Assembly (NCBI RefSeq): GCF_018069625.1 | Contig: NZ_CP072941.1 | Coordinates: 10,230,001 to 10,294,000 of the forward strand | Direction of reading: 5' to 3' | From: Streptomyces yatensis | Lineage (GTDB): Bacteria; Actinomycetota; Actinomycetes; Streptomycetales; Streptomycetaceae | Length of the DNA stretch: 64,000 nt | In this document: positions 1-64,000 of the stretch, one piece after another | Layout of the letters: each line of letters starts with the position of its first letter | Position numbering within the stretch: position 1 is the stretch's first letter | Translations under genes and position numbers: made by a program | The notes under the pieces: model-generated | What the model saw: the letters and a program-made list of their open reading frames with translations, nothing else | Database searches by the model: none | What the model was told of the DNA's origin: nothing

Positions 1-1
1 G

Positions 2-793
2 ACGAAGAAGGGACGCGAGGCCGAGGCCAGGGCCGTCATCGACGATCTCGTCGCCCGTACCGGCGCGCCGGCCGAGCCGTACGTCATCCCGGAGCCCGTC
101 GCCGGGACCGGCCGGCGCGGGGTGACCGCCGCCGTGGAGCAGTTGCGCGACATCTGGGCGCACAGCCCGCGCGTCACCTCCGTGGCCTGGGCGCTGTTCG
201 CCACCGTGATGCTCGTGTACTACGCGGCCCTCAGCTGGATGCCCTCCATCCTCAAGGAGGAGGGCCTGGGGGACACCGCCAGCTTCATGAACACCACCGT
301 GATGAGCGGCGTCGGCATCCTCGGCGTCCTCGTCTCCACCGCCCTGGTCGACGTGGTCGGCCGCAAGTGGCTCATCGGGGTCTCGGCTCCGGTCGCCGCC
401 CTCGCGCTGGTGGTGTTCGCGCTGGTGATGAGGGCGCCGACCGGGTCCGTCGTGGCGATCGCGGTGTTCGGCTTCGTGATGCAGCTCGCCATCCCCGCCA
501 TGTACGCCTACGTCTCCGAGCTGTACCCCACCCCGCTGCGGGCCAGCGGGTTCGGCTGGGCCTCCTCGGTCAGCCGGGCACTCACCGGGTTCGCGCCGCT
601 GCTGTTCGGGTCGGTGATGTGGCCGGTGCTCGGGCTCGCCGTGACGTTCGCCGTGCTCGGACTCGCGGTGCTGGTCGCCGTCGTGTGGATGGCCATCGCG
701 GCGCCGGAGACGAAGGGCCGGGCCCTGGACGGGGACACCGCGGACGTCCGGGCTCAGGACCCTCGCGCGGTCCGCGAACAGACGGTGGTCTAG
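2..793 (+). CDS. MFS transporter, 5'-partial
   Basis: C-terminal part of a major facilitator superfamily permease; the frame is open from the window edge, so the start lies to the left. About 264 residues are visible, with six hydrophobic segments after a cytoplasmic loop rich in K/R/E (residues 1-45), as in the middle loop and second half of a 12-TM sugar/aromatic-acid permease. The motif DVVGRKW resembles the MFS loop motif between the first helices of each half. It ends 62 bp before the molybdenum hydroxylase FAD subunit on the same strand, so it probably imports the substrate of that operon. Nicotinate or a related heteroaromatic acid is an inference from the downstream genes. Confidence 0.85.
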   Translation, partial: TKKGREAEARAVIDDLVARTGAPAEPYVIPEPVAGTGRRGVTAAVEQLRDIWAHSPRVTSVAWALFATVMLVYYAALSWMPSILKEEGLGDTASFMNTTVMSGVGILGVLVSTALVDVVGRKWLIGVSAPVAALALVVFALVMRAPTGSVVAIAVFGFVMQLAIPAMYAYVSELYPTPLRASGFGWASSVSRALTGFAPLLFGSVMWPVLGLAVTFAVLGLAVLVAVVWMAIAAPETKGRALDGDTADVRAQDPRAVREQTVV

Positions 794-855
794 GCCGCCG
801 GGACCCGCACGGCACCGCACACGGGGCGACCCACGCAAGGGAGGACAGGAAACCC

Positions 856-1704
856 ATGAAGCCCGCGCCCTTTCAGTATCACCGAGCCCGTGACGTGGCC
901 GGCGCCGTCCGGCTGCTGGCCGAGCTGGGTGACGACGCCAAGCCCATCGCGGGCGGACAGAGCCTGGTCGGAATGATGAACTTCCGGCTGGCCCGTCCGC
1001 ACCACCTCGTCGACATCGGCGGCCTCCGGGAGCTCGACCGCATGCACCGGGATACCGCCGGGGCGCTGCGGATCGGGGCACTCACCACCCACCACACCGT
1101 GGAGAGGGACCCGGCGGGCACCCTCGCGCAGGGCTTCGAGGTGCTGCGCCGGGCCATGGGCTGGATCGGGCATCTGCCGATCCGTACCCGCGGCACGGTC
1201 GGGGGCAGCATGGCACACGCGGACGCCACCGCAGAATGGTGTCTGCTCGCGGTGCTGCTGGACGCCGAGTTCGTCGTACGCGGCCCCCTGGGCGAGCGCT
1301 CGATCGCGGCCGGGGACTTCTTCCTCGGCTACTACACGACCGCCCTCGCCCCGGACGAACTCCTGGTGGAGATCGTCTTTCCACGGACGGCGCCGCACGC
1401 GGCGCTCACCGAGTTCGCCGAGCGACGTGGCGACTTCGCGATCGTGGCGGCGGCCGTGGACCTCGACGTCGTGGACGGCGCCGTACGCGGCGGCCGGGTG
1501 GCGCTCGGCGGTGTGGCGGCGGCGGCGATCCGCGTCCCGGAGGCGGAGGCGGTGCTGGCCGGCGGCGGCTCCTTCGACGCCTGCGCCGCCGCCGCGGCGG
1601 CGGCCGCCGATTCCGCGGGCGACGCGCCCCGCGACTCGCACTACCGCAAGGAACTCGTCCGGACCCTGGTCCGGCGCGCCTGTGAGGAGGCGATGTCCCG
1701 ATGA
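856..1704 (+). CDS. FAD-binding medium subunit of molybdenum hydroxylase
   Basis: 282-residue CoxM/NdhF-type subunit that carries electrons from the 2Fe-2S subunit to FAD in xanthine dehydrogenase-family hydroxylases. The N-terminal FAD-binding motif AGGQSLVGMMNFRLARP (about residues 32-48) and the second motif TVGGSMAHAD are clear, followed by the C-terminal CO_deh_flav_C domain. The ATG at 856 is preceded by GGGAGGACAGGAA and gives the canonical start MKPAPFQYHRARD; upstream in-frame starts would run through the transporter gene. Its stop overlaps the next start (ATGA), so the three subunits are translationally coupled. The overall hydroxylase is assigned by family; the substrate is inferred from neighbours. 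Confidence 0.93.
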   Translation: MKPAPFQYHRARDVAGAVRLLAELGDDAKPIAGGQSLVGMMNFRLARPHHLVDIGGLRELDRMHRDTAGALRIGALTTHHTVERDPAGTLAQGFEVLRRAMGWIGHLPIRTRGTVGGSMAHADATAEWCLLAVLLDAEFVVRGPLGERSIAAGDFFLGYYTTALAPDELLVEIVFPRTAPHAALTEFAERRGDFAIVAAAVDLDVVDGAVRGGRVALGGVAAAAIRVPEAEAVLAGGGSFDACAAAAAAAADSAGDAPRDSHYRKELVRTLVRRACEEAMSR

Positions 1705-4073
1705 CACCTCAGGAAAGCGGGCGGCCGCTGGTGGGCCGGTCGGTCCCGCGCCGGGAGGACCGGCGGCTGGTGTCCGGGCGCGGCCGGTTCGTGGACGACA
1801 TCGCCCTGCCCGGCATGCTGCACGCGCAGTTCGTGCGCAGCACGGTCGCGCACGGCGAGATCATGTCCCTGGACCTGTCGGCGGTACGCCGCGTCCCGGG
1901 CGTCGTGGCGGCGTTCAGCGCGGACGACCTGGCCATCGGAGACATCACCGCTCAGCTGGCACGTCCCCGGTCGCAGTTCGTGCCGACCGCCATGCCGGTC
2001 CTGGCCCGTGACAAGGTCCGCTACGTCGGGGAGCCGCTCGCGATCGTCGTGGGCCTCGACGCCTACGCCGCGGAGGACGGCCTGGAGGCGGCGCGGGTGG
2101 AGTACGCCCCGCTGCCACCTGTCCTCGGCGAGGAGACGGCGCTCGCCGACGACGCGGTGCTCGTCCACGACGAGGCCGCCCGCAACACCCTCGTGGACGT
2201 CTCGCTCTTCGCGACCGACGGGATCGACGACATCTTCGACGCGGCGCATCGCGTCGTCGAGGTGGACGTCACGACCGGCCGGCAGAACGCGCTGCCGCTG
2301 GAGACCCGCGGCGCCGTGGCGCACTGGGACGACCGCGAGGAGCAACTCCTCCTCCAGACCTGCACCCAGGTCCCGCACCAGGTGAGAACGGTCGCCTCGC
2401 GCTGCCTGCGCCTCGACGAGCGAGCCGTGCGGGTCGTGGTCCCCGACATGGGCGGCGGCTTCGGCCAGAAGTGCGTGGTCGGACGCGAGGAGATCGCGGC
2501 CGCCGCGGCCGCGCTGAGACTCGGGCGGCCGGTGAAGTGGATCGAGGACCGCAAGGACGCCCTGTCCGCGTCCTTTCTCGCCCGCGAGCAGCACTACCGG
2601 GCGCGCGCCGCCTTCGACACCGACGGCCGGATCCTCGCTCTCGACGCGGACGTGGTGTGCGACATGGGCGCCTACTCCTGCTACCCGTTCACCGCGGGCA
2701 TCGAGCCGCTGATGGCGTCCGCCGAGATGCCCGGGGTGTACAAGGTGCCCGCCTACCGGGTCCGCGGCCGGGCCATCACCACCAACAAGGCGCCGACCGC
2801 ACCGTACCGGGGTGTGAGCCGCCCGCAGTACGTGATGGTCGTGGAGCGGCTCTTCGAGCGCGCCGCCCGCGAACTCGGCCTGGACCCGGTGGAGATCCGC
2901 CGCCGCAATGTCATCACCGACTTCCCCTACACGGGCGTCAACGACATCACCTACGACCCCGGCTCGTACCTGGAGTCCCTGAACCTGTGCGAGCGGGTCG
3001 TCAGGGACGAGGGCTGGTACGACACGCGGACCGCGGCGGCGGCCGAAGGACGGCACATCGGCATCGGCTACGCCTGCTTCAGCGAGCGCACCGGATACGG
3101 TTCCTCGGCCTTCGCGCAGCGCAAGATGCAGGTGGTGCCGGGCTTCGACATCTCCGAGGTACGGATGGACACCAGCGGCGCGGTGACGGTCACCACCGGC
3201 ACGATGAGCCATGGGCAGAGCCACGAGACGACCATGGCGCAGATCGTCGCCGACGCACTCGGCCTCGACATCGCCCGGGTCAGGCTCCACCAGGGCGACA
3301 CCGACCGGGTCACCTACGGCTGGGGCACCTTCGCGAGCCGGTCCATCACCGTCGGCGGCAGTGCGGTGCGCCTGGCCGCCGAGCGACTCGGCGACAAGCT
3401 GCGCGCCATCGCCGCCGCCCTGTGGGACACCGAGCCGGAACAGGTGGAGCTGGCGGGCGGCCAGGTGTGCCGCCGAGGCGGCGACGGTGCCCGTGACGTG
3501 CTCACCCACCAGGAGATCGCCGAGGTCGCCTACCTGCGGGCGGACCTGCTGCCCAAGGACATCGAACCGGGGCTGACCGCGACCGCCACCTTCGACGTGT
3601 TCAACGACGGCACGTTCTCCAACGCCACCCACGGTGTGGTCGTCGAGCTCCACCAGGACACGGGGCAGGTGGAGATCCTGCGATACGTGTGCGTCGAGGA
3701 CTGCGGCGTCGCGATCCACCCGCAGGTCGTGGAGGGACAGTGCCGGGGCGGGATCGCGCAGGGCATCGCCGGTGCCCTGTACGAGGAGGTGACCTACGAC
3801 GCGGCCGGCGAGCCGTCGGCGACGAGCTTCATGGACTACAAGGTGCCCACGGCCCAGGAGATCCCCGAGGTGTCGGTCCACCACCTCGAAACCCCGTGCG
3901 CGTTCACCGCCACGGGAGCGAAGGGCGCCGGAGAGGGCGGCACCATCGGGGCGCCCGCCGCCGTCCTCAACGCCGTCAACGACGCCCTGCGCCCCACCGG
4001 CACCGAACTCGACCACACGCCCATCACGCCACAGACCGTGCACCGCGCCCTGAACCCGGAGCCCGTTCCATGA
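1701..4073 (+). CDS. Molybdopterin-binding large subunit of molybdenum hydroxylase
   Basis: 790-residue catalytic subunit of the xanthine dehydrogenase/aldehyde oxidase family; it would hydroxylate a heteroaromatic carbon next to ring nitrogen using water. Visible marks are the N-terminal Ald_Xan_dh_C domain, the cofactor-binding DMGGGFGQK segment and the C-terminal GAKGAGEGG with the catalytic glutamate of the family. The loop around residue 366 reads APYRGVSRP, not the AYxCSFR of form I CO dehydrogenase, so despite CoxL-type annotation it is not a CO oxidiser. It overlaps both neighbours by 4 bp. With NicF/NicD/NicE-like enzymes downstream, nicotinate or a hydroxylated pyridine is the likely substrate (inference). 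Confidence 0.94.
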   Translation: MTPQESGRPLVGRSVPRREDRRLVSGRGRFVDDIALPGMLHAQFVRSTVAHGEIMSLDLSAVRRVPGVVAAFSADDLAIGDITAQLARPRSQFVPTAMPVLARDKVRYVGEPLAIVVGLDAYAAEDGLEAARVEYAPLPPVLGEETALADDAVLVHDEAARNTLVDVSLFATDGIDDIFDAAHRVVEVDVTTGRQNALPLETRGAVAHWDDREEQLLLQTCTQVPHQVRTVASRCLRLDERAVRVVVPDMGGGFGQKCVVGREEIAAAAAALRLGRPVKWIEDRKDALSASFLAREQHYRARAAFDTDGRILALDADVVCDMGAYSCYPFTAGIEPLMASAEMPGVYKVPAYRVRGRAITTNKAPTAPYRGVSRPQYVMVVERLFERAARELGLDPVEIRRRNVITDFPYTGVNDITYDPGSYLESLNLCERVVRDEGWYDTRTAAAAEGRHIGIGYACFSERTGYGSSAFAQRKMQVVPGFDISEVRMDTSGAVTVTTGTMSHGQSHETTMAQIVADALGLDIARVRLHQGDTDRVTYGWGTFASRSITVGGSAVRLAAERLGDKLRAIAAALWDTEPEQVELAGGQVCRRGGDGARDVLTHQEIAEVAYLRADLLPKDIEPGLTATATFDVFNDGTFSNATHGVVVELHQDTGQVEILRYVCVEDCGVAIHPQVVEGQCRGGIAQGIAGALYEEVTYDAAGEPSATSFMDYKVPTAQEIPEVSVHHLETPCAFTATGAKGAGEGGTIGAPAAVLNAVNDALRPTGTELDHTPITPQTVHRALNPEPVP

Positions 4074-4603
4074 CCGATGACACCCTGATGACGCCGCGGG
4101 AGCCACAGCTCATCGCGTTGAACGTCAACGGCGAGCAGCACGAGGTGATCACCGAAGCCCGCCGCACCCTCGTCGATGTGCTCCGCCACGAGCTGCGCCT
4201 GACCGGAACCCACGTCGGGTGCGAGCACGGCATCTGCGGCGCCTGCACCGTACTCGTCGACGACCGGCCGGTGCGTGCCTGCCTGATGTTCGCGGCACAG
4301 GCCGAAGGTGCCCGCATCCGTACGGTGGAATCCCTCGCCGACGGCAACCGGCTGAGCGACCTCCAGCGGGCGTTCGGCGAGCACCACGCCCTGCAGTGCG
4401 GATTCTGCACACCGGGGTTCCTCATGCTCGCCGAGGGCTTCCTCGCCGAGCGGCCCGAGGCGACCAAGGAGGAGATCCGGGAGGTCGTCGCCGCCAACAT
4501 GTGCCGGTGCACCGGCTACCAGACCATCGTCGAGGCGATCGACGCCTGTGCGACGGCCCGCCGCCGGGCCTGCGCACGGGCGTGCCCCAGCAAGGAGGAC
4601 TGA
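4070..4603 (+). CDS. 2Fe-2S small subunit of molybdenum hydroxylase
   Basis: 177-residue iron-sulfur subunit. The N-terminal plant-type ferredoxin cluster motif is CEHGICGAC with a further C at RAC, and the second cluster motifs are CGFCTPG and CRCTGY, so all eight cysteines are present. The start ATG overlaps the stop of the large subunit (ATGA). The C-terminal tail CATARRRACARACPSKED is cysteine/arginine rich and unusual compared with the family, which normally ends soon after the second cluster domain. Completes a FAD / Mo / FeS heterotrimer encoded in the order M-L-S. Confidence 0.95.
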   Translation: MTDDTLMTPREPQLIALNVNGEQHEVITEARRTLVDVLRHELRLTGTHVGCEHGICGACTVLVDDRPVRACLMFAAQAEGARIRTVESLADGNRLSDLQRAFGEHHALQCGFCTPGFLMLAEGFLAERPEATKEEIREVVAANMCRCTGYQTIVEAIDACATARRRACARACPSKED

Positions 4604-4606
4604 CCC

Positions 4607-5314
4607 GTGCAGCTCACCAACTCCATTCCGGTCAAAGCCTCACCCGATGCCGTCTTCACCTTGATGAACGACGTCGAACGGGTCGCCTCGTGCATGCCGG
4701 GCGCCGCGCTCGAAGGACAGGACGGGGACACCTGGAAGGGCAGCGTAAAGGTCAAAGTCGGGCCGATCACGGCCTCGTACGCCGGCACGGTCCGCTTCCT
4801 TGAAGTCGACTCCGAGCACCGGCGGCTGCGCGTCCACGCCCGCGGCGCCGACACGCACGGAAGCGGCGACGCGGAGGCCGAAGTCGTCCTCGATGTGCTG
4901 GGCGCACCCGAGGGCGCGCTGCTCCAGCTCGCCACGGATCTGGTGATCCGGGGCAAGATCGCTCAGTTCGGCAAGGGGGCGATCGGCGCCGTGTCGGAGC
5001 GAATCCTGCGGCAGTTCGCGCAGAACCTGGCCGGTCTGCTCGACCAGGACCATGCCGCCGGGCACCCCGGACCGCTGTCCGCGGTGCCCGCCGCCCCGTC
5101 AGCCGCCGCACCCGCCGCCGCACACCCCGCCCGCACGCCGGCCGCTCCCGCTGCGCAATCCGAACTCGACGGCGTGTCCATGGTGTTCGGCCCCGCCGCC
5201 GCCAAGTACGGGATGCTCGCCGGGGCGTTCGCGCTCGGTCTCGTCCAGGGCTGGCTCGTCGGCCGGATGCGCGCCCAGTCACGCGAACTGCGCACCCTGC
5301 GGGGGGCGTTGTGA
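4607..5314 (+). CDS. CoxG-like SRPBCC protein with C-terminal membrane anchor
   Basis: 235 residues. The first about 145 residues form an SRPBCC (START-like) domain of the CO dehydrogenase subunit G family, beginning MQLTNSIPVKASPDAVFTLM. A low-complexity Pro/Ala linker (about 160-185) follows, then a single hydrophobic segment (AAKYGMLAGAFALGLVQGWL) before a basic tail. CoxG-type proteins recruit or mature molybdenum hydroxylases at the membrane, and the anchor here fits that. It starts at GTG three bases after the small subunit stop, with AAGGAGG just upstream, and its stop overlaps the next gene (GTGA). Confidence 0.85.
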   Translation: MQLTNSIPVKASPDAVFTLMNDVERVASCMPGAALEGQDGDTWKGSVKVKVGPITASYAGTVRFLEVDSEHRRLRVHARGADTHGSGDAEAEVVLDVLGAPEGALLQLATDLVIRGKIAQFGKGAIGAVSERILRQFAQNLAGLLDQDHAAGHPGPLSAVPAAPSAAAPAAAHPARTPAAPAAQSELDGVSMVFGPAAAKYGMLAGAFALGLVQGWLVGRMRAQSRELRTLRGAL

Positions 5315-5973
5315 GCCAGGCGCCGTACGGACCGGACACGGAACACACCTACGAACGGGCGGGCTTCGGCGCGCCGGTCCGGCGCGGCGACCGGCCGGCG
5401 ATCGTCGTGGTCGATCTGACGCGCGGATTCACCGAGGACCGGTTCCCGTCGGGGGCCGATCTGACCGAGGTGGTCGGTGCGACGTCCGCGCTCATCGAGG
5501 CAGGCCGTCCCGCCTCAGTGCCGGTCGTCTTCACGACCATTGCCTACACCTCGGCCGAGGCGACCGGAGACGCGGTGACCTGGCTGCACAAGGCGCGCGG
5601 CATGCGAGCCCTGGTCGAGAACAGTGAGGAAGTCACGATCGATCCACGGCTGCCGCGCGCGGCACGGGACCACATGATCGCCAAGAAGGGCGCCTCCGCG
5701 TTCTTCGGCACGGCGCTGGCCTCCTTGCTGACCGGGCTCGGCCGCGACACCGTGCTCGTCTGCGGTGCGACGACCAGCGGCTGCGTGCGGGCCACCGCGG
5801 TCGACGCCGTGCAGTCCGGATTCTCGGTGCTGGTGCCGCGTGAATGCGTCGGCGACCGCGCGCCGGGTCCTCATGAGGCCAACCTGTTCGACATCCAGGC
5901 CAAGTACGGCGACGTGATCGGCCTCGAGGAGGCCATCGCCTACCTCTCGGCGCTCCCGGCCGCAGCGCCATGA
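5311..5973 (+). CDS. nicF: Isochorismatase-family amidase, maleamate amidohydrolase-like
   Basis: 220-residue cysteine hydrolase of the isochorismatase/N-carbamoylsarcosine amidase fold. The catalytic triad is visible: Asp in VVVDLTRGF, Lys in IAKKGASAF and nucleophilic Cys in CGATTSGCVRATAVDA. Family members include maleamate amidase (NicF), which converts maleamate to maleate and ammonia, and N-carbamoylsarcosine amidase. I prefer NicF because the next gene resembles NicD, which makes maleamate, and a maleate isomerase follows. The GTG start overlaps the CoxG stop. Family confidence is high; the exact substrate is inferred from the operon. Confidence 0.8.
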   Translation: MSQAPYGPDTEHTYERAGFGAPVRRGDRPAIVVVDLTRGFTEDRFPSGADLTEVVGATSALIEAGRPASVPVVFTTIAYTSAEATGDAVTWLHKARGMRALVENSEEVTIDPRLPRAARDHMIAKKGASAFFGTALASLLTGLGRDTVLVCGATTSGCVRATAVDAVQSGFSVLVPRECVGDRAPGPHEANLFDIQAKYGDVIGLEEAIAYLSALPAAAP

Positions 5974-6035
5974 CCTTGCCCCCTCCGCACCACCCGCCAC
6001 TTGCCCCATCCGCACCACCCGCCGTTGGAGGCCGC

Positions 6036-6896
6036 ATGACCCCGCACCCGTACCCGGCTGCCCGTAGCCTGTCGCAGAGCGCGCTCGCCGATCTCGCCGA
6101 GGTGCCCGCCACGAGCCGCTGGGTGCGCTCGGGCGCCACTCGCCTGCATGTCCTCGACTACGGCGGCCCCGGTGTCCCGCTCCTCGTCCTGCCCGGCATC
6201 ACCAGTCCCGCGATCACGATGGACTTCGTCGTGCGTGAGCTGACCGACCTCGTACGTCCGGTGGTCGTCGACGTCCGGGGGCGCGGGCTGTCCGACGACG
6301 GCGGCGGCTACAGCCTGGAGGAGTACGCCGAGGACACGGAGGCCGTCGTCATGCGGCTCGGGCTCGACCGGCCGGTGCTGTTCGGGCATTCCATGGGCGC
6401 GCGCATCGCCGCGGCCACCGCGGCGCGGAACAAGGTCCCGCTCCGGGGCACGGTCCTGGGCGACCCGCCGATGAGCGGCCCGGGGCGCGGTCCCTATCCG
6501 ACACCCGTGGACGCCTTCCTGGACCAGCTGGCACAGGCCGTACGCGGCACCACCGCCGCGGAAGTGGCCGGGGCGTGGCCTCGGTGGCCGCACCGGGAGC
6601 TGGAGTTGAGGGCCCGCTGGCTGGCCAGTTGCGGCGAGGAGGCCATCAAGGCCACCCACCGCGGCTTCGAGAGCGAGGACTTCTTCGACTGGTGGCCCTC
6701 CGTCCCCGGCCCCACGGCGTTGCTGTACGGCGCGGACAGCCCCGTGGTCACCGAGATGGGCGCGGCGGAGGCGGCCCGGAACAACCCCACGGCCTCACTG
6801 AGCCGGATACCGGACGCCGGCCACATGCTGTTCTGGGACAACCCTCCCGCCGCCCTCGCGAGCCTGCGGGAAGAACTGCGCCCGATGCTCGCCTGA
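6036..6896 (+). CDS. nicD: Alpha/beta hydrolase, N-formylmaleamate deformylase-like
   Basis: 286-residue alpha/beta hydrolase. Nucleophile elbow GHSMG, catalytic His in DAGHMLFWD, and the segment GDPPMSGPGRGPYP, which I recall as typical of NicD (N-formylmaleamate to maleamate plus formate). I place the start at 6036 because TTGGAGG lies five bases upstream and the protein then begins MTPHPYPAARSL. An in-frame ATG at 5970 overlapping the nicF stop would add a Pro-rich 22-residue extension. Its position between a NicF-like and a NicE-like gene supports the assignment. Substrate not proven by sequence. Confidence 0.8.
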   Translation: MTPHPYPAARSLSQSALADLAEVPATSRWVRSGATRLHVLDYGGPGVPLLVLPGITSPAITMDFVVRELTDLVRPVVVDVRGRGLSDDGGGYSLEEYAEDTEAVVMRLGLDRPVLFGHSMGARIAAATAARNKVPLRGTVLGDPPMSGPGRGPYPTPVDAFLDQLAQAVRGTTAAEVAGAWPRWPHRELELRARWLASCGEEAIKATHRGFESEDFFDWWPSVPGPTALLYGADSPVVTEMGAAEAARNNPTASLSRIPDAGHMLFWDNPPAALASLREELRPMLA

Positions 6897-6972
6897 CCGG
6901 TGGCTCTCCCCGATTCCCCGGCCGTTCCATCCCCGCGCGGGGGCGATGACGTGGCGTGCTTAAGTAGGCGCC

Positions 6973-7455
6973 ATGGCTGACGAAACCGCACCCTCGACGT
7001 CCGCGACGCCCCGGCCACCCGCCGCGCTGACGACCGCGCCCGGATACCAGGTCCGGCGCCTGTACCAGGCATACCTCGCCGTCTGGATCAGGGCGGTCGA
7101 CCCGCTCCTGACCGGGCCGCAGTTCGCGGTACTCCAGGTTGTGGACGCGAGCCCGGGGCACGACCAGCGATCGCTGGCGTCAGCGGTCGCCCTCGATACG
7201 TCGACCATGACGGACGTCGCCCGCCGGCTGGAGAAGCGCGGCCTGATCGTCCGCAGAACGGCCGCCGACGACGGCCGGCGCAAACTGCTCTATCTGACCG
7301 AGGAAGGCAAACACACCCTCGACGACGCGAACCGCCGCGCCCGACTGCTCGACGAACAACTCCTGGAGCCGTACGGACCACAGCAGCGCGACGACATCAC
7401 ACATCTGCTCGCATCCCTCGCCGACCACTGGGAGCAACTGACCGAGGACGGGTGA
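6973..7455 (+). CDS. MarR-family regulator of the nicotinate-type operon
   Basis: 160-residue winged-helix repressor. The core DNA-binding region (about residues 55-115) has MarR signatures: QRSLASAVALDTSTMTDVAR recognition helix area and the wing KRGLIVRRTAADDGRRKL. It sits inside the catabolic operon between the deformylase-like and maleate isomerase genes, the place where NicR (a MarR protein controlling nicotinate degradation in Pseudomonas) would be expected, so it likely senses a pathway intermediate. The 76-bp gap upstream, with CTTAAG at 6959-6964, could hold its own promoter and operator. Confidence 0.85.
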   Translation: MADETAPSTSATPRPPAALTTAPGYQVRRLYQAYLAVWIRAVDPLLTGPQFAVLQVVDASPGHDQRSLASAVALDTSTMTDVARRLEKRGLIVRRTAADDGRRKLLYLTEEGKHTLDDANRRARLLDEQLLEPYGPQQRDDITHLLASLADHWEQLTEDG

Positions 7456-7535
7456 ACCGCCGTGGCACGGCAGGCCACGGGAACGGGCCCGCGGGTCGTC
7501 GGCGAGTCCCGTACACCGGACAACCGGAGGATTCC

Positions 7536-8315
7536 GTGACCGATCACCACGTCGGCCTGATCGTGCCCAGCTCGAACCTCACCATGGAAACGGAGTTGCC
7601 CCGGATCCTGCGGCTGCGCGAGTCGGCGGTCCCCGAGGACCGGTTCGTGTTCCACAGCAGCCGGATGCGCATGCGGCAGGTGACCCCCGAGCAGCTGCGC
7701 GCCATGAACGCGCAGACCGAGCGAGCCGCGCTGGAACTCGCCGACGCACGCCCGGACGTCGTCGCCACGGCCTGTCTCGTCGCGATCATGGCCCAGGGCG
7801 CGGGGTACCACTGCACGGCGGAGGACGAGATCACCACCGTGCTGCGAGCCCAGGGCGCCCAGGCACCCGTGGTGTCCAGCGCCGGTGCCCTTCTCGACGG
7901 CATCAAGGCACTCGGGGCCAAGCGGGTCGCGATCATCACGCCGTATATGAAGCCGCTCACCGGGTTGGTCGCGAACTACATCGAGGACGCGGACATCGAG
8001 GTCGTGGACGCGCTGAGCCTGGAGGTACCGGACAATCTCGCCGTCGCCCGGCTGGACCCGGCGGATCTCCTCGACCACTGGCGGCGCCTGGACCTGTCAC
8101 GTGCCGACGCGCTCGTACTGTCGGCATGCGTCCAGATGCCGTCACTGCCGTCGATCCAGCCGGCCGAGGACGCGATCGGCCTGCCCGTCCTGTCCGCGGC
8201 CACCGCCACGGCGTACCGCATCCTCGCCGAACTCGGCCTGCCCCCGCAGGTGCCGGGCGCCGGCAGCCTCCTCGGCGGCCGCCTCCCCGTCCCCGCCCGG
8301 AGCGCCCCGGAATAG
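7536..8315 (+). CDS. nicE: Maleate isomerase (Asp/Glu racemase superfamily)
   Basis: 259 residues, the usual length for maleate cis-trans isomerase (about 250). Begins VTDHHVGLIVPSSNLTMETE, with GTG placed six bases after GGAGG. Two catalytic cysteines expected in the family are present: ATACLVAIM (about residue 75) and LVLSACVQMPS (about residue 195). The enzyme converts maleate to fumarate, feeding the TCA cycle, the last step of nicotinate breakdown. Arylmalonate decarboxylase-like relatives are the main alternative, but context favours maleate isomerase. Confidence 0.85.
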   Translation: MTDHHVGLIVPSSNLTMETELPRILRLRESAVPEDRFVFHSSRMRMRQVTPEQLRAMNAQTERAALELADARPDVVATACLVAIMAQGAGYHCTAEDEITTVLRAQGAQAPVVSSAGALLDGIKALGAKRVAIITPYMKPLTGLVANYIEDADIEVVDALSLEVPDNLAVARLDPADLLDHWRRLDLSRADALVLSACVQMPSLPSIQPAEDAIGLPVLSAATATAYRILAELGLPPQVPGAGSLLGGRLPVPARSAPE

Positions 8316-8476
8316 CCTCGCCGGCACCTGGCGGACCACTCTGTCCGGGCGGGCCGCCCGACTTGCCCCTGACGCCAACGTGAGCTTTTAGCGTGGTGGA
8401 TGTCGGCGCCCGCCGAGCATTCACCCCACTGACCTCACGAACGGCCGGTTCAGGCCGTGTGGAAGGGCAGAACGTC

Positions 8477-9382
8477 ATGCGCGCAGTCCGCTATCACGAG
8501 TACGGCGGTGTGGAGACCCTTGTGGTCGAGCAGGTGCCGGACCCGCATCCCGGGCCCGGCGAGATCCGCGTCCGTGTCGCGGCGGCCGGTGTCAATCCCG
8601 TCGACTGGAAGGTGCGTTCCGGTGCGGTGCGCGAGGTGCTCCCCGTGGACCTGCCCGCGATGCCCGGGCGTGATGCCGTCGGCACGGTCGACGAGATCGG
8701 TGAGGGCGTGCAGGGGGTGCGCATCGGCGACCGTGTCTTCGGGCTGGGCGGCGTCACCGGCGCGACGGCGGAGCTGGCCGTGTTCTCGGCCTGGGCCCCC
8801 GCGCCCACCACATGGACCGACGAGGAGGCCGCCGGCGCCGGTCTGGCATCCGTGACCGCGATGGGCGGGCTGAAGGCGCTCGGCCCCCTGCGGGGGCGCA
8901 CCCTGCTCGTCGAGGGGGCCGCCGGAGGCGTGGGCAGTGCCGCGGTCGAGATCGCGGTGGCTCAGGGCGCCACCGTGATCGGGACGGCCGGAGAGCGCAA
9001 CCACGCGTTCCTCACCTCGCTCGGAGCCGTTCCCACCACCTACGGCACCGGCCTCGCGGAGCGCCTTGCCGTCCTGGCTCCGAACGGTGTCGACATCGCG
9101 CTCGACACCGCGGGCTCCGGGTCCCTGGCCGATCTCGTCGCGATCGTGGGCGACCCCGCTCGTGTGTCGACGGTCGCCGACTACGCCAACGCCCATCGGC
9201 TGGGTGTGCACCTGGCCAACGCCGAGAACGACCCCACGCTCCTCGCCGCAGCGGGCGAACTCGGTCGGCAAGGCCGCTACACACCGCGCATCGAGCGGAC
9301 CTACGCGCTCGAACGGATCGCGGAAGCGCACGCATACGCCGAGCGCGGACACACGCGGGGGAAGATCGTGGTCCGCGTCTGA
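8477..9382 (+). CDS. NADP-dependent zinc-less alcohol dehydrogenase / quinone oxidoreductase
   Basis: 301-residue medium-chain dehydrogenase/reductase of the quinone oxidoreductase group. GroES-like N-terminal domain with GRDAVGTVDEIGEGV; nucleotide-binding Rossmann motif GAAGGVGSAAVEIA; no structural zinc cysteine cluster. GGAAGGG lies ten bases upstream of the ATG. It is the first of three paralogues in this window (also at 16.5 kb and 33.4 kb) that share the GTAGE...LGA and TYG.G segments. Two strong hairpins follow. It may lie outside the nicotinate-type operon, 161 bp after the isomerase; the quinone or enal substrate is unknown. Confidence 0.88.
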   Translation: MRAVRYHEYGGVETLVVEQVPDPHPGPGEIRVRVAAAGVNPVDWKVRSGAVREVLPVDLPAMPGRDAVGTVDEIGEGVQGVRIGDRVFGLGGVTGATAELAVFSAWAPAPTTWTDEEAAGAGLASVTAMGGLKALGPLRGRTLLVEGAAGGVGSAAVEIAVAQGATVIGTAGERNHAFLTSLGAVPTTYGTGLAERLAVLAPNGVDIALDTAGSGSLADLVAIVGDPARVSTVADYANAHRLGVHLANAENDPTLLAAAGELGRQGRYTPRIERTYALERIAEAHAYAERGHTRGKIVVRV

Positions 9383-9400
9383 GCTTGTCCCACCGTTCGG

Positions 9401-9430
9401 GGCTTCCCGCGGCGTCGGCCGCGGGAAGCC
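9401..9430 (+). terminator. Hairpin terminator after oxidoreductase gene
   Basis: Perfect 13-bp stem GGCTTCCCGCGGC with its complement and a 4-nt loop, starting 18 bp after the stop. No U-tract follows, as is common for Streptomyces terminators. Confidence 0.75.
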
Positions 9431-9516
9431 CGCACCTCCGGATCGCCGGCCCGGAGTGATCCAACGGTGATCCAACCACCTCGGAGATCGTTCCGTTGGC
9501 CTCGATCTCGCATGAA

Positions 9517-9547
9517 GGCCCGTCAGCTTGCTGACGGGCCCTTTCTG
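9517..9547 (+). terminator. Rho-independent terminator
   Basis: Eleven-bp perfect stem GGCCCGTCAGC with its complement GCTGACGGGCC around a TT centre, followed by CTTTCT. It is the clearest terminator in the window. A second hairpin in series after the oxidoreductase gene insulates the next unit. Confidence 0.8.
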
Positions 9548-9839
9548 CCTCGGCCCGCAGCCTGCCCACATCGGCCAGGTGGTCCCCACCCTCGACGCGG
9601 ACGCGTGGGCAGGACCCGATGCCCGGTGGCATCCCCGCAGCGGGACGCCGACGTCCGGGAAGGTCAAGCGGCCGTGCCGGGAACAGCCGGCACGGCCGGC
9701 ACCGTTGCATCGACCGGGGGACCGGCCTCACACGGGTGGGAACAAGGTCATCCGCCCCGACTGGACCCCGGCCCCGGGGATCGCGGAACACCCGCCGCGC
9801 ACTCGGACCAAGACGTATTTCCGCAGGAGGACTGTTGTG

Positions 9840-10673
9840 ATGACTGACCGGCCCTTGACGCTCATGGCAGTGCATGCCCACCCCGATGACGAGGCCACCG
9901 GGACCGGAGGGATCCTCGCGCGGTACGCGGCGGAAGGCATCCGCACGGTTCTGGTGACGTGTACCGACGGCGGGTGCGGTGATGGACCGGGAGGTGTCAA
10001 GCCGGGCGATCCCGGCCACGATCCAGCCACCGTTGCCTCGATGCGCCGTCAAGAACTCGAGGCGAGTTGTGAGGTCCTGAAGATCAGCGATCTGGAGATG
10101 CTGGACTACGCCGACTCCGGAATGATCGGCTGGCCGAGCAACGACGCCCCCGGATCCTTCTGGCAGACTCCCGTGGAGGAAGGCGCCGCCCGACTCGCGG
10201 AACTCATGCGGCACTACCGCCCCGATGTGGTCGTCACCTATGACGAGAACGGCTTCTACGGCCACCCCGACCACATCCAGGCCCACCGCATCACGATGGC
10301 GGCGCTGGAGATGACCGACCTGACACCGAAGGTGTACTGGACGACGATGCCCCACTCGATGATGCGGCGGTTCGGGGAGATCATGCGCGAGTTCCATGAG
10401 GACATGCCGGAGCCGGATCCTGCCGAGGCCGCCGCGATGGCCGAGATCGGCCTCCCCGACGATGAGATCGCCACGTGGGTGGACACCACCGCATTCAGCG
10501 GTCAGAAGTTCGACGCGCTGGCCGCACACGCCAGCCAGGGCGAGAACATCGTCTTCCTCAAGATGGGCAAGGAGAGATTCGGCGAGTTGATGGGCATGGA
10601 GACCTTCGTACGTGTCCAGGACTCCACCGGCGCGGCCCTGCCGGAGAACGATCTCTTCGCCGGACTGCGCTGA
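9840..10673 (+). CDS. mca: PIG-L family deacetylase, mycothiol S-conjugate amidase-like
   Basis: 277-residue zinc amidase of the LmbE/PIG-L fold. The N-terminal metal motif is VHAHPDDEATGTGG and the second metal His lies in GFYGHPDHIQAH. Length and motifs fit the Mca/MshB group, which cleaves mycothiol S-conjugates or deacetylates the mycothiol precursor in actinobacteria. I favour Mca, but a dedicated deacetylase of another pathway cannot be excluded. AGGAGG ends ten bases before the ATG; GTG at 9837 is an alternative start giving one more residue. Apparently monocistronic, bounded by terminators on both sides. Confidence 0.75.
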   Translation: MTDRPLTLMAVHAHPDDEATGTGGILARYAAEGIRTVLVTCTDGGCGDGPGGVKPGDPGHDPATVASMRRQELEASCEVLKISDLEMLDYADSGMIGWPSNDAPGSFWQTPVEEGAARLAELMRHYRPDVVVTYDENGFYGHPDHIQAHRITMAALEMTDLTPKVYWTTMPHSMMRRFGEIMREFHEDMPEPDPAEAAAMAEIGLPDDEIATWVDTTAFSGQKFDALAAHASQGENIVFLKMGKERFGELMGMETFVRVQDSTGAALPENDLFAGLR

Positions 10674-10686
10674 TCCGCCCGTCCGA

Positions 10687-10728
10687 CCGGGGCCCGGGAA
10701 GCTCATCGGCTCCTGCGCCGGGCCCCGG
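10687..10728 (+). terminator. Hairpin terminator after mca-like gene
   Basis: Eleven-bp perfect stem CCGGGGCCCGG / CCGGGCCCCGG with a 20-nt loop, 13 bp after the stop codon; no U-tract. Confidence 0.65.
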
Positions 10729-10899
10729 TCGGGCAGCGAGGGCGGGTGAGCCGGTCGGTCGGCGCCGGAAACACTCCTCGCGTCCGTTGGCCGCCCGGCC
10801 GATGCGCCGGCCGACGAGTTCATCCAGACGGTCGCCGCCCTGCCCGAGGCGTCGTGGGGAGGGATAGTTTGAGGTGTCCACGACCTGGGAGGGGGCCCG

Positions 10900-11430
10900 A
10901 TGAGGCGTACGGATGCGGCCAAGCAGTTGGGGAGATTCGTGCGGGAGCACCGCACCCACGGCGCGCGGCGCCTGCGGCAGGTTGGTATCTGGCTGGTGGT
11001 CGGAGCTGTGGGCACCGCCTTCGGGGTGCCGGTGGCGATCGCGTCGGTGGGCACCACCGATGGGGCCCCGGGGCTGGCGGGGTTGCTGCTCGGGGTCGGC
11101 CTGGTGGGGTGGGGTCTGGGCATCTGGCGCCTGGTGCAGGCGTTCCGTACCCGGGAGCAGAGCTTCGACATCCATGAGCGGGGGTTCACCCACCGGGTGG
11201 CGGGCACCGCCACCGTGATCCCCTGGGAGGACGTCGCACAGGTAAGTACCAGCGGTGGTGACGGCCGGCCGCTCGCCGACGCCCGGGGCATGGGCTCTAC
11301 GTGCGAGATCCGGCTGCACAGCGGACGCCGGATCCGCGTCGATTCCTTCACCGAGGACCTCCGGGCCCTGGCGGTGGTCGTCCATCGTGCGGTTCACCTC
11401 GGGCAGTTCCCCCAGGGCCGGGGACGCTGA
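10900..11430 (+). CDS. Small two-TM membrane protein with PH-like C-terminal domain
   Basis: 176 residues, not assigned to a named function. A basic N-terminus (1-27) is followed by two hydrophobic helices (about 27-47 and 57-80). A soluble domain then begins QSFDIHERGFTHRVAGTATVIPWEDV, the pattern seen in bacterial PH-like and DUF6585-type domains. A C-terminal stretch RIRVDSFTEDLRALAVVVH ends it. The ATG has GAGGGGG seven bases upstream. Probably a membrane-tethered stress or envelope protein; convergent with the PaiB-like gene. Confidence 0.65.
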   Translation: MRRTDAAKQLGRFVREHRTHGARRLRQVGIWLVVGAVGTAFGVPVAIASVGTTDGAPGLAGLLLGVGLVGWGLGIWRLVQAFRTREQSFDIHERGFTHRVAGTATVIPWEDVAQVSTSGGDGRPLADARGMGSTCEIRLHSGRRIRVDSFTEDLRALAVVVHRAVHLGQFPQGRGR

Positions 11431-11493
11431 CCGGACCCGGGGTCCACGCCGGCACACGATGCCGGCGCGGCGGCAGCCGCCGTGCGGCGGTGG

Positions 11494-12144
11494 TCAGGAG
11501 GTGGCGGTGGGGGAGTGCGGGTTGTGGGCACGCACCGCCGCCGCGACCGCGCCGTCGTCGGCCCGGCCGCGAGCTTCGAGGCCCGAGATGACGCCCTCGA
11601 CGTTCTCCCGCGGCTGGTTCTGGCTGAGCTTGAACTTGGCCTCGATACGGCTGATGACCACCTCGACACCGACGACGGCGCGCAACTGCCGCTCGACGAA
11701 CTTCGCCGGGGCCTGATCGACGGACCAGGGCTCGGCCAAGTCGGCTTCATGCCGGTCGGTCAGACGGCGGATCTGCGCCTCGATCCAGACCGGGTCGTCG
11801 TGCACGACGAACTTCCCGTACACGTGGGCGATCATGTAGTTCCAGGTCGGCACCACACGGTGGTGCTCGGCCTTGGTCGGATACCACGACGGCGTCACGT
11901 ACGCCTCCGGCCCGCGGACGATCACCATGGCCTCGCCCTGGACCGGCTCCCGCCACTGGCCGTTGGCGCGCGCCATGTGCCCGATGAGAGCCCCCTTCTC
12001 CCCGGCGTCCGGGTCGTACTCGAAGGGCAGCAGTGTGGCCATCAGGCCCTGCGGGGTCAGGGTGATCAGGTCGGACGCGCCGTGGTTGGTCAGCAGGTCA
12101 CGGACCGCGTCCTCGTCGGGAGCGAAGTGTTGGGGGACGTACAT
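11494..12144 (-). CDS. PaiB-family FMN-binding protein
   Basis: 216 residues, the usual size for PaiB (FMN-binding split barrel, negative regulator of sporulation and degradative enzymes in Bacillus). Begins MYVPQHFAPDEDAVRDLL, the family's canonical N-terminus. Later motifs are AHMARANGQWR and TWNYMIAHVYGKFVVHDD, as in the flavin reductase-like barrel. The start at 12144 is preceded by GAAAGG on the minus strand; a longer ten-residue extension is unlikely. It lies 104 bp downstream of the MerR-peroxiredoxin gene on the same strand and may be co-transcribed with it, so a redox link is possible. Confidence 0.85.
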   Translation of the reverse strand: MYVPQHFAPDEDAVRDLLTNHGASDLITLTPQGLMATLLPFEYDPDAGEKGALIGHMARANGQWREPVQGEAMVIVRGPEAYVTPSWYPTKAEHHRVVPTWNYMIAHVYGKFVVHDDPVWIEAQIRRLTDRHEADLAEPWSVDQAPAKFVERQLRAVVGVEVVISRIEAKFKLSQNQPRENVEGVISGLEARGRADDGAVAAAVRAHNPHSPTATS

Positions 12145-12248
12145 GGTCGGCCTTTCGTGCGCATGGTGATACATGGGGTGGTCGTGGGTGTGGTGATGCG
12201 GGGATCGAACGCGGGTATCGGATACGGCTCGGGCGCTGGTGCCCGGTC

Positions 12249-13205
12249 CTACAGGGGATGCTCGCGCAGCCAGGTCAGTACCTGTTGGGCGTGTTCGTTC
12301 GGCGGGAAGATCGGATAGAAGGCGTGCTCGACCGCCCCGTCGCGGACGATGAGGGTGAGCCGCTTGAACAGCCGTCTCCCGTCGGCCTCGAACGTGGGCA
12401 GACCGAGGCCGTCGGCCAGGCTGAGAGCCGGGTCGGAGAGCATGTCGAACGGCAGCCTCAGCCGTTCCACGACCTCGTTCTGGTAGTCGGTGTCCTGGCT
12501 GGACAACCCGAATACCCGGCCGGCGCCGGCTTCGAGCAGGTCCTGGAAGTGGTCGCGGAAACCGCAGGTCTCGGGGGTGCAGCCGCGGGCCCCGGGAATG
12601 GAGTTCCAGCCCTCGGGCAGGTCGGTGCCGGGGCGGCCGGTGAGCGGATAGATGTAGATCACCGCACGGCGGGGGCCGAGCGCGTCCAGCCGGATCGCCT
12701 TGTCCGCCGTGTTCCGCAGGACGATCGGCGGCACCTTGGCGCCGGGCAGCTGATCCGCGGCGCCGTCGTCCTCGGGGACGGGCAGGTCCGCGGGCAGGGT
12801 CAGATACTCCCCGCTTCCCCTCCCGGTCTCCTCGGGTGAGCCGACGCCGCTGCCCCGGTGGGCGGCAGCGTTGAGGTTGCCGATCAGTGTCGCGCGGCGG
12901 GCGGTCAGCGCCTCGATGCGCTCGGTGAGCTCATCGATGGCCTCCCGATAGCTCGCCAGCGAGGCCGGGCAGTCGTCGGCGTACGGGCGTCCGGCGGCCA
13001 GGCACTCCAGGAACGGCCGGGTGCGCTCGACGGGGATCCCCAGCCGCTGGAGAGTCCTGATCTCACGCACAAGGCGCACATCGTCCTCGGTGTAGTTCCG
13101 GTAGCCGTTGGAAAGGCGCTCGGGTGTGATCAACTCCAGCGATTCGTAGTAGCGCACTGCCTTGGTCGTCACGCCGGCCCGACGTGCGAGTTCACTGATC
13201 TTCAT
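12249..13205 (-). CDS. MerR regulator fused to PrxQ-type peroxiredoxin
   Basis: 318-residue fusion. Residues 1-70 are a MerR winged helix (MKISELARRAGVTTKAVRYY), residues 70-118 form the usual antiparallel coiled coil, and about 119-155 is an acidic/Gly linker. Residues 156-318 form a thioredoxin-fold peroxiredoxin of the PrxQ/BCP or alkyl hydroperoxide reductase type. The peroxidatic Cys209 and a possible resolving Cys214 are in GCTPETCGFRDHF. A sensor and catalyst in one chain suggests direct peroxide sensing. I chose the start at 13205 because GAGGTGAACGGC precedes it; the upstream GTG would add MIEVNG. Its promoter has the MerR layout. Confidence 0.88.
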   Translation of the reverse strand: MKISELARRAGVTTKAVRYYESLELITPERLSNGYRNYTEDDVRLVREIRTLQRLGIPVERTRPFLECLAAGRPYADDCPASLASYREAIDELTERIEALTARRATLIGNLNAAAHRGSGVGSPEETGRGSGEYLTLPADLPVPEDDGAADQLPGAKVPPIVLRNTADKAIRLDALGPRRAVIYIYPLTGRPGTDLPEGWNSIPGARGCTPETCGFRDHFQDLLEAGAGRVFGLSSQDTDYQNEVVERLRLPFDMLSDPALSLADGLGLPTFEADGRRLFKRLTLIVRDGAVEHAFYPIFPPNEHAQQVLTWLREHPL

Positions 13206-13222
13206 GCCGTTCACCTCAATCA

Positions 13223-13254
13223 ACGCTAGACCTTGCCCTCAGGGGTAAGGTCAA
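13223..13254 (-). promoter_or_regulatory. MerR-type promoter/operator of merR-prx
   Basis: On the minus strand TTGACC (13254-13249) and TAGCGT (13228-13223) are separated by 20 bp. The spacer is filled by a near-perfect dyad, GACCTT...AAGGTC with inner CCC/GGG (13229-13252). Overlong spacers with a central dyad are the hallmark of MerR-regulated promoters, so the fusion protein probably autoregulates. Confidence 0.8.
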
Positions 13255-13673
13255 GCGCCGGTCCGGCCCGCTCGCTCGATTCGGCCCGCCAGGACGCGCC
13301 GGGCATCACGGGGCGGATTCACGGTGCCGCGGAGGACCGTACGCCTTGGCCGGAGACCGCGTCGGCGACCCGGGCGAGCGCGGCCTCTTCCCCGCGGTGA
13401 CCGCCTTCTCCGCGCACGCGGTGCCCAGCCGATGCGCCGACTGCGCCCGCGCCCTGGGAGCCGCGACCACCGCGGACAGCGACATCGCCGCCGCCGACAA
13501 GCTGGTCGACTGCCTCAGCGGCCTCTGCCCGCCAACAACCCCGTGGTACCCACCACCGGCGGCATCCAGGACCTCTACCACCGGATCTATGCCTGATCCC
13601 CGCCCAGCAGAAAAGCGCGGATCCGCGTTACCCGAGGCAGGCCCACTCTCACTCCTCGCGCGATGATCAACTC
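13255..13673 (+). other. Intergenic region with a decayed coding remnant
   Basis: About 420 bp between merR-prx and the helicase gene. On the plus strand 13346-13525 reads sensibly in one frame (VTAFSAHAVPSRCADCARAL...), and after about 13525 in another (NNPVVPTTGGIQDLYHRIYA to 13596). This suggests the frameshifted 3' end of an unidentified lost gene. No family recognised. Confidence 0.35.
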
Positions 13674-13693
13674 AGGTAAGTCAAGACTTACCT
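13674..13693 (+). promoter_or_regulatory. 20-bp palindrome upstream of helR
   Basis: AGGTAAGTC-AA-GACTTACCT: perfect 9-bp arms around a 2-nt centre, 49 bp upstream of the predicted helR start. It is AT-rich in a GC-rich setting, without U-tract, so an operator is more likely than a terminator. The regulator is unknown. Confidence 0.6.
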
Positions 13694-13741
13694 TCCAGGG
13701 ACTCCGGCCGCATAGTGGTGGCCCGAACCGGGAGGAGCCCC

Positions 13742-15832
13742 TTGTTGTCGCAGGTGAACGACCCCGCTGTGCGTCAGGTCGATCTGGAACGAGCCCATGT
13801 GTCCACGCTGTACGAGCTCCTCACCGAGCGGCTCTCACAGGCGCGGGCACACCGGGCGGATGTGCTCAGGGCCCCGGCCGAGAGCGCCGGTGAGGCGTAC
13901 GAGCGAGAGGTCGCCGCGGAACGTCTGGCCAGGGAGATCGGCCGACTGCGGGGGGCGGAGGACGGGCTGGCCTTCGGCCGTGTCGACGGGGCGGACGGCA
14001 CCACCCTGCACATCGGACGGATCGGGCTGCAGACGGAGGACGACGACCTGCCCCTGCTGGTGGACTGGCGCGCGAACGCGGCGCGGCCCTTCTACGAGGC
14101 GACACCGGTCCATCCGATGGGTCTGCGGCGCCGCGGGCACCTTCGCCTGGAGGAGCGCACGGTGGTCGCGGTGAGCGACGAACTGCTGGACGGCTCCGCC
14201 CCGAGTGCCGAAGACGTCGTGGGCGACGGCCCGTTGGCGGAGGCCCTTTCGATGCGGCGGACGGGCCGGATGCAGGCGGCCGTCGCGACGCTGCAGGCCG
14301 AGCAGGACGAGATCATCCGCTCCGCGCACCGTGGAGTGACGGTGGTCCAGGGCGGCCCCGGCACCGGCAAGACGGTGGTCGCCCTGCACCGGGCGGCCTA
14401 TGTCCTGTACGCGTTCCCGCGCGCCGCTGAGCACGGTGTCCTCGTGGTCGGGCCGAACGCGCGGTTCCTCGACTACATCTCCCAGGTCCTGCCCTCGCTC
14501 GGCGAGAGCCAGGTCGTTCTGGCGACCTGCCAGGAACTGGCCGGAGTGTTGCCGGACACCCTGGAGCCCTTCGACGTGGCGCGGCTCAAGGGCGGTTCCG
14601 CGCTGGCCGGTGCGCTGGCCGGCCTGATGCGCTTCCGGCAGGCCCCGCACGGCGGCTTCGCCGTGCGGGTCGGACGGGAATGGGTGCGCCTCCCGGATGA
14701 CGTGGTGGCCACGGCACGCGACGCCGCCGTGGCGACCGGGCTGGGACACAACCGCGCGCGCCAGGTGTTCAAGGAGCTCCTGGCCGACGCCGTCACCGAT
14801 GCGCTGCAACGCACCACGGGCGACATCCTGGAGCGGTTCGACGCCGAGGTCACCGAGCTGACGAGCGAGAACCTCGACCAGATGGTGGCGGCCGACTTGC
14901 ACCAGCTCGGCTACGATGACGCCCCCGCCACGGGACCGGCCGACGAGTTCGACGCGGACGCCGTCCGGGCCGGTCTCCTGGACGACGACCACGTCGACCG
15001 CGCCGTGGAGATGTTGTGGCCGCGCCTGGTGCCGGGCGATCTCGTGCGGGCGCTCCTGACCGACGCCGACGCCCTCACGGAGCATCTGCCCCGGCTGACC
15101 GATGACGAGCGGTCCCGCCTGCTGCGCGATCCGGGCGACCCGTGGACCGATGCCGATGTACCAGTGCTGGACGAGGCGGCGAGCCTGATCGACGGCCCGC
15201 CCGAGCGGACATACGGGCACGTCGTCGTCGATGAGGCACAGGAACTCACCGCCATGCAGTGGCGGATGATCGTACGCCGCTGCCCAGCACGGGCGATGAC
15301 ACTGGTGGGCGACTTCGCCCAGGCGGGCCCGGTCGCGACGGCAGGCGACTGGAAGGAGGCGCTGCGCCCACATCTCGGCCCGCGGTTCAACCTCCATACC
15401 CTGAGCGTCAGTTACCGCACGACCCAGGAGATCCTGGACGCCACCCGAGACCTTCTCGCGCGGATCGCTCCGGAGCAGACACCGACACGGTCACTCCGCC
15501 GTGGCGAGACTCCGCGCACCGTGGCCACGCCGCCGCATGCGCTGGCCGCCACTGTCACCCGGGAGCTCGAGGCGCAGACCGCCGCGTACCCCGGCGAGCT
15601 CCTCGGGGTGATCTGCGCGGACACCAGGCTGGACGATCTGATGGCTGCGGGGATCGCCCAGCACGCACGGGTTGTGCCGGCATCCGAAGCCCGCGGACTG
15701 GAGTTCGACGGCGTCGTCGTGGTGAGTCCTGAGGAGATCGTCGCGGCCCGTCCCAGTGGGGAGAGGGACCTGTATGTGGCCCTGACCCGGGCCACCAAGC
15801 GGCTCTGCACGATGACCGTCCAGCCCGCCTGA
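13742..15832 (+). CDS. helR: HelR/HelD-like RNA polymerase recycling helicase
   Basis: 696-residue UvrD/Rep-like SF1 ATPase of the actinobacterial HelD/HelR class, which dislodges RNA polymerase from DNA (HelR also displaces rifamycins). An N-terminal coiled-coil region precedes Walker A GGPGTGKT (about residue 204). Walker B is VVVDEAQELT (about 495), and the C-terminal helicase motifs include SVSYRT and GERDLYVALTRATKRL, with ARGLEFD before them. Start: GGAGGAG at 13731-13737 points to TTG 13742 (TTG 13745 possible); an upstream GTG at 13715 lacks a ribosome site. I could not find the rifamycin-associated element upstream. Confidence 0.85.
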   Translation: MLSQVNDPAVRQVDLERAHVSTLYELLTERLSQARAHRADVLRAPAESAGEAYEREVAAERLAREIGRLRGAEDGLAFGRVDGADGTTLHIGRIGLQTEDDDLPLLVDWRANAARPFYEATPVHPMGLRRRGHLRLEERTVVAVSDELLDGSAPSAEDVVGDGPLAEALSMRRTGRMQAAVATLQAEQDEIIRSAHRGVTVVQGGPGTGKTVVALHRAAYVLYAFPRAAEHGVLVVGPNARFLDYISQVLPSLGESQVVLATCQELAGVLPDTLEPFDVARLKGGSALAGALAGLMRFRQAPHGGFAVRVGREWVRLPDDVVATARDAAVATGLGHNRARQVFKELLADAVTDALQRTTGDILERFDAEVTELTSENLDQMVAADLHQLGYDDAPATGPADEFDADAVRAGLLDDDHVDRAVEMLWPRLVPGDLVRALLTDADALTEHLPRLTDDERSRLLRDPGDPWTDADVPVLDEAASLIDGPPERTYGHVVVDEAQELTAMQWRMIVRRCPARAMTLVGDFAQAGPVATAGDWKEALRPHLGPRFNLHTLSVSYRTTQEILDATRDLLARIAPEQTPTRSLRRGETPRTVATPPHALAATVTRELEAQTAAYPGELLGVICADTRLDDLMAAGIAQHARVVPASEARGLEFDGVVVVSPEEIVAARPSGERDLYVALTRATKRLCTMTVQPA

Positions 15833-15844
15833 CGGGCCGTCGTG

Positions 15845-16453
15845 CTACGTGGAGGAAGCGGCTCCTGGCGCACCCGGGGCAGGACTGGTGGCCTTCCAGG
15901 CGGCTTCGATCATGTGGAAGATCTCGTCGACTGCGGCCTGTGGGTCGGCGGCTTCGCGGGCCAGTGAGAAGGCGTCGATCGCGAACCTCGCGATCGCGCG
16001 GCAGGCCGTTGTGGTCTGTGCGAGGTCGGGGTCGGCGGCGATGGCCGTTGCCAGCGCCTCCGCGTGGCGCAGCCTCATCGATTCCTCGTACTCCCGCAGG
16101 GCGGGCGATGCGTCGATCATCTGCCAGATGGGGGCGGCGCCGTCCGCCGTGCAATGGCGCACCAGAGCCTGGATCTCGCGGCGCAGTGCGGGGATGAGGG
16201 GCTCATGCGGCGCCCGGCCGGTGACCGCCTGCGTGAGGCGTTGCTCGAAGTTTTCGTCCTGCTCGAACACCAGGGCCTCTTTCGAGGCGAAGTGGGAGAA
16301 GAGCGTGGTGACGGCGACGTCGGCCTCGGTGGCCACGTCGCGGATGCCCACCGCGTCGTATCCGTGTTCCAGGAAGAGCCGCAGGGCGGTGTCGGCGATC
16401 TTCTGGCGGGTCGCGGCCTTCTTGCGCTCACGACGTCCGGTCGGCACGGTCAT
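15845..16453 (-). CDS. TetR-family regulator, divergent from oxidoreductase
   Basis: 202 residues. N-terminal TetR helix-turn-helix: KIADTALRLFLEHGYDAVGIRDVATEADVAVTTLFSHFASK, with recognition helix at about residues 40-60. The helical C-terminal ligand domain contains EEIFHM-like C-terminal helices. It is convergent with helR (12-bp gap) and divergent from the oxidoreductase gene at 16524. The 70-bp shared intergenic region carries two short palindromes, which makes that oxidoreductase the likely target along with itself. Confidence 0.9.
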   Translation of the reverse strand: MTVPTGRRERKKAATRQKIADTALRLFLEHGYDAVGIRDVATEADVAVTTLFSHFASKEALVFEQDENFEQRLTQAVTGRAPHEPLIPALRREIQALVRHCTADGAAPIWQMIDASPALREYEESMRLRHAEALATAIAADPDLAQTTTACRAIARFAIDAFSLAREAADPQAAVDEIFHMIEAAWKATSPAPGAPGAASST

Positions 16454-16484
16454 GCCCTGACACTATCAGATACGAACCCGTAAC

Positions 16485-16507
16485 CGTTTTTAAACGCTAA
16501 CCGTTAG
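16485..16507 (+). promoter_or_regulatory. TetR operator candidates, divergent promoter region
   Basis: Two adjacent palindromes lie between the divergent starts: CGTTT-TT-AAACG (16485-16496) and CTAAC-C-GTTAG (16497-16507). They form an AT-rich island that repeats the half-site AACCGTT. Probable binding site of the TetR protein encoded to the left. Confidence 0.6.
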
Positions 16508-16523
16508 TGCTACGGTCGGCGGC

Positions 16524-17417
16524 ATGAAGAGAGTGAGCTTCGCCGAGTTCGGCGGTCCGGATGTTCTGCAACTCATCGATGCCGAGGAGCCCCATGCGGG
16601 CCCCGGCCAGGTACGTGTCGCTGTGCGCGCGGCGGGCGTGAACCCCGTCGACTGGAGGATTCGGGAGGGCCAGGTCCTGGGGGCCCATCCGGTCGAGTTG
16701 CCCTCCGGGGTCGGACTGGACGCCGCCGGGGTGGTGGACGAGGTCGGTGAGGGGGTCGAAGGGATCGAGGTCGGCGACCACGTGTTCGGCGAAGGGGCGA
16801 GCACCTATGCCGAGTTCGCCGTGCTGTCGGCCTGGGCCCGGATGCCCGAGGGGCTGACATTCGAGGAGGCGGCCGGGTACCCCTCCGTGGTGGAGACCGC
16901 GCTGCGCATCATCCGCGAGGTCGGTGTGCAGCCCGGGCAGACGCTGCTGGTCAGCGGCGCCTCCGGGGGAGTGGGGTCGGCGGTGCTGCAGATCGCCCGC
17001 GAGCGTGGCATCGCGGTGATCGGTACGGCGGGGGAGGCGAACCAGGACTATCTGCGGAGCCTGGGTGCCGTGGCCACGACGTACGGCGAGGGCTGGGTCG
17101 AGCGGGTGCGAGAGCTCGGCCATGTCGACGCGGCGCTCGATCTGGCCGGTTCGGGCGTGATACGTGAACTCGTCGAGCTGACCGGGGATCCGCAGCGGGT
17201 GATCTCCATCGCGGATCTGGGTGCGCCGGAGTTCGGTGTCCGGTTCTCCGGCGTGGCCGGGAGCGTGCCGGAGGCGCTGGCCGAGGCGGCCGGTCTCATC
17301 TCGCGGGGGAGGCTCCACATCCCGGTCGAGAAGTCGTACACGCTCGCGGAGGCCGCTGCGGCGCACATCGACAGCCAGGCCGGTCACACGCGCGGGCGCC
17401 GCGTCATAGTCATCTGA
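16524..17417 (+). CDS. NADP-dependent quinone oxidoreductase-like MDR
   Basis: 297-residue zinc-less medium-chain dehydrogenase, paralogue of the genes at 8477 and 33358. GroES-like domain with GLDAAGVVDEVGEGV; Rossmann motif GASGGVGSAVLQIARERG; later GTAGEANQDYLRSLGAVATTYG. No structural zinc cysteine cluster. It likely reduces quinones or alpha,beta-unsaturated carbonyls. Divergent TetR neighbour with shared palindromes implies inducible expression by a substrate-like ligand. The start ATG is 17 bp past the second palindrome, which would let the repressor block transcription. Confidence 0.9.
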   Translation: MKRVSFAEFGGPDVLQLIDAEEPHAGPGQVRVAVRAAGVNPVDWRIREGQVLGAHPVELPSGVGLDAAGVVDEVGEGVEGIEVGDHVFGEGASTYAEFAVLSAWARMPEGLTFEEAAGYPSVVETALRIIREVGVQPGQTLLVSGASGGVGSAVLQIARERGIAVIGTAGEANQDYLRSLGAVATTYGEGWVERVRELGHVDAALDLAGSGVIRELVELTGDPQRVISIADLGAPEFGVRFSGVAGSVPEALAEAAGLISRGRLHIPVEKSYTLAEAAAAHIDSQAGHTRGRRVIVI

Positions 17418-17629
17418 TGCCTGTCCCGCGCGGTCGCAGGGCCCGGCAGGCGGTTGCTCGACGGTGGAGTACGTCGGCAGCCGGTCGGCCGGAACCGGCC
17501 GTGGCCACCGGCCCCGGCCGTACAAACCGCCACGCGGTCTCCGGGTCGGGGCCCGCCCGCCGGGCCTCGGTGAGGCGACCGGCGCGGGAGAGAGCTCGCC
17601 GTTTGCGTCGGTGTTCCAGCCGCCCCGGG

Positions 17630-18433
17630 TCAGTTGTGCCGGCCCCAGTCCAGGCGGTCGTCCAGCCCGGCGGCGGTGAAGGCGGCCGTCAGGTCGTCGC
17701 GGCCCTCGGTGAAGTGGGCCCAGCTGTCGTAGTGGACGGGGACCACGCGGCGGGCGCCGAGGATCGCGGCCGCCTCGGCGGCCTGGGCGCTGTCCAGGAC
17801 GATCAGCTGGTTGTCGAAGAGGACGGGGAAGCGGGGAGCGCCGGCGAAGAGGAGAGCGGTGTCGACGGTGGGGAAGCGGCCGGCGATCTCGCGGACCGCA
17901 TCGAGTGAGGCGTTGTCGCCGCTGACGTAGACGGTGGGCAGGCCCTCGCCGGTCAGGACGAAGCCGACGACCTGGCCGGCGACCGGCTCGACCTCCTCGC
18001 GGGAGCCGGGGCCGTGGAGGGCGGGGACGCCGGTCACGGTGATCGTGCCGCCGCCGGGGCGGTCCAGTTCGATGGACTCCCAGTCGGCCAATCCCCTGAC
18101 CTTCTCCCCGAGTTGCCCGCCCAGGCGTTCACCGCCGCCGGGCGTGGTCAGGGTGAGGGGAACGTCGGCGAGCAGGTCCCGGCCGGAGGTGTCGAGGTTG
18201 TCGGGGTGCTCGTCGTGGGAGAGCAGCACCACGTCGACGCGGCCGAGGTCGGCTGGGGTGGTGGCGGAGGGGGCGGTCTTGGTCAGGAGCGGGCGGCCGG
18301 GCCGGCCGTAGTCGCCGGGGCCGTCGAAGGTCGGGTCGGTCAGGAACCGCAGACCGCCGTACTCGAGGAGGGCGGTCGGGCCGCCGAAGGCGCGGACGGG
18401 GAACCGGCTGGTCGTTGCGGGGAGAGAAGACAC
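17630..18433 (-). CDS. MBL-fold metallohydrolase (UlaG-like)
   Basis: 267-residue metallo-beta-lactamase fold hydrolase. Metal-site region is VVLLSHDEHPDNLD, followed by TGVPALHGPG, VYVSGDNASLD and a late PVHYDSWAHF histidine, the layout of UlaG-like hydrolases. The start is set at GTG 18433, with GAGGTG seven bases upstream; GTG 18445 is possible and adds four residues. It is divergent from a CGNR zinc-finger regulator, with repeated CTCACGG elements between them. Substrate unknown; family members include lactonases and phosphodiesterases. Confidence 0.85.
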   Translation of the reverse strand: MSSLPATTSRFPVRAFGGPTALLEYGGLRFLTDPTFDGPGDYGRPGRPLLTKTAPSATTPADLGRVDVVLLSHDEHPDNLDTSGRDLLADVPLTLTTPGGGERLGGQLGEKVRGLADWESIELDRPGGGTITVTGVPALHGPGSREEVEPVAGQVVGFVLTGEGLPTVYVSGDNASLDAVREIAGRFPTVDTALLFAGAPRFPVLFDNQLIVLDSAQAAEAAAILGARRVVPVHYDSWAHFTEGRDDLTAAFTAAGLDDRLDWGRHN

Positions 18434-18440
18434 CAGACAC

Positions 18441-18498
18441 CTCACGGATGGATGCAGTCGAACCGTGAGAGGAACGTAGCACGCTTCTCACGGATGCG
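18441..18498 (+). promoter_or_regulatory. CTCACGG operator repeats between MBL and CGNR genes
   Basis: Direct repeat CTCACGGATG at 18441-18450 and 18489-18498, plus the inverted copy CCGTGAGA at 18463-18470, which pairs with TCTCACGG (18486-18493). Three copies of one half-site in a divergent control region point to autoregulation by the CGNR protein. Confidence 0.65.
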
Positions 18499-18511
18499 GG
18501 TGAGCCGTAAC

Positions 18512-19114
18512 ATGAGGAACATGGAAGAGCCCGTGATCGAACCGCCCGGTCTGCCACCCGCGCAAGGCGAGGAGGAGCACCCCTCCCTCGCCCTCGCCAA
18601 CAGCGCGATCGCGCTGCCCGGCGGGCACACCCTCGATCTCCTGGGCACTCCCGCGCAGGCCAACCACTGGCTGACACAACGCGGCCTCGCCCCGGCCGAC
18701 GCCGGCATGCGCGAGATGTGCGCGACGCAACTGCGCTCGCTGCGCGAACAGATCCGGTCGCTGTTCGCCTCCCAGGCCGCGGGGCTTCCCGCCCTCCCCG
18801 CAGCCATCATGGCCATCAACGACGCGATGACCCGCGTCCCGACCGCACCGCTGCTGCAGTGGGACGCCACAACCGGCCCCTACCGCACCACCCCCCACCC
18901 CACCACCGCCATCATCGACCACGCACTGGCCACCCTCGCCGCCGACGCCGCCGACCTCCTCACCTCCCCCGACACACAACGCCTCACCGCCTGCGGCTCC
19001 ACCCCCTGCAACCGCTACCTCCTCCGCCACGGCCGCCGCCACTGGTGCTCCACCCGTTGCGGCGACCGTGCCCGTGCCGCCCGCGCCTACGCCCGCCGCA
19101 CCAACCCCGCCTGA
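18512..19114 (+). CDS. CGNR zinc-finger (ABATE domain) regulator
   Basis: 200 residues. N-terminal ABATE-like helical domain followed by a C-terminal treble-clef CGNR zinc finger: RLTACGSTPCNRYLLRHGRRHWCSTRCGDRARAARA (given in part; ligands CxxxxC and CxxxC). Such proteins are predicted DNA-binding regulators near metabolic genes. The start ATG at 18512 follows GGGTGAG by seven bases; ATG 18521 is an alternative. Codon use becomes extremely C-rich in its second half (18890-19110). Divergent from the MBL hydrolase gene it probably controls. A second CGNR protein is at 47023. Confidence 0.82.
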   Translation: MRNMEEPVIEPPGLPPAQGEEEHPSLALANSAIALPGGHTLDLLGTPAQANHWLTQRGLAPADAGMREMCATQLRSLREQIRSLFASQAAGLPALPAAIMAINDAMTRVPTAPLLQWDATTGPYRTTPHPTTAIIDHALATLAADAADLLTSPDTQRLTACGSTPCNRYLLRHGRRHWCSTRCGDRARAARAYARRTNPA

Positions 19115-19435
19115 CCCCGCCGCCCGGCACCAGCCCCAGCCCCTGGTTGCCCGAGCCGAGGGCGCGGCACTTGGTGACGAGGTGCCGCGAGAGATCGTTG
19201 ACAGCTTCCAGTCCTACGCGGCCGATATGGGCACCTCCAGCCTCGCCGACCGCGAGGCCAACCGGCCGCTGCCTGCGAGCATGGCCGGCCCTTGGGGGCC
19301 GGTCGCCTCCGCTCGCCATCGATCGGGGGTGATATGGCGTCAGGCCGCGCTCCGTCCGTGCCGTCGGGTATGGCGGTATGGGCGGGAGAACACTCTCTCG
19401 CCGCCGTAGGCCGGACATGGAGCGGGAGAGGATGG
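19115..19435 (+). other. Intergenic region, no gene seen
   Basis: 321 bp between the CGNR and phosphatase genes. A short plus-strand stretch at about 19160-19285 has coding-like composition but no start, motif or homologue that I recognise. GGGAGAGG at 19424-19431 serves the phosphatase gene. Confidence 0.5.
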
Positions 19436-20578
19436 ATGGCGGATGAGGTGAGGGCCGGTGGCCGGGGGGCCGGTGCGCGCCGGGATGTGGTGGGCGGGGC
19501 GGCGAAGGTGCGTGGCGGTTGGGCCGGGCTGCTCGCCGCAGTGCCGGTGCTGCTGCTGGTCGGGGGTGTGGTGCTGGATGTTTTCGGGCCGGTGCCGTAT
19601 GCCGGGTTGCCTCTGCTGTCCGCGAGCCCGCTGGCGGCCTGCATGGTGCTGGCGTTCCGGGGTGCGGTGATCACCGCGGCCGTCGCGTGTGTGCTGGCGG
19701 TGTGTGTGGACGTGCTGGTGAACCGCCCGCTGACGGCGGTGGTGGTGAACCTGCTGGACGTGGCGGTGATCAGTGTGATCGCGTTGTGGCTGAAGTGGGT
19801 GGTCCAGCGTCAGGGGCAGCGTTTCGCGGCGGTGCGCGCTGTGGCCGAGGTGGCGCAGCGGGCGGTGCTGCCGCTGCCGCCCGCGCGGGTGGGGGCGGTG
19901 TCGGTGGCCACGCGGTATGAGTGTGCGGACGCGGAGGCGTTGGTCGGTGGGGATTTCTATGCGGTGCGCAGTACGCCGTTCGGGGTGCGGGCGCTGATCG
20001 GGGACGTACGGGGCAAGGGATTGACGGCCGTGTCGACCATGGCCGTGGCGACCAGTGCTTTCCGTGAGGCGGCGGAGCAGGCGGCGACGTTGCGGGAGCT
20101 CGCCGAGCACATGGACCGGGCCCTGGTCCGGTTCGTGGCGGACGTCGGCGACCAGCCGGACGCACTGGAGCGGTTCGCCACCGCCGTATTGGTCGAGGTC
20201 AGCGAGGAGGAGGGGCGGGTGCGGTTGCACCACCGCGGCCATCCGCCGCCGTACCTGATTCGCGGGGGCCGGGTGATGTCGCTGGAGCCCGCGGTTCCGG
20301 GGCTCCCCCTGGGGCTGGGATTGCCGGAGGATGCCGGCGTGTCCGGCTCTGACACCTTCCCCTTCCACCAGGGGGACTGCCTGCTGCTGGTCACCGACGG
20401 CGTCACCGAGGCGCGCGACCGGCACGGTGCCTATTACGAACCCTGTACGAGGCTGGCCGGCCGGGATGTGCGCACAGCGTCGGAGGTGGTGGACACACTC
20501 GTTGCCGATGTCACCCACTGGACCGGGGGCCGGCGGCATGACGACATGGCGATCCTGGCCCTGGCGCCGGTTCGCTGA
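19436..20578 (+). CDS. Membrane-bound PP2C (SpoIIE-type) phosphatase
   Basis: 380 residues. About four hydrophobic helices in the first 125 residues anchor the protein, followed by a PPM-type SpoIIE serine phosphatase domain. Metal-binding motifs are visible: ALVGGDFYAV, LIGDVRGKGL, LLVTDGVTEARD and the C-terminal RHDDMAILAL. In Streptomyces such phosphatases dephosphorylate anti-anti-sigma factors and tune sigma-factor signalling. No kinase/anti-sigma domain is fused and no anti-sigma gene is adjacent. Start at ATG 19436 after GGGAGAGG; the overlapping ATG at 19432 is out of frame. Confidence 0.9.
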   Translation: MADEVRAGGRGAGARRDVVGGAAKVRGGWAGLLAAVPVLLLVGGVVLDVFGPVPYAGLPLLSASPLAACMVLAFRGAVITAAVACVLAVCVDVLVNRPLTAVVVNLLDVAVISVIALWLKWVVQRQGQRFAAVRAVAEVAQRAVLPLPPARVGAVSVATRYECADAEALVGGDFYAVRSTPFGVRALIGDVRGKGLTAVSTMAVATSAFREAAEQAATLRELAEHMDRALVRFVADVGDQPDALERFATAVLVEVSEEEGRVRLHHRGHPPPYLIRGGRVMSLEPAVPGLPLGLGLPEDAGVSGSDTFPFHQGDCLLLVTDGVTEARDRHGAYYEPCTRLAGRDVRTASEVVDTLVADVTHWTGGRRHDDMAILALAPVR

Positions 20579-20620
20579 GAAGCCGCCGCTGTCGGGGATC
20601 TTGATCCTGGCGTGCTCAGC

Positions 20621-20645
20621 CGGTGCCCGGTGCCCGGTGCCCGGT
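20621..20645 (+). repeat. Heptamer tandem repeat
   Basis: Three full copies of CGGTGCC plus CGGT in the convergent gap between the phosphatase and tetR stops. Short, probably slippage-derived. Confidence 0.7.
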
Positions 20646-20656
20646 CTGGCGTGGGG

Positions 20657-21259
20657 TCAGGACTGGTCCAGGGCCCGTTCGATCGCACGGCGGGCCCGGC
20701 CCGCGGCCGCCCGGTCGTGGTGGAGCTGCATGGCGGCGTTGAGTGCCAGTCCGGCGGCGACGATCTCGAACAGTGCCTGGTCGATGTCGAACCCGGCGGG
20801 CAGCTCGCCGTTGTCCACCGCCGCGGCCAGGTCCGCCCGCAGCTGTTCCCGCCAGCGCGACCACACCTCGGCCACCGCGTCGCGGACCGGGCCGGGGCGG
20901 CCGTCGTACTCGGTGAGCGCCGCGGTCATCAGGCAGCCGCCGGGCAGCAGCGGCGCTTCCAGGTAGTCCACGGAGTTGGCGCACACCGCGCGCAGCCGCC
21001 GCAGACCCGGTGGCTCGGCCAGTGCGGGCTCGACCACCCGGTGCCAGAAGTCCACGAACGCCTTGTCCAGCGTGGAGATCTGCAGCGTCTCCTTGGTGCC
21101 GAAGTGCTTGTGCACCCCGGACTTGCTCATCTCCAGCTCCTCGGCGAGCCGGCCGATGGTGATGCCGTCCAGTCCTTCCTCGGAGGCGATCTCGGCGGCA
21201 CGGCCGAGGATCCGGCCCCTGGTGGCCTGCGCTTCCGCCGCTGAGCGTCGTGGTGACAT
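20657..21259 (-). CDS. TetR-family regulator, divergent from MBL hydrolase
   Basis: 200 residues. TetR HTH at residues 15-60 (RILGRAAEIASEEGLDGITI, then LAEELEMSKSGVHKHFGTKE), with a TetR_C-like ligand domain containing LEAPLLPGGCLMTAALTEYD, as in the YxaF/LmrA-type subgroup where a conserved GGC lies in the pocket. It is divergent from the MBL gene at 21352; the 92-bp region between them holds two long matched operators. ATG start at 21259. Confidence 0.92.
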   Translation of the reverse strand: MSPRRSAAEAQATRGRILGRAAEIASEEGLDGITIGRLAEELEMSKSGVHKHFGTKETLQISTLDKAFVDFWHRVVEPALAEPPGLRRLRAVCANSVDYLEAPLLPGGCLMTAALTEYDGRPGPVRDAVAEVWSRWREQLRADLAAAVDNGELPAGFDIDQALFEIVAAGLALNAAMQLHHDRAAAGRARRAIERALDQS

Positions 21260-21269
21260 GCGACAAGGA

Positions 21270-21315
21270 TAGCGTACGGCCGTTCGCTATTGCTTTGGCG
21301 AACGACCGTACGCTA
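21270..21315 (+). promoter_or_regulatory. Tandem TetR operators
   Basis: An 18-bp arm (21270-21287) and its inverted copy (21298-21315) match at 17 of 18 positions. Each is also a near-palindrome built around TAGCGTACGG / CCGTTCGCTA, so two operators with centres about 26 bp apart are present. They cover the divergent promoters of tetR and the MBL gene. Confidence 0.8.
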
Positions 21316-21351
21316 AATTCCGTGGCAACCACCGGGACGAAGGAGTGCGGG

Positions 21352-22134
21352 ATGCGGGTGCGACGACTGGGCTGGGCCGGAGTGGAGATCGAGGCGGGTG
21401 GCGAGCGACTGGTGATCGACTATGTGCGGGACCTCTCACCGCTGTTCACGGGGTGGAAGCCCGGCGAGGGGCTGGCGGTGCCGAGCGGGAAGGTCACCGC
21501 CGCACTCGTCACCCACCTGCACCGGGACCACACCGACGCGTCCGCGCTCGCGAACGCGCTGACGCCCCGGGCGCCGGTGCTGCGACCGGCGCCCGGTCAC
21601 GGCGACGACGTGGACAACGTGACGACGCTGCCGGCCGAGCGCGAGCTGGTCCTGCACCGGCTGGCCGCCGAGGTCGTGGATGCCTGGTCCACCCGCGACG
21701 TCGGGCCGTTCCGCGTCACCGCGGTCCCCTCCGTCGACGGGCTGGGCGATCCGCAGCTGAACTGGGTGGTGCAGGCCGACGGGCAGCGAGTCTTCCACGG
21801 CGGCGACACGATGTTCCACGGCTACTGGTGGCTCATCGCGCGTCGGTTCAGCCCCCTCGACGCGGTGTTCCTGCCCGCCAACGGTGCGGTGGTCGACGCG
21901 CCGCACCTGCAGCCGCCGAGCCCGCTGCCCGCCGCGATGGACCCGAGGCAGGCCGCCGCGGCCGCGGAGATCCTCGACGCCCGGTACGCAGTGCCCATGC
22001 ACTACGAGACGGAGCAGCCGGACAAGATGGCGGGCTATGTCGAGGTCTCCGACCCGGAGAACGAGTTCCGCACCCACGCCGGACCGCGCGCACACGTGAT
22101 GGCCGTCGGGGAATGGCTGGACCTGGCCACATGA
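21352..22134 (+). CDS. MBL-fold metallohydrolase (UlaG-like)
   Basis: 260-residue MBL-fold hydrolase. The metal motif is LVTHLHRDHTDASAL (HxHxDH), followed by FHGGDTMFHGYW and a late AVPMHYETEQPDK histidine, typical of UlaG/RomA-like hydrolases. Begins MRVRRLGWAGVEIEAGGERL; AAGGAG precedes the ATG. It is regulated by the divergent TetR through long palindromes, so it may detoxify a ligand sensed by that repressor. Substrate not deducible. It is a distant cousin of the MBL protein at 17630, not a recent duplicate. Confidence 0.88.
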   Translation: MRVRRLGWAGVEIEAGGERLVIDYVRDLSPLFTGWKPGEGLAVPSGKVTAALVTHLHRDHTDASALANALTPRAPVLRPAPGHGDDVDNVTTLPAERELVLHRLAAEVVDAWSTRDVGPFRVTAVPSVDGLGDPQLNWVVQADGQRVFHGGDTMFHGYWWLIARRFSPLDAVFLPANGAVVDAPHLQPPSPLPAAMDPRQAAAAAEILDARYAVPMHYETEQPDKMAGYVEVSDPENEFRTHAGPRAHVMAVGEWLDLAT

Positions 22135-22858
22135 CCGGAAGCTCCGCGGATAGTCCGCGAGCCCGGATGTGGCGGAGCGGATCGGTCGGCCACTCTCATG
22201 CTCAAACGTCTGCGGGCCGAGGGGCGCGGCGCAGCCCGGACCGCCCAGGATCGTGTGAACCTTTCCGCCCCGGGTGCCGCCTGTCCTTGGTGACGCGCGG
22301 TGCGGGGGAGGAGAGGTGGTGCGCGGCACGCCGTCTCGGCGTCGTGAACCGGACCGTCGTCCCGGTCACCGCGCTGGTGTGCACGGCGCTGCTGATCGGA
22401 GTCGCACCTGGGTGCCGACGTGCAGCTTGTCGTGGACGTACGCCGAGCCGCCACGGCCGTCCGGTAGGCGCAGCACACCGATGCGCCACGCCGTCCGGTC
22501 GCCGGGCGCGCCGCACGATGAGCAGTTTCGCGCCAGGCCGTCGGCGAGCGGCAGGTCAATGTGGGCACTGGGCTGCCGCTGCGGAAGCGACTCGTCGTCA
22601 GGGTGACGGAGTGTCAGCAAGGCGACGCCGTCGGCGGCTTCGGCCCGTACCGAGACGACGAGATCACTCTCGTACTCGCATGCCGCCTTCCCTGTCCTCC
22701 CCGCACAGCTTGACAAAGCGGAGCGACGTTCCGAATACTAAATGGAGCAAGGTTCCATCTCAGGTCGGTCGAAGCAGACCGCTCCTGACCGCCTCGTCAT
22801 GCGCCGGCCGAACCAGACCGCACGGCGGCAGGGTCCACAGAAGGGCAACCAACGCATC
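22135..22858 (+). other. Gap with two gene remnants
   Basis: 724 bp without an intact gene. It contains a minus-strand oxidoreductase fragment (listed separately). On the plus strand around 22340-22410 a short permease-like segment reads VVNRTVVPVTALVCTALLIG, ending at the point where the other remnant starts. The two abut like a deletion scar. Confidence 0.5.
22366..22716 (-). pseudogene. N-terminal fragment of VanB/PDR-type ferredoxin reductase
   Basis: About 95 residues match the start of the flavin/NAD(P)H-binding reductase family. Marks are LVVSVRAEAADGVALLTLRH, AHIDLPLADGL and WRIGVLRLPDGRGGSAYVHD, ending at KLHVGTQVR. The NAD-binding and ferredoxin domains (over 200 residues) are missing, and the end runs into unrelated sequence at about 22400. 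Confidence 0.65.
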
Positions 22859-23818
22859 ATGAGCACATCCACCACCACCGCCGACCCCTCGGGCTCGCCC
22901 GCCCCGGTCCTGTCCTACAGCCCGGTGGTTCTGTCCGTACCCGGACGTCCCGTGGACCTCCAGGTACGCGTCTCCGCGCCCGAGACCGGAACCGGCCTGC
23001 CCGTCATCCTGCTCTCCCACGGTCACGGCCCCTCGAACAACCTCTCCTCGCTGAACGGCTACGCGCCGCTGGTCAACTTCTGGGCCGCCCACGGATTCGT
23101 CGTCATCCAGCCCACCCACCTCACCTCCAGGACCCTGAGCCACCTGGTCGCCGACGCCCCCGGAGCGCCCTTCTTCTGGCGCTCGCGCTCCGAGGACATG
23201 ACCCACATCCTTGACCGGCTCGACGAGATCGAGAAGGCCGTGCCGCTGCTGGCCGGGCGGATCGACCACACCAAGATTGCCGTAGCCGGACACTCCTTCG
23301 GTGGCTTCACCGCCAGCACCCTGCTCGGAGCCAAGCTCACCGACCCCGACACCGGCGAGGAAGTGAACCTCCTCGAACCCCGGATCAAGGCGGGCGTGCT
23401 GCTCGCCGCGCCCGGCAGGGGTGACGTCCTCAACGGGCCCATGGGCGACATGCTGCCGGTCTTCGCGACCATCGACTTCTCCACGATGGCCACCCCCGCG
23501 CTGGTCGTCGCCGGAGACGAGGACGACTCCCGGCACTTCACCGACATGGGACCGGATTGGCACACCGACCCCTACACCCTGGGCCCCGGCCCCAAGTCCC
23601 TGCTCACCCTGTTCGGCGCGGGGCACGCGCTCGGCGGGATCCCCGGATACGACGTCGCCGAGACCACGGACGAGAACCCCGAGCGGGTCGCCGCGGTCGC
23701 GCGCCTCACCTGGGCCTATCTGCGCAGCGAGCTCTACCCCGAGGACTCCGCCTGGCAGACCGCGCGTGACGCGCTGGCCTCCGGCCCCGACCCGCTCGGG
23801 CGGGTCGAATCCAAGTAG
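22859..23818 (+). CDS. Alpha/beta hydrolase, chlorophyllase/PAF-acetylhydrolase-like
   Basis: 319 residues. Strand-loop LPVILLSHGHGPSNNLSSL (oxyanion region), nucleophile elbow VAGHSFGGFTA at about residue 150, acidic residue in VVAGDEDDSRH and catalytic His in GAGHALGGI. The fold and length resemble dienelactone hydrolase/PAF-acetylhydrolase-like or chlorophyllase-like esterases. The ATG has AAGGG 13 bp upstream, rather far, so translation may be modest. No signal peptide. Upstream are gene remnants, so operon partners are not evident. Confidence 0.8.
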   Translation: MSTSTTTADPSGSPAPVLSYSPVVLSVPGRPVDLQVRVSAPETGTGLPVILLSHGHGPSNNLSSLNGYAPLVNFWAAHGFVVIQPTHLTSRTLSHLVADAPGAPFFWRSRSEDMTHILDRLDEIEKAVPLLAGRIDHTKIAVAGHSFGGFTASTLLGAKLTDPDTGEEVNLLEPRIKAGVLLAAPGRGDVLNGPMGDMLPVFATIDFSTMATPALVVAGDEDDSRHFTDMGPDWHTDPYTLGPGPKSLLTLFGAGHALGGIPGYDVAETTDENPERVAAVARLTWAYLRSELYPEDSAWQTARDALASGPDPLGRVESK

Positions 23819-23856
23819 GCGGTCTCAGAGGACTTCCCGGCCATCGCCCGCAGGCA

Positions 23857-23885
23857 TTGACATGTTTACGGGCGGTCCTTATGGT
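23857..23885 (+). promoter_or_regulatory. Housekeeping-type promoter of secreted lyase gene
   Basis: TTGACA (23857-23862), 17-bp spacer, TATGGT (23880-23885). Near-consensus -35 and acceptable -10, giving a leader of about 55 nt before the ATG at 23948. Confidence 0.65.
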
Positions 23886-23947
23886 CCAGGCCATCCTGTC
23901 CGTATGTGGGAACTATGTTCTTATACATGAACGGAAGAGGTCATCGG

Positions 23948-25138
23948 ATGGCACGAACCAGAACCGCGTTATTCAGTGTTCTCGCCCTGCTGGCCGGTCT
24001 GCTGAGCCTTCAGCTCAGCGGACCGGCCCCGCGGGCCACGGCCGCGCCGACCGCCTTCACCCACCCCGGGGTACTGGTGAGCCGGGCCCAACTCGACTAC
24101 GCCCGTGCGAAGGTGCAGGCCGGCCAGCAGCCCTGGAAGGCCGCCTACGACGACATGATGGGCAGCTCCTACGCCTCGCTGTCGCGCACCCCGAAACCAC
24201 GCGCCGTCGTGGAGTGCGGCTCGTCGTCCAACCCCAACCACGGGTGCACCGAGGAGCGCCAGGACGCCATCGCGGCCTACACCGACGCGCTCGCCTGGTA
24301 CTTCACCCGGGACAGCAAGTACGCCAAGAAGTCCATCGAGATCATGGACGCCTGGTCCGCCACGATCACTGACCACACCAACAGCAACGCCCCGCTGCAG
24401 TCCGGCTGGTCCGGCGCCACCTGGCCGCGCGCCGCCGAGATCATCAAGTACACCTACGACGGCGGCTGGCCGGGCGCCGGACGCTTCGCCACCATGCTGC
24501 GGAACGTGTACCTCCCCGAGGTGATCAACGGCGCCGCCACCAAGAACGGCAACTGGGAGCTGGTGATGACCGAGGCGGCCATCGGCATCGCGGTCTTCCT
24601 CGATGACCGCTCCGCCTACGACAAGGCGGTCAGCACCTACCTCGACCGCGTCCCGGCGTACGTATACCTGACCAGCGACGGCGACCTGCCCAAACCGCCC
24701 GCGGACAGCAGCATCGACACCGAGGCCGAGATCATCAAGTACTGGCAGGGCCAGAAGACCTTCGCCGACGGCCTCGCCCAGGAGACCTGCCGCGACTTCG
24801 GGCACACCGGCTGGGGCATCGCCTCCATCGCGGACATCGCGGAGACCAGCCGCATCCAGGGCCAGGACCTCTACCCGAAGATCCAGGACCGGCTGCGCTA
24901 CGCACTGGGCTTCCACACCGCCTACGAGAACGGCACCACCGTGCCCTCCTGGCTGTGCGGAGGCACCGTCAAGAAGGGCCTGGACCAGGTCACCGAGGTC
25001 GGCTTCAACGCCCTTCACAACCGCCTCGGCATCAGCATGTCCAACACTCAGAAGTACACCGAGGGCCACCGCCCGTCCGGCACGGACAACTACTTCAACG
25101 CCTGGACGACCCTCACCCACGCGGACAACCCGTCCTGA
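23948..25138 (+). CDS. Secreted alginate lyase family protein
   Basis: 396 residues with an N-terminal Sec signal peptide: basic n-region MARTRTA, hydrophobic core LFSVLALLAGLLSLQ, cleavage likely after ATAA. The mature part begins FTHPGVLVSRAQLDYARAKVQAG and folds as an (alpha/alpha) toroid of the alginate lyase (PL5-like) family. It would depolymerise an acidic polysaccharide outside the cell. GGAAGAGG lies seven bases before the ATG. Codon 8 is TTA (23969-23971), so translation should depend on the bldA tRNA and be tied to development. A hairpin terminator follows. Confidence 0.85.
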   Translation: MARTRTALFSVLALLAGLLSLQLSGPAPRATAAPTAFTHPGVLVSRAQLDYARAKVQAGQQPWKAAYDDMMGSSYASLSRTPKPRAVVECGSSSNPNHGCTEERQDAIAAYTDALAWYFTRDSKYAKKSIEIMDAWSATITDHTNSNAPLQSGWSGATWPRAAEIIKYTYDGGWPGAGRFATMLRNVYLPEVINGAATKNGNWELVMTEAAIGIAVFLDDRSAYDKAVSTYLDRVPAYVYLTSDGDLPKPPADSSIDTEAEIIKYWQGQKTFADGLAQETCRDFGHTGWGIASIADIAETSRIQGQDLYPKIQDRLRYALGFHTAYENGTTVPSWLCGGTVKKGLDQVTEVGFNALHNRLGISMSNTQKYTEGHRPSGTDNYFNAWTTLTHADNPS

Positions 25139-25148
25139 CCGAGCGACA

Positions 25149-25179
25149 CCCCGGCCCCCCTCTGCCACCGGGGCCGGGG
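25149..25179 (+). terminator. Hairpin terminator after alginate lyase gene
   Basis: Perfect 10-bp stem CCCCGGCCCC / GGGGCCGGGG with an 11-nt loop, ten bp after the stop; no U-tract. Confidence 0.7.
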
Positions 25180-25223
25180 TACGGGAGCGGCGGACCCCGC
25201 GTCCTCGCGCGGGCGGGCGCGCG

Positions 25224-25865
25224 TCAGGCGGCGAAGCGCTTCGCGAGGAGTTCGCCTTGCTGGGCGGCCTGTTCGTGTGCGGTGGCCAGGGCGGTCTCGT
25301 GGAGGGGGATGAGGTCGGCCATCGCGGGGACGTGGGGGGCGTGGGTGAGTTCGGGGAGGATGATGCGCAGATCGAGGCCGAGCATCCGGTTGAGGATGGC
25401 TTCGAGTGACGGTACGAGGTGGTCCATGCCGTGGTTGGGGGTGCCGGGTCCGAAGCTGCCGCCCCGGGCGGTGATGACGGTGGCGGGGCGGCCGGCGGTG
25501 GGCGGAGTGGCTCCGATGGTCAGCGTTCGGCCGAAGATCAGGATCTGGTCCAGCCATGCCTTGAACACCGAGGGCATCGTCAGGTTGTACAGCGGGATGG
25601 TGAACAGGTAGGCGCTCGCGCCGAGGAACTCCTCGATGAGTTCGTCCTGGAGGGCCTGCTCCTTGGCCTGCGCCGGGGTGTGCTGGGCGGGGTCGGTGCT
25701 GCGGGCGGTGATGCTCTCGGCGGTGAGGTGCGGGACGGGTGCCAGGCCGAGGTCGCGGTGGATGACGGGGCCGGTGAAGGAGGCACGGAAGGACCGGGCG
25801 ACCTTGCGGGAGAAGGATCCGTCGCCGGGAGTGGCCGAGGAATCGATGTGGAGCAGATACGACAT
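25224..25865 (-). CDS. azoR: FMN-dependent NADH-azoreductase
   Basis: 213-residue flavodoxin-fold oxidoreductase. The phosphate-binding loop is IDSSATPGDGSFSRKVA; the flavin-contact segment PLYNLTMPSVFKAWLDQI and the glycine loop ARGGSFGPGTPNHGMDH follow, all typical of AzoR. It reduces quinones and azo compounds with NADH by a two-electron mechanism. It stands alone: convergent with the secreted lyase, and with about 290 bp lacking genes upstream. Start at ATG 25865; ribosome site weak. Confidence 0.92.
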   Translation of the reverse strand: MSYLLHIDSSATPGDGSFSRKVARSFRASFTGPVIHRDLGLAPVPHLTAESITARSTDPAQHTPAQAKEQALQDELIEEFLGASAYLFTIPLYNLTMPSVFKAWLDQILIFGRTLTIGATPPTAGRPATVITARGGSFGPGTPNHGMDHLVPSLEAILNRMLGLDLRIILPELTHAPHVPAMADLIPLHETALATAHEQAAQQGELLAKRFAA

Positions 25866-26156
25866 ATCTGTGTGGTCTCTTTCGGTTTCGGTGGGTGGCA
25901 GGACGGACGGGCGGGCGCGTCGGCGCCCGGTGCGACGCGCATGCGGACCGCGCGGCTCTCGGGCCCGAGGTCGGTGCGGGGCGCCAGGGACTGCCTCAGG
26001 AGATCGAGCGGGGTGCCGGCTGCCCGGCCGGGAAGCGGCCGGACACGGGGTGCCGGAGGTGCTGGGCCACGGAGTGCCGGAAGTGATGAGCGGCGACCGG
26101 GGCCGCCCCGGCGGGACCGGGGCGGCTGATTCCTGTCCGCCGGGGCAGGTGGACGC

Positions 26157-26825
26157 TCAGCGAGCTGCCGTGCCGGGCGCGGCAGCGGCCTTGCGCAGCG
26201 CGGACAGGAACGTATCGACCGGCTGCGCGCCGGAGAGGCCGTATGCGCGGTTCAGGACGAAGAACGGCACTCCGCTCGCGCCGAGCGCCTGAGCCTCGCG
26301 GGTGTCCTCCAGGACGTCGGCCGCGTAGGCGTCACCGGCGAGAACCTCGCGTGCCTCGTCGGCCGGGATGCCGACCTCGTTCCCGAGCCGGACGAGGGTC
26401 TCGACGTCGTCGACGACCTCGCCCTCGATCAGGTAGGCGCGCATCAGCCGCTCGTGCATCTGGGAGCCGAGGCCGTGGGCACGGCCGAGCTGATTCAGGC
26501 GGTGGGCAGCGAAGGTGTTGACGAGGACGGCCCGGTCGAAGTCGTAGGCGAGCCCTTCCGCCGCTCCCAGCTCCACAAGCTGCCCGGTCATCGCACGGAC
26601 CTGCGCCGGCGAGCCGCCCGTCTTCCTGGCAAGGGCGTCGTACACGGGCTCCCGCACGCCTTCACGGTGAGCGGGGTCGAGCTGGAAGCTGCGCCACACC
26701 ACCTCGACCTCGTCTGCGTGCCCGAACTGGTCGAGTGCCTTGTCCAGTCGGCGCTTGCCGATGTAGCACCACGGGCACACGACGTCCGACCACACCTCGA
26801 TCCGCAACCGCTGCTGCCCGCTCAC
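26157..26825 (-). CDS. DsbA-family oxidoreductase (FrnE-like)
   Basis: 222 residues, cytoplasmic, thioredoxin fold with helical insertion. The active site is VWSDVVCPWCYIGKRRLD, with CPWC as in FrnE and HCCA-isomerase-like proteins. The C-terminal part has GVPFFVLNRAYGLSGAQP with the cis-proline. FrnE-type proteins act as thiol isomerases/reductases in oxidative stress. I place the start at GTG 26825, which overlaps the stop of an upstream 48-residue ORF in a GTGA junction; GTG 26834 is an alternative. Divergent HxlR regulator with a palindrome in between. Confidence 0.88.
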   Translation of the reverse strand: MSGQQRLRIEVWSDVVCPWCYIGKRRLDKALDQFGHADEVEVVWRSFQLDPAHREGVREPVYDALARKTGGSPAQVRAMTGQLVELGAAEGLAYDFDRAVLVNTFAAHRLNQLGRAHGLGSQMHERLMRAYLIEGEVVDDVETLVRLGNEVGIPADEAREVLAGDAYAADVLEDTREAQALGASGVPFFVLNRAYGLSGAQPVDTFLSALRKAAAAPGTAAR

Positions 26826-26968
26826 AGCGGGCACACCCCGTCCGAGCAGAGGGGAGCGTCGTCGGCCCCGACGACGACCAGGGCAGGGGCAGGGGCCGGT
26901 TCCTCGCCGGACGGCGCGGGACCCGGCTGCGCCCCGGGCTCGGGGGCTTCATCCAGTGAGGTGCTCAC
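26822..26968 (-). CDS. Small CX4C protein coupled to DsbA-like gene
   Basis: 48 residues starting at GTG 26968, with AAGGAGG at 26974-26980, one of the strongest ribosome sites in the window. The protein is acidic and Pro/Ala rich, then LVVVGADDAPLCSDGVCPL at the C-terminus with two cysteines in CSDGVC. Its stop overlaps the DsbA-like start (GTGA), so the pair is translationally coupled. It could be a thiol substrate, metal carrier or partner of the DsbA-like enzyme. No named family recognised. Confidence 0.7.
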   Translation of the reverse strand: MSTSLDEAPEPGAQPGPAPSGEEPAPAPALVVVGADDAPLCSDGVCPL

Positions 26969-26980
26969 GGGATCCTCCTT

Positions 26981-27003
26981 GGGTTACTTATTGTGCGTAA
27001 CCC
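26981..27003 (+). promoter_or_regulatory. HxlR operator candidate
   Basis: GGGTTAC-N9-GTAACCC, perfect 7-bp arms, midway between the divergent small-ORF/dsbA unit and the hxlR gene. Size and symmetry suit HxlR-type regulators. Confidence 0.7.
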
Positions 27004-27045
27004 CAGTCTGCGACAGCATGGGAGGAACGGGAAGGAGGCACTTTG

Positions 27046-27426
27046 ATGTCAGCCACGAACATGAATGTGCCCGAGGCCATCGAGCCGACCGACGACTGCG
27101 CCGTCCGTGAGGTGCTCGACCTGGTCGGCGACAAGTGGAGCGTGCTGATCGTCGTCCTCCTCGGCCGGCGCACACACCGCTTCTCCGAGCTGCATCGCGC
27201 CATCGAAGGGATCAGCCAGCGCATGCTCACCCTGACGCTGCGCGCGCTGGCCCGCGACGGCCTCATCACCCGCACCCCGCACGCGACCGTCCCGCCCCGG
27301 GTCGACTACGAGCTGACCGACCTCGGCCGGACCCTGCTGGGCCCCCTCAGGGCGCTGGACACCTGGGCCAACACCCACCGCGAAGAGATCCGGGCCGCCC
27401 GCCGACGCCACGACGAAGCCTCCTGA
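27046..27426 (+). CDS. HxlR-family regulator
   Basis: 126-residue winged-helix regulator. DDCAVREVLDLVGDKWSVLI is the HxlR hallmark, with Cys near residue 17 at the site where thiol-based HxlR sensors have their redox cysteine. Recognition region is FSELHRAIEGISQRMLTLTL. It is divergent from the DsbA-like unit, which fits a thiol-stress circuit (inference). ATG 27046 after GAAGGAGG; the preceding TTG is an alternative. Confidence 0.92.
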   Translation: MSATNMNVPEAIEPTDDCAVREVLDLVGDKWSVLIVVLLGRRTHRFSELHRAIEGISQRMLTLTLRALARDGLITRTPHATVPPRVDYELTDLGRTLLGPLRALDTWANTHREEIRAARRRHDEAS

Positions 27427-27458
27427 AGCGTGCCGGAGCAGCCGCGGGTTCCGGTCTG

Positions 27459-27746
27459 TCAGGGGCGTACCGGACGGCGGAACCAGTGACCGGACCGCCG
27501 CTGGGACAGCAGGATCACGATGGTGACACCAGCCGCGCACAGGACCAGCCCGACGGGTCGCCCCTGCCCCATGGTGCCGAACCCGATGAAGAGCATCAGC
27601 GAAGCCAGGAAGATCGCCGTACCCCGTGAGTTGGGCTTCCGCTTGGGAAAGCGCAGGGCGCAGATTGCGCCGATGAACGCCGGGAGAGATGTTACGGAGA
27701 TCGAGCCGGCCGCCTCCGCATCACCCCTCACGATGGCGAGCGCCAT
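27459..27746 (-). CDS. Small three-TM membrane protein
   Basis: 95 residues with three hydrophobic segments (about 18-32, 43-60 and 63-81), separated by the basic loop RFPKRKPNSRG and ending with a basic tail RRSGHWFRRPVRP. No function recognised. Convergent with hxlR. No clear ribosome site upstream of ATG 27746; an in-frame GTG seven codons later is possible. Confidence 0.55.
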   Translation of the reverse strand: MALAIVRGDAEAAGSISVTSLPAFIGAICALRFPKRKPNSRGTAIFLASLMLFIGFGTMGQGRPVGLVLCAAGVTIVILLSQRRSGHWFRRPVRP

Positions 27747-27835
27747 GGAGAGCAGGCCGAGGCCTGGTGCCGACCCTCCCGCCCAATGTCATGCTGTCGG
27801 CTCCCCGCGTCAGCGCAACCGGTAGCGTGAACCGC

Positions 27836-27998
27836 TCATCGGATTTCGTGCTCGATGACGTCCAGGTCCTCCCCGCCGCCGGTTCCGGGGGCCTGCCAGG
27901 CGTCGGTCTCCTCAACGACGCGGATCTGGTGGATGAGCAGCCGGCAGGGGTAGTGGTGCCGGCTCCAGTGACATCGCACCGGCTTGGAGGAGGCGCCT
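27836..27998 (-). pseudogene. C-terminal remnant of an unidentified gene
   Basis: One minus-strand frame reads as a plausible protein end (KPVRCHWSRHHYPCRL, LIHQIRVVEETDAWQ, DLDVIEHEIR stop) but has no start. It blends into non-coding sequence upstream at about 28000. Family not recognised. Confidence 0.35.
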
Positions 27999-28044
27999 CG
28001 GACCGCTGCTTCGCGTTCACCACTCGCTGCCGTGGGTGGGGCTG

Positions 28045-28075
28045 TTGACCCTCACGTGGCGTGAGGCTGCATAGT
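28045..28075 (+). promoter_or_regulatory. MerR-type promoter of merR-methyltransferase fusion
   Basis: TTGACC (28045-28050), 19-bp spacer, CATAGT (28070-28075). The spacer holds a perfect palindrome CCTCACG-TGG-CGTGAGG (28050-28066). The start codon lies eight bases past the -10, so the mRNA is probably leaderless. Confidence 0.8.
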
Positions 28076-28082
28076 CGGTGCG

Positions 28083-29198
28083 GTGGAGGATCACTGGACT
28101 GTGGGACGCGTGGCCGACTTGGCCGGGGTGAGTGTCCGCACGCTGCATCACTATGACCAGATCGGGCTCGTTCGGCCGTCGGCGCGGACCGCGGCCGGGT
28201 ACCGGGCCTATTCGGCGGGCGACGTGGAGCGACTGCGGGAGGTGCTGGCCTATCGGCGGCTGGGCTTCGGGCTGCGGGAGATTGCGGAGCTGGTCGGCGA
28301 CCCGTCCACCGACGCGGTCGCGCACCTGCGGCGGCTGCGCGGTCTGCTGCTGGAGCGGCGTGATCGCGCTGACGCGATGGTGGCGGCCATCGACAGGGAA
28401 CTGGAGGCGCGGGCGGCGGGATTGACGGTGACACCGGAGGAGCAACTGGGGATGTTCGGTGCGCGGTTGTACGACGCGATCGGCGGCGCTTACACCGCGA
28501 CGCGGTGTACCGAGCCGCGGATCGCCGCGCAGATCTGGGACGCGCTCGGCGACGCGCGGACGGTGCTGAATGTCGGGGCGGGCACCGGCTCCTACGAGCC
28601 TGCTGATCGCGAGGTGACCGCGGTGGAGCCATCGGCGGTCATGCGGGGGCAGCGGCCTGCCGGCTCGGCGCCGTGTGTGGCCGCCGCCGCGGAGAGTCTG
28701 CCGTTCGAGGACCGGTCCTTCGACGTGGCGATGGCCGTCTCCACCGTTCACCACTGGGGGGATCCGCTTGCGGGGCTGCGCGAGATGCGGCGTGTGGCCC
28801 GGCGTGTGGTGGTGCTCACGTTCGACACCGACGAGCCCGGATGGCAGGACCGGTTCTGGCTCACCCGCGACTACCTGCCCGAGTTCGCCGCCGTCCTCGC
28901 GGAGTTTCCCGCGCTTGCCGGGATGGCGGACGCGATCGGGGCCCGCGCTGAGCCGGTGCCCATCCCGTGGGACTGCGCCGACGGCCTGTTCGAGGCGTAC
29001 TGGCGCCGGCCGGGGGCGTATCTGGAGGATCGGGTGCGCCGTGCGGTATCGGTGTGGACGAGGGTCGGGCCCAAGGCCGAGGAGCGGGCGGTGCGAAGCC
29101 TCAGGGAGGACCTCGACTCCGGCCGGTGGGCCGGGCGCAACAGCGACCTCGCCGACCTGGACGCGGCAGATCTCGGCCTCCGCCTGCTCATAGCGTGA
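28083..29198 (+). CDS. MerR regulator fused to SAM-dependent methyltransferase
   Basis: 371-residue fusion. Residues 1-70 form a TipA-like MerR HTH (TVGRVADLAGVSVRTLHHYD) and 70-115 its coiled coil. From about residue 130 a class I methyltransferase domain follows, with motif I LNVGAGTGSYEP (about 162-173), DRSFDVAMAVSTVHHWGDPL (motif IV region) and downstream helices. The linker GLTVTPEEQLGMFG is what TipA-type MerR proteins show before their ligand domain, so the methyltransferase replaces the drug-binding domain. Starts with GTG, probably leaderless. The methylated substrate may be the inducer itself (inference). Confidence 0.85.
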   Translation: MEDHWTVGRVADLAGVSVRTLHHYDQIGLVRPSARTAAGYRAYSAGDVERLREVLAYRRLGFGLREIAELVGDPSTDAVAHLRRLRGLLLERRDRADAMVAAIDRELEARAAGLTVTPEEQLGMFGARLYDAIGGAYTATRCTEPRIAAQIWDALGDARTVLNVGAGTGSYEPADREVTAVEPSAVMRGQRPAGSAPCVAAAAESLPFEDRSFDVAMAVSTVHHWGDPLAGLREMRRVARRVVVLTFDTDEPGWQDRFWLTRDYLPEFAAVLAEFPALAGMADAIGARAEPVPIPWDCADGLFEAYWRRPGAYLEDRVRRAVSVWTRVGPKAEERAVRSLREDLDSGRWAGRNSDLADLDAADLGLRLLIA

Positions 29199-29223
29199 CC
29201 CGACGATCCAGGTTCAGCGCCAT

Positions 29224-29400
29224 GGCGGCTTCTGGACGGCCCGCCGGGTGGAGGCGTGGAGACGCGGGTACGCCGCCGAGGCGTGCGTGGCGGCGCTCGG
29301 CTGGTTCGCCGACGCGCTTCCCGGCGAGCCGGTGGTGCTCTCTGCACCCGGAGGCCAAAGGATGAAGATCAGGCCAGGCCCGGTGGCCGTCCAGGTCATC
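29224..29400 (+). pseudogene. GNAT acetyltransferase fragment
   Basis: Within the 321-bp gap before iclR, one plus frame reads WRRGYAAEACVAALGWFADA, like the acetyl-CoA-binding helix of GNAT enzymes (Q/R-x-x-G-x-A pattern), then LPGEPVVL. No start and no C-terminal part. Confidence 0.4.
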
Positions 29401-29519
29401 GGGACGGGTCCAGGGCCGGCCTGGCCATCATGAGGGCCAGGGCCGGTGGCCGATCCGACACCCAATGCCGCAGGCCTCGAGCCTCACCCACCGCCAGGAC
29501 GGAGAGCTCAGTCTGCGCC

Positions 29520-30278
29520 CTAACCGAGCCGCGCGCCGAGTTCGGTGGCGGCGGCGACGACAGCGCCGCTGAGGAGGGCGAGTTTGGCCTCCGCCCGCCT
29601 CGCCGGGCCGGATACGGACAGCGCACCGCAGGCCACGCCCTGGCGGTTCCGTACCGGGGCGGCCACCGCGCAGAGGTCCCATTCGCTTTCCTCCATGTTG
29701 GTGGCGTAGCCCGTCTCCCTTACCTTCTCGAGCTCGGCCTCGAGCGCCCGGCGGGTGCTCACCGCGCGCTCGGTTCCGCCTCGCAGCCGCGCGCCCGAAT
29801 AGCGGCGCCGCAACTCTTCGCGGGAAAGCTCGGCGAGCAGCACTTTCCCCGCGGCAGACGCGTGCGCCGGGCCTCGCTGCCCGGTACGCACCCCGGCACG
29901 GATTACCTGCTGGCTCTCCACACCTTCGACGAAGACGGTCTCTGTGCTTTCCAGCACGAGCAGATGCGCGGTTTCGGAGGTGTCCTCGACGAGCTTTTCC
30001 AGCAGGGGACGCGCTTCGTCGCGGAGGGCGACTGCCCCCATCACGGCGATGCCGAGCCTGGCCAGGGCGGGCCCAGGTCCATAGCCCTTGGTCCGGGCGT
30101 CCTGGCGGAGCAGGTCGCGGGCCTGCAGGGTGGTCAGCATCCGATGAGCGGTCGACCTGGCCACTCCGAGCTCGGCGGACACGTCGGCCACTCGCAACGA
30201 CGGGTTGTCCACCAGCATCAGCAGGATCCGCGCGGCGTTGTCGATCGATTCCACCGGGTAGGCGGCCGGCACTGCCAC
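29520..30278 (-). CDS. IclR-family regulator of aromatic catabolic operon
   Basis: 252 residues. N-terminal winged helix (IDNAARILLMLVDNPSLRVADVSAELGVARSTAHRML, in part) followed by the IclR effector-binding GAF-like domain with LLAELSREELRRRYSG. GTG start at 30278 after GGAGGGG. Divergent from the six-gene catabolic operon beginning at 30664. TTCTG/CAGAA inverted repeats in the 385-bp gap are likely binding sites. IclR proteins such as PcaR or MhpR act as activators or repressors of aromatic degradation, which matches the neighbouring enzymes. Confidence 0.92.
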   Translation of the reverse strand: MAVPAAYPVESIDNAARILLMLVDNPSLRVADVSAELGVARSTAHRMLTTLQARDLLRQDARTKGYGPGPALARLGIAVMGAVALRDEARPLLEKLVEDTSETAHLLVLESTETVFVEGVESQQVIRAGVRTGQRGPAHASAAGKVLLAELSREELRRRYSGARLRGGTERAVSTRRALEAELEKVRETGYATNMEESEWDLCAVAAPVRNRQGVACGALSVSGPARRAEAKLALLSGAVVAAATELGARLG

Positions 30279-30316
30279 AACCCCTCCATCTCGCCGTCGT
30301 CACTGCGGCGCGGCTG

Positions 30317-30351
30317 TTCTGGTGATCGGAATTGTATTTCGCCTGCCAGAA
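30317..30351 (+). promoter_or_regulatory. IclR-side inverted repeat
   Basis: TTCTGG (30317-30322) and CCAGAA (30346-30351) in the divergent control region, 39 bp upstream of the iclR start. They share the TTCTG/CAGAA half-site with the palindrome at 30548, so probably a second regulator site. Confidence 0.5.
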
Positions 30352-30547
30352 TAACCGCCGTCCCCCCTCGACGTCCCGGCGGATCTCGCGAGTCAGTCCG
30401 CAGCCGCGTTGGTGGTGCGTCACGGCGCCGGCCGAGGCGCCGGAGCCGCCTTCGAGCACCTTCCGCGAGCGGGTTGGAGCGGGTCCTTCCCGCCGGTCGG
30501 AGTCACCGCCGTGGCCGCCATCCCGCCGATGCACCGCCTTGTTCTTG

Positions 30548-30582
30548 TTCTGCTGGACAGAATGCCTGCCGTTCAGAAGAAC
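30548..30582 (+). promoter_or_regulatory. IclR operators of catabolic operon
   Basis: TTCTG-CTGGA-CAGAA (30548-30562) and GTTC-AGAA-GAAC (30571-30582), two palindromes just upstream of the -35 of the operon promoter, a place suited to an activator. Confidence 0.55.
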
Positions 30583-30589
30583 ATCATCG

Positions 30590-30618
30590 TTGACCAGGTA
30601 CTGGCGTCGAGTTACTCT
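30590..30618 (+). promoter_or_regulatory. Promoter of aromatic catabolic operon
   Basis: TTGACC (30590-30595), 17-bp spacer, TACTCT (30613-30618). TCTGCAGA overlaps the -10 end. Leader of about 40 nt to the GTG at 30664. Confidence 0.55.
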
Positions 30619-30663
30619 GCAGAACATGATCTGCCCTGCGGAACACTGCCTCGGAGGAGCGCC

Positions 30664-31242
30664 GTGACGACTCCAATGCCGTCGGTCGCGGAACTCGGCC
30701 ATGTCGGCCTGCGCTGTCACGACGTGAGCAGGCAACTCGCGTTCTACACCGAAGTCCTCGGACTGACGGTCACCGACCACGACGAGCGGCTGGGCATCTG
30801 GTTCCTGTCCGCCCGGCCGGACACCGAACATCACGAACTGCTCCTGGCCGAGGGGCGGGACGCGCCGGTCGGCATCAAACTCATCCAGCAGGTGTCGTTC
30901 CGGTGCGCGCGCTTCGAGGACGTCCTCGGCTTCCATCGGCGTTTCCGGGAGCACGGCGTCCGGCTCGACATGATCGTCTCGCATGGCAACGCGGTCGGCG
31001 TCTACTTCTACGATCCGGAGGACAACCGGTGTGAGGTCTACTGGCAGACCGGGTTCGTGGCACGACAGCCCTTCGTCGAGCACATCGACATCGAGACCGA
31101 CCCTGAGGAGCTTCTGGACGCCATCCGGGTTTCGGTCGAGCGCCACGGCGCGACGGGTTTCACCGAGGAGAGTTATCGCGCCTGGACGCGCGAACAAGCG
31201 ATGCCGGCCGATGGCGCCACAGCCAAGGAGGTAAGGCAGTGA
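30664..31242 (+). CDS. VOC-family ring-cleavage dioxygenase-like protein
   Basis: 192 residues, one pair of VOC (glyoxalase/extradiol dioxygenase) modules. Metal ligands expected for the family are visible: His in ELGHVGLRCHDV, His in TEHHELLLAEG and Glu in NRCEVYWQTG. The segment YFYDPEDNRCEVYW is like catechol 2,3-dioxygenases of the BphC type, though the protein is half their usual length. It probably opens an aromatic diol ring. CGGAGGAG precedes the GTG. First gene of the operon; overlaps the next by 4 bp (GTGA). Confidence 0.82.
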   Translation: MTTPMPSVAELGHVGLRCHDVSRQLAFYTEVLGLTVTDHDERLGIWFLSARPDTEHHELLLAEGRDAPVGIKLIQQVSFRCARFEDVLGFHRRFREHGVRLDMIVSHGNAVGVYFYDPEDNRCEVYWQTGFVARQPFVEHIDIETDPEELLDAIRVSVERHGATGFTEESYRAWTREQAMPADGATAKEVRQ

Positions 31243-32222
31243 AGTTCGTTCGCTACGCGGACGGGCCGTCCTCACGCGTCGGCGTGGTCAACGGGGACCT
31301 GGTCCGGGTCGTCGACGGTCTGGCAGACCTGCTGCCTCTCATCGAGGCCGGTGAGGCCGAGTTGCTCGCGGCTGGACGGACCGCGCTGCGGCGCGGCGCG
31401 ACCGTGCCGCTGCCGGACATCGTTCCCGTGGCGCCGATCGCGACGCCTCCGACCGTCCGCGACTTCTACGCCTTCGAACAGCATGTCCGGGCAGGGCGCG
31501 CCTGGCGGGGCCTGGAGATGGAACCGGACTGGTATGAGCTGCCCGTCTTCTACTTCTCCAGCCCCTACGCCGTGATGGGCTGCGGGCCGGTGCCGATGAC
31601 GCCGGGTACGGAGTGTTTCGACTTCGAGCTGGAGGTCGCCGCGGTGGTGGGGCGCGGCGGCCGCGACCTGACCGCCAAGGACGCCGAACACGCCATCGCC
31701 GGTTACTGCGTGCTCAATGACTGGAGCGGCCGGGACGTGCAGCAGCGCGAGATGAAGCTGTCGATGGGGCCGGTGAAGGGCAAGGACACCGCGACGAGCC
31801 TCGGCCCGTACTTCGTGACCCCGGACGAGATCGCCGACTTCCGCGAGGGCAACGGATACCGTCTCGAAATGACCTGCACGGTCAACGGTGCCTCCTACTC
31901 CCGCGCCGTGTGGTCGGACATCCACTGGTCGTTCGGCGAGATGATCGCCTACGCCTCCCGCGGCGCAGAAGTGAGGCCGGGCGATGTGATCGGCTCCGGC
32001 ACCTGCGGCACCGGCTGCATCCTGGAGCTCTCCCGCACTCACGACTCGGCGACCTACCCCTGGTTGCAGCCGGGCGACGAGGTCGTCGCGGCGATCGAAG
32101 GTCTCGGCGAGTTGCGCAATACCGTCACCGAGGCGGCGCCGGTCATTCCGTTGCGAACCCGGGGCGCGACCGGACAGGAGGACGTAACACGACCGCGATT
32201 CACCGACGGAGCCGCGCGCTGA
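31239..32222 (+). CDS. Fumarylacetoacetate hydrolase-family enzyme
   Basis: 327 residues. N-terminal small domain, then the FAH fold with metal ligands in PGTECFDFELEVAAVVGRGG (E-x-E pattern) and the NDWSGRDVQQREM segment. Family members hydrolyse or hydrate 2-oxo intermediates after ring opening (2-hydroxyhepta-2,4-diene-1,7-dioate isomerase, 2-oxopent-4-enoate hydratase, fumarylpyruvate hydrolase). Placed directly after a ring-cleavage dioxygenase, it likely handles the cleavage product. Stop overlaps the next start (TGATG). Confidence 0.9.
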   Translation: MKFVRYADGPSSRVGVVNGDLVRVVDGLADLLPLIEAGEAELLAAGRTALRRGATVPLPDIVPVAPIATPPTVRDFYAFEQHVRAGRAWRGLEMEPDWYELPVFYFSSPYAVMGCGPVPMTPGTECFDFELEVAAVVGRGGRDLTAKDAEHAIAGYCVLNDWSGRDVQQREMKLSMGPVKGKDTATSLGPYFVTPDEIADFREGNGYRLEMTCTVNGASYSRAVWSDIHWSFGEMIAYASRGAEVRPGDVIGSGTCGTGCILELSRTHDSATYPWLQPGDEVVAAIEGLGELRNTVTEAAPVIPLRTRGATGQEDVTRPRFTDGAAR

Positions 32223-33304
32223 TGGACGCTCCCGTATCGGCGGAGGACCGGGCCAAGCATCGGGCCGCGTTGCTGCGTGCCATGCCGATGTCCCGAATGC
32301 TCGATTACGGCATGGACCACGGGGACGCCGTCCACCTGGCCAATGCGGCCGTCTCGGAACCGTGGCACGACGTCGCGACTCGCCTGGCCGAGGCGCAGTT
32401 GACCCGCGCGGAGGCGGCCGCCGACCGCGGTGATGCCGAGACCGCGGTCGCGTGCTATCGCCGGGCAACGGCCTCCCTGGTCTTCGCGCAGATGGCCTTC
32501 AACACCGACCACCCGGCCAAACGCGCGCTCTACGTCCGGCTCACCCGGGCCTACCAGGCCGCGGCCGAGCTCGACACCGAGTTGCGTGTGGAACGGCTGT
32601 CGATCCCGTTCCGGCAGAGCCACTGCACCGCCTGGTTCGTCAGTCGCTCCGGCGATCGCCCCGGCCCCACGGTGGTCATTGTCGGCGGGCAGAGCGGTTG
32701 GGGCCCGGCCTTTCATCAGCAGGCCGAAGCCCTGGCCCGGCGGGGACTGTCCGCTGTCCTGCTCGAGGCACCGGGCCAGGGCGATACGCGCATGGCCGGC
32801 GGACTCCACCTCGACGGGAACGTCGACCAAGCCTTCAGCGCTGTCCTCGACGCCGTGCATGCCCGTACCGGCTACCACGGCCGGTACGGGGTGTGGGGAA
32901 ACAGCTTTGGTGGACTGCTCGCCGCCCGTGCCGCCGTGCACGACAGCCGTTTCGGCGCGTGCTGCGTCAACGGGGCCAACGCGAAGCCGGAGCCACTGCC
33001 GTTCCGGACCTCACGCGAACAATCGCGGGCGCTCCTGGGCGTCGACACCGACGACGAAGCCGCGGCCGTCTTCCGCACTTTGTGGCTCGACCCGGCGGTC
33101 GAGCGCACGAGCGCCGCGATGCTCGTGCTGCACGGCGGCAACGACCCGCTGGTCAGCCTCGATCAGCAGAAGGTGTTCCTCGACGTGTCGGCCCATCCCA
33201 CCCTGCGGGTTTGGGACGACGGCGACCACACCATGTACAACCACTCGGCCGAGCGCACGGAGTTTGTCTGTGACTGGTTCCGTGCCCAGCTCGGCCGCGC
33301 GTGA
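32222..33304 (+). CDS. Alpha/beta hydrolase with helical N-terminal domain (DHPON hydrolase-like)
   Basis: 360 residues. A helical N-terminal domain (about 1-125, HLANAAVSEPWHDVATRLAE...) precedes an alpha/beta hydrolase core with nucleophile elbow GVWGNSFGGLLAARA, acid in HGGNDPLVSLDQQ and His in DDGDHTMYNH. This two-domain layout and length are those of FrsA-like C-C hydrolases such as 2,6-dihydroxypseudooxynicotine hydrolase of nicotine degradation. It probably cleaves a C-C bond of a side-chain or ring-opened intermediate. Substrate not deducible from sequence. Confidence 0.85.
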   Translation: MDAPVSAEDRAKHRAALLRAMPMSRMLDYGMDHGDAVHLANAAVSEPWHDVATRLAEAQLTRAEAAADRGDAETAVACYRRATASLVFAQMAFNTDHPAKRALYVRLTRAYQAAAELDTELRVERLSIPFRQSHCTAWFVSRSGDRPGPTVVIVGGQSGWGPAFHQQAEALARRGLSAVLLEAPGQGDTRMAGGLHLDGNVDQAFSAVLDAVHARTGYHGRYGVWGNSFGGLLAARAAVHDSRFGACCVNGANAKPEPLPFRTSREQSRALLGVDTDDEAAAVFRTLWLDPAVERTSAAMLVLHGGNDPLVSLDQQKVFLDVSAHPTLRVWDDGDHTMYNHSAERTEFVCDWFRAQLGRA

Positions 33305-33357
33305 CCCAGGCGACCAGACATCCGACTCCCACAACTGACAAGACCATTGAGGTGACC

Positions 33358-34290
33358 ATGAAAGCTATTGCACTCCCGCGTTACGGCGGCGCGGACGACC
33401 TCGAGCTCACGGACCAGCCGACACCGGCGGTCGCGCCCGGGGAATTCCTGGTCCGGGTCAAGGCGGCCGGAGTGAACCCGGCCGACGAAAAGATCGCCGT
33501 GGGCAATCTCGACGGCATCATGGTGACTCACTTTCCCCTCATCCCGGGCTTCGAGATGGCCGGCGTCGTCGAGGCTCGCGGTTTCGGCGCCACCGAGTTC
33601 GAGATCGGCGACGAAGTGATCGGCTTCGTCCTCAAGGACTGGGCGCAGTTCGGCGCCTACGCCGAACTGGTTTCAGCCCCGGTCCGCACGCTGGCACGCA
33701 AGCCGGCGTCCTGGGACTGGCTGCATGCGGCGTGTCTGCCGCTGAACGGACTGACGGCTTACCAGGCCATCAAACGCATCGATATCCGCGAGGGCGACAC
33801 CGTCCTGATCCACGGGGCCGCAGGTGGGGTCGGCACGCTCGGCGTGCAGATCGCAGTCACCCGGGGCGCGCACGTCATCGGCACCGCCGGCGAGCGCAAC
33901 CACGACTACCTGCGTGAACTCGGCGCCACACCGATCACCTACGGAGAAGGACTGGCCGAGCGGGTGCGCGAGCTCGCGCCAGAGGGCGTCGACGCGGCGC
34001 TCGACTTCTACGGCGGGGACGCGGTGGCCGTCTCGCGGAAGGTCTTGAAGGATCCCGCGCGGGTCGCCTCCGTGGCCGACATCACCGCTCCCGAACAGGG
34101 TGGCCAATTGGTGTGGGCACGCGCGAACGCCGACGAGCTGACGGAGGTGGCTGCGCTCGCCGAGTCAGGGAAGTTGTCCGTCCCCGTGAATCGCTCCTTC
34201 CCGCTGGAGCAGGCCGCCGACGCCTGGCGGATGCTCCACGCGGACAGCCGCGCCCACGGCCGGATCGTACTGGACATCGACGCCGCCTGA
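33358..34290 (+). CDS. NADP-dependent quinone oxidoreductase-like MDR
   Basis: 310 residues, third paralogue of this family in the window. GroES-like part with PGFEMAGVVEARGFG; Rossmann motif GAAGGVGTLGVQIAVTRG; then GTAGERNHDYLRELGATPITYG. I chose ATG 33358 (MKAIALPRYGGADDL, preceded by GAGGTG) over GTG 33301, which overlaps the previous stop and would add 19 poorly conserved residues. In the operon it may reduce a quinone formed by the downstream monooxygenase or an enal intermediate. Confidence 0.88.
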   Translation: MKAIALPRYGGADDLELTDQPTPAVAPGEFLVRVKAAGVNPADEKIAVGNLDGIMVTHFPLIPGFEMAGVVEARGFGATEFEIGDEVIGFVLKDWAQFGAYAELVSAPVRTLARKPASWDWLHAACLPLNGLTAYQAIKRIDIREGDTVLIHGAAGGVGTLGVQIAVTRGAHVIGTAGERNHDYLRELGATPITYGEGLAERVRELAPEGVDAALDFYGGDAVAVSRKVLKDPARVASVADITAPEQGGQLVWARANADELTEVAALAESGKLSVPVNRSFPLEQAADAWRMLHADSRAHGRIVLDIDAA

Positions 34291-34341
34291 GGTCGTCTTC
34301 CGGCACGTACACGCTCCGGTGTAAGCGAAGGGTTGGGACAC

Positions 34342-35892
34342 ATGAAGCTTGCCGATGAACCCCGCACATCCACGATCCCCCCGGATGCCTTGGATGCGGA
34401 TGTCCTCATCATCGGGTACGGCCCGGTCGGTCAGACCCTGGCTGCTCTCCTGGGGGCGTCGGGGCACCGCGTGCTGGTGTGCGAACGGCGGGTCGGGCGC
34501 TACGAGACGCCACGAGCCGGACACTTCGATCACGAAATCATGCGCGTCTTCCAGTCTTTGGGCATTGCCGACGAGGTAAGGCGCATTGCCGAACCAGCTC
34601 GTGTGTATGAATTCCTCGATCCCGACGGAGGCGTGATTTCTCGTCTGCCAAGGGAATGGAGTGCTCCCTCCGGCTGGGATGCGTCGTACCACTTCTACCA
34701 GCCGGAACTCGAGGATGCCCTGGACGCGGCAGTCCGCGGAGCATCCACTGTGGACGTTCGTTTCGGTGCGGAGCTGGTCGACCTGCGCCAGGGGGCCGAC
34801 CACGTGGTGGTGACATTGGCAGACGGCGGCGTCGTCACCGCACGCTATGTGGTCGGGGCGGACGGCGCCAACAGCGCGGTACGCACGCTCTGCGGCATTC
34901 CGACGAAAGATCTCGGTTTCCGGGGCGACTGGCTGGTCGTTGACGTCCGGCCTCGGCCCGGCGCCCCGGCCCTGGACATCCCGGACACCGGCCAGGTACT
35001 CGACCCCGCGAGGCCGAACCACATGGGCCGAGTGGCCCAGCGGTACTTCCGCTGGGAGTTCATGCTCGTCGAGGGCGACGATCCCACCGAGATGGTGAAG
35101 CCGGAACGGGTCTGGGAGTTGCTCAGGCCCTGGATCGGCCCACAGGAGGGGGAGGCGATCCGGCAGACCGTCTACCAGTTCCGATCCATCGTGGCCGATA
35201 CGTTCCGCCACCGGTCGGTTCTGCTTGCCGGCGACGCCGCTCACGTCATGCCGCCATTCCTCGGACAGGGCATGAGCTCTGGCATCCGGGACGCCGCGAC
35301 CCTCGGCTGGATGCTCGACCTCGTGCTGACCGGCGCCGCGGACCCGAAACTGCTGGACCTGTACACGCTCTCGAGAAGGCCACAGGTCATCGACTACATC
35401 GAAGAGTCGGTGCGGGTAGGGACCGTCGTCTGCGAGACCGACCCCGTTCGTGCGGCGCAACGTCGTGAGGAGCTGCGGTCGGCGACCGAGCTTCCGCCAC
35501 CGTTCGAGCCGCCTGTCGGCGCGGGCTTCCGAGACGGACAACCGCTGGCCGGCCACTTGGCCGTACAGCCCTTTCTGCGTACGAGCGGCGGGAAGACCGA
35601 GCGGTCCGACGACGTGCTCGGCCGCGGGTTCACCCTGTTCAGCTTGGTCGAACCGGACGCGGCGACGACCGCGGCCGTCTCGGAACTCGAGCGTGCGATG
35701 GGGCTGCGGTCCGTGGTGGTCGGCGCCGAGGGGGTCCAGGAAGAGGGCGAGGCGCTGAGTGACTGGCTCAAGGAGTCCGGTGTCGTGGCCGTGCTGGTTC
35801 GCCCGGACTTCTACGTCTTCGGCACTGCTACCGGGCTCTGTGAGGTGGTGGGTCTGCTCGCCTCACTTCGCGCGAGCCTGTCGCTGGTGTAG
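34342..35892 (+). CDS. FAD-dependent aromatic monooxygenase (MhpA-like)
   Basis: 516-residue class A flavoprotein hydroxylase. Rossmann motif VLIIGYGPVGQTLAALLG (GxGxxG variant), the DG motif around VVGADGANSAVR and the FAD ribityl motif LLAGDAAHVMPPFLGQGMSS. The final about 90 residues form the thioredoxin-like domain of phenol hydroxylase/MhpA relatives. It would ortho-hydroxylate a phenolic or hydroxypyridine substrate to the diol that the VOC dioxygenase cleaves. ATG 34342 with AAGGG ten bases upstream; TTG 34333 possible. Confidence 0.9.
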   Translation: MKLADEPRTSTIPPDALDADVLIIGYGPVGQTLAALLGASGHRVLVCERRVGRYETPRAGHFDHEIMRVFQSLGIADEVRRIAEPARVYEFLDPDGGVISRLPREWSAPSGWDASYHFYQPELEDALDAAVRGASTVDVRFGAELVDLRQGADHVVVTLADGGVVTARYVVGADGANSAVRTLCGIPTKDLGFRGDWLVVDVRPRPGAPALDIPDTGQVLDPARPNHMGRVAQRYFRWEFMLVEGDDPTEMVKPERVWELLRPWIGPQEGEAIRQTVYQFRSIVADTFRHRSVLLAGDAAHVMPPFLGQGMSSGIRDAATLGWMLDLVLTGAADPKLLDLYTLSRRPQVIDYIEESVRVGTVVCETDPVRAAQRREELRSATELPPPFEPPVGAGFRDGQPLAGHLAVQPFLRTSGGKTERSDDVLGRGFTLFSLVEPDAATTAAVSELERAMGLRSVVVGAEGVQEEGEALSDWLKESGVVAVLVRPDFYVFGTATGLCEVVGLLASLRASLSLV

Positions 35893-35958
35893 CGGCGTGA
35901 CACCCGCTCGCGCGGCGACCGACGACAGCCCGGATCATGTGACACACGGAGGAATCTC

Positions 35959-36789
35959 ATGCCGAAAACGAACAACGGTATCCATTACGAGGAGCGGGGA
36001 AGCGGGCCGGACACGATCGTTCTGCTGCCCGGACTCGGGTGCTCACTCAAGTGCTGGTCCGAGGTGGCACCCCTACTCGACGGCTATCGTCTCGTTCTCA
36101 TGGACCTGCCGGGCCACGCGGGCTCCATCCATGCGCCTGCCGACGGATCGAGCCTCGCCCGGATCGCCGAAACGGTGATCGATGCTTGTGATCAGCTCGG
36201 CCTCGAACGCTTCGCCCTCGTCGGTCTCTCCTTCGGTGGCGCGCTCAGTGTGCGGATCGCTCTGAACCGGCCCGGCCAGGTGTTCGCGGTCATGGCGCTC
36301 ATGCCGTGGAACGCGGGCGGTACCGAGGCGGGCGATCCCGTCATCGAAGGGTTCCACAAGTCCTTCCGTGACGCCGAAGCCATAACGCGGGCCATTGGGG
36401 CCATCTCGCTGGAGCCGAGCAAGACGACCGATGTCGTGCGCACGATGACGAGTGCCGTCACAGAGCAGTTCTGGCGCAGCTGGCTCGGAACCGGTGGCGG
36501 TGCTTACACGAGCATGTTCGAGGAGCTGTCCGGGATCGCCGTGCCGGCGTGCTACGTCATCGGCGGCAGAGACACCATCGCCCCGCAGGACAAGTTGATC
36601 GCCGATGTCCGTGCGATGCCCGGAGGCCGGCTGGTCTTCCTGTCGGACGCGGGACATCTCGCCCCTTACGAGTCTCCCGAGCTCGTCGCCCGGGAGATCC
36701 GCGAGTTCATCAGCCGCTACGCGAACACGCCGTCGCCGGGCGCGGGTTCCGCGCCCAGATCCTCGCCCAGCGCACAGCCGAGCAGATAG
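35959..36789 (+). CDS. Alpha/beta hydrolase, meta-cleavage product hydrolase-like
   Basis: 276 residues, last gene of the catabolic run. Catalytic triad: Ser in LVGLSFGGALS (about residue 95), Asp in VIGGRDTIAP and His in SDAGHLAPYES. Resembles MhpC/BphD-type C-C hydrolases and 3-oxoadipate enol-lactonases. Two hydrolases in one operon suggest that one acts on the ring-cleavage product and the other on a side chain. GGAGG lies eight bases before the ATG. C-terminal tail after RYANTP is low-complexity Pro/Ser. Confidence 0.85.
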   Translation: MPKTNNGIHYEERGSGPDTIVLLPGLGCSLKCWSEVAPLLDGYRLVLMDLPGHAGSIHAPADGSSLARIAETVIDACDQLGLERFALVGLSFGGALSVRIALNRPGQVFAVMALMPWNAGGTEAGDPVIEGFHKSFRDAEAITRAIGAISLEPSKTTDVVRTMTSAVTEQFWRSWLGTGGGAYTSMFEELSGIAVPACYVIGGRDTIAPQDKLIADVRAMPGGRLVFLSDAGHLAPYESPELVAREIREFISRYANTPSPGAGSAPRSSPSAQPSR

Positions 36790-37015
36790 AGACGCCTTTC
36801 GCTGCTTCACCCGCTCCCTCAGGGACGCCTGCCGGCGCACATCGACGTCCTCGCCGGTCAGGCCGGTGGCGGACGACCACAGCCAGACCGGGAGCGGGTC
36901 GCCCCCGCCGGGCAGGTGGTCTACCTTCATGTGGATCAACGTGCCCCGGCCATGTCCGATGCCATGTATCAGCTGCGCTGTGTCCTGGGCCGTGTCTGTC
37001 AATTCGGTCGTGGGG

Positions 37016-37945
37016 TCACCGGTCTGCCCAGTCCGGCGCCCACACGTCATGCGGGGTTCGCGGGCCTGCGGTGCGCAGATGGTCGCGTAGCGCGGTCAGC
37101 ACGGGGTGCTGGTCTCCGCTGCGGAACAGCAGCACGTGCGGGTAGACCGGGGTCGGGTCGTGCACCGGGATCCGCCGTAGGTCGTGGGTCTGGGGCCACA
37201 GGTACCGGTCCCCGCTGCCGACGAGGGTGGCCAGCGAGGCCGAGTCGGCCAGCGCGTCCATCAGGGCCTCATCACCGAAGTTGGGGCCGAGCGCGTCGAT
37301 GCTCAGACCGAAGGCCTCGGACAGCGCCTGGTAGAACGCCGCCCACTCCGTGTCCGGCCTGATCCCGGGGATCCAGATGCGGTGGCCGGTCAGGTCCGCA
37401 GGACTGACCCAGGGCGCGTCAGCCAGCGGGTGGCCAGGTCCGACCAGGAGCTCCAGGGGTGCGTCCAGGAGTCGTTCGGCGCTGACCCCGGCTGGGACCT
37501 GGTCTGCCGGCAGGGCACGGAAGGACGCGTCGACGGTCCCTTCGAGTACCGCCTGGGCGGCCTGGGCGGCGTTCTCCTCGCTCAGCGTGACCGCGTCCAG
37601 GTCCGTCTCGGGGTGGGAGCGGTAGAACCGGTAGACGGCCTGGGCCGGGGCGATGCGCCGGTTGAGGACATCGACGCGCAAGGGACGGCTGCCGGGGCGC
37701 ACGGCCTGCTCGGCGTGCTCGATGGCCGCCAGGACCTTCTTGGCGTGCGGCAGGAAGACCTGCCCGTCCAGGCTCAGCCGGGAGCCTCGGGAGGTCCGCA
37801 CCAGGAGCCTGACCTCGATGTGCCTCTCCAGGGCCGCGATCCGCTTGGAGACCGCCTGCTGGCTGATCCCCAGCTCGTCGGCCGCAGCCTGGAACTGGCC
37901 GGTCCCGGCGACGGCCACGAACGTCCGCAGCGCTTCAACATCCAC
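37016..37945 (-). CDS. LysR-family regulator, divergent from acetyltransferase
   Basis: 309 residues. N-terminal LysR HTH (MDVEALRTFVAVAGTGQFQA, then ELGISQQAVSKRIAALERHI) and a periplasmic-binding-like effector domain with LLVGPGHPLADAPWV. It is divergent from the acetyltransferase gene, with a perfect palindrome between them (37962-37978). Probably an activator of that gene; the catabolic operon ending at 36789 is convergent and may be independent. Confidence 0.93.
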   Translation of the reverse strand: MDVEALRTFVAVAGTGQFQAAADELGISQQAVSKRIAALERHIEVRLLVRTSRGSRLSLDGQVFLPHAKKVLAAIEHAEQAVRPGSRPLRVDVLNRRIAPAQAVYRFYRSHPETDLDAVTLSEENAAQAAQAVLEGTVDASFRALPADQVPAGVSAERLLDAPLELLVGPGHPLADAPWVSPADLTGHRIWIPGIRPDTEWAAFYQALSEAFGLSIDALGPNFGDEALMDALADSASLATLVGSGDRYLWPQTHDLRRIPVHDPTPVYPHVLLFRSGDQHPVLTALRDHLRTAGPRTPHDVWAPDWADR

Positions 37946-37961
37946 GCTTCCATCCTACTTT

Positions 37962-37978
37962 CACAACCGCTGGTTGTG
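37962..37978 (+). promoter_or_regulatory. LysR operator
   Basis: CACAACC-GCT-GGTTGTG, perfect 7-bp arms; the inner bases fit the T-N11-A type LysR box. Located 17 bp from the lysR start. Confidence 0.75.
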
Positions 37979-38035
37979 GCTGGTGTGGTGCAGGGTTGTT
38001 TGATCGAGTGTTCTGCGCGGTGGTGGGATCAGCGC

Positions 38036-38587
38036 ATGTCTACCCGCACAGACCATGTCATGTATGTCCAGACGCCTGAGTTCGCCCGTCATGCGGAGCG
38101 GATCGTGGAGGTGACCGATGCGACGTCTCGGCTGAACGTGCTTCCGTTCAGCGACAGCGAAGGTCGCGCGGAACTCCTTTCTGTTGTGTTCGGTGGCCCG
38201 CTGCCGGAGTCGGTGATGATCTACCCGCCGTTCTTTACCGAGTACGGGCTGAACACGACGTTCGGGGAGAACGTCTTCGTCAACCAGGGATGCACCTTCA
38301 TGGACAAGGGCGGCATCCGTATCGGCGACGGCGTCATGATCGCCCCAAAGGTCAGCCTCATCACCGGAGGCCATCCACTGCCCCTGGCCGAGCGTCGCGA
38401 GTACCTCTCCTTCGCCCCGATCCTCATCGAGGACGACGTCTGGATCGGGACGGCTGCGGTGATCACGCAGGGGGTGACCATCGGTGCCGGTGCGGTGGTC
38501 GCTGCCGGTGCGGTAGTCACTCGTGATGTTCCTGCCGGCACCGTGGTCGCGGGAGTGCCCGCCCGGGTGATCAAGACGATCGACTGA
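38036..38587 (+). CDS. Left-handed beta-helix acetyltransferase (MaeA/LacA-like)
   Basis: 183 residues. Hexapeptide-repeat acetyltransferase with NTTFGENVFVNQGCTFMDKG, GGIRIGDGVMIAP, catalytic His in LITGGHPLPLAERREY, then VWIGTAAVITQGVTIGAGAV and the C-terminal PARVIKTID. Typical sugar O-acetyltransferase (maltose/galactoside type). Weak ribosome site before ATG 38036. A perfect 14-bp palindrome AGCCCGGCCGGGCT overlaps its stop and may serve as terminator. Controlled by the divergent LysR (inference). Confidence 0.92.
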   Translation: MSTRTDHVMYVQTPEFARHAERIVEVTDATSRLNVLPFSDSEGRAELLSVVFGGPLPESVMIYPPFFTEYGLNTTFGENVFVNQGCTFMDKGGIRIGDGVMIAPKVSLITGGHPLPLAERREYLSFAPILIEDDVWIGTAAVITQGVTIGAGAVVAAGAVVTRDVPAGTVVAGVPARVIKTID

Positions 38588-38639
38588 GCCCGGCCGGGCT
38601 GTCGGCCCGGGTGCGCAGCACCTCTGCGGTCTGATCCTG

Positions 38640-38783
38640 ATGCCTCGTCACGCCCAACTGGCCGACCGGCAGTGGGACCGCATCCGACCTTTGCTGAGCA
38701 CCGCACTGCCGTACGGTCAGAGCGACATGCTCGCCACCGGTGCGGCGGCAGGGGTTTTGACGGGGCTCGGCGTGGTGGACTGA
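38640..38783 (+). pseudogene. IS5-type transposase N-terminal remnant
   Basis: In the 383-bp gap before the LLM gene, MPRHAQLADRQWDRIRPLLS matches the N-terminus of IS5-family transposases (LSDxQWxxIxPLLP). The frame then degenerates and stops after 47 codons; no DDE domain. Confidence 0.6.
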
Positions 38784-38970
38784 CGGCATATTGAAGCTCC
38801 GTTGCAGTCATGCGTTTTGGGAAGGTCATCTGCATCAGCCGTGTTTCGTTGCGCCAGGCGCGGCCGTCCGGCTTGGGATGGTTCGAGATCATGCGACTTC
38901 GCAACGGCTCTGCGCCGGGAACTGTCATGCTGAGCGCGTTCGGTTCCATCTGCACACTGTGGAGGTCTTG

Positions 38971-40038
38971 ATGCGTAGGGGCGTCATTGTCGCCGCGCAC
39001 CCTGGTGTGGAGGATCTCGCCGTGCGGGCCGAGGAGATGGGCTTGCACAGCTTCTGGGTCTACGACTCCCCGATGGTCCATGGTGACCCTTTCGTCGCCT
39101 TGAGCCTGTGTGCGAGGGCCACCAGCCGTATCAGGCTCGGTATCGGCGTGACCTCACCGGCGCTGCGCTCGGCTCCGGCCGCCGCGAGCGGGCTGGCCAG
39201 CCTCAATGCCCTGGCGCCGGGCCGGATCATCTGCGGGGTCGGCACCGGGAACACCGCCCGGCGCACCCTGGGCATGCGGCCGGTCACGGCAGCCGGGCTG
39301 GAGGACTTCACCGCCGCGCTGCAGGATCTGTGCGCCGGACGGTCGACGGAGTATCGGGAAGGTGACCGGGTTCGCGACATCCGGTTCCTGCACACCGGGG
39401 CGCACGTGGACACCGCCGACCCGATCGAGTTCGTCGTGGCCGCGCTGCTCGGACCGAAGGCCGCCGCCGTGGCGGGCCGCCGCGGCACCGGCCTGATCTC
39501 CTTCGGCCTGCTGGACCCCACCGCCTGGCACGCGCTGCACGACGCCCACCGCCACGCCGCCCGGGCCACGCTCCATGGCCCCGACTCCCACACGGACTCC
39601 CGGGCGGACTCCTACGTGGTCACCTCGCTCCACCTCCTCGACGAGGACGAGGACCCCCACGGCGACCCGGCCCGGGACGCCACGGGCCACCTGGTCATGT
39701 CGCTGCTGGCCTTCGCCGCCGACACACCCGCCTTCGCCGAGCAACTCGGCCCTGAGGAAGGGGAGGCGGTACGGCGGCTCCTTGACCGGCGCGGCACCAC
39801 CTCCACCGCACCGGACCGGTACACCAGGCTCTACCCCAACTACCTCGGACGCATTGCACCGCAGGACCGCGACCTGGTCCTGCCCTCGTTGATGGACACC
39901 CTGGCCCTGGTCGGCACCCGCGACGACCTCCTCACCCGCATCACCGCCCTGGAACAGGCCGGCGTCGACGAACTCCTCATCCAGCCGGTGATCGACGCGC
40001 CCACCGAGATGGCCCAGCTCGCGAAACTCCTCACCTGA
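38971..40038 (+). CDS. LLM-class flavin-dependent oxidoreductase
   Basis: 355-residue luciferase-like TIM barrel. N-terminus MRRGVIVAAHPGVEDLAVRA, then WVYDSPMVHGDPFVALSLCA, GIGVTSPALRSAPAAASGLA and GRIICGVGTGNTARRTLGM, typical of F420- or FMN-dependent LLM enzymes (methylene-tetrahydromethanopterin reductase-like group). GGAGG ends five bases before ATG 38971. Neighbours give no pathway; convergent with the membrane protein gene. F420 is available in Streptomyces, but the cofactor cannot be told from sequence here. Confidence 0.9.
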   Translation: MRRGVIVAAHPGVEDLAVRAEEMGLHSFWVYDSPMVHGDPFVALSLCARATSRIRLGIGVTSPALRSAPAAASGLASLNALAPGRIICGVGTGNTARRTLGMRPVTAAGLEDFTAALQDLCAGRSTEYREGDRVRDIRFLHTGAHVDTADPIEFVVAALLGPKAAAVAGRRGTGLISFGLLDPTAWHALHDAHRHAARATLHGPDSHTDSRADSYVVTSLHLLDEDEDPHGDPARDATGHLVMSLLAFAADTPAFAEQLGPEEGEAVRRLLDRRGTTSTAPDRYTRLYPNYLGRIAPQDRDLVLPSLMDTLALVGTRDDLLTRITALEQAGVDELLIQPVIDAPTEMAQLAKLLT

Positions 40039-40187
40039 GCGGACTCGCCCGCCGCACGTCCACGACGCGCTCGCACGTGAATCGACCGGCGTGTGGGCAT
40101 CCAACGAGCCCGGGGTCCGATATGGGTGGCCGGTTGGCGGGGAGTTGTCTGGCCGCCGGTAAGCACGTGGTGTGGCGCGGTAGGGCT

Positions 40188-40835
40188 TTAGTCTGTGCCG
40201 GTGTGGTTCCGGGGCTTGGGTGCCGCGGAGCAGGGCTGGGTTCCGGGCTGTAGGGGTCTGTGCTGGGCCGCGCGTCGGCGTTTTCCATAGGCGATGGTGA
40301 GTATGGCGAGGAGGGGCCCCCACAAGACCAGGGGTGTGTAGCAGATGCGGAACCAGATTTCCTCCCGGCCGCCGGCCTGGCCGGGGAAGTCGTGGGGAAG
40401 GGCGTCGCCCCGGATCGTCGTGCCCATGATCTGGGTGATGAGGGTGAGGACGGTCCACAGGAAGGTGAGGAGAGCGGCCCCGATCGTGGCGGGGATGACT
40501 GCCGCCATCGTGGGGACTGTGCGGCCTCGCACCAGCGGGACCCAGCGGGGGAATTCCTCGCCCCACCGGGCGATCAGGCCGAATGCGGTGAATGCCAGGG
40601 CTTCGGAGAGGACCGACAGGGAGACGACGTAGAGCCGCTCGCCGATTCCGATGCCGTGGTCGAAGGCGATCGGGAGTCTCCACAGGCTGGATGGCAGGAC
40701 GGCCAGCACTATGGCGTAGGCGGTGAGGTGCAGACGCCGGGAGACTCCGGCGACGGGAGTGTGGCCGGCTCGCCAGGCGTTGCGGAGTCGTCGGGGGCGG
40801 GCGGGGGGTTCGCCGGTGCGCGGGGGCAGGTGCAT
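40188..40835 (-). CDS. Four-TM membrane protein of unknown function
   Basis: 215 residues with four hydrophobic helices: LHLTAYAIVLAVLPSSLWRL, YVVSLSVLSEALAFTAFGLI, TVPTMAAVIPATIGAALLTF and ICYTPLVLWGPLLAILTIAY. The GIGIGERLYVVSLS loop resembles a family of Streptomyces hypothetical membrane proteins. Start at ATG 40835 (MHLPPRTGEPP); a 35-residue N-terminal extension to 40940 is open but lacks conserved-looking sequence. Gene alone, convergent with the LLM oxidoreductase. Confidence 0.75.
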   Translation of the reverse strand: MHLPPRTGEPPARPRRLRNAWRAGHTPVAGVSRRLHLTAYAIVLAVLPSSLWRLPIAFDHGIGIGERLYVVSLSVLSEALAFTAFGLIARWGEEFPRWVPLVRGRTVPTMAAVIPATIGAALLTFLWTVLTLITQIMGTTIRGDALPHDFPGQAGGREEIWFRICYTPLVLWGPLLAILTIAYGKRRRAAQHRPLQPGTQPCSAAPKPRNHTGTD

Positions 40836-41022
40836 GTGCGGTCCCGTGTCTTGTTGGGCCCGTCTGGCCCGTTCGTCCTCGAAGGTCGCAGCGGGGACGG
40901 TCACTGCGCATCGGGCCGTGGGGTGACCCGGCTCCGCCATACGGCCATGGCGTCGTACGACCGAAGGGGCACGGAAGCTGGGCCCTGCCGAGACATGACA
41001 CCGGCGGACACCACAGCCCCCT

Positions 41023-41540
41023 GTGTTCTCCCCGGGGCGCCGCCCTCCTGCCCGCCACGCTCACCCGCCTCACCGCGCCCCTCCCGAGATCCGCCGAGTC
41101 CTCGTAGCGCGCCTCCCCGGCCACCCCACCCCCGCCGTCACCCGAGGAATCACCTCTCAGCAACCACTGGAGGCCGTCGGGGGTGCGGTGCCCGGCGAAC
41201 TGCTGCTGTATTGCCACGGCTTCCGCACGACTCTCGACGGCCACCACCAGGGCGAAGACCGAACCTTGTTCCCGGCCATCGCGGCTGCGCACCCCGAGCT
41301 GCCCGGCTGCGCTCGCTTGAGCAGGGTCACTCGATGATCGCCCACCTGCTCTCCAGTCTTCGTGCCGCGGTCGACCGGGCCGCGCCGCCTGAGGAGCTTG
41401 ACCACCACCTCGAAGGCATCGCCGCGATCATGGAGAACCACTTCCGCTACGAGGAGCGGCAGCTGCTCACTGCGCTGCCTGGCCGGTACCGCGCCTGGCG
41501 TCGAGCGACAGGAGCGTGCCCGGCGCGGCGTGGACACTGA
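41023..41540 (+). pseudogene. Frameshifted hemerythrin HHE-domain protein
   Basis: Two consecutive halves of one hemerythrin-like protein lie in different frames. The first contains CHGFRTTLDGHHQGEDRTLF and PAIAAAHPEL (to about 41303). The second, after a shift, reads RSLEQGHSMIAHLLSSLRAA and then MENHFRYEERQLLTAL (to about 41490). Together they carry the H/E metal ligands of an HHE domain. The C-terminal end is also lost. One indel around 41305 explains the break. Confidence 0.75.
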
Positions 41541-41675
41541 TCGGGCGGGTGGCCGCGGTCCTTCACCGGCGTGGGGTTCGCTGAGCCTCCTGGCTGGTTT
41601 GAGGGGTTGATCGAGTGAGGTGAGGAGTGTTCCTGGTGGTCTCCGGGGATTCTCGTCACCGCGTTGCCCAGGACC

Positions 41676-42521
41676 TCACTGCGTGTCGAAGTCCGTTCCT
41701 CGGGAGATGTTCTCCCAGGTGGCGAGTTCGGCCCGTACCGAGTCCAGGTGTCCGACGAGGGCGTCGACCGCGTCGCTGCCGAGGGCGAGCCGCAGCGGGG
41801 TGTTCTCGGCGTCCAGGGCCAGCCGGATCGCGGCCGCTGCTTTCGCCGGATCTCCGGGCTGGGCGCCGTCGCCGTCCTGCAACAGCCTCCGGGTGGCGCC
41901 GACCTTCTCCGCGTACGCCGGGTGCTCCTGGGAGAGATAGGCCGCGCCCTTGCCGAACAGGTTGGTGCGGAACGCGCCGGGCTCCACGATCAGCACCTTG
42001 ATGCCGAACGGCGCCACTTCGTCGGCCAGGCCCTCCGACAGCTGCTCCAGCGCCGCCTTGGTCGCGCTGTACGCGGAGAACCCGGCGAAGGACAGCTGTC
42101 CGCCGAAACTGCTGATGTTCACGATCGATCCGCTGCCCCGCTCCCGCATCTGCGAAAGCAGCGCCCGGGTCAGCCGCGCCGGGCCGAACACGTGCAGCTC
42201 GAACAGGTCGCGCAGCTCCCGGTCGGTGGTCTCCTCGAACGCCCCGACCTGCGTGCGCCCGGCGTTGTTCACCAGCACGTCCACCCGGCCATAGCGGGCC
42301 AGGACGTCAGCGGCCACCACGTCGATCCGCCCGCCGTCGGTCATGTCCAGGCCGATCGCCTCCACCCGGTCGGGGTGCGCGGCGACCAGGTCGGCCAGCG
42401 CTTCGGTGCGTCGGGCCGTGCCGACCACCGTGTCACCGGCGGCGACCGCGGCCTCGGCGATGGCCCGCCCGAAACCGCTGCTCGCGCCGGTGATCAGCCA
42501 GACCTTGCCGTTCTCGGTCAT
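41676..42521 (-). CDS. SDR-family oxidoreductase
   Basis: 281-residue classical short-chain dehydrogenase. Cofactor motif WLITGASSGFGRAIAEAA, NNAG in VLVNNAGRTQVG, catalytic Ser in IVNISSFGGQ and YxxxK in FSAYSATKAAL. Length and the C-terminal part resemble the retinol dehydrogenase/oxidoreductase group common in Streptomyces. Start at ATG 42521, with AAGGAG eight bases upstream. Divergent from the LysR gene at 42630, which probably controls it. Confidence 0.93.
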   Translation of the reverse strand: MTENGKVWLITGASSGFGRAIAEAAVAAGDTVVGTARRTEALADLVAAHPDRVEAIGLDMTDGGRIDVVAADVLARYGRVDVLVNNAGRTQVGAFEETTDRELRDLFELHVFGPARLTRALLSQMRERGSGSIVNISSFGGQLSFAGFSAYSATKAALEQLSEGLADEVAPFGIKVLIVEPGAFRTNLFGKGAAYLSQEHPAYAEKVGATRRLLQDGDGAQPGDPAKAAAAIRLALDAENTPLRLALGSDAVDALVGHLDSVRAELATWENISRGTDFDTQ

Positions 42522-42616
42522 CTCTTCGTCTCCTTGGTCAACTGCCCTTCGGGACCTGCCCGCCGGCAGCTCCCATCCTTCGCCGGGATCCGGGGCCGTG
42601 TCCAAGTCCTGTCGTG

Positions 42617-42624
42617 ATAGCTAT
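42617..42624 (+). promoter_or_regulatory. Palindrome in SDR/lysR divergent region
   Basis: ATAGCTAT, perfect 8-bp palindrome six bases before the lysR ATG, in the 108-bp divergent region. It may be part of a LysR box or a -10 element; weak on its own. Confidence 0.35.
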
Positions 42625-42629
42625 GGGTT

Positions 42630-43544
42630 ATGGACGTCCATGGGCGCGATCTGCGCTACTTCGCCGCGGTCGCAGAGGAGTTGAACTTCACACGGGCCGC
42701 CGAGCGGCTCTTCGTCTCCCAGCCCGCGCTCAGCAAGCAGATACGGATGCTGGAGAAGCAGGTCGGCGCGCGATTGTTCCACCGGGACCCGCGGGCGGTG
42801 CGACTGACGGTGGTGGGGGAAGCCCTGCTGCCGCACGCCCGCGGGATGCTGGCCGCTTGGGAGGCCGCCGAGGCTGCGGTGGGGGAGGCGAAGGCCGCCG
42901 AGCTGCACACTCTGGTGATCGGCATGTCCACTAGTCCGGGCCGCGGGCTTCTGCCCGCCTTGCGGACCCGGCTGGTCTCCCGGTTTCCGCATGCACGGCC
43001 CGTCCTGCGGCAGGTCAACTGGGCTGATCCCAGTGCCGGGTTGGCGGACGGGTCCAGCGATGTCGCTTTCGTCTGGCTGCCGCTGCCGGACGGCGACCGC
43101 TACCGGTATGCGGTGGTGGCCCGGGAGCCACGCCTTGTGGCACTGCCGCTGGGGCACCCCCTGGCGGCGCGGGCCGCGGCCGATGGCGAGGGGGCGGTGG
43201 ACTTCACCGATCTCCTGGACGAGCCGATACTCGCCCTGCCTTCCGAGGCTGGTCCGCTGCGGGACTACTGGCTGGCCCTGGACGCCCGGGGCGATCGCGC
43301 GCCGCGGATAGGCGGGGTGGTGGGCAGTGCCGAGGAGACCCACGAGGCGGTCGCCAACGGCCAGGGCGTGGCACTGCTGGCCACCGGCAACGCCCCGCTG
43401 GTCGTCCGGGACGGGGTGATCGCCGTGCCGGTGCGGGGCATCTCCCCCTCCCGTCTGGCGGTAGCCGCGCGCCGGGTGGACGAGCGGCCCTTGGTGCTGG
43501 CCTATCTGGAGGCGGCGGCGAAGGTGGGAGCCAAAACCTCCTGA
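42630..43544 (+). CDS. LysR-family regulator
   Basis: 304 residues. HTH region DLRYFAAVAEELNFTRAAER then LFVSQPALSKQIRMLEKQVG, and a substrate-binding-like effector domain with REPRLVALPLGHPLAARAAA. Divergent from the SDR oxidoreductase, a common Streptomyces pair in which LysR activates the SDR gene. ATG 42630 is used; ATG 42639 is an alternative. Confidence 0.93.
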   Translation: MDVHGRDLRYFAAVAEELNFTRAAERLFVSQPALSKQIRMLEKQVGARLFHRDPRAVRLTVVGEALLPHARGMLAAWEAAEAAVGEAKAAELHTLVIGMSTSPGRGLLPALRTRLVSRFPHARPVLRQVNWADPSAGLADGSSDVAFVWLPLPDGDRYRYAVVAREPRLVALPLGHPLAARAAADGEGAVDFTDLLDEPILALPSEAGPLRDYWLALDARGDRAPRIGGVVGSAEETHEAVANGQGVALLATGNAPLVVRDGVIAVPVRGISPSRLAVAARRVDERPLVLAYLEAAAKVGAKTS

Positions 43545-44310
43545 ACCGAGCCGCCCCATGACACTTCGCGCGGCCGTTCCGCCGCCTGCCATCCCAAGCT
43601 ACGACAGCGCGACAGCGGTTGTCTTTCCGCACCTGAGGGGGGCGTGTTTTCGCTGGCCGGGCAGAGGGCCGGTGATTGCGTGGGAGCCGTTGCCTGTCGT
43701 GTCGTCGCTCCCTGGGAGCGCCCGGCCGCCGGCGTCTCGGTGCTCGACTGGTGGTCCCAGTTCGCGGCCACGGTCGTGCCCGAACACGTCCAGGCCGTCG
43801 CTCTCGACGCCCGGCGCGCTCGGCCTGGTCCTCAACGCCATAGTGCCCTGGACGACGCGGTACATCGATGCCACCGTCGCCCAGCCGCAAGCCGAGGGCC
43901 ATGAGATCCGGGAAGCGGACATCGCCCGGCTCTCCCCGCTCAAGCACCGCAACCTGAACCTGCCCGGCCGCTACAGCTTCACCGCCAGTTTCCCGGCTGG
44001 CCGCCGGCGCCCCGCGCCCGCTGCGCGACCCGGACGCGCCGGAGCTGGACGAGGATGACGGCGGGGACGGGCCGGACCAGTCGTGGCCGAGCGGGGCGGT
44101 GAAGAGCTTGCGGGCCCTCGCCTTGGCCGGCCTCCGGTGTCCTGTCTTTGACCTCATGGTGCAAAGTCCCAGACCTGCCGACGGGCCCTGCGGGTGCACG
44201 ACACCCTGTTCTGAGCCGACTCTCGATGAGGCGTCTGTCGGCCGGTCAGGATGACCGTTCAGGCGTGCCGAACCGTGCCACGAGCTGATCACTGCTGGTT
44301 AGGTGTACAG
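43545..44310 (+). other. Gap with transposon debris
   Basis: 766 bp without an intact gene between lysR and the epoxide hydrolase stop. It includes a Tn3 transposase 3' end (listed next). The part 43560-43790 has no recognisable coding sequence. Confidence 0.6.
43793..44060 (+). pseudogene. Tn3-family transposase C-terminal remnant
   Basis: GLVLNAIVPWTTRYIDATVA, then EGHEIREADIARLSPLKHRN and LNLPGRYSFTASFPAG match the end of Tn3-type DDE transposases. A shift near 44000 moves the terminal PLRDPDAPELDEDDGG into another frame. Everything upstream of the last about 90 residues is missing. Confidence 0.75.
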
Positions 44311-45483
44311 TCACGGTGCGTCGTGACCGGCCCCTGTCTGTGGCTCCTGGTCGATGCCTGGCCAGCGGACAAGGCGGAAGAACCCACGCACCTGTTCGAC
44401 CAGCGACTCCGGCTGCTCCAGCGCGGCGAAATGGCCGCCTCGCGGTAGTTCCTCGAACCAGCGCAGGTCGGTGAACCGCAGTTCGGCCTCCCGCCGGGAC
44501 GGGCGGGTGATGTCGCGGGGGTAGATCGACAGCCCGGACGGCGCGGTGACCTTGTCCCGGAAGTGGGCGAAGCTTTCCCAGTACAGGCGCGCGGACGAGG
44601 TGGCCGAGGCGGTGAACCAGTAGACCGAGATTTCGTCGAGGATCTTCTGCCGCGAGACCGCGTCCTCGTGGTTGCCGTCGTGGTCCGTCCAGGCCTGAAA
44701 CTTCTCGGCGATCCAGGCAGCCTGGCCGGCCGGGGAGTCGGTGAGGCCGTAGCCGAGCGTCTGCGGCCGGGTCGCCTGCTGCCCCGAGTACCCCCGGCCG
44801 GTGCGCTGGAACTCCTTCTCAGCCTCGAGGTTCGCTCGTTCAGTTGGCGTCGGGTCGTCGAACGTGCCCAGCGCCACGGAGCCCATGTTCAGGTGCACGC
44901 CGACGACCCGCTCGGGCGCCACCTCGCCGAGCGCGCCGGACACCGCCGAACCCCAGTCACCGCCCTGCGCGCCGTAACGCTCGTAACCCAGCGACACCAT
45001 CAACGTGTCCCAGGCGCGCGCGATGCGCGTGACACCCCACCCGGTCCTCGTCGGCTTGTCGCTCCAGCCGTACCCGGGCAACGACGGCGCGACCACGTGG
45101 AATGCGTCCGCCGGGTCCCCGCCGTGTGCGCGTGGGTCGGTCAGTGGTCCGAGGACACCCAGGAACTCGAGCACCGAACCCGGCCAGCCGTGCGTGAGCA
45201 CCAGCGGGAACGCGTCCGGTTCCGGGGAGCGGACGTGCAGGAAGTGGATGCCCAGCCCGTCGATGGTGTCGCGGTACTGCGGGAAAACGTTCAGCCGCTC
45301 GGCGAACCCGAAGTCGTAGTCCTCGGCCCAGCTGCGGCACAGCTCCTGTGCATAGGCCAGCGGCAACCCTTGTGACCAGTCGTCCACCGGCTCGAGCTCG
45401 GGCCACCGCGTTCGTCGCAACCGTTCACGCAGATCCGCGATCTCGGCTTCGGTGATGCTGACCTCAAATGGCTCGGCGGTCAC
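44311..45483 (-). CDS. Epoxide hydrolase (EHN-domain alpha/beta hydrolase)
   Basis: 390 residues with the N-terminal EHN helical cap (PFEVSITEAEIADLRERLRR) followed by the alpha/beta hydrolase core. Oxyanion HGWPGSVLEF, nucleophile Asp in YGAQGGDWGSAVS and catalytic His in PRGGHFAALEQP, as in microsomal-type epoxide hydrolases. GTG start at 45483 overlaps the upstream MFS stop by 20 bp, so translation is coupled. The pair transporter plus epoxide hydrolase suggests detoxification/export of a xenobiotic, under the divergent CGNR regulator. Confidence 0.92.
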   Translation of the reverse strand: MTAEPFEVSITEAEIADLRERLRRTRWPELEPVDDWSQGLPLAYAQELCRSWAEDYDFGFAERLNVFPQYRDTIDGLGIHFLHVRSPEPDAFPLVLTHGWPGSVLEFLGVLGPLTDPRAHGGDPADAFHVVAPSLPGYGWSDKPTRTGWGVTRIARAWDTLMVSLGYERYGAQGGDWGSAVSGALGEVAPERVVGVHLNMGSVALGTFDDPTPTERANLEAEKEFQRTGRGYSGQQATRPQTLGYGLTDSPAGQAAWIAEKFQAWTDHDGNHEDAVSRQKILDEISVYWFTASATSSARLYWESFAHFRDKVTAPSGLSIYPRDITRPSRREAELRFTDLRWFEELPRGGHFAALEQPESLVEQVRGFFRLVRWPGIDQEPQTGAGHDAP

Positions 45484-46942
45484 AGCTGGCTCCTGTTCTG
45501 TCAGGTTTGCCGGGGTGAAAGGTGACGGGTCGAGAGTTGACGGTGTCGTGAGGTTCCGGTGGATGCCGGGCGCCGGGGCGTCGGGTCACGCTGAGGACGA
45601 GTCCGGCCAGAGGGAGGACCGCGAGCACGGCGAGGGCTACCGGCACCGACACGATGCCGGACAGGCCCGCGACAGCGGCCGGACCGATCCCGCCACCCAG
45701 GTTGATCATGAAGGTGAGCAGGCCCTGTGCGGTGTCGCGGTCGTGTGCGGTGACCAGTTCCGGTGCAAGGCCCACGAGCACGGTCTGGACGCCGGCGAAC
45801 CCGCTCACGGTCAGCGCCACACCGACGATGACCGCGGTCGGCCCGGTGAACACCCCGACCACGAGCACGCCGATGACGGTGAGTGCCGCAAGCCCGGCCG
45901 ACACCTGCCACGCGGTGAACCGTGCGGTCACGGTGCCGGCCAGCCGCCCTGCCAGCACCGAGCAGGCGGCGGCCGGGACCAGCAGCGCGCCGGCTTCGAG
46001 GGCGCCACCGCCCGTAGCCTGCTCGATCAGGGACGGGGCGAGGAACAGCACCCCGTAGTAGCCGGCGAAGACCGCCCCACCGACGAGCCCGGCAGCCGGG
46101 ACGCCGCGGGCCGCGATCACCCGCCGAGGCACGAACCCGTCGGGCCTGCGCCGCACGCGCCACCACAGTCCCACCCCGGCGAGTACCCCGGCGGCGGCCA
46201 CGACGAGCGTGACCGCAGCGGGCAGTCCGACCGAATGCGCCTGCAACACCGTGATCAGCGACCCGGCGAGTACCGAGAGCACGGCCGCGCCGCCGACGTC
46301 GAGTCGCCCGGCCGAGCCGTCCCGCTCACCGCCGCCGATCCGCGTGAACGTACGCCTGTCCGCCAACGCGGCCAGCAGGAGGGGCAGTGCGAGGACCGGG
46401 ATCGCGAGCACGGCACGCCACCCCAGCCACGCGGTAACCGCCCCGCCCACCAGGGTCCCGCACGCCGACGCCGTCGCGCTGGCGGCTGCGACCGTTCCCA
46501 ACGCGCGCAGCCGTTGCTGCCCGGGAAGGGCGGTGGCCTCAGCGAAGACGGCGATCACGGTCGCACCCGCCCCGGCGCCACCGATCAGTCGGCCGATGAT
46601 CACGACCGGCAACGTCGGGCCGGCCGCCGCGAGCGCGGAGCCCGCGGTGAGTGCTAGAACCCCGGCGACGAGGACCCGCACGGGGCTCCACCGGGCCATC
46701 AGCCGACCGGCGACCGGCATCGCCAGTGCCGAGGTCAGCGACCATGCGGCGAGGATCCATGCCGTGGTCCCGAACGGCACTCCGAGCGCGCGGCCGATCG
46801 CCGGCAGCGCCACCGACGGGGCGCCCAATGCGACGTACATCGGCAGCACCAGCATCCCCAGGGTCAGTCCCAGCCGGCGCCCGTCCGGGGCGTGGGTGGG
46901 TCCCCCGCCCAGACGCCCTCCCGACCGGATCGTCTGCGGCAT
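45464..46942 (-). CDS. MFS drug-efflux transporter
   Basis: 492 residues, about 14 hydrophobic segments, DHA2-like. Motif region VAGRLMARWSPVRVLVAG (loop after TM2) and GGAGAGATVIAVFAEATALP (motif C-like glycine-rich helix). Start at ATG 46942, preceded by GGTGGAG; the GTG 46972 alternative adds ten residues and lies on the operator. C-terminal tail overlaps the epoxide hydrolase start. Probably exports the epoxide or its diol (inference). Confidence 0.88.
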   Translation of the reverse strand: MPQTIRSGGRLGGGPTHAPDGRRLGLTLGMLVLPMYVALGAPSVALPAIGRALGVPFGTTAWILAAWSLTSALAMPVAGRLMARWSPVRVLVAGVLALTAGSALAAAGPTLPVVIIGRLIGGAGAGATVIAVFAEATALPGQQRLRALGTVAAASATASACGTLVGGAVTAWLGWRAVLAIPVLALPLLLAALADRRTFTRIGGGERDGSAGRLDVGGAAVLSVLAGSLITVLQAHSVGLPAAVTLVVAAAGVLAGVGLWWRVRRRPDGFVPRRVIAARGVPAAGLVGGAVFAGYYGVLFLAPSLIEQATGGGALEAGALLVPAAACSVLAGRLAGTVTARFTAWQVSAGLAALTVIGVLVVGVFTGPTAVIVGVALTVSGFAGVQTVLVGLAPELVTAHDRDTAQGLLTFMINLGGGIGPAAVAGLSGIVSVPVALAVLAVLPLAGLVLSVTRRPGARHPPEPHDTVNSRPVTFHPGKPDRTGASCDRRAI

Positions 46943-46965
46943 CGTCGTCTCCACCCAGGTATGTT

Positions 46966-46995
46966 GTGACACGTGAAAGCTAATACGGGTGTCAC
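46966..46995 (+). promoter_or_regulatory. CGNR operator candidate
   Basis: GTGACAC (46966-46972) and its inverted copy GTGTCAC (46989-46995), 16 bp apart, in the 80-bp region between divergent mfs and cgnr genes. Confidence 0.6.
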
Positions 46996-47022
46996 GCTAC
47001 GAACGGTGAGGAGACACGTCAA

Positions 47023-47619
47023 ATGCTAGATGCGTGTTACATCTCATCGGCGGTGGAGGCGGCCGTCGATCTCGCCAATACCTGGAGGCCGGTCAAGGGC
47101 GAGGACGCGCTGGAGACTGTGGAACAGCTCCAGGACTTCTTCGCCGACCATCCGCCTGCCGGACCGGGCGAGCCGTCGAGCTCGGCCACGGACCGGGGGC
47201 CCGGTCCCTGGCGGCGTCTCACCCGCGCCGACCTGACGGAGGTCCGCGCACTGCGCGAGACGGTGCGCGGCGTGCTCGAACGGTCCCGCACCGACGCGGT
47301 CGCAGCCGCGGCCCTGATCAACGACGGTCTGCGCCGCAGTCGCGCCACTCCGGTGCTGCGCCACGATCACGACCGCTGGTGGACCGAGGTCACCGCCGAC
47401 ACCGACCGCTGCGCGGCGCACCTGGCCGCGACCACGCTCAGCGCGCTGGCTTGCGTGATCGCCACGCTCGGTCCGACTCGTCTCGGCGTATGTGCCGGGC
47501 CCAAGTGCCGGGCCACCTACGTGGACCTCTCACGCAACGGCTCAAAGCAGTACTGCACCCGAACCTGCGCGCACCGTGCCAGCGTCGCGGCCTACCGCAG
47601 TCGGCACAGCAACAGCTGA
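47023..47619 (+). CDS. CGNR zinc-finger (ABATE domain) regulator
   Basis: 198 residues. N-terminal ABATE domain (AVDLANTWRPVKGEDALETV) and C-terminal CGNR zinc finger LGVCAGPKCRATYVDLSRNG, then KQYCTRTCAHRASVAAYRSR with four cysteine ligands. ATG 47023 after GTGAGGAG. Divergent from the MFS/epoxide hydrolase operon with an inverted repeat between, mirroring the CGNR/MBL pair at 18 kb. Likely a ligand-responsive repressor. Confidence 0.88.
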   Translation: MLDACYISSAVEAAVDLANTWRPVKGEDALETVEQLQDFFADHPPAGPGEPSSSATDRGPGPWRRLTRADLTEVRALRETVRGVLERSRTDAVAAAALINDGLRRSRATPVLRHDHDRWWTEVTADTDRCAAHLAATTLSALACVIATLGPTRLGVCAGPKCRATYVDLSRNGSKQYCTRTCAHRASVAAYRSRHSNS

Positions 47620-47818
47620 GCGTCGGAACATGGCCCTCTCAAGGGCGGCTCCGATGACGTTCACCAGCCGCCGAGCCGGTGGAGATCCCGCGCGCTCAAC
47701 TCCAGCGGCGCGTCCCGGCCGGTGCCCCGACGGGGTTCGCGCCGACGCGGTGCCCCTACCTCAACACGGCTGTGCACCCCCCGAACACCCCACCAGGTAT
47801 GTCGACGCCTACGGCGAC

Positions 47819-47990
47819 CTGATCGCAGGTTGTCAGATAATGCCGTGAACCAGCACTCATCCGGGTCGCGCGGGTTCAGCTGGATCGTTCGCACCGTGCC
47901 GTCCGGCAACGTACGCTCGTACGTCTCCAACTCGATCTCCGCGCGGCCGTCCGCCCCGTACGGGGTCACACCGAGATCCGGGATCGTCAT
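47819..47990 (-). pseudogene. N-terminal fragment of a hypothetical protein
   Basis: Begins MTIPDLGVTPYGADGRAEIE and continues about 57 residues (LNPRDPDECWFTALSDNL) before losing coherence in an Arg-rich run. No family named; it resembles small genes of integrative elements. Truncated at the 3' end. Confidence 0.4.
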
Positions 47991-48126
47991 ATCAGCTCGA
48001 CGAGGCAGCGAAGGACACCGTCACGCGCCGCCCTCCGAGCGTCCGAAACTACTGACGGGTTACTTGTCGGTTGGTCGGCTGCTCGTTAACGGCACCCCGA
48101 ACAGGTACGTCACGCCCGCGACCTAC

Positions 48127-48287
48127 TCGCCCGCCCAGGGAACACCGTCAGCTCGATCGCGAAGCTCCTCGGCGTCTCCAGGAACACCATCTACGACTAC
48201 CTGCCCGAACTGAAGGGCGGCCGTCTCGCGCTCGCCGAGTCGACCAACACGGCAGAACTGCCCCGACCCGCCAGGCCAGAGGACTGA
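48127..48287 (+). pseudogene. Serine recombinase (resolvase) C-terminal remnant
   Basis: GNTVSSIAKLLGVSRNTIYD is the C-terminal HTH of Tn3-type resolvases, followed by YLPELKGGRLALAES and a TGA. The catalytic N-terminal domain is absent. Confidence 0.75.
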
Positions 48288-48626
48288 TCAACGCCGTTTG
48301 CGGCTGGTGTCACGGTTCTCACCGGCACCCCGAGTTGGGCTCTGGCTCCTCGGTATACCACCAGGATGGCGGCTCCGCGTCGAAGAACGGCCGCCCAAAC
48401 GGCGAAAGCGACACAGCCAGACGGCTGGCCGAACAGATGCGCACCCATGCGAAGGTCCGGTAGATCAGCGGCGGCAGTAGCTCCTCGGCCGCACCGCAGC
48501 CGAGTGCGGTCCGGGGATTTCCACCGGACCTCCGGCACCGTTGCCCTCGGTCGACGACTGGCGAACCGACACCTCGGACACCCGGCACGCACAGCACTTC
48601 GAGCGCAGCCCTGCCGCACTCTGCCA

Positions 48627-48668
48627 CTGTCGGCAGACGATGGCGAGCTCAAGCGGTCAGCGCATCAC
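48627..48668 (+). repeat. IS30 left terminal inverted repeat
   Basis: Matches the right end at about 36 of 44 positions, allowing a one-base gap after GATGGCGA. Confidence 0.8.
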
Positions 48669-49301
48669 CGCTGTTCAGGAGGTCAGCGTAGACCTCTGCC
48701 GGAGTGCGGTACCCGTGGGTCTTGCGCGGGCGATGGTTGAGCTCGTGGGCGGCGGCGTCCAGGTCGGCCTGGCTGTACGTGCGGAGGTCCGCGCTCTTGG
48801 GCAGGTACTGCCGAAGCAGTCGGTTGGTGTTCTCGTTGGTGCCGCGCTGCCACGGGCTGCGCGGCTTGCAGAGGTAGATCGGCATCCCGGTCCCGGCGGT
48901 GATGGCCTGGTGCTCGGCCATCTCCTGGCCCCGGTCCCAGGTGAGCGTTCGTCGTAGCTGGGGCGGGATGCCGAGGAGACTCCTGGTGAGGTGCGGAGTG
49001 ACCTGCTCAGCCTTGATGCCGTCCGGCAGCGCGACGATGGCCGTGTAGCGGCTGGTGCGCTCGACGAGCGTGGCGACCGCAGAGGGCCGGGTGCCCATCA
49101 CGAGGTCGCCCTCCCAGTGGCCCGGGAACGTTCCGGTCCTCGACCTCGTGGGGCGGGCGGTGATGGACACCATGCCGCGGATGATGCCCCGCCCGGTGGG
49201 CCGGCGGGCGATCTTCGGATAGCGCATGGGCCTGCCTTGCCGCAGCCGCTGGGTGAGGCTGCCGTCGATCGCCTGACGTCGGCGAGGGTCGTAGAGCGGG
49301 A

Positions 49302-49307
49302 GGTAGA
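49302..49307 (+). repeat. Target-site duplication, left copy
   Basis: GGTAGA, repeated at 52074-52079. The match is AGGTAGAT (8 bp) if the outer T/A of the element ends is counted. Confidence 0.8.
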
Positions 49308-49332
49308 TGTATTGTCCACGAGCCTTGTTGAC
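49308..49332 (+). repeat. IS481-type left terminal repeat
   Basis: TGTATTGTCC...TTGTTGAC; pairs with the inverted right end at 52049-52073. Confidence 0.7.
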
Positions 49333-49439
49333 AGTGAGGACGGTACGTAGGGCACCGACGAAGTGTGCTGGCCAGGGCCCACGCGGGCGCGGAGGCACGA
49401 GTGGTGGTGGCTCGGGCGTCGTAGTGAGGCCACGACAGT

Positions 49440-49474
49440 TACATGGAATCTCCAATGATTGGAAGTTCCATGTA
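49440..49474 (+). promoter_or_regulatory. 35-bp MarR operator palindrome
   Basis: Centred at 49457. Outer arms TACATGGAA / TTCCATGTA and inner arms TCCAAT / ATTGGA pair at 15 of 17 positions. It lies 11 bp before the marR start and is AT-rich, so an autoregulatory operator over the promoter. Confidence 0.85.
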
Positions 49475-49485
49475 TTGTTGAGCGC

Positions 49486-49962
49486 ATGGATGACGCACAG
49501 CTGAACGAAGAACTGATCGACTGCCTGTTTGCGATCCGCACTAAGGTCCATAGCGAGCTGAAGGAGCTGGCCCGCGAAGCGGGGCTCACCGACACCCAGA
49601 CCGACGTGCTGTGGAGGCTGAGTCGCGGGGACGAGATGACCGCGCGCCGCCTGTCCGACCTCCTGCAGTGCGATGCCTCAACCGCCACGTCGATGATCGA
49701 CCGGCTTGAGAAGCGCGGGCTGGTCCGCCGAGTGCCCCACCCCACCGACCGCCGCGCGAAAGTCATCCAGCTCACCCCAGAGGGATGTGCACTGCGCGAC
49801 CGCGTCATCGAGCACACCACCCGGCACTCGCCCTTCGCCCGCCTCGACCACGAGAGCAGACTGCGCCTACATTCGCTGCTCCGCGAGGTGAACGACGATG
49901 CCCGGCCAGCAGGCGAGCCCACTCCCGGCAAGAACAACCACGACAAGGAACAACAGCAATGA
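49486..49962 (+). CDS. MarR-family regulator, transposon passenger
   Basis: 158 residues. Winged helix: ELKELAREAGLTDTQTDVLW, DLLQCDASTATSMIDRLEKR (recognition helix) and GLVRRVPHPTDRRAKVIQLT (wing). The C-terminal tail is charged and low-complexity. Start ATG 49486 (MDDAQLNEELIDC) directly after the 35-bp palindrome; ribosome site weak. Its stop overlaps the SDR start (ATGA). Encoded within the IS481-type element, so it travels with it. Confidence 0.92.
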   Translation: MDDAQLNEELIDCLFAIRTKVHSELKELAREAGLTDTQTDVLWRLSRGDEMTARRLSDLLQCDASTATSMIDRLEKRGLVRRVPHPTDRRAKVIQLTPEGCALRDRVIEHTTRHSPFARLDHESRLRLHSLLREVNDDARPAGEPTPGKNNHDKEQQQ

Positions 49963-50837
49963 GCAGCGCGACCACAGTCGTCACTGGCGGTGCGTCCGGC
50001 CTGGGGCTGGTGACCGCACGTCACCTGGTCAAAGCCGGGCAGAGCGTCATCCTCGTCGGCCGGGACGCGGCCCGCACCCAGGCCGCCGCCAACCACTTGC
50101 GCACCCTCGCCCCCGCAGGAGATGACGCGCCTGCGCTGCGGACGTACGCGGCCGATCTGGGGCAGTGGTCGCAGGCGCGCGACCTCGCGATGAAACTGGC
50201 GGCCGATGCCGTCTCGGTGAACGTGCTCATCAACAACGCGGGCGCGGCCTTTCCCCGTTATGAACAGACCGTTGACGGGGTCGAGCGCACCTACGCGATC
50301 AACCACCACGCACCCTTCCTGCTCACCCACGCTCTGCTCGCGGAGGGCGCTCTCGCCTCGGAGGCGCGGGTCATCAACCTGTCCACCTTCGTGGAGAAGC
50401 GCGGCAGGCTCGACGCCACGGACCCCGATGTTGCGGGGACGTCGTGGAACAGCCGCTTCTACAACCAGATCAATGTCTACGCGACCAGCAAACTCCTCAG
50501 CCTCCTGGCCACCCGCGAGCTCGCCCGACGCCTGCCCGACGGCATGAGCATCTACAACGCCAATCCCGGCATGGTGAAGGGCACCGCGATCAACAGCAAC
50601 GCCGGCGGTCTGATGCGGCTGACAGCCCCGCTCTTCCGCCCCTTCGCCATCACCCCCGACGAAGGCGTGCAAACCCCCGTCTGGCTCGCCACCACCTCCC
50701 CGGCCCCGCAGCCCAGCGGCGGCTTCTTCAGCCGGTCCCAGCCGGACACCCCTTCCCCCCTCGCCCAGGACGACGCCCTCGCGCGCATCGTCTACGACAA
50801 GACAGCCGCCCTCCTGGGCCTCGCCCCCACGGCATAA
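49959..50837 (+). CDS. SDR-family oxidoreductase, transposon passenger
   Basis: 292-residue short-chain dehydrogenase of the retinol dehydrogenase/protochlorophyllide reductase-like group. TVVTGGASGLGLVTARHLVK cofactor motif, NNAG in VLINNAGAAFPRY, INLSTFVEKRG with Ser, and YATSKLLSLLATRELARRL (YxxxK). Co-translated with the upstream marR through ATGA. Intact, while the adjoining transposase is broken, which suggests selection for the gene pair. Substrate unknown. Confidence 0.92.
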   Translation: MSSATTVVTGGASGLGLVTARHLVKAGQSVILVGRDAARTQAAANHLRTLAPAGDDAPALRTYAADLGQWSQARDLAMKLAADAVSVNVLINNAGAAFPRYEQTVDGVERTYAINHHAPFLLTHALLAEGALASEARVINLSTFVEKRGRLDATDPDVAGTSWNSRFYNQINVYATSKLLSLLATRELARRLPDGMSIYNANPGMVKGTAINSNAGGLMRLTAPLFRPFAITPDEGVQTPVWLATTSPAPQPSGGFFSRSQPDTPSPLAQDDALARIVYDKTAALLGLAPTA

Positions 50838-51097
50838 GCGCGTCGGACACCAGAGGCCCCGTTCCGGCGGCAGCCGAACGGTCACCGCACGCCTCGACGC
50901 CGATCCGCAGCACCTGACGCTGCCCGACGGGCAGATGGTGAAGTCCGCCGACGCTCCCACCGCCGAACTGCTCGCCGCCCAGCGGGCCAGTAAAGCGCCC
51001 TCGGTGACCGTGACTACCGCCCCGGCCCCACCTCACCCGGGTGGGCTGGGGCGTCTGCTACCGAACGCCCACGACCCACGACGTCCATGAGGTCCCT

Positions 51098-52078
51098 GTG
51101 CCCCACTCCAGCGCGCGACTGACTATCCACGGCAGACGGCTCCTGGTTGAACGCGTCCGAGCCGGAAGGCCCGTCGCCCACGTGGCCGACGAGATGGGCA
51201 TCTCCCGAACAACCGCCCACAAGTGGGTCCGGCGCTGGCGAGCTGAAGGCGACGGAGGGTTGTACGACCGCTCCAGCCGGCCCCTGATGACACCGCACCG
51301 CACCTCGGTCGACATCGAGAGCCACATCTGCAAGTTGCGGCGCGAGCGCAAGCTCGGTCCCGCACGCATCGGACCGATCTTGGACATGCCCGCCTCCACG
51401 GTCCATCGCGTCCTGACCCGCCACCAGCTGAACCGGCTGAGCTGGATAAACCGGCCTACCGGGCAAGTCATTCGGCGCTACGAGCGAGAGCGTCCTGGCG
51501 AACTGGTCCACGTCGACATCAAGAAGCTCGGCAAATCCCCGACGGCGGCGGACATCGGCTCATGCCCCGCCAGCAGGCCGCCGGCATCCGCTGGCCACAA
51601 CCGACGCGCGCAAGAACGGCAGTCCCGTGATCGGCTACAGCTTCGTCCACACAGCCGTCGACGATCACTCCCTGCTCGCCTACAGCGAGGTCCTGTCGGA
51701 CGAGCGCAAGGAGACTGCGGCCTCCTTCTGGGGGCGAGCGAACGCCTTCTTCTCGCAGCACGGCATCACCGTCGAGCGTGTCCTCACCGACAACGGTTCC
51801 TGCTACCGATCCCGGCTGTTTGCCCAGACTCTCAGCGCCGCCAGCATCATCCATAAGCGCACGCGCCCCTGTCGCCCGCAGACGAACGGCAAGGTCGAGC
51901 GCCTGACCGCACCCTGCTCGACGAGTGGGCGTATGTGCGCCCGTACTCCAGCAACGCCGAACGCACCGAAGCCCTGGCGGACTTCCTCCACACCTACAAC
52001 TACCACCGATGCCATACCGCACTCGATGGTCAGCCGCCTATCAGTCGCGTCAACAACCCTGCGGGTCAAGACAGGTAG
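51098..52078 (+). pseudogene. IS481-family transposase with frameshifts
   Basis: GTG start; N-terminal HTH RAGRPVAHVADEMGISRTTA and RVLTRHQLNRLSWINRPTGQ in the first frame. After a shift near 51550 the DDE core continues with GYSFVHTAVDDHSLLAYSEV and RVLTDNGSCYRSRLFAQTL. A second shift near 51905 leads to the end, FLHTYNYHRCHTALDGQPPI and a TAG at 52076 in the target duplication. All catalytic regions are present, but not in one frame. Confidence 0.85.
52049..52073 (-). repeat. IS481-type right terminal repeat
   Basis: Read inward from 52073: TGTCTTGACC...GTTGTTGAC. Confidence 0.7.
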
Positions 52079-52079
52079 A
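52074..52079 (+). repeat. Target-site duplication, right copy
   Basis: GGTAGA, same as 49302-49307. Confidence 0.8.
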
Positions 52080-52606
52080 TCGCTTCATGCGAGATCTGCA
52101 TGGAGACGTCACCAGGAAACTGCCGTCGCAGCCATCCTGCGATCTGCTCGGGTGACCAGCACAGAGCCAGCTTGGTTTCCACCAGGGCGCGCAGAGGGGC
52201 CGTTGGGTGAGCTTGACCTGCTTGGGTCGGCGCCCGCGCGTGTAGGCGTCCGCATCGGCCGAGGCGGCTAGGTAGCGGTCCCGGCCGCCGTTGCGGGCGA
52301 CCTCGCGGGAGACGGTCGAAGGGGATCTGCCCAGCCGCTTGGCCAGCTGCCGGGCCGATTCCCCGGCGGCGATACCGCGGGATATCTTCTCGTGCTCGCT
52401 GCCGCTCAGACCGCTTGTGCGGGGTGAGGCGGACGCCGCCGCTCTGGTACAGGAAACGGCGGGCGTGCTGCATCGGTGCCCCGAGTGCCCGCCCGATCAA
52501 GCTGAACGACTGCCCCTCGCGCGAGCGTCTTCAGATCTGGTCCTGTTGAGCCGCTGAAAAACCGTAGTCACGCACCTGTGCCTCCACGATCACATGATCA
52601 TCCGCG

Positions 52607-52650
52607 GGTGGTGCGTTGATCACTTGAGGGTCGCCATCCTTTGCCGACAG
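52607..52650 (-). repeat. IS30 right terminal inverted repeat
   Basis: Inverted partner of 48627-48668. Confidence 0.8.
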
Positions 52651-52721
52651 GCAGCCGCGTGCGGCGGAATCGGCGGGGCGTCCGCCGGACTGCCGGGCAC
52701 CTCGCGCCGTGCTCAGGCCGT

Positions 52722-52850
52722 GTCGGCGGGCAGGGCGGAGTAGGGGTGGACCTCGATCCGCATGGGCGGCTCGGCGAGGAGGCCGATGATCTCGTCGCGC
52801 AGTTCATCGGCGAGAGGGCTGTTCTCGTAGGCGTCACCCTTGGCTGGCCC
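52722..52850 (-). pseudogene. C-terminal fragment, monooxygenase-like
   Basis: Minus-strand frame AYENSPLADELRDEIIGLLA then PPMRIEVHPYSALPADTA stop, resembling the end of a small ABM-type monooxygenase or similar. No start; abuts a TetR fragment on the other strand at about 52850. Confidence 0.4.
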
Positions 52851-53230
52851 TCCAGCTCACAGACCAGATCTCCCACAACCCAGCAGGCCCGGTGACGACC
52901 CGCACCTTCGAGGCCGTCGGCCGACAGGTGTATGCGCTGGGCGTTCCCGCGAGCAGCTGGTTCACCGCGACCTCCGCCCTGATGCACTACATCCTCGGTG
53001 CCGCCGGCCAGAACGCCGCGAACCTCGCCCTCGCACGCAGCCTTGGCCCGGAAGCCGACCGCGACGCCTACATGGACGCCGTGGCGGCGATATGGAAGCA
53101 GCTCAGCCCGCAGGAGTTCCCCTTCACCCGGGCGGTCGCGGACCACGGGCTCGATCACGACGACCGCGCGCAATTCCTTGTCGGCATCGACCTCATCATC
53201 GCGGGCATCGAGGCCGGGCACGCACGCTGA
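52850..53230 (+). pseudogene. TetR regulator C-terminal domain fragment
   Basis: About 125 residues of a TetR ligand-binding domain (LMHYILGAAGQNAANLALAR, AVADHGLDHDDRAQFLVGID, LIIAGIEAGHAR end). A GTG at 52892 leaves a 112-residue open frame, but there is no DNA-binding domain, so it is a 5'-truncated tetR. Confidence 0.65.
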
Positions 53231-53389
53231 TCAGCTGTGCGGGCCTTGGTCTCGGAGTCTCGGAAGGCATACGGGGTACGGCCGGGGAAGCCGTGCCTGT
53301 TCGGGCAGGTGTGCCAGGTCTGCTTGAAGCCGGGCTCGTCCTCGACCCCCGTCTCCCACGCACTCTCGTCGAACCACTGGGCATCGGTC

Positions 53390-53560
53390 GGGCAATTGAC
53401 GCCGTGGTTGCCGAAGCCGACCCACTGGGAGAACCGGGTGAACGACTCCACCGTGCTCGTCGCCGCCGTCACCCGTCGGCGCCAGACCCTTCCAGTTCCT
53501 GATCCTGGGCATCAGATCGAAGCCCAGCAGGTGGGCCAGGGTGAAGACAGGCAGCGGCTT
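53390..53560 (-). pseudogene. Tn3-family transposase internal fragment
   Basis: VFTLAHLLGFDLMPRIRNWK is the strongly conserved LGFxLxPRIRNWK segment of Tn3 transposases, here followed by unrelated or shifted sequence (FTRFSQWVGFGNHGVN). Its 5' end overlaps the start of the next hypothetical gene. Confidence 0.65.
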
Positions 53561-53909
53561 TAGGTGGACAGTTCAAGTTGATCTTGACGGCTTCGACCCC
53601 TATGACAGCCAGGAAGACGTGCGCAAGGTCGATGTCCAGCTCCGCGAAGCCGATGGCCGGTTGCGAGTCCTTCCCCGAGTGCAGCCCCTGTTCGCCATAC
53701 CCCCTCGGCCGCGACGGCCTCCGGCCGTGCGCCTTGCCCCCGGTCAATGGGTTCGATGGCAGCTCAACTACCGTTTCAGCAGTGCGGCAGGGGTGCGGGA
53801 CTGGTCGTACTGGCTGGACACTTTCAACATCGCCTATGGTCCAATGAGCGACGACGTGTTCTTGTCGACGCCCACTGTGTTCATCGACGAGCGAGGGCCG
53901 CTCAGGTAG
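53541..53909 (+). CDS. Conserved hypothetical protein, 5' end replaced
   Basis: 122-codon frame. From about residue 9 it reads WTVQVDLDGFDPYDSQEDVR, then LREADGRLRVLPRVQPLFAI and WSYWLDTFNIAYGP to PTVFIDERGPLR, a plausible soluble protein. The first eight codons lie in the Tn3 fragment, and there is no ribosome site, so the native start was probably lost. Function unknown. Confidence 0.45.
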   Translation: MKTGSGFRWTVQVDLDGFDPYDSQEDVRKVDVQLREADGRLRVLPRVQPLFAIPPRPRRPPAVRLAPGQWVRWQLNYRFSSAAGVRDWSYWLDTFNIAYGPMSDDVFLSTPTVFIDERGPLR

Positions 53910-54019
53910 TCCAACTGCGGTGTGATCAAGCACTGGACTCGTCGCCCTCCGCTTCGGCGTGGGTGGGTTGCCGAGGCCAGCCAGGAGTTTGTCGATGCGT
54001 TCGCTGGTGCAGCGGTGTT

Positions 54020-54235
54020 GTTCGACCTCGCGGCCCAGCCGCGTTCGGCCGCGTCGCGGGCGAGGGTGAGTTCAACCTCGCGTCGTGCTCGCAGTCGTGG
54101 TGCGTATTCGAGTGTGGTGACGAACTTCGCGCACGTCAGGTAGAGGTCGCACTCACAGGGGCCTTCGGCGGGCAGCCGGAGGCAGCGGCCGAGTTCGAGC
54201 CCGGTCTTGAAGAAGTTGGTCCTGAGCCAGTCGAC
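54020..54235 (-). pseudogene. Tyrosine recombinase C-terminal remnant
   Basis: LRTNFFKTGLELGRCLRLPA, EGPCECDLYLTCAKFVTTLE and YAPRLRARREVELTLARDA match the cysteine-containing tail of Tn554-type tyrosine integrases (P-C-x-C-D-L-Y-x-x-C pattern). The catalytic domain is missing. Confidence 0.6.
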
Positions 54236-54312
54236 CGAGGTATCTGGGAGTGTGCCGCCTCGCGGAGCCCTGGCGCCGCGTCCGAGAGCTGATGGCGGGA
54301 ACCGGGTTGAGG

Positions 54313-54879
54313 TCACAGCAATCGGTCGACCAGCCCGTCGATGTAGTCCGGGGTGAGCGGGACCATGCCGAACAAGACGCGGATATACATCGGGGCCAGG
54401 ATGTGGTCCAGCACGTCGAACGCGTCGGGTGCGGGCTCGCCGCGGTCGCGGGCGCGATCGAGCATGGACTGCAGTTGCCGGGTGCGTTCGGCGCGGAGGT
54501 CGGCACCAGCCTGCAGGCCCTGCTGACCGCTGCTCGACAGGGCGAAGGCCAGGTGCAGCACCGCCGGGCCGTCGGGTCCGGTGATCTCGCGGGCCACTTG
54601 GGCCGCGTAAGTGCGCAGGTCGCCGGCGAGGCTCCCGGTGTCGGGCATCGGCGACTGCGCGTTGAGGCGGGTGAGCGCCACGTCGGTGAGCAGGGTTTCC
54701 AGGTTGCCCCACCGGCGGTAGATGCTGCTGTCGGCTACGCCTGCGCGGGCTGCGACCTCGCCGACGGTGAAGTTGCCGTAGCCGCGCTCACTGATCAGGT
54801 CGGTGACGGCCTGGTGCACCTGCGCGCTGACGCGGGCGCTCCGTCCGCCGGGCCGCCGGGCTCGCTGCCGCTCGTTCAT
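54313..54879 (-). CDS. TetR-family repressor, divergent from MFS
   Basis: 188 residues. TetR HTH QAVTDLISERGYGNFTVGEV then AARAGVADSSIYRRWGNLET, with helical C-terminal domain. ATG 54879 starts 150 bp from the MFS gene. The near-perfect palindrome at 54938-54962 in the shared region is its likely operator; a classic tetR-efflux pair. Confidence 0.93.
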   Translation of the reverse strand: MNERQRARRPGGRSARVSAQVHQAVTDLISERGYGNFTVGEVAARAGVADSSIYRRWGNLETLLTDVALTRLNAQSPMPDTGSLAGDLRTYAAQVAREITGPDGPAVLHLAFALSSSGQQGLQAGADLRAERTRQLQSMLDRARDRGEPAPDAFDVLDHILAPMYIRVLFGMVPLTPDYIDGLVDRLL

Positions 54880-54929
54880 GCCCCCACCTTAACGCAGCCG
54901 ATTCTTGCGTTTGCGTGGCGATCCTCTTT

Positions 54930-54962
54930 ATAGTCACCTAACGCAGTCGCTGACTGCTTTAG
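54930..54962 (+). promoter_or_regulatory. Promoter -10 and TetR operator of efflux gene
   Basis: TATAGT (54930-54935; weak TTGCGT 19 bp upstream), followed by CTAACGCAGTC-GCT-GACTGCTTTAG (54938-54962), arms matching at 10 of 11. The operator covers the expected transcription start, so repression by occlusion. Confidence 0.7.
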
Positions 54963-55029
54963 GGCGCTCAGGTGTATCGCAACGCGCGTCGACCGCGACC
55001 GGGCGCAACTGACGATGGAGGGGGATCCC

Positions 55030-56499
55030 ATGGCTGCATCGCATGCGACCGTAGGCAGTCGATCAAACCGGGCCGTGCTGCTCACGGTGACCTGCCTAGG
55101 CCAATTCATGGTCCTGCTCGACAACACGATCGTTGGAGCGGCGCTGCCCGATATGCAGCACCGGCTGCACACTCAGCTGACCGGTCTGCAGTGGATCGTC
55201 GACGCGTACGTACTGCTGGTCGCCATGCTGCTGCTGTCCGGCGGTGTCTTCGCCGACCGGTTCGGCCGCAAGCGGGTGTACCTGACCGGCGTGGCGGTGT
55301 TCACCGCCGCGTCGCTGCTGTGCAGCCTCGCGCCCTCGGTCGGCTGGCTGGTCACCGGCCGGGTGCTGCAGGGCATCGGGGCCGCGGCGCTGAGCCCTGC
55401 CTCGCTCGCCCTGCTCGCCGCCGCCTATCCCGTGCCCCAAGAACGAATCAAGGCGATCGGGCTGTGGGCCGGATTCAGCGGACTCGGTCTGGCCGCAGGC
55501 CCCGTGGCCGGCGGCGTGCTGACCGAAGCCTTCGGCTGGCCCGCCATCTTCCTGGTCAATCTGCCCATCGGCGTGGTCCTTCTGCTGGTCGGTCTGCGCA
55601 GCCTTGACGAGACCCGCAATCCGGGCGCCCCCGCGATCGACATCCCGGGCACGGTGCTGTCCGTTCTGGCGGTGGGGGTGCTGACCTACGGGCTGATCGA
55701 AGGCGGTGCCCGCGGCTGGACATCGCCGGTGATCCTGGGCAGCTTCGCCGCCGCGGTGATTCTCCTCGCCGCCTTCGTCGCCGTCGAAGCGCGTCGTTCC
55801 GCTCCGATGCTGCCGCTGCGGCTGTTCCGGCAGCGCCTGTTCACCGTGTCCAACACCGCCATGGTCGTGGTGGGGTTCGCGCTCATGGGTTCGTCGTTCT
55901 TCTTCTCCCAGTTCTTCGTGTACGTCCAGGGCAGCTCAATCCTGCGCGCCGGCCTGCAGACCCTGCCGGTATCCCTTGCCATGGTGATCGTCAGCCCGTA
56001 CGCGGGCCGGCTCGCCGCCCGGTACGGCTTCCGAATCGTGGTCACCACCGGTCTGGCCCTGGCCGGCCTGGGACTGCTGGCGCTCGGGATGGTGCACGCC
56101 GACACCGGCTACGGGAACGTGTGGTGGCGGCTTGGAGTCGTCGGCATCGGCTTCGCCCTGACCATGTCCCCACTGACGGGAGCCGCCATCCAAGCAGTCA
56201 GCCCGCAGGAAGGCGGCCTCGCATCGGGCATCAGCAGCACCACCCGGCAGATCGGCGCGGTGCTCGGCGTGGCGGTACTCGGAGCCATCGTCCGCACCCG
56301 GCAATCCGGCGGCGCCTCCTTCGAGGCCGGCCTCGACAGCGCCTTCCTCGCTGCCGGCACCATCACTTTGGCCACCGCCGTGTTCACCGGCCTATGGCTG
56401 GCGAGGTCCAAGCCCGCGGAAGGCTCCGCGGCGCCGCAACGTTCCACCGGTCCAGATGCGGTCACCACCTCGAACGCGACATCCGTGAACAGCCGGTGA
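55030..56499 (+). CDS. DHA2-family MFS multidrug transporter (EmrB/QacA-like)
   Basis: 489 residues, about 14 TM helices. Hallmarks: FMVLLDNTIVGAALPDMQHR (motif D1), GGVFADRFGRKRVYLTG (motif A) and GRVLQGIGAAALSPASLALL (motif B), then GLAAGPVAGGVLTEAFGWPA (motif C, antiporter). Start at ATG 55030 with GGAGGGG five bases upstream; ATG 55015 would overlap that site. Controlled by the divergent TetR. Confidence 0.94.
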   Translation: MAASHATVGSRSNRAVLLTVTCLGQFMVLLDNTIVGAALPDMQHRLHTQLTGLQWIVDAYVLLVAMLLLSGGVFADRFGRKRVYLTGVAVFTAASLLCSLAPSVGWLVTGRVLQGIGAAALSPASLALLAAAYPVPQERIKAIGLWAGFSGLGLAAGPVAGGVLTEAFGWPAIFLVNLPIGVVLLLVGLRSLDETRNPGAPAIDIPGTVLSVLAVGVLTYGLIEGGARGWTSPVILGSFAAAVILLAAFVAVEARRSAPMLPLRLFRQRLFTVSNTAMVVVGFALMGSSFFFSQFFVYVQGSSILRAGLQTLPVSLAMVIVSPYAGRLAARYGFRIVVTTGLALAGLGLLALGMVHADTGYGNVWWRLGVVGIGFALTMSPLTGAAIQAVSPQEGGLASGISSTTRQIGAVLGVAVLGAIVRTRQSGGASFEAGLDSAFLAAGTITLATAVFTGLWLARSKPAEGSAAPQRSTGPDAVTTSNATSVNSR

Positions 56500-56563
56500 C
56501 AACAACAACCGCCTTGGCGACGAGAGGTGGCTGCGCGCCGAGGGCGTCGGCAAGGAGATCGCA

Positions 56564-57313
56564 TTGGTCGCATCGGAGCCACCGACGAGCTGGACCGAGC
56601 AGGATCGCGAGCACCACTACCTCCAACAGGTCGTGCGGAGCGGGGGGACACGCATGCGCCCGCACTCCCTCCTGTTCCTGCTCCTGGGCGTGGGGATCAC
56701 GGAACACGGAGCCACCCGGGAGGACCTGAAGCAGGGGGTTCGGAACGCCGAAAACCCGGAAGGCGACCTGGATGCCTCTGCTGGGAGGACCCTGCAGGAC
56801 TCGACGAGGACGAACGGGCCCGGCAGCCGGAGCAGATCGAGGACGCCGAGCGCTACGCGGCGCGCTATGGCCGGCCGCCGCCACGCACCCACGGCGATGT
56901 CCTGGAACTTCTCGTGGCCGCGGGCGTCATCTACGAGGGGACCGACGGTTCCGGTGAGCAGCGCTTCTACCCCAAGGTCCCCGCGCCCCCGCCCGGAGAC
57001 GTGTTCCCCCTCGATGAGGAGGAAGCCGCCATCCAGCGGCAGCTGAGGATAGACAGCGCCTACGAAGGGGACTCCTACCGCATCATCGAGGTCTTCGAAC
57101 CGGACGGGCAGCGCCGCGAGGAAGCGGTGACGAGCCTGGACCGGATCGCCCGACTCATCAAGGGTGGCCCCCACGACGCCCTCGAGGCGATCCGCCTGCC
57201 GGCGGAGGTGGGCGACTTCACCACCAGGTGCGATCTCACCGATCTCCCGTCGCGCAAGATCTTCCGCATCCAATGCGACCCAGCGGGCATCGGACAGATC
57301 ACTAGGATGCGGA
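56564..57313 (+). pseudogene. Frameshifted DUF6042-like hypothetical
   Basis: First part reads MRPHSLLFLLLGVGITEHGA and TREDLKQGV in one frame to about 56770. The continuation CWEDPAGLDEDERARQPEQI, THGDVLELLVAAGVIYEG, FPLDEEEAAIQRQLRIDSAY and FEPDGQRREEAVTSLDRIAR is in another. The parts resemble a Streptomyces DUF6042-type protein. The 3' end runs into IS sequence at about 57280. Confidence 0.6.
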
Positions 57314-57327
57314 CGACGTTCGGCCAT
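57280..57327 (-). pseudogene. IS5-type transposase N-terminal stub
   Basis: MAERRPHPSDLSDARW is the typical N-terminus of IS5/IS4-like transposases ([YH]PSDLSDAxW). Nothing after it; it marks the scar that cut off the DUF6042-like gene. Confidence 0.5.
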
Positions 57328-57476
57328 GACCTGGACGTACCGCCGGTTGGGGCGCGTGCGTCCAGGCGTGGAAAGCAAACAACGGAAGCAGCACAACAGG
57401 ACGGGCGTCTTGGGATGAGACAGGCGCAAGCTGCATTCCGTCTCACCTGTCACCCCGTACGGCACAGCCACCCTTC

Positions 57477-57620
57477 AGATTGGTCACCCTCGACGGCAGC
57501 ACGGTGAACCTCGCCCACGAAGCCCTCATCGCCGCCTGGCCCCGGCTCCGGGAATGGATCGACGACGCCCGCGAACGTCTGCGCCTCCATCGCCAACTCA
57601 CCGAAGTCGCCCATACCTGC
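57477..57620 (+). pseudogene. nSTAND ATPase fragment
   Basis: LVTLDGSTVNLAHEALIAAW and PRLREWIDDARERLRLHRQL match the C-terminal part of the nSTAND ATPase module found in WD40-repeat proteins (LAHEALIxxWPRLxxWI). No repeats follow; the 57620-58065 stretch holds no gene that I recognise. Confidence 0.55.
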
Positions 57621-58065
57621 TCCCTGGCAGACCAACCCTCGGGCCCAGCGTGCCGATCATGAGGCGCGAAGAACAGCAGTCACACTGCCGCCCTGGACCT
57701 GATTCACAACGCCGGCGAGGACAGCCTGCTGCAGTTCGTCCGGCTCCAGCGCCTCTACCTCCTACTGCACCGGATGCTGAGGGTCGAAGCAGTAGGGGAT
57801 GTACCGCTCCATGACAGCCGCGAGGTCGCGAACTACCACCGTCGTCCACGGGCCGACGATCAGCAAGAACACGGTCCTCCCGCCCGACCGTGGCTGACAC
57901 GCTCTGACTGACACGAAGCCGATACGTCGCAGATGGCGCCGGTGGCTCGAGGCCATCGGGCGCGACGCAGATGCGGAAGGTTGTGCTGAGGCCGGGACCG
58001 CGGCTCGATTGACACGTACGCTGAAAATCGGTCGTGCTCGACAGGTTGGGGGAGGGGTGAACAGC

Positions 58066-58665
58066 ATGCCGGGTATTCGTCAGGTGCGGGCCGTGGCACA
58101 GATGGTGGGCCGACGCACCGCGCTGCGATACTTAGCCGTCGGCATGGGAGCCTCGATTCTTGCCGCGTGTGGCAAGAATCGAGACAACAGCAAGGACTCC
58201 GGTTCCACGCCCGGGACGAGTACCGGTCCTGTCGGTCAGGCGGTCAGCGCTTTCGTCAGGGGTAAGTGGCGGGTCGAGGTCAACCCTTCGAGGGACGAGT
58301 CGATCGACCTCGTCGTCATGGTCACGGCGAGCAGCTGGACCATCGAACCGTACAACCGGGGCGCATGGGAGGATGGCGCCTCGTGGAGCGGCCAATGGGC
58401 ACTCGTGGGGAGCAAGTTGACTCTCCAGGGCCCTACGTCACCCTATGACCCCGACCTGGTGAGGCGGGTGGCCGCATTCGGCGTTCCTGGCAAGATCGGC
58501 GACACTGGGTCGTTGCGGCTCGAGTGGCAGGTCTTGGATGGCGGCTCTTCAGACACCCACGATGAGCTGAGGGTCAAGTACGCCCAGGGCACGTTGCACA
58601 TCGTGCATATCGCTGACGTCGCTGATGGTGGGTCCCGCACAGAGTTCAGCTGTACGCGGGTGTAG
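58066..58665 (+). CDS. Tat-type lipoprotein of unknown function
   Basis: 199 residues. Twin-arginine signal GRRTALRYLAVGMGASILAAC with lipobox LAAC, so exported by Tat and lipidated at the Cys. Ser/Thr/Gly linker, then a domain beginning VRGKWRVEVNPSRDESIDLV, beta-rich and lipocalin-like in pattern (GxWxxxV... followed by GQWALVGSKLTLQG). Start ATG 58066 with GGAGGGG nine bases upstream. Codon 23 is TTA (58132-58134), so expression should need bldA. Fragments surround it, but this gene looks intact. Confidence 0.7.
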   Translation: MPGIRQVRAVAQMVGRRTALRYLAVGMGASILAACGKNRDNSKDSGSTPGTSTGPVGQAVSAFVRGKWRVEVNPSRDESIDLVVMVTASSWTIEPYNRGAWEDGASWSGQWALVGSKLTLQGPTSPYDPDLVRRVAAFGVPGKIGDTGSLRLEWQVLDGGSSDTHDELRVKYAQGTLHIVHIADVADGGSRTEFSCTRV

Positions 58666-58817
58666 AGATTTGACGGGGTGTGCGGCTGCACGCCCTCGGA
58701 GACCAGCGGGTACATCACCTGGCGCAGCGTGACGCCGCCCTCGTAGCTCTCCACGATCTCCCGTGCCCGGTCCACCACGGCCGGCCACCGTACCCGCTCA
58801 GGCACCATGCGGTACAT
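58660..58817 (-). pseudogene. N-terminal fragment of mobile-element hypothetical
   Basis: MYRMVPERVRWPAVVDRARE then IVESYEGGVTLRQVMYPLVS resembles a phage/integrative-element protein family (pattern TLRQLFYxLV). It breaks off where the lipoprotein gene ends. Confidence 0.45.
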
Positions 58818-58974
58818 GTACCCGTCGTCGCCGCCTGGCCCCCGGATCCGAGTCATCCACAGGCCGGAAGGGGATCGAAGCGGAGGCTCCTGTTCTTGCC
58901 CGTCGTGACGAGTGCGGCGAATGTGCACCGTGCCGGCGTCCAGGTCCACCTGGAAGGGCGGATCTTCTGCTGAC

Positions 58975-59172
58975 CTGACCGCGAGAGGGCAGGCTCCTGC
59001 CACCGCAGCCGCCGAAGGCCGCAAAGCAAGCACCGTCAGCCTGCACACCGACCTAGCCATGGCCCGCGAGGAGATCAAGACACTCCGCGCCGAACGCGAT
59101 CAGTTCCGGACCGCCATGCGGCAGCAGCTCGGACACCAGCTTGACCAGATCACAGATCCGCATGAGATCTAG
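58975..59172 (+). pseudogene. DUF6262 (TnpC-like) remnant
   Basis: ATAAAEGRKASTVSLHTDLA, then EIKTLRAERDQFRTAMRQQL and GHQLDQI, a coiled-coil protein end found beside tyrosine integrases in Tn554-like elements. Partner of the integrase tail at 54.1 kb in origin, but now separated. Confidence 0.5.
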
Positions 59173-59273
59173 ATAACGAGATGGCTCGCGATTGAGGTCG
59201 TGGCGGGATTGGTTAGTACGAGTTGAGATGCCCATGTGCCTGTTCAGAGCAGGCGGACTGAGATACTCCGGCT

Positions 59274-59807
59274 ATGGATGCTGGGGTGACGGGGACCGGG
59301 GCGCAATCGGACGTGGCAGTGCCTGCACGGGCCACGTCGGCGCATGCCGCGGGTTGGGTGCTGCGTTCTGCGGCGGTAGCGGACATCGAGGTGATCGCGG
59401 AGTTGCGGGCCACGGTCATGCGTGCGGATTTGGAACGCCTTGGGCGCTACGACGAGCACCGGGTGCGGCAACGGCTGCGGGATTCCTTCTCCACGCAGCA
59501 CACGTCGATCATCATGATCGACCGCGAACTCGTAGGATGTGTCACTGTCCGGCCCACCGAAGGCAGGCAGTGGCTGGAGCACTTCTACCTTGCTCAGCAC
59601 TGTCAGGGCCGAGGGCTCGGATCCGCTGTCTTGCGCACCGTGCTGGAGCGGACGGACGCGAAGGGCGTGACCGTGGGTTTGAACGTCTTGCGGGGCAGTG
59701 CTGCCCGTCGACTCTACGAGCGCCACGGATTCGTCGTGGAAGCCCAGGACCCGATCGACGTCTTCATGGTGCGCCCGCCGGGGGCGAGCACCGCTGCGAA
59801 TGCCTGA
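59274..59807 (+). CDS. GNAT-family N-acetyltransferase
   Basis: 177 residues. GNAT fold: WVLRSAAVADIEVIAELRAT (strand/helix 1), VGCVTVRPTEGRQWLEHFYL (core beta strands), acetyl-CoA loop QGRGLGSAVLRTVLERT (R/Q-G-x-G-x-G/A), then VGLNVLRGSAARRLYERHGF. ATG 59274 lacks a clear ribosome site; GATACT ends seven bases before it, so a leaderless transcript is possible. Substrate unknown. Confidence 0.9.
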   Translation: MDAGVTGTGAQSDVAVPARATSAHAAGWVLRSAAVADIEVIAELRATVMRADLERLGRYDEHRVRQRLRDSFSTQHTSIIMIDRELVGCVTVRPTEGRQWLEHFYLAQHCQGRGLGSAVLRTVLERTDAKGVTVGLNVLRGSAARRLYERHGFVVEAQDPIDVFMVRPPGASTAANA

Positions 59808-59895
59808 CCTGCGACAGCACGAGGGCCTCGACTCCGTCCGCGAGGCCGTCCGCTACGGGCCGTGACGTGACAGCGGCCGCACGGGTTCGTCCAGT

Positions 59896-60310
59896 GTGAC
59901 CAAGAAGTGGGCCCGTGCGGTCTTGTCCATCCTGCCGCTGCGCACCCTGACGGATGTGTTCGCCTACGCGGAAGCCGAGGCGATCACACGGCGGATCGAC
60001 GGAGCAGAGACCCAGGTCCGCAGGCCCAAGGCCAAGGTGGGAGCCGAGGTCGACGAGGGCTACCGGGGCCTGGCCAACGAGTTCCCCGACCAGGTCAGCG
60101 CCCCGCCGATGAAGCCGAAGGACGACGCGCCGCTCGGCGAGCAGTACGTATGGCGGGAGATGCGCCGCCGACAGTCCTCGGACCGGATCTGCGTCGAGCA
60201 CACGAATGCCGAACTGAGGCAGTGGCGCCCGCTCCAGCGCTACACCGGCCGGCGAGGACTACGCCGAAACCCATTTGGCGGTCGCCTCACTGATCTCGGA
60301 CCGCTCTGCC
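59896..60310 (+). pseudogene. IS5-type transposase with internal deletion
   Basis: VFAYAEAEAITRRIDGAETQ and VRRPKA, then directly VGAEVDEGYRGLANEFPDQV, REMRRRQSSDRICVEHTNAE and LRQWRPLQRYTGRR, the end of a DDE_Tnp_4 transposase. About 60 residues of the DDE core between the two parts are gone. The right edge invades the agmatine deiminase gene. Confidence 0.75.
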
Positions 60311-61420
60311 CCTGCCAGGACCCGTCGCCACCGCACCGCTGCTCGGTATCTGCTGGGTGGCGCAGTGGATGTTGCCGCCGCCGAGGAGGAGTTCGCGGGT
60401 GGGGAGGCCGACGACCGTGTGGTGCGGGTGGATCCTGGCGAGGCGGGCGAGGGCTTCGTCGTCGTGTTCGGGGTCGAGCAGGGGGACGAAGAGGTGGTCC
60501 TCCGTGGCGTAGAAGTTGGTGTAGGAGGCGGCGAGCCGGGGGCGTGGCGCGGTGCCGGTGGCCGGGACTTGGTGACGGTCGATGCCTCGAAGCTCGGCCT
60601 CGGTGGCGTGCAGCGGGCCGGGCAGCGGCAGTTTCTCCACCTGGAGGGTACGGCCTCTGGCGTCCTGGACGTTTCTGAGCTCTTCCAGGGCGCGTGCGCT
60701 GCGCTCGTACTGGGGGTCGCTCGTGTCGTCAGTCCAGGTCAGACAGACCACCCCGGGGGCGGCGAAGCACGCCATGTTGTCCACGTGGCCGCGCGTCCCA
60801 TCGTAGGCGAGGCCCCACTCGATCCACACGGTGCGGGTCACTCCGAGGTAGGCCTCCATGAGGTGATGCATGGCGGTGCGTGAGGGGGCGTCGTTGCGGG
60901 CGGGGTCGAGCAGGGTCTCGGCCGTGACGAGGGCGGTTCCCTCTCCGTCGACGTGGAAGGAGCCGCCCTCCAGCACGAGCGGGGCGGGGTAGCGGTCGGT
61001 GGCGGTGAGGTCGAGCACCCTTCGGGCGTACTGGTCGTCGGTGGCCCAGTACGGGTAGCGGTTGCCGTAGCCGTTGAAGGCGAAGTCCACGCCGCGACGC
61101 CGCCCAGTGCCGTCGACCACGAAGGTGGGGGCGATGTCCCGGGCCCAGCCCAGCCAACTGGTCATCTCCACCACGCGGACGCGGGAGTCGAGGCGGGAGC
61201 GGGCGTGTGCGTACTGGTCGCCGGTGACCGTGACGGTGACTTCCTCCCCGGTGTCCGCGACGGCGTTGGCGAGGGCCGCGAGGGCGCGCTGCGCGGGGCG
61301 GGCTCCTTCGCGCCAGAGGTAACCGTTCTGCGGCCACGCCATCCAGCATCCGTCGTGCGGCTCCCATTCCGCCGGCATGCGGAAGCCGTCCGCGGCGGGC
61401 GTGCTGTCCACGGTCCTCAT
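60287..61420 (-). CDS. aguA: Agmatine deiminase family protein, IS-altered 3' end
   Basis: 377 residues. Peptidyl-arginine deiminase-like fold: MPAEWEPHDGCWMAWPQNGY, WARDIAPTFVVDGTG, LVLEGGSFHVDGEGTALVTA, DGTRGHVDNMACF and catalytic Cys in LLGGGNIHCATQQIP. Converts agmatine to N-carbamoylputrescine and ammonia. ATG overlaps the upstream membrane protein stop (ATGA). The last roughly 15-20 residues after QQIP come from the adjacent IS5 remnant, which supplies the stop; the catalytic domain is whole. Confidence 0.9.
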   Translation of the reverse strand: MRTVDSTPAADGFRMPAEWEPHDGCWMAWPQNGYLWREGARPAQRALAALANAVADTGEEVTVTVTGDQYAHARSRLDSRVRVVEMTSWLGWARDIAPTFVVDGTGRRRGVDFAFNGYGNRYPYWATDDQYARRVLDLTATDRYPAPLVLEGGSFHVDGEGTALVTAETLLDPARNDAPSRTAMHHLMEAYLGVTRTVWIEWGLAYDGTRGHVDNMACFAAPGVVCLTWTDDTSDPQYERSARALEELRNVQDARGRTLQVEKLPLPGPLHATEAELRGIDRHQVPATGTAPRPRLAASYTNFYATEDHLFVPLLDPEHDDEALARLARIHPHHTVVGLPTRELLLGGGNIHCATQQIPSSGAVATGPGRGRAVRDQ

Positions 61421-62148
61421 CGCGCACCCCCTCGGTGGCGTTCGAGGACGGAGGCGACCGACGGCGGCGCAGGCTCGGCCTCCCGCGTCCGCGAAGGCAC
61501 GTGGGCGGTGATACGGGTGCGCGCGTTCCTGCGGTGGCGCACCATCCACACGACGAGCGGGATGAGGACGGCGAATTCCAGCGGTGGCGTGAGCGAGGCG
61601 GCCGTGGACACCGGCAGCGTCAGCACGAGCAGAACACGCGCCACGGCCTCTGCCATGAGTCCGGCACCGCATACCAGCGTCTCCGTGCGGTGCGCACGGA
61701 GCAGGATCGGGTCGTGCAACGGTTGACCGTGCAGCCTGCCGGCCAGATAGACGGTGGCGGGCGTGGCGGTGAGGCAGCTTGTGAGGAACACGAATCCGGC
61801 GAGGGCGCTGATCAGTGGGTCACGCAGGAGCAGCGGCTGGGGTTCGGAGGTCACGGTGGCGAAGGCGGCCGAAAATCCGTACATCAGGAGCATGGCAAGG
61901 GCCAGGCCGTCGGCACGCCGGTCGTGCAGGACGGTGGCGGCGAGATAGAGGGCCGCCACTGCGGTCGCGGTCAGGAGCGCGGGGAGTGTGGCCAGGCCCG
62001 CGAGGAGGCAGCCGTAGTACGCAAGGGGTGAGACGCCCAGGTCGAGGGCCAATCGGGCCAGGCGGCCGAGGCGGCGCGGGCGCGCGGGTGCCGACGGCCG
62101 GGCCGGCCGCGGTACTGAAGGCGAAGAGGTCGGCTCCGACGGGTCCAT
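61417..62148 (-). CDS. VC0807-like membrane protein
   Basis: 243 residues, about six TM helices (GVSPLAYYGCLLAGLATLPA, LLTATAVAALYLAATVLHDR, LALAMLLMYGFSAAFATVTS and others), Pro-rich N-terminus and a charged tail. The pattern is that of VC0807/IspZ-like integral proteins. It forms a two-gene operon with aguA (ATGA overlap), so it may move agmatine or a related amine (inference). Divergent from tetR at 62251 with tandem operators between. Confidence 0.75.
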   Translation of the reverse strand: MDPSEPTSSPSVPRPARPSAPARPRRLGRLARLALDLGVSPLAYYGCLLAGLATLPALLTATAVAALYLAATVLHDRRADGLALAMLLMYGFSAAFATVTSEPQPLLLRDPLISALAGFVFLTSCLTATPATVYLAGRLHGQPLHDPILLRAHRTETLVCGAGLMAEAVARVLLVLTLPVSTAASLTPPLEFAVLIPLVVWMVRHRRNARTRITAHVPSRTREAEPAPPSVASVLERHRGGAR

Positions 62149-62194
62149 GGTTTCTCCTGATCCTGGTCACCGGGACGGCGGGCTGAGCGTCAGC

Positions 62195-62240
62195 TTTTTT
62201 AGCATCTCCGTGCTAAAAAAATGGTAGCACGGTCGTGCTA
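62195..62240 (+). promoter_or_regulatory. Tandem TetR operators TAGCAY-N4-GTGCTA
   Basis: First: TAGCAT-CTCC-GTGCTA (62200-62215), extended by T and A runs to TTTTTTAGCA / TGCTAAAAAA (62195-62220). Second: TAGCAC-GGTC-GTGCTA (62225-62240). Centres are 25 bp apart. The second overlaps TATAAA (62239-62244), a -10 seven bases from the tetR ATG, hence probably leaderless tetR mRNA. Confidence 0.85.
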
Positions 62241-62250
62241 TAAAAGTCGG

Positions 62251-62859
62251 ATGCCGAAGATAGTGGATCCTGAGCAGCGCCGCCGCGACGTCGTGGACGC
62301 CGTCTTCCGGGTCGTGGCCCGCGGCGGCATCCAGCAGGCCACACTCCGGAACGTCGCCGCCGAGGCCGGCCTCGCCGTCGGGTCCGTACGGCACTACTTC
62401 GCCAGCCACCGTGAGCTCCTGATGGCCGCGGCCCGCGAGATGGTGCGCCGGGTGGACGTCCGAGTGGCGGCCCAGCGGGAGCGGCGGCACCCCGGGGACG
62501 ACCCGTACCTGGTGGCGCAGGAGGTGGCGGGTCAGTTCCTGCCGCTCGACGCGGCGCGCGCCGACGAGACCGCGGTCTGGCTGGACTTCGTCGCGGCTGC
62601 CCGCACCGACCCCGCCCTGGGCGAGATCGCCGCCGAACTTCACGACGGGCTGCGGGCCGTCGCCGGGCGTCTGCTGCACCGTCTGGGCGTGGACGATCCG
62701 GTGGCGGCGGAGCATCTCGCCGCAGTACTCGATGGACTCACCCTCGGCGCGACGCTCCACCCCGACCGCCTGACTCCGGACACCATTCAGGCCGTCCTGT
62801 ACCGGCACCTGACCCAACTGCTCGGCGCGGCAAACGAATCCGAGCATCCCGACATCTAG
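62251..62859 (+). CDS. TetR-family regulator of aguA operon
   Basis: 202 residues. TetR HTH DAVFRVVARGGIQQATLRNV and AAEAGLAVGSVRHYFASHRE, C-terminal domain of the BetI-like group (VRHYFxSHxELL is frequent there). ATG 62251 has no ribosome site, in line with a leaderless transcript from the overlapping -10. Divergent from the membrane protein-aguA operon, with two operators in between; an amine or agmatine ligand is a reasonable guess. Confidence 0.92.
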   Translation: MPKIVDPEQRRRDVVDAVFRVVARGGIQQATLRNVAAEAGLAVGSVRHYFASHRELLMAAAREMVRRVDVRVAAQRERRHPGDDPYLVAQEVAGQFLPLDAARADETAVWLDFVAAARTDPALGEIAAELHDGLRAVAGRLLHRLGVDDPVAAEHLAAVLDGLTLGATLHPDRLTPDTIQAVLYRHLTQLLGAANESEHPDI

Positions 62860-63154
62860 GTGCACGCGCGGCAGGCTCCGGGGCCTTCCACGCAGCCCAA
62901 GCGCGACGGCGCTCAGGAAGGCCGCACGCCGGGGCCTCGGTGGTGTGGTCCAGCTCGCTCAACCACGCTTCCAGGCGCTGCCGGAGGTTCTCGATGGCGG
63001 CCGCGACGTCCGCACTGACACTCAAACCTCGACCCCGGCCGATCGCGGGCAGCCGCCCTGCTCCAGGTGTGCCGCAAGGCCGTGCACACCGACGCCGCCG
63101 GGCAGGCCCTGCACCGGCTCCTGGAGGCAGGAGGCCTCAAGGGCCGCATCGAGC
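62860..63154 (+). other. Intergenic region, short fragments only
   Basis: 295 bp. A plus-strand stretch near 63067-63165 (VHTDAAGQALHRLLEAGGLK) looks like an alcohol dehydrogenase-type C-terminal scrap, but nothing longer can be supported. Confidence 0.4.
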
Positions 63155-64000
63155 TCATGTTCCAGGTGTGTTGTCCTGAGTTCCCCCGTCTCCGTGTTTC
63201 TGCAGCCGCAGGAACGCGTCGGCATAGGGGGAGTCGGCGGCGAGGGTGTAGGTGACGATGGTCAGGCCGGGGTCGGCGGGGATTTCCAGAGCGTCGTAGT
63301 CGAGGTCGAGGTCGCCGACGGCAGAGTGGTGGAAGAGCTGCCTGCCGCTGCGGTAGTACTCGACGTCGTGTGCGACCCAGCGCCGAGCGAACTCGTCGCT
63401 GTGAGCGGTGAGTTCATCAACGAGGTCGGCGAGGCCGGCGTTGCCGGGGGTGCGGCCGGCTTCGGTGCGCAGGCTGCCGACGGCATCGTGGGCGATGCCG
63501 TCCCAGTCGCGGTAGAAGTGCCGGGCGCGGGGGTCGAGGAAGACGAAGCGTGCCAGGTTGGGCGGCCGCTCGCTGGTGTCGAGAGCGTCCGCGTACAGCG
63601 CGCGGGCGAGCTGGTTGGTGGCGAGGACGTCGAGGTGGGCGTTGCGGACGAAGGCGGCGGCGCCGGTCATGGCGTCGAGGATCTGCTGGAGGCTGTCGCG
63701 CACGTGTGAGGTGCCGCCGTCGCGGTCGGCGGTGTGATGCGGGGTGCCGGCCGCGCGGACGAGTGCGGCCAGGTGGGCGCGTTCGACGTCGTCGAGCTGG
63801 AGGGCTCGGGCGATGCTGTCGAGGATCTCCTCGGAGACGCCGCCGACGTTGCCGCGTTCCAGACGGGTGTAGTACTCGACGCTGATCGACGCGAGCTGGG
63901 CGACCTCCGCGCGGCGCAGGCCGCTGACCTGGCGTCGTCCGCCGAAGTCGGGCAGGCCGGCCTGCTGGGGTGTGATGCGGGCTCGGCGGCTGGTGAGGAA
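63155..64000 (-). CDS. XRE regulator with MmyB-like domain, 5'-partial
   Basis: About 282 residues visible; the start lies just past the right edge. N-terminal XRE helix-turn-helix (GLRRAEVAQLASISVEYYTR, then LERGNVGGVSEEILDSIARA), followed by the MmyB-like ligand-binding PAS-type domain with NAHLDVLATNQLARALYADA, VFLDPRARHFYRDWDGIAHD and FHHSAVGDLDLDYDALEI. These Streptomyces regulators often control an adjacent divergent SDR gene, which would lie outside the window. Confidence 0.9.
   Translation of the reverse strand, partial: FLTSRRARITPQQAGLPDFGGRRQVSGLRRAEVAQLASISVEYYTRLERGNVGGVSEEILDSIARALQLDDVERAHLAALVRAAGTPHHTADRDGGTSHVRDSLQQILDAMTGAAAFVRNAHLDVLATNQLARALYADALDTSERPPNLARFVFLDPRARHFYRDWDGIAHDAVGSLRTEAGRTPGNAGLADLVDELTAHSDEFARRWVAHDVEYYRSGRQLFHHSAVGDLDLDYDALEIPADPGLTIVTYTLAADSPYADAFLRLQKHGDGGTQDNTPGT

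Follow-up and report, generated by a model that had tools for sequence, protein, structure and literature searches.

In a 64,000-nucleotide stretch of Streptomyces yatensis DNA (the window), an IS481-family transposon, in which a marR-SDR operon separates the left end from the transposase gene, most probably jumped into an IS30 element and duplicated 6 bp of it; we put the probability of this reading at about 0.88. We prefer it because of the boundaries of the insert, the flanking duplication, the empty site in relatives, a second element with the same cargo (G216) and a further cargo element of which G303 has two copies, each beside its own duplication. In our model, the transposase would act on the TGT...ACA ends and move everything that lies between them.

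RESULTS

An IS481-type element interrupts an IS30 element

The interrupted IS30 lies on the reverse strand, with the 3′ part of its transposase gene, including the left copy of the duplication, at 48627–49307 (681 bp, 96% identity to the relative L159), and the 5′ part of this gene together with the other IS30 end at 52080–52650 (571 bp); summed, the halves give an IS30 of 1,252 bp without the insert. The target-site duplication GGTAGA, one base off the pattern NCTAGN, stands at 49302–49307 and at 52074–52079, and the insert between the copies occupies 49308–52073 (2,766 bp), with TGTATTGTCCACGAGCCTTGTTGACA at its start and TCAACAACCCTGCGGGTCAAGACA at its finish. Its ends are TGT...ACA inverted ends with TTGTTGAC at equal offset in both, the IS481-type left end at 49308–49333 on the forward strand (about 25–29 bp are common to relatives) and the right end at 52050–52073 on the same strand. 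The flanking GGTAGA, the insert length and the inverted ends, which an earlier note on this DNA had given, are borne out here, and other copies have matching ends, so that the element ends where that note had placed it. A composite transposon was considered and rejected, as the cargo side has only a bare left end of about 25–29 bp and no full IS copy.

The empty site is found in relatives of the IS30. In L159 (G055) the two halves are contiguous, the left half matching at 2173–1495 and the right half with GGTAGA at 1500–914, and the overlap between the two matches is exactly 6 bp; L160 has the same overlap, as does L161 after extension of its left match, which is shorter. Intact relatives with six bases common to both halves thus exist elsewhere, and, as the earlier note had stated, removal of the insert and one duplication copy restores an intact 1,252-bp element. 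Read by eye over the junction, the translation of L159 is HEAIYLSLYDPRR, and therefore the transposase gene was cut inside the EAIYL codons, again in agreement with the former proposal. The IS30 identity comes from the best plasmid matches, which carry the annotation IS30 family transposase, and from paired ends read by eye; a Pfam search with a single IS30 piece of the window gave no match, and no clear short repeat is visible at the outer flanks of the window copy. On comparison with the uninterrupted relatives, the observed nesting of an IS481-type element inside an IS30 is confirmed.

Cargo-less relatives share the ends and duplicate NCTAGN

The cargo-less IS481 relatives are roughly 1.05–1.09 kb long, have ends that match those of the window insert, and duplicate NCTAGN. 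When ends were searched for in 79 related loci with up to 7–8 mismatches allowed, 56 had similar ends on both sides, 49 of these being of the cargo-less form. A perfect 6-bp direct repeat flanks 45 of the 56, and in 44 cases it is NCTAGN. Judged by these counts, the paired ends and repeats at related loci are more than chance.

Cargo genes and a relic of another enzyme

The first cargo gene (49486–49962, forward strand) encodes a MarR-family regulator (Pfam PF01047, 1.1e-16), and the second (49959–50837, forward strand) a short-chain dehydrogenase/reductase (SDR) of 292 aa with an intact open frame (PF00106, 1.6e-23; PDB relative 3rd5, 1.9e-20); the two overlap by ATGA. The position of a palindrome 5′ of marR (49439–49475) is kept in all five homologous operons compared, and this palindrome is probably the MarR operator. 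In the mechanism we propose, MarR would repress the marR-SDR operon through it, a small molecule would release this repression, and the SDR would then reduce a carbonyl or quinone-like compound. Between the window and G216 copies, dN is 0.034 and dS 0.192 for MarR, and 0.042 and 0.193 for the SDR; by these estimates both cargo genes are under purifying selection. The same gene pair occurs without these IS481 ends in 3/3 other places examined.

A 52-codon relic of a saccharopine-dehydrogenase-like enzyme lies between the SDR and transposase genes (50875–51030, forward strand), and may record an earlier cargo. Intact homologues of this enzyme are carried as cargo by G456 (73% identity to the relic) and by G438; because a chromosomal gene of S. 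triticagri is almost as close (69%), the relic alone is no proof of an earlier cargo. It is quite possible, if the less favoured option, that the relic was picked up from a chromosome together with marR-SDR and carries no information on earlier cargo, for which the near equality of 69% and 73% speaks; against it, none of the three cargo-free marR-SDR operons has such a gene within 6–8 kb on each side, and the transposases of G456 and G438, where the enzyme is carried intact, belong to different subclades.

The transposase gene and the hairpins before it

The transposase gene (51098–52073, forward strand) is broken by frameshifts, its separate pieces matching Pfam LZ_Tnp_IS481 and rve, and has an unbroken homologue in G216. 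By profile matching the insert transposase is of the IS481 family, the close relative L032 scoring 361.6 bits against a cut-off of 224 with NCBIfam NF033577. Because of the frameshifts the window copy is probably dead, and further copies in its own genome were absent among the best 40 of 246, 5 of 46 (E 1e-100) and 40 of 143 candidates.

Leaders of cargo-less elements contain a hairpin in which the start of the transposase gene appears to be sequestered (pairs were counted in a re-anchored set of 38 distinct leaders, with L082, L083, L091 and L102 left out of alignment A1, their excised segments being truncated or wrongly placed). Its left arm is unrecognisable in 12/12 complete cargo elements, the best match having 2–4 mismatches of 9. 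Between cargo and transposase the window has a GC-rich, terminator-like hairpin (51012–51056, forward strand), with 1 of 100 shuffles as stable, and a stable hairpin follows the cargo in all nine distinct complete elements that have a gap there, the window included. Such a hairpin would probably insulate the transposase from cargo transcription in most members.

Because of these stable hairpins, a coupling of cargo and transposase in one operon, at first the favoured reading, ranks only as a rival. Under it, the transposase would be transcribed from the cargo operon, and the signal to which the cargo regulator responds would trigger jumping as well. We consider this unlikely. In its favour, the gene adjoining the transposase has the same direction in 11/11 distinct complete elements, a mere 10 bp separate the cargo stop codon from the transposase start in S. 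triticagri and G456, and the start-sequestering leader hairpin was not found in cargo elements; against it, the hairpins between cargo and transposase in the nine gapped elements are unusually stable.

Cargo elements in other genomes

The G216 element has marR-SDR between the same ends, with 90.8% identity to the window over 2,669 aligned columns; the two diverge over the first ∼100–135 bp next to the left end, on its inner side, and the window IS30 has no match in the 13-kb stretch around it. The earlier description of the insert as holding marR and SDR genes besides its transposase is thus upheld, and these genes are not flanking DNA. In G303, two 2,454-bp copies of a cargo element differ at 2 positions in 2,454 bp and have separate 6-bp duplications, ACTAGA and CCTAGC, and the cargo element of S. 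triticagri (5,117 bp) has GCTAGG on both sides. A single transposase with passenger genes between two ends is the form of all 12 complete elements found in the clade; the 6-bp repeat is perfect in four (the window, S. triticagri and both G303 copies), one base off in four (L040, L041, L054 and G200) and missing in four (L056, L087, G456 and G216). Sequence evidence for movement as a unit comes from G303 and S. triticagri, while that of the window consists of its own duplication and the G216 copy only. L044 (2,528 bp) was not counted as a cargo element: its extra DNA resembles another transposase by eye, and its row falls among the cargo-less ones.

Nine different cargo sets are spread over the 13 cargo elements found; a regulator is present in every set, and in most there is an oxidoreductase or a hydrolase. 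In a careful tree, the transposases of these 13 distinct elements form one clade with support 100/100 against 46 cargo-less rows (the G438 row has only 630 bp, its transposase being cut); four long-branch cargo-less rows (L082, L091, L100 and L102) were left out, and a quick tree that includes them has the same single cargo clade. Cargo-less members of this clade may exist beyond the matches listed. It is very improbable that a cargo-less IS481 element entered the IS30 first and that marR-SDR later joined its leader there through some unconnected event, without ever travelling in it. For such late entry speak the greater number of cargo-less relatives and the places elsewhere in which marR-SDR stands on its own; it is largely refuted by the G216 copy, where this cargo lies between these ends at another place, and it is opposed also by the separately duplicated G303 copies and by the position of the window transposase inside a clade where every member found has cargo.

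DISCUSSION

Cargo-bearing, NCTAGN-duplicating IS481 transposons are already published (TnRErm46 and ISArsp12), and the window element, read as a transposon that entered the IS30 with its operon, joins them. Tn4811 of Streptomyces lividans, likened here by its content alone, is a transposon with oxidoreductase-like genes.

As far as its description in PMC6794481 goes, TnRErm46 (ISRe46) of Rhodococcus equi resembles the window element in having a single transposase, of the IS481 family, next to the right end and cargo, including a TetR regulator, between the left end and the transposase. It makes 6-bp NCTAGN duplications as do the cargo-less relatives and G303, and its outermost cargo gene takes its stop codon from the left end, which is also seen in G303. 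Unlike the window element, it is 6.9 kb long, carries erm(46) and transport genes and has another end sequence, TGTTGCGGGTCATGACGTTG; plasmid-borne transposases next to erm(46) have ∼48% identity to that of L032. ISArsp12 (ISPfr21), to the extent covered by PMC6305408 and record NZ_MH067968.1, is an IS481 element of 2.6 kb in which genes for an ArsR regulator and a permease precede that of the transposase, and its duplication is CCTAGA; it differs in its cargo, in its ends (TGTACTGACCGGACACGTTG) and in its transposase, of ∼48% identity to that of L032. PMC8304765 places IS5564 in the IS481 family and connects it with Tn5564 and cmx, but also lists IS1513 (IS30) in Tn5564, which is therefore no clean single-element case; the IS5564 transposase has ∼51% identity to that of L032. 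ISLxc2 of Leifsonia, in the account that PMC2516522 gives of it, is similar to the cargo-less relatives (IS481 family, 1,105 bp, NCTAGN) and differs in genus and ends. In the open-licence literature (titles and abstract starts, among the matches listed), we found neither a Streptomyces lineage of IS481 cargo elements nor a leader hairpin described for elements of this kind.

The tree and the anatomy of the elements suggest that one IS481 branch would have lost its short leader and hairpin to a regulator-plus-enzyme cassette, and that cassettes in this branch would have been replaced several times since. We tentatively propose, at a little short of even odds, that this branch is a cassette platform, in which the silencing leader hairpin was given up for an insulated, self-regulated unit of regulator, operator, enzyme and terminator; this unit would be exchanged repeatedly while the ends and transposase are kept, and Streptomyces would pass stress or detoxification modules by a one-transposase element. 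Insertion sequences are mostly thought to carry a transposase alone, and here one branch is tied to nine regulator-plus-enzyme sets. If the proposal is true, it would offer a simple route for the spread of regulated metabolic modules in Streptomyces, and how cargo is swapped between a 25-bp end and the transposase would become a testable question.

The insert splits an IS30 element that is uninterrupted in relatives

An earlier note had proposed that an IS481-type element with marR and SDR cargo lies nested in an IS30 element. GGTAGA occurs at 49302-49307 and 52074-52079 of the window (10230001-10294000 of a single 10.36-Mb contig, near one contig end), with the 2,766-bp insert between the two copies. 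At L159 (in genome G055) and L160, loci of other genomes, matches of the two IS30 halves (48627-49307 and 52080-52650), each with its own GGTAGA copy, overlap by exactly these 6 bp, and at L161 the halves agree with a 6-bp overlap once the shorter left match is extended; thus, the halves are contiguous in relatives, and the insert splits the IS30 at GGTAGA. The left half is present twice in G055 (96 and 95% identity), and plasmid relatives of the halves are annotated as IS30 family transposase. In its flanks at 48607-48645 and 52633-52670, the IS30 shows no clear target duplication of its own. Its neighbours at 44311-47619 are an epoxide-hydrolase-like gene, an MFS transporter and an ABATE/CGNR-zinc-finger regulator.

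Some match to the insert was found in 150 of 199 relatives searched, and the long matches listed outside its own genome cover the right 984 bp or the marR-SDR part, but never the two together. The same cargo is present in an element of genome G216 that is identical to the insert at 90.8% of 2,669 aligned columns and has an unbroken transposase frame; this copy places marR-SDR inside the element and not in flanking DNA. The window's IS30 was unmatched in the 13 kb fetched from G216, and no direct repeat was found at the ends of that element. The nesting claim is correct, and better supported than the sequence alone could show.

Ends, sizes and duplications of related elements

Copies with the same kind of ends were sought among 79 IS481 loci, the best matches from a larger set obtained with the S. 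triticagri transposase as query in named genomes, and both ends were located in 56 when up to 7-8 mismatches were allowed. Among the 23 loci whose left end was not recognised, L079 is truncated at a contig end and the rest are 60-63% identical, at which level the end pattern used may simply fail. A perfect 6-bp direct repeat flanks 45 of the 56 two-ended loci, and is NCTAGN in 44 of those 45. Cargo-less elements of 0.93-1.09 kb account for 49 loci and longer ones for 7; all six loci with a transposase at least 86% identical to the query carry cargo, and L044 alone is long among the remaining 50 (<86%). At L044:6452-8979 the transposase is of the cargo-less kind and the leader region holds an apparent second insertion sequence (IS701-like by eye).

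When 392 genomes of the genus were searched, with no more than five candidates scored per genome, further complete cargo elements were found in G303 (two copies), G456, G216 and G200, and incomplete ones in G465 (left end not found) and G438 (right end lost). Since the two G303 copies are near-identical (2 differences in 2,454 bp) with different duplications (ACTAGA versus CCTAGC), this element appears to have moved whole. Across the 12 complete cargo elements, the 6-bp repeat is perfect in four, differs by one base in four and is absent in four. In S. cyaneochromogenes (L035:7267-12942) a second, oppositely oriented IS481 transposase gene, cut on its 5′ side, adjoins the left end of the cargo element, so that one left end lies between two right ends.

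Because cargo-bearing IS481 transposons with NCTAGN-type duplications have been published (PMC6794481 and PMC6305408), the insert is of a known kind. As reported for the outermost gene of TnRErm46 (PMC6794481), the stop codon of the HxlR-holding frame of G303 lies inside the left end (L148:8638-8670). No description of the Streptomyces IS481 cargo lineage, in which cassettes differ and the leader hairpin is missing, was found in the literature searched.

Cargo sets and their probable turnover

Genes were assigned by Pfam, giving nine cargo sets among 13 distinct elements, with a regulator in every set. MarR is joined by SDR in the window and G216, and by an amidohydrolase in AC558; TetR by MFS efflux and FAD monooxygenase in S. 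triticagri, by an NmrA-like protein in S. cellostaticus and (by homology to it) G465, by a zinc alcohol dehydrogenase in S. tendae, with IS110 inside, and by a saccharopine-dehydrogenase-like enzyme in G456 (no Pfam match, 49% identical to that of G438) and G438 (Pfam match), the latter with a zinc dehydrogenase in addition. An MmyB-type regulator and alpha/beta hydrolase are carried by S. melanogenes and, with an NmrA-like protein, by S. cyaneochromogenes; HxlR and a metallo-hydrolase by G303; and thioredoxin, an MFS efflux pump, an FAD oxidoreductase (flavoprotein), XRE-cupin and a SnoaL-like protein by G200. The G200 element is the largest (L154:3249-10987, 7.7 kb) and includes a methyltransferase-like frame, by eye, at 7048-8313. 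The S. triticagri pump (L039:5302-6798) exceeds the cut-off of an EmrB-type efflux model (247 versus 230), and its monooxygenase (L039:6827-7987) resembles the Tet(X) model far below cut-off (183 of 750 bits). Of 11 distinct complete elements, 8 have a regulator directed away from the enzyme; in the window, G216 and G200 it runs with the transposase.

Both window cargo frames are intact and, compared with G216, under purifying selection; the SDR carries the motifs TGGASGLG, NNAG and YATSK. No model listed reached its NCBIfam cut-off (14 models for MarR; best 25 of 155 for SDR). A 37-bp palindrome (11 to 15 of 18 positions complementary) precedes marR at the same place in all five homologous operons compared, and the operon is thus probably self-regulating.

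On transposase DNA the cargo elements form one clade (SH-aLRT 100, 12 of 62 rows in a first tree; 100/100 and 200 of 200 bootstrap trees, 13 of 59 rows, in a careful one). Sisters mostly share cargo, namely window/G216, S. melanogenes/S. cyaneochromogenes and S. cellostaticus/G465. G438 is an exception: its transposase, represented by a 630-bp row, has the S. triticagri transposase as its sister (100/99), but it carries cargo of the type seen in G456, whose transposase groups with that of G200 (97/86). The cause may be an exchange of cargo, or the replacement in several members of a cargo that is old in the clade, and both readings imply cargo turnover.

All-against-all comparison between sets gave family-level likeness only (TetR 37-40% over partial length, MFS 28%, NmrA 26-28%, zinc dehydrogenase 28%), apart from one stretch between SDR and transposase (50875-51030). 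Its 52 codons match residues 198-249 of the G456 enzyme at 73% identity (E 6e-20, with three short sequences searched) and the G438 enzyme at 51%. In G216 the stretch persists in decayed form (59% identity across 34 residues), and three cargo-free marR-SDR operons, each fetched with 6-8 kb to either side, have no gene of this type nearby. The stretch reads as a possible fossil of earlier cargo, but it may instead be of chromosomal origin, since S. triticagri has a chromosomal homologue with 69% identity to it.

Cargo and the transposase leader

In cargo-less elements, about 100 bp from the left end to the transposase start fold into a hairpin (GAAGACCTCCG...CGGAGGTCTTC) in which the likely ribosome-binding site is paired; two such leaders fold at z -3.9 and -5.8. 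When 34 of 38 distinct leaders were aligned, 97.4% of cells pair, versus 33-59% with the partner slid, both sides are changed in 8 cells, and the covariation score exceeds 500 of 500 shuffles. Against a hairpin, double changes occur in only 2 of 19 pairs, which 50 of 500 shuffles equal, and the number of pair types is reached by all 500; a DNA palindrome would covary too.

In none of the 12 complete cargo elements is the left arm recognisable (best match 2-4 mismatches of 9). Five cargo leaders, the window's among them, give z +0.4 to +1.4, and the -2.5 of G216 is owed to a different hairpin further upstream. The cargo stop and the transposase start are 10 bp apart in S. triticagri and G456; all nine distinct complete elements with a gap there have a stable hairpin between cargo and transposase (0-3 of 100 shuffles as stable), mostly with no obvious T run. 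We infer that in cargo elements insulation may have taken the place of sequestration of the transposase start.
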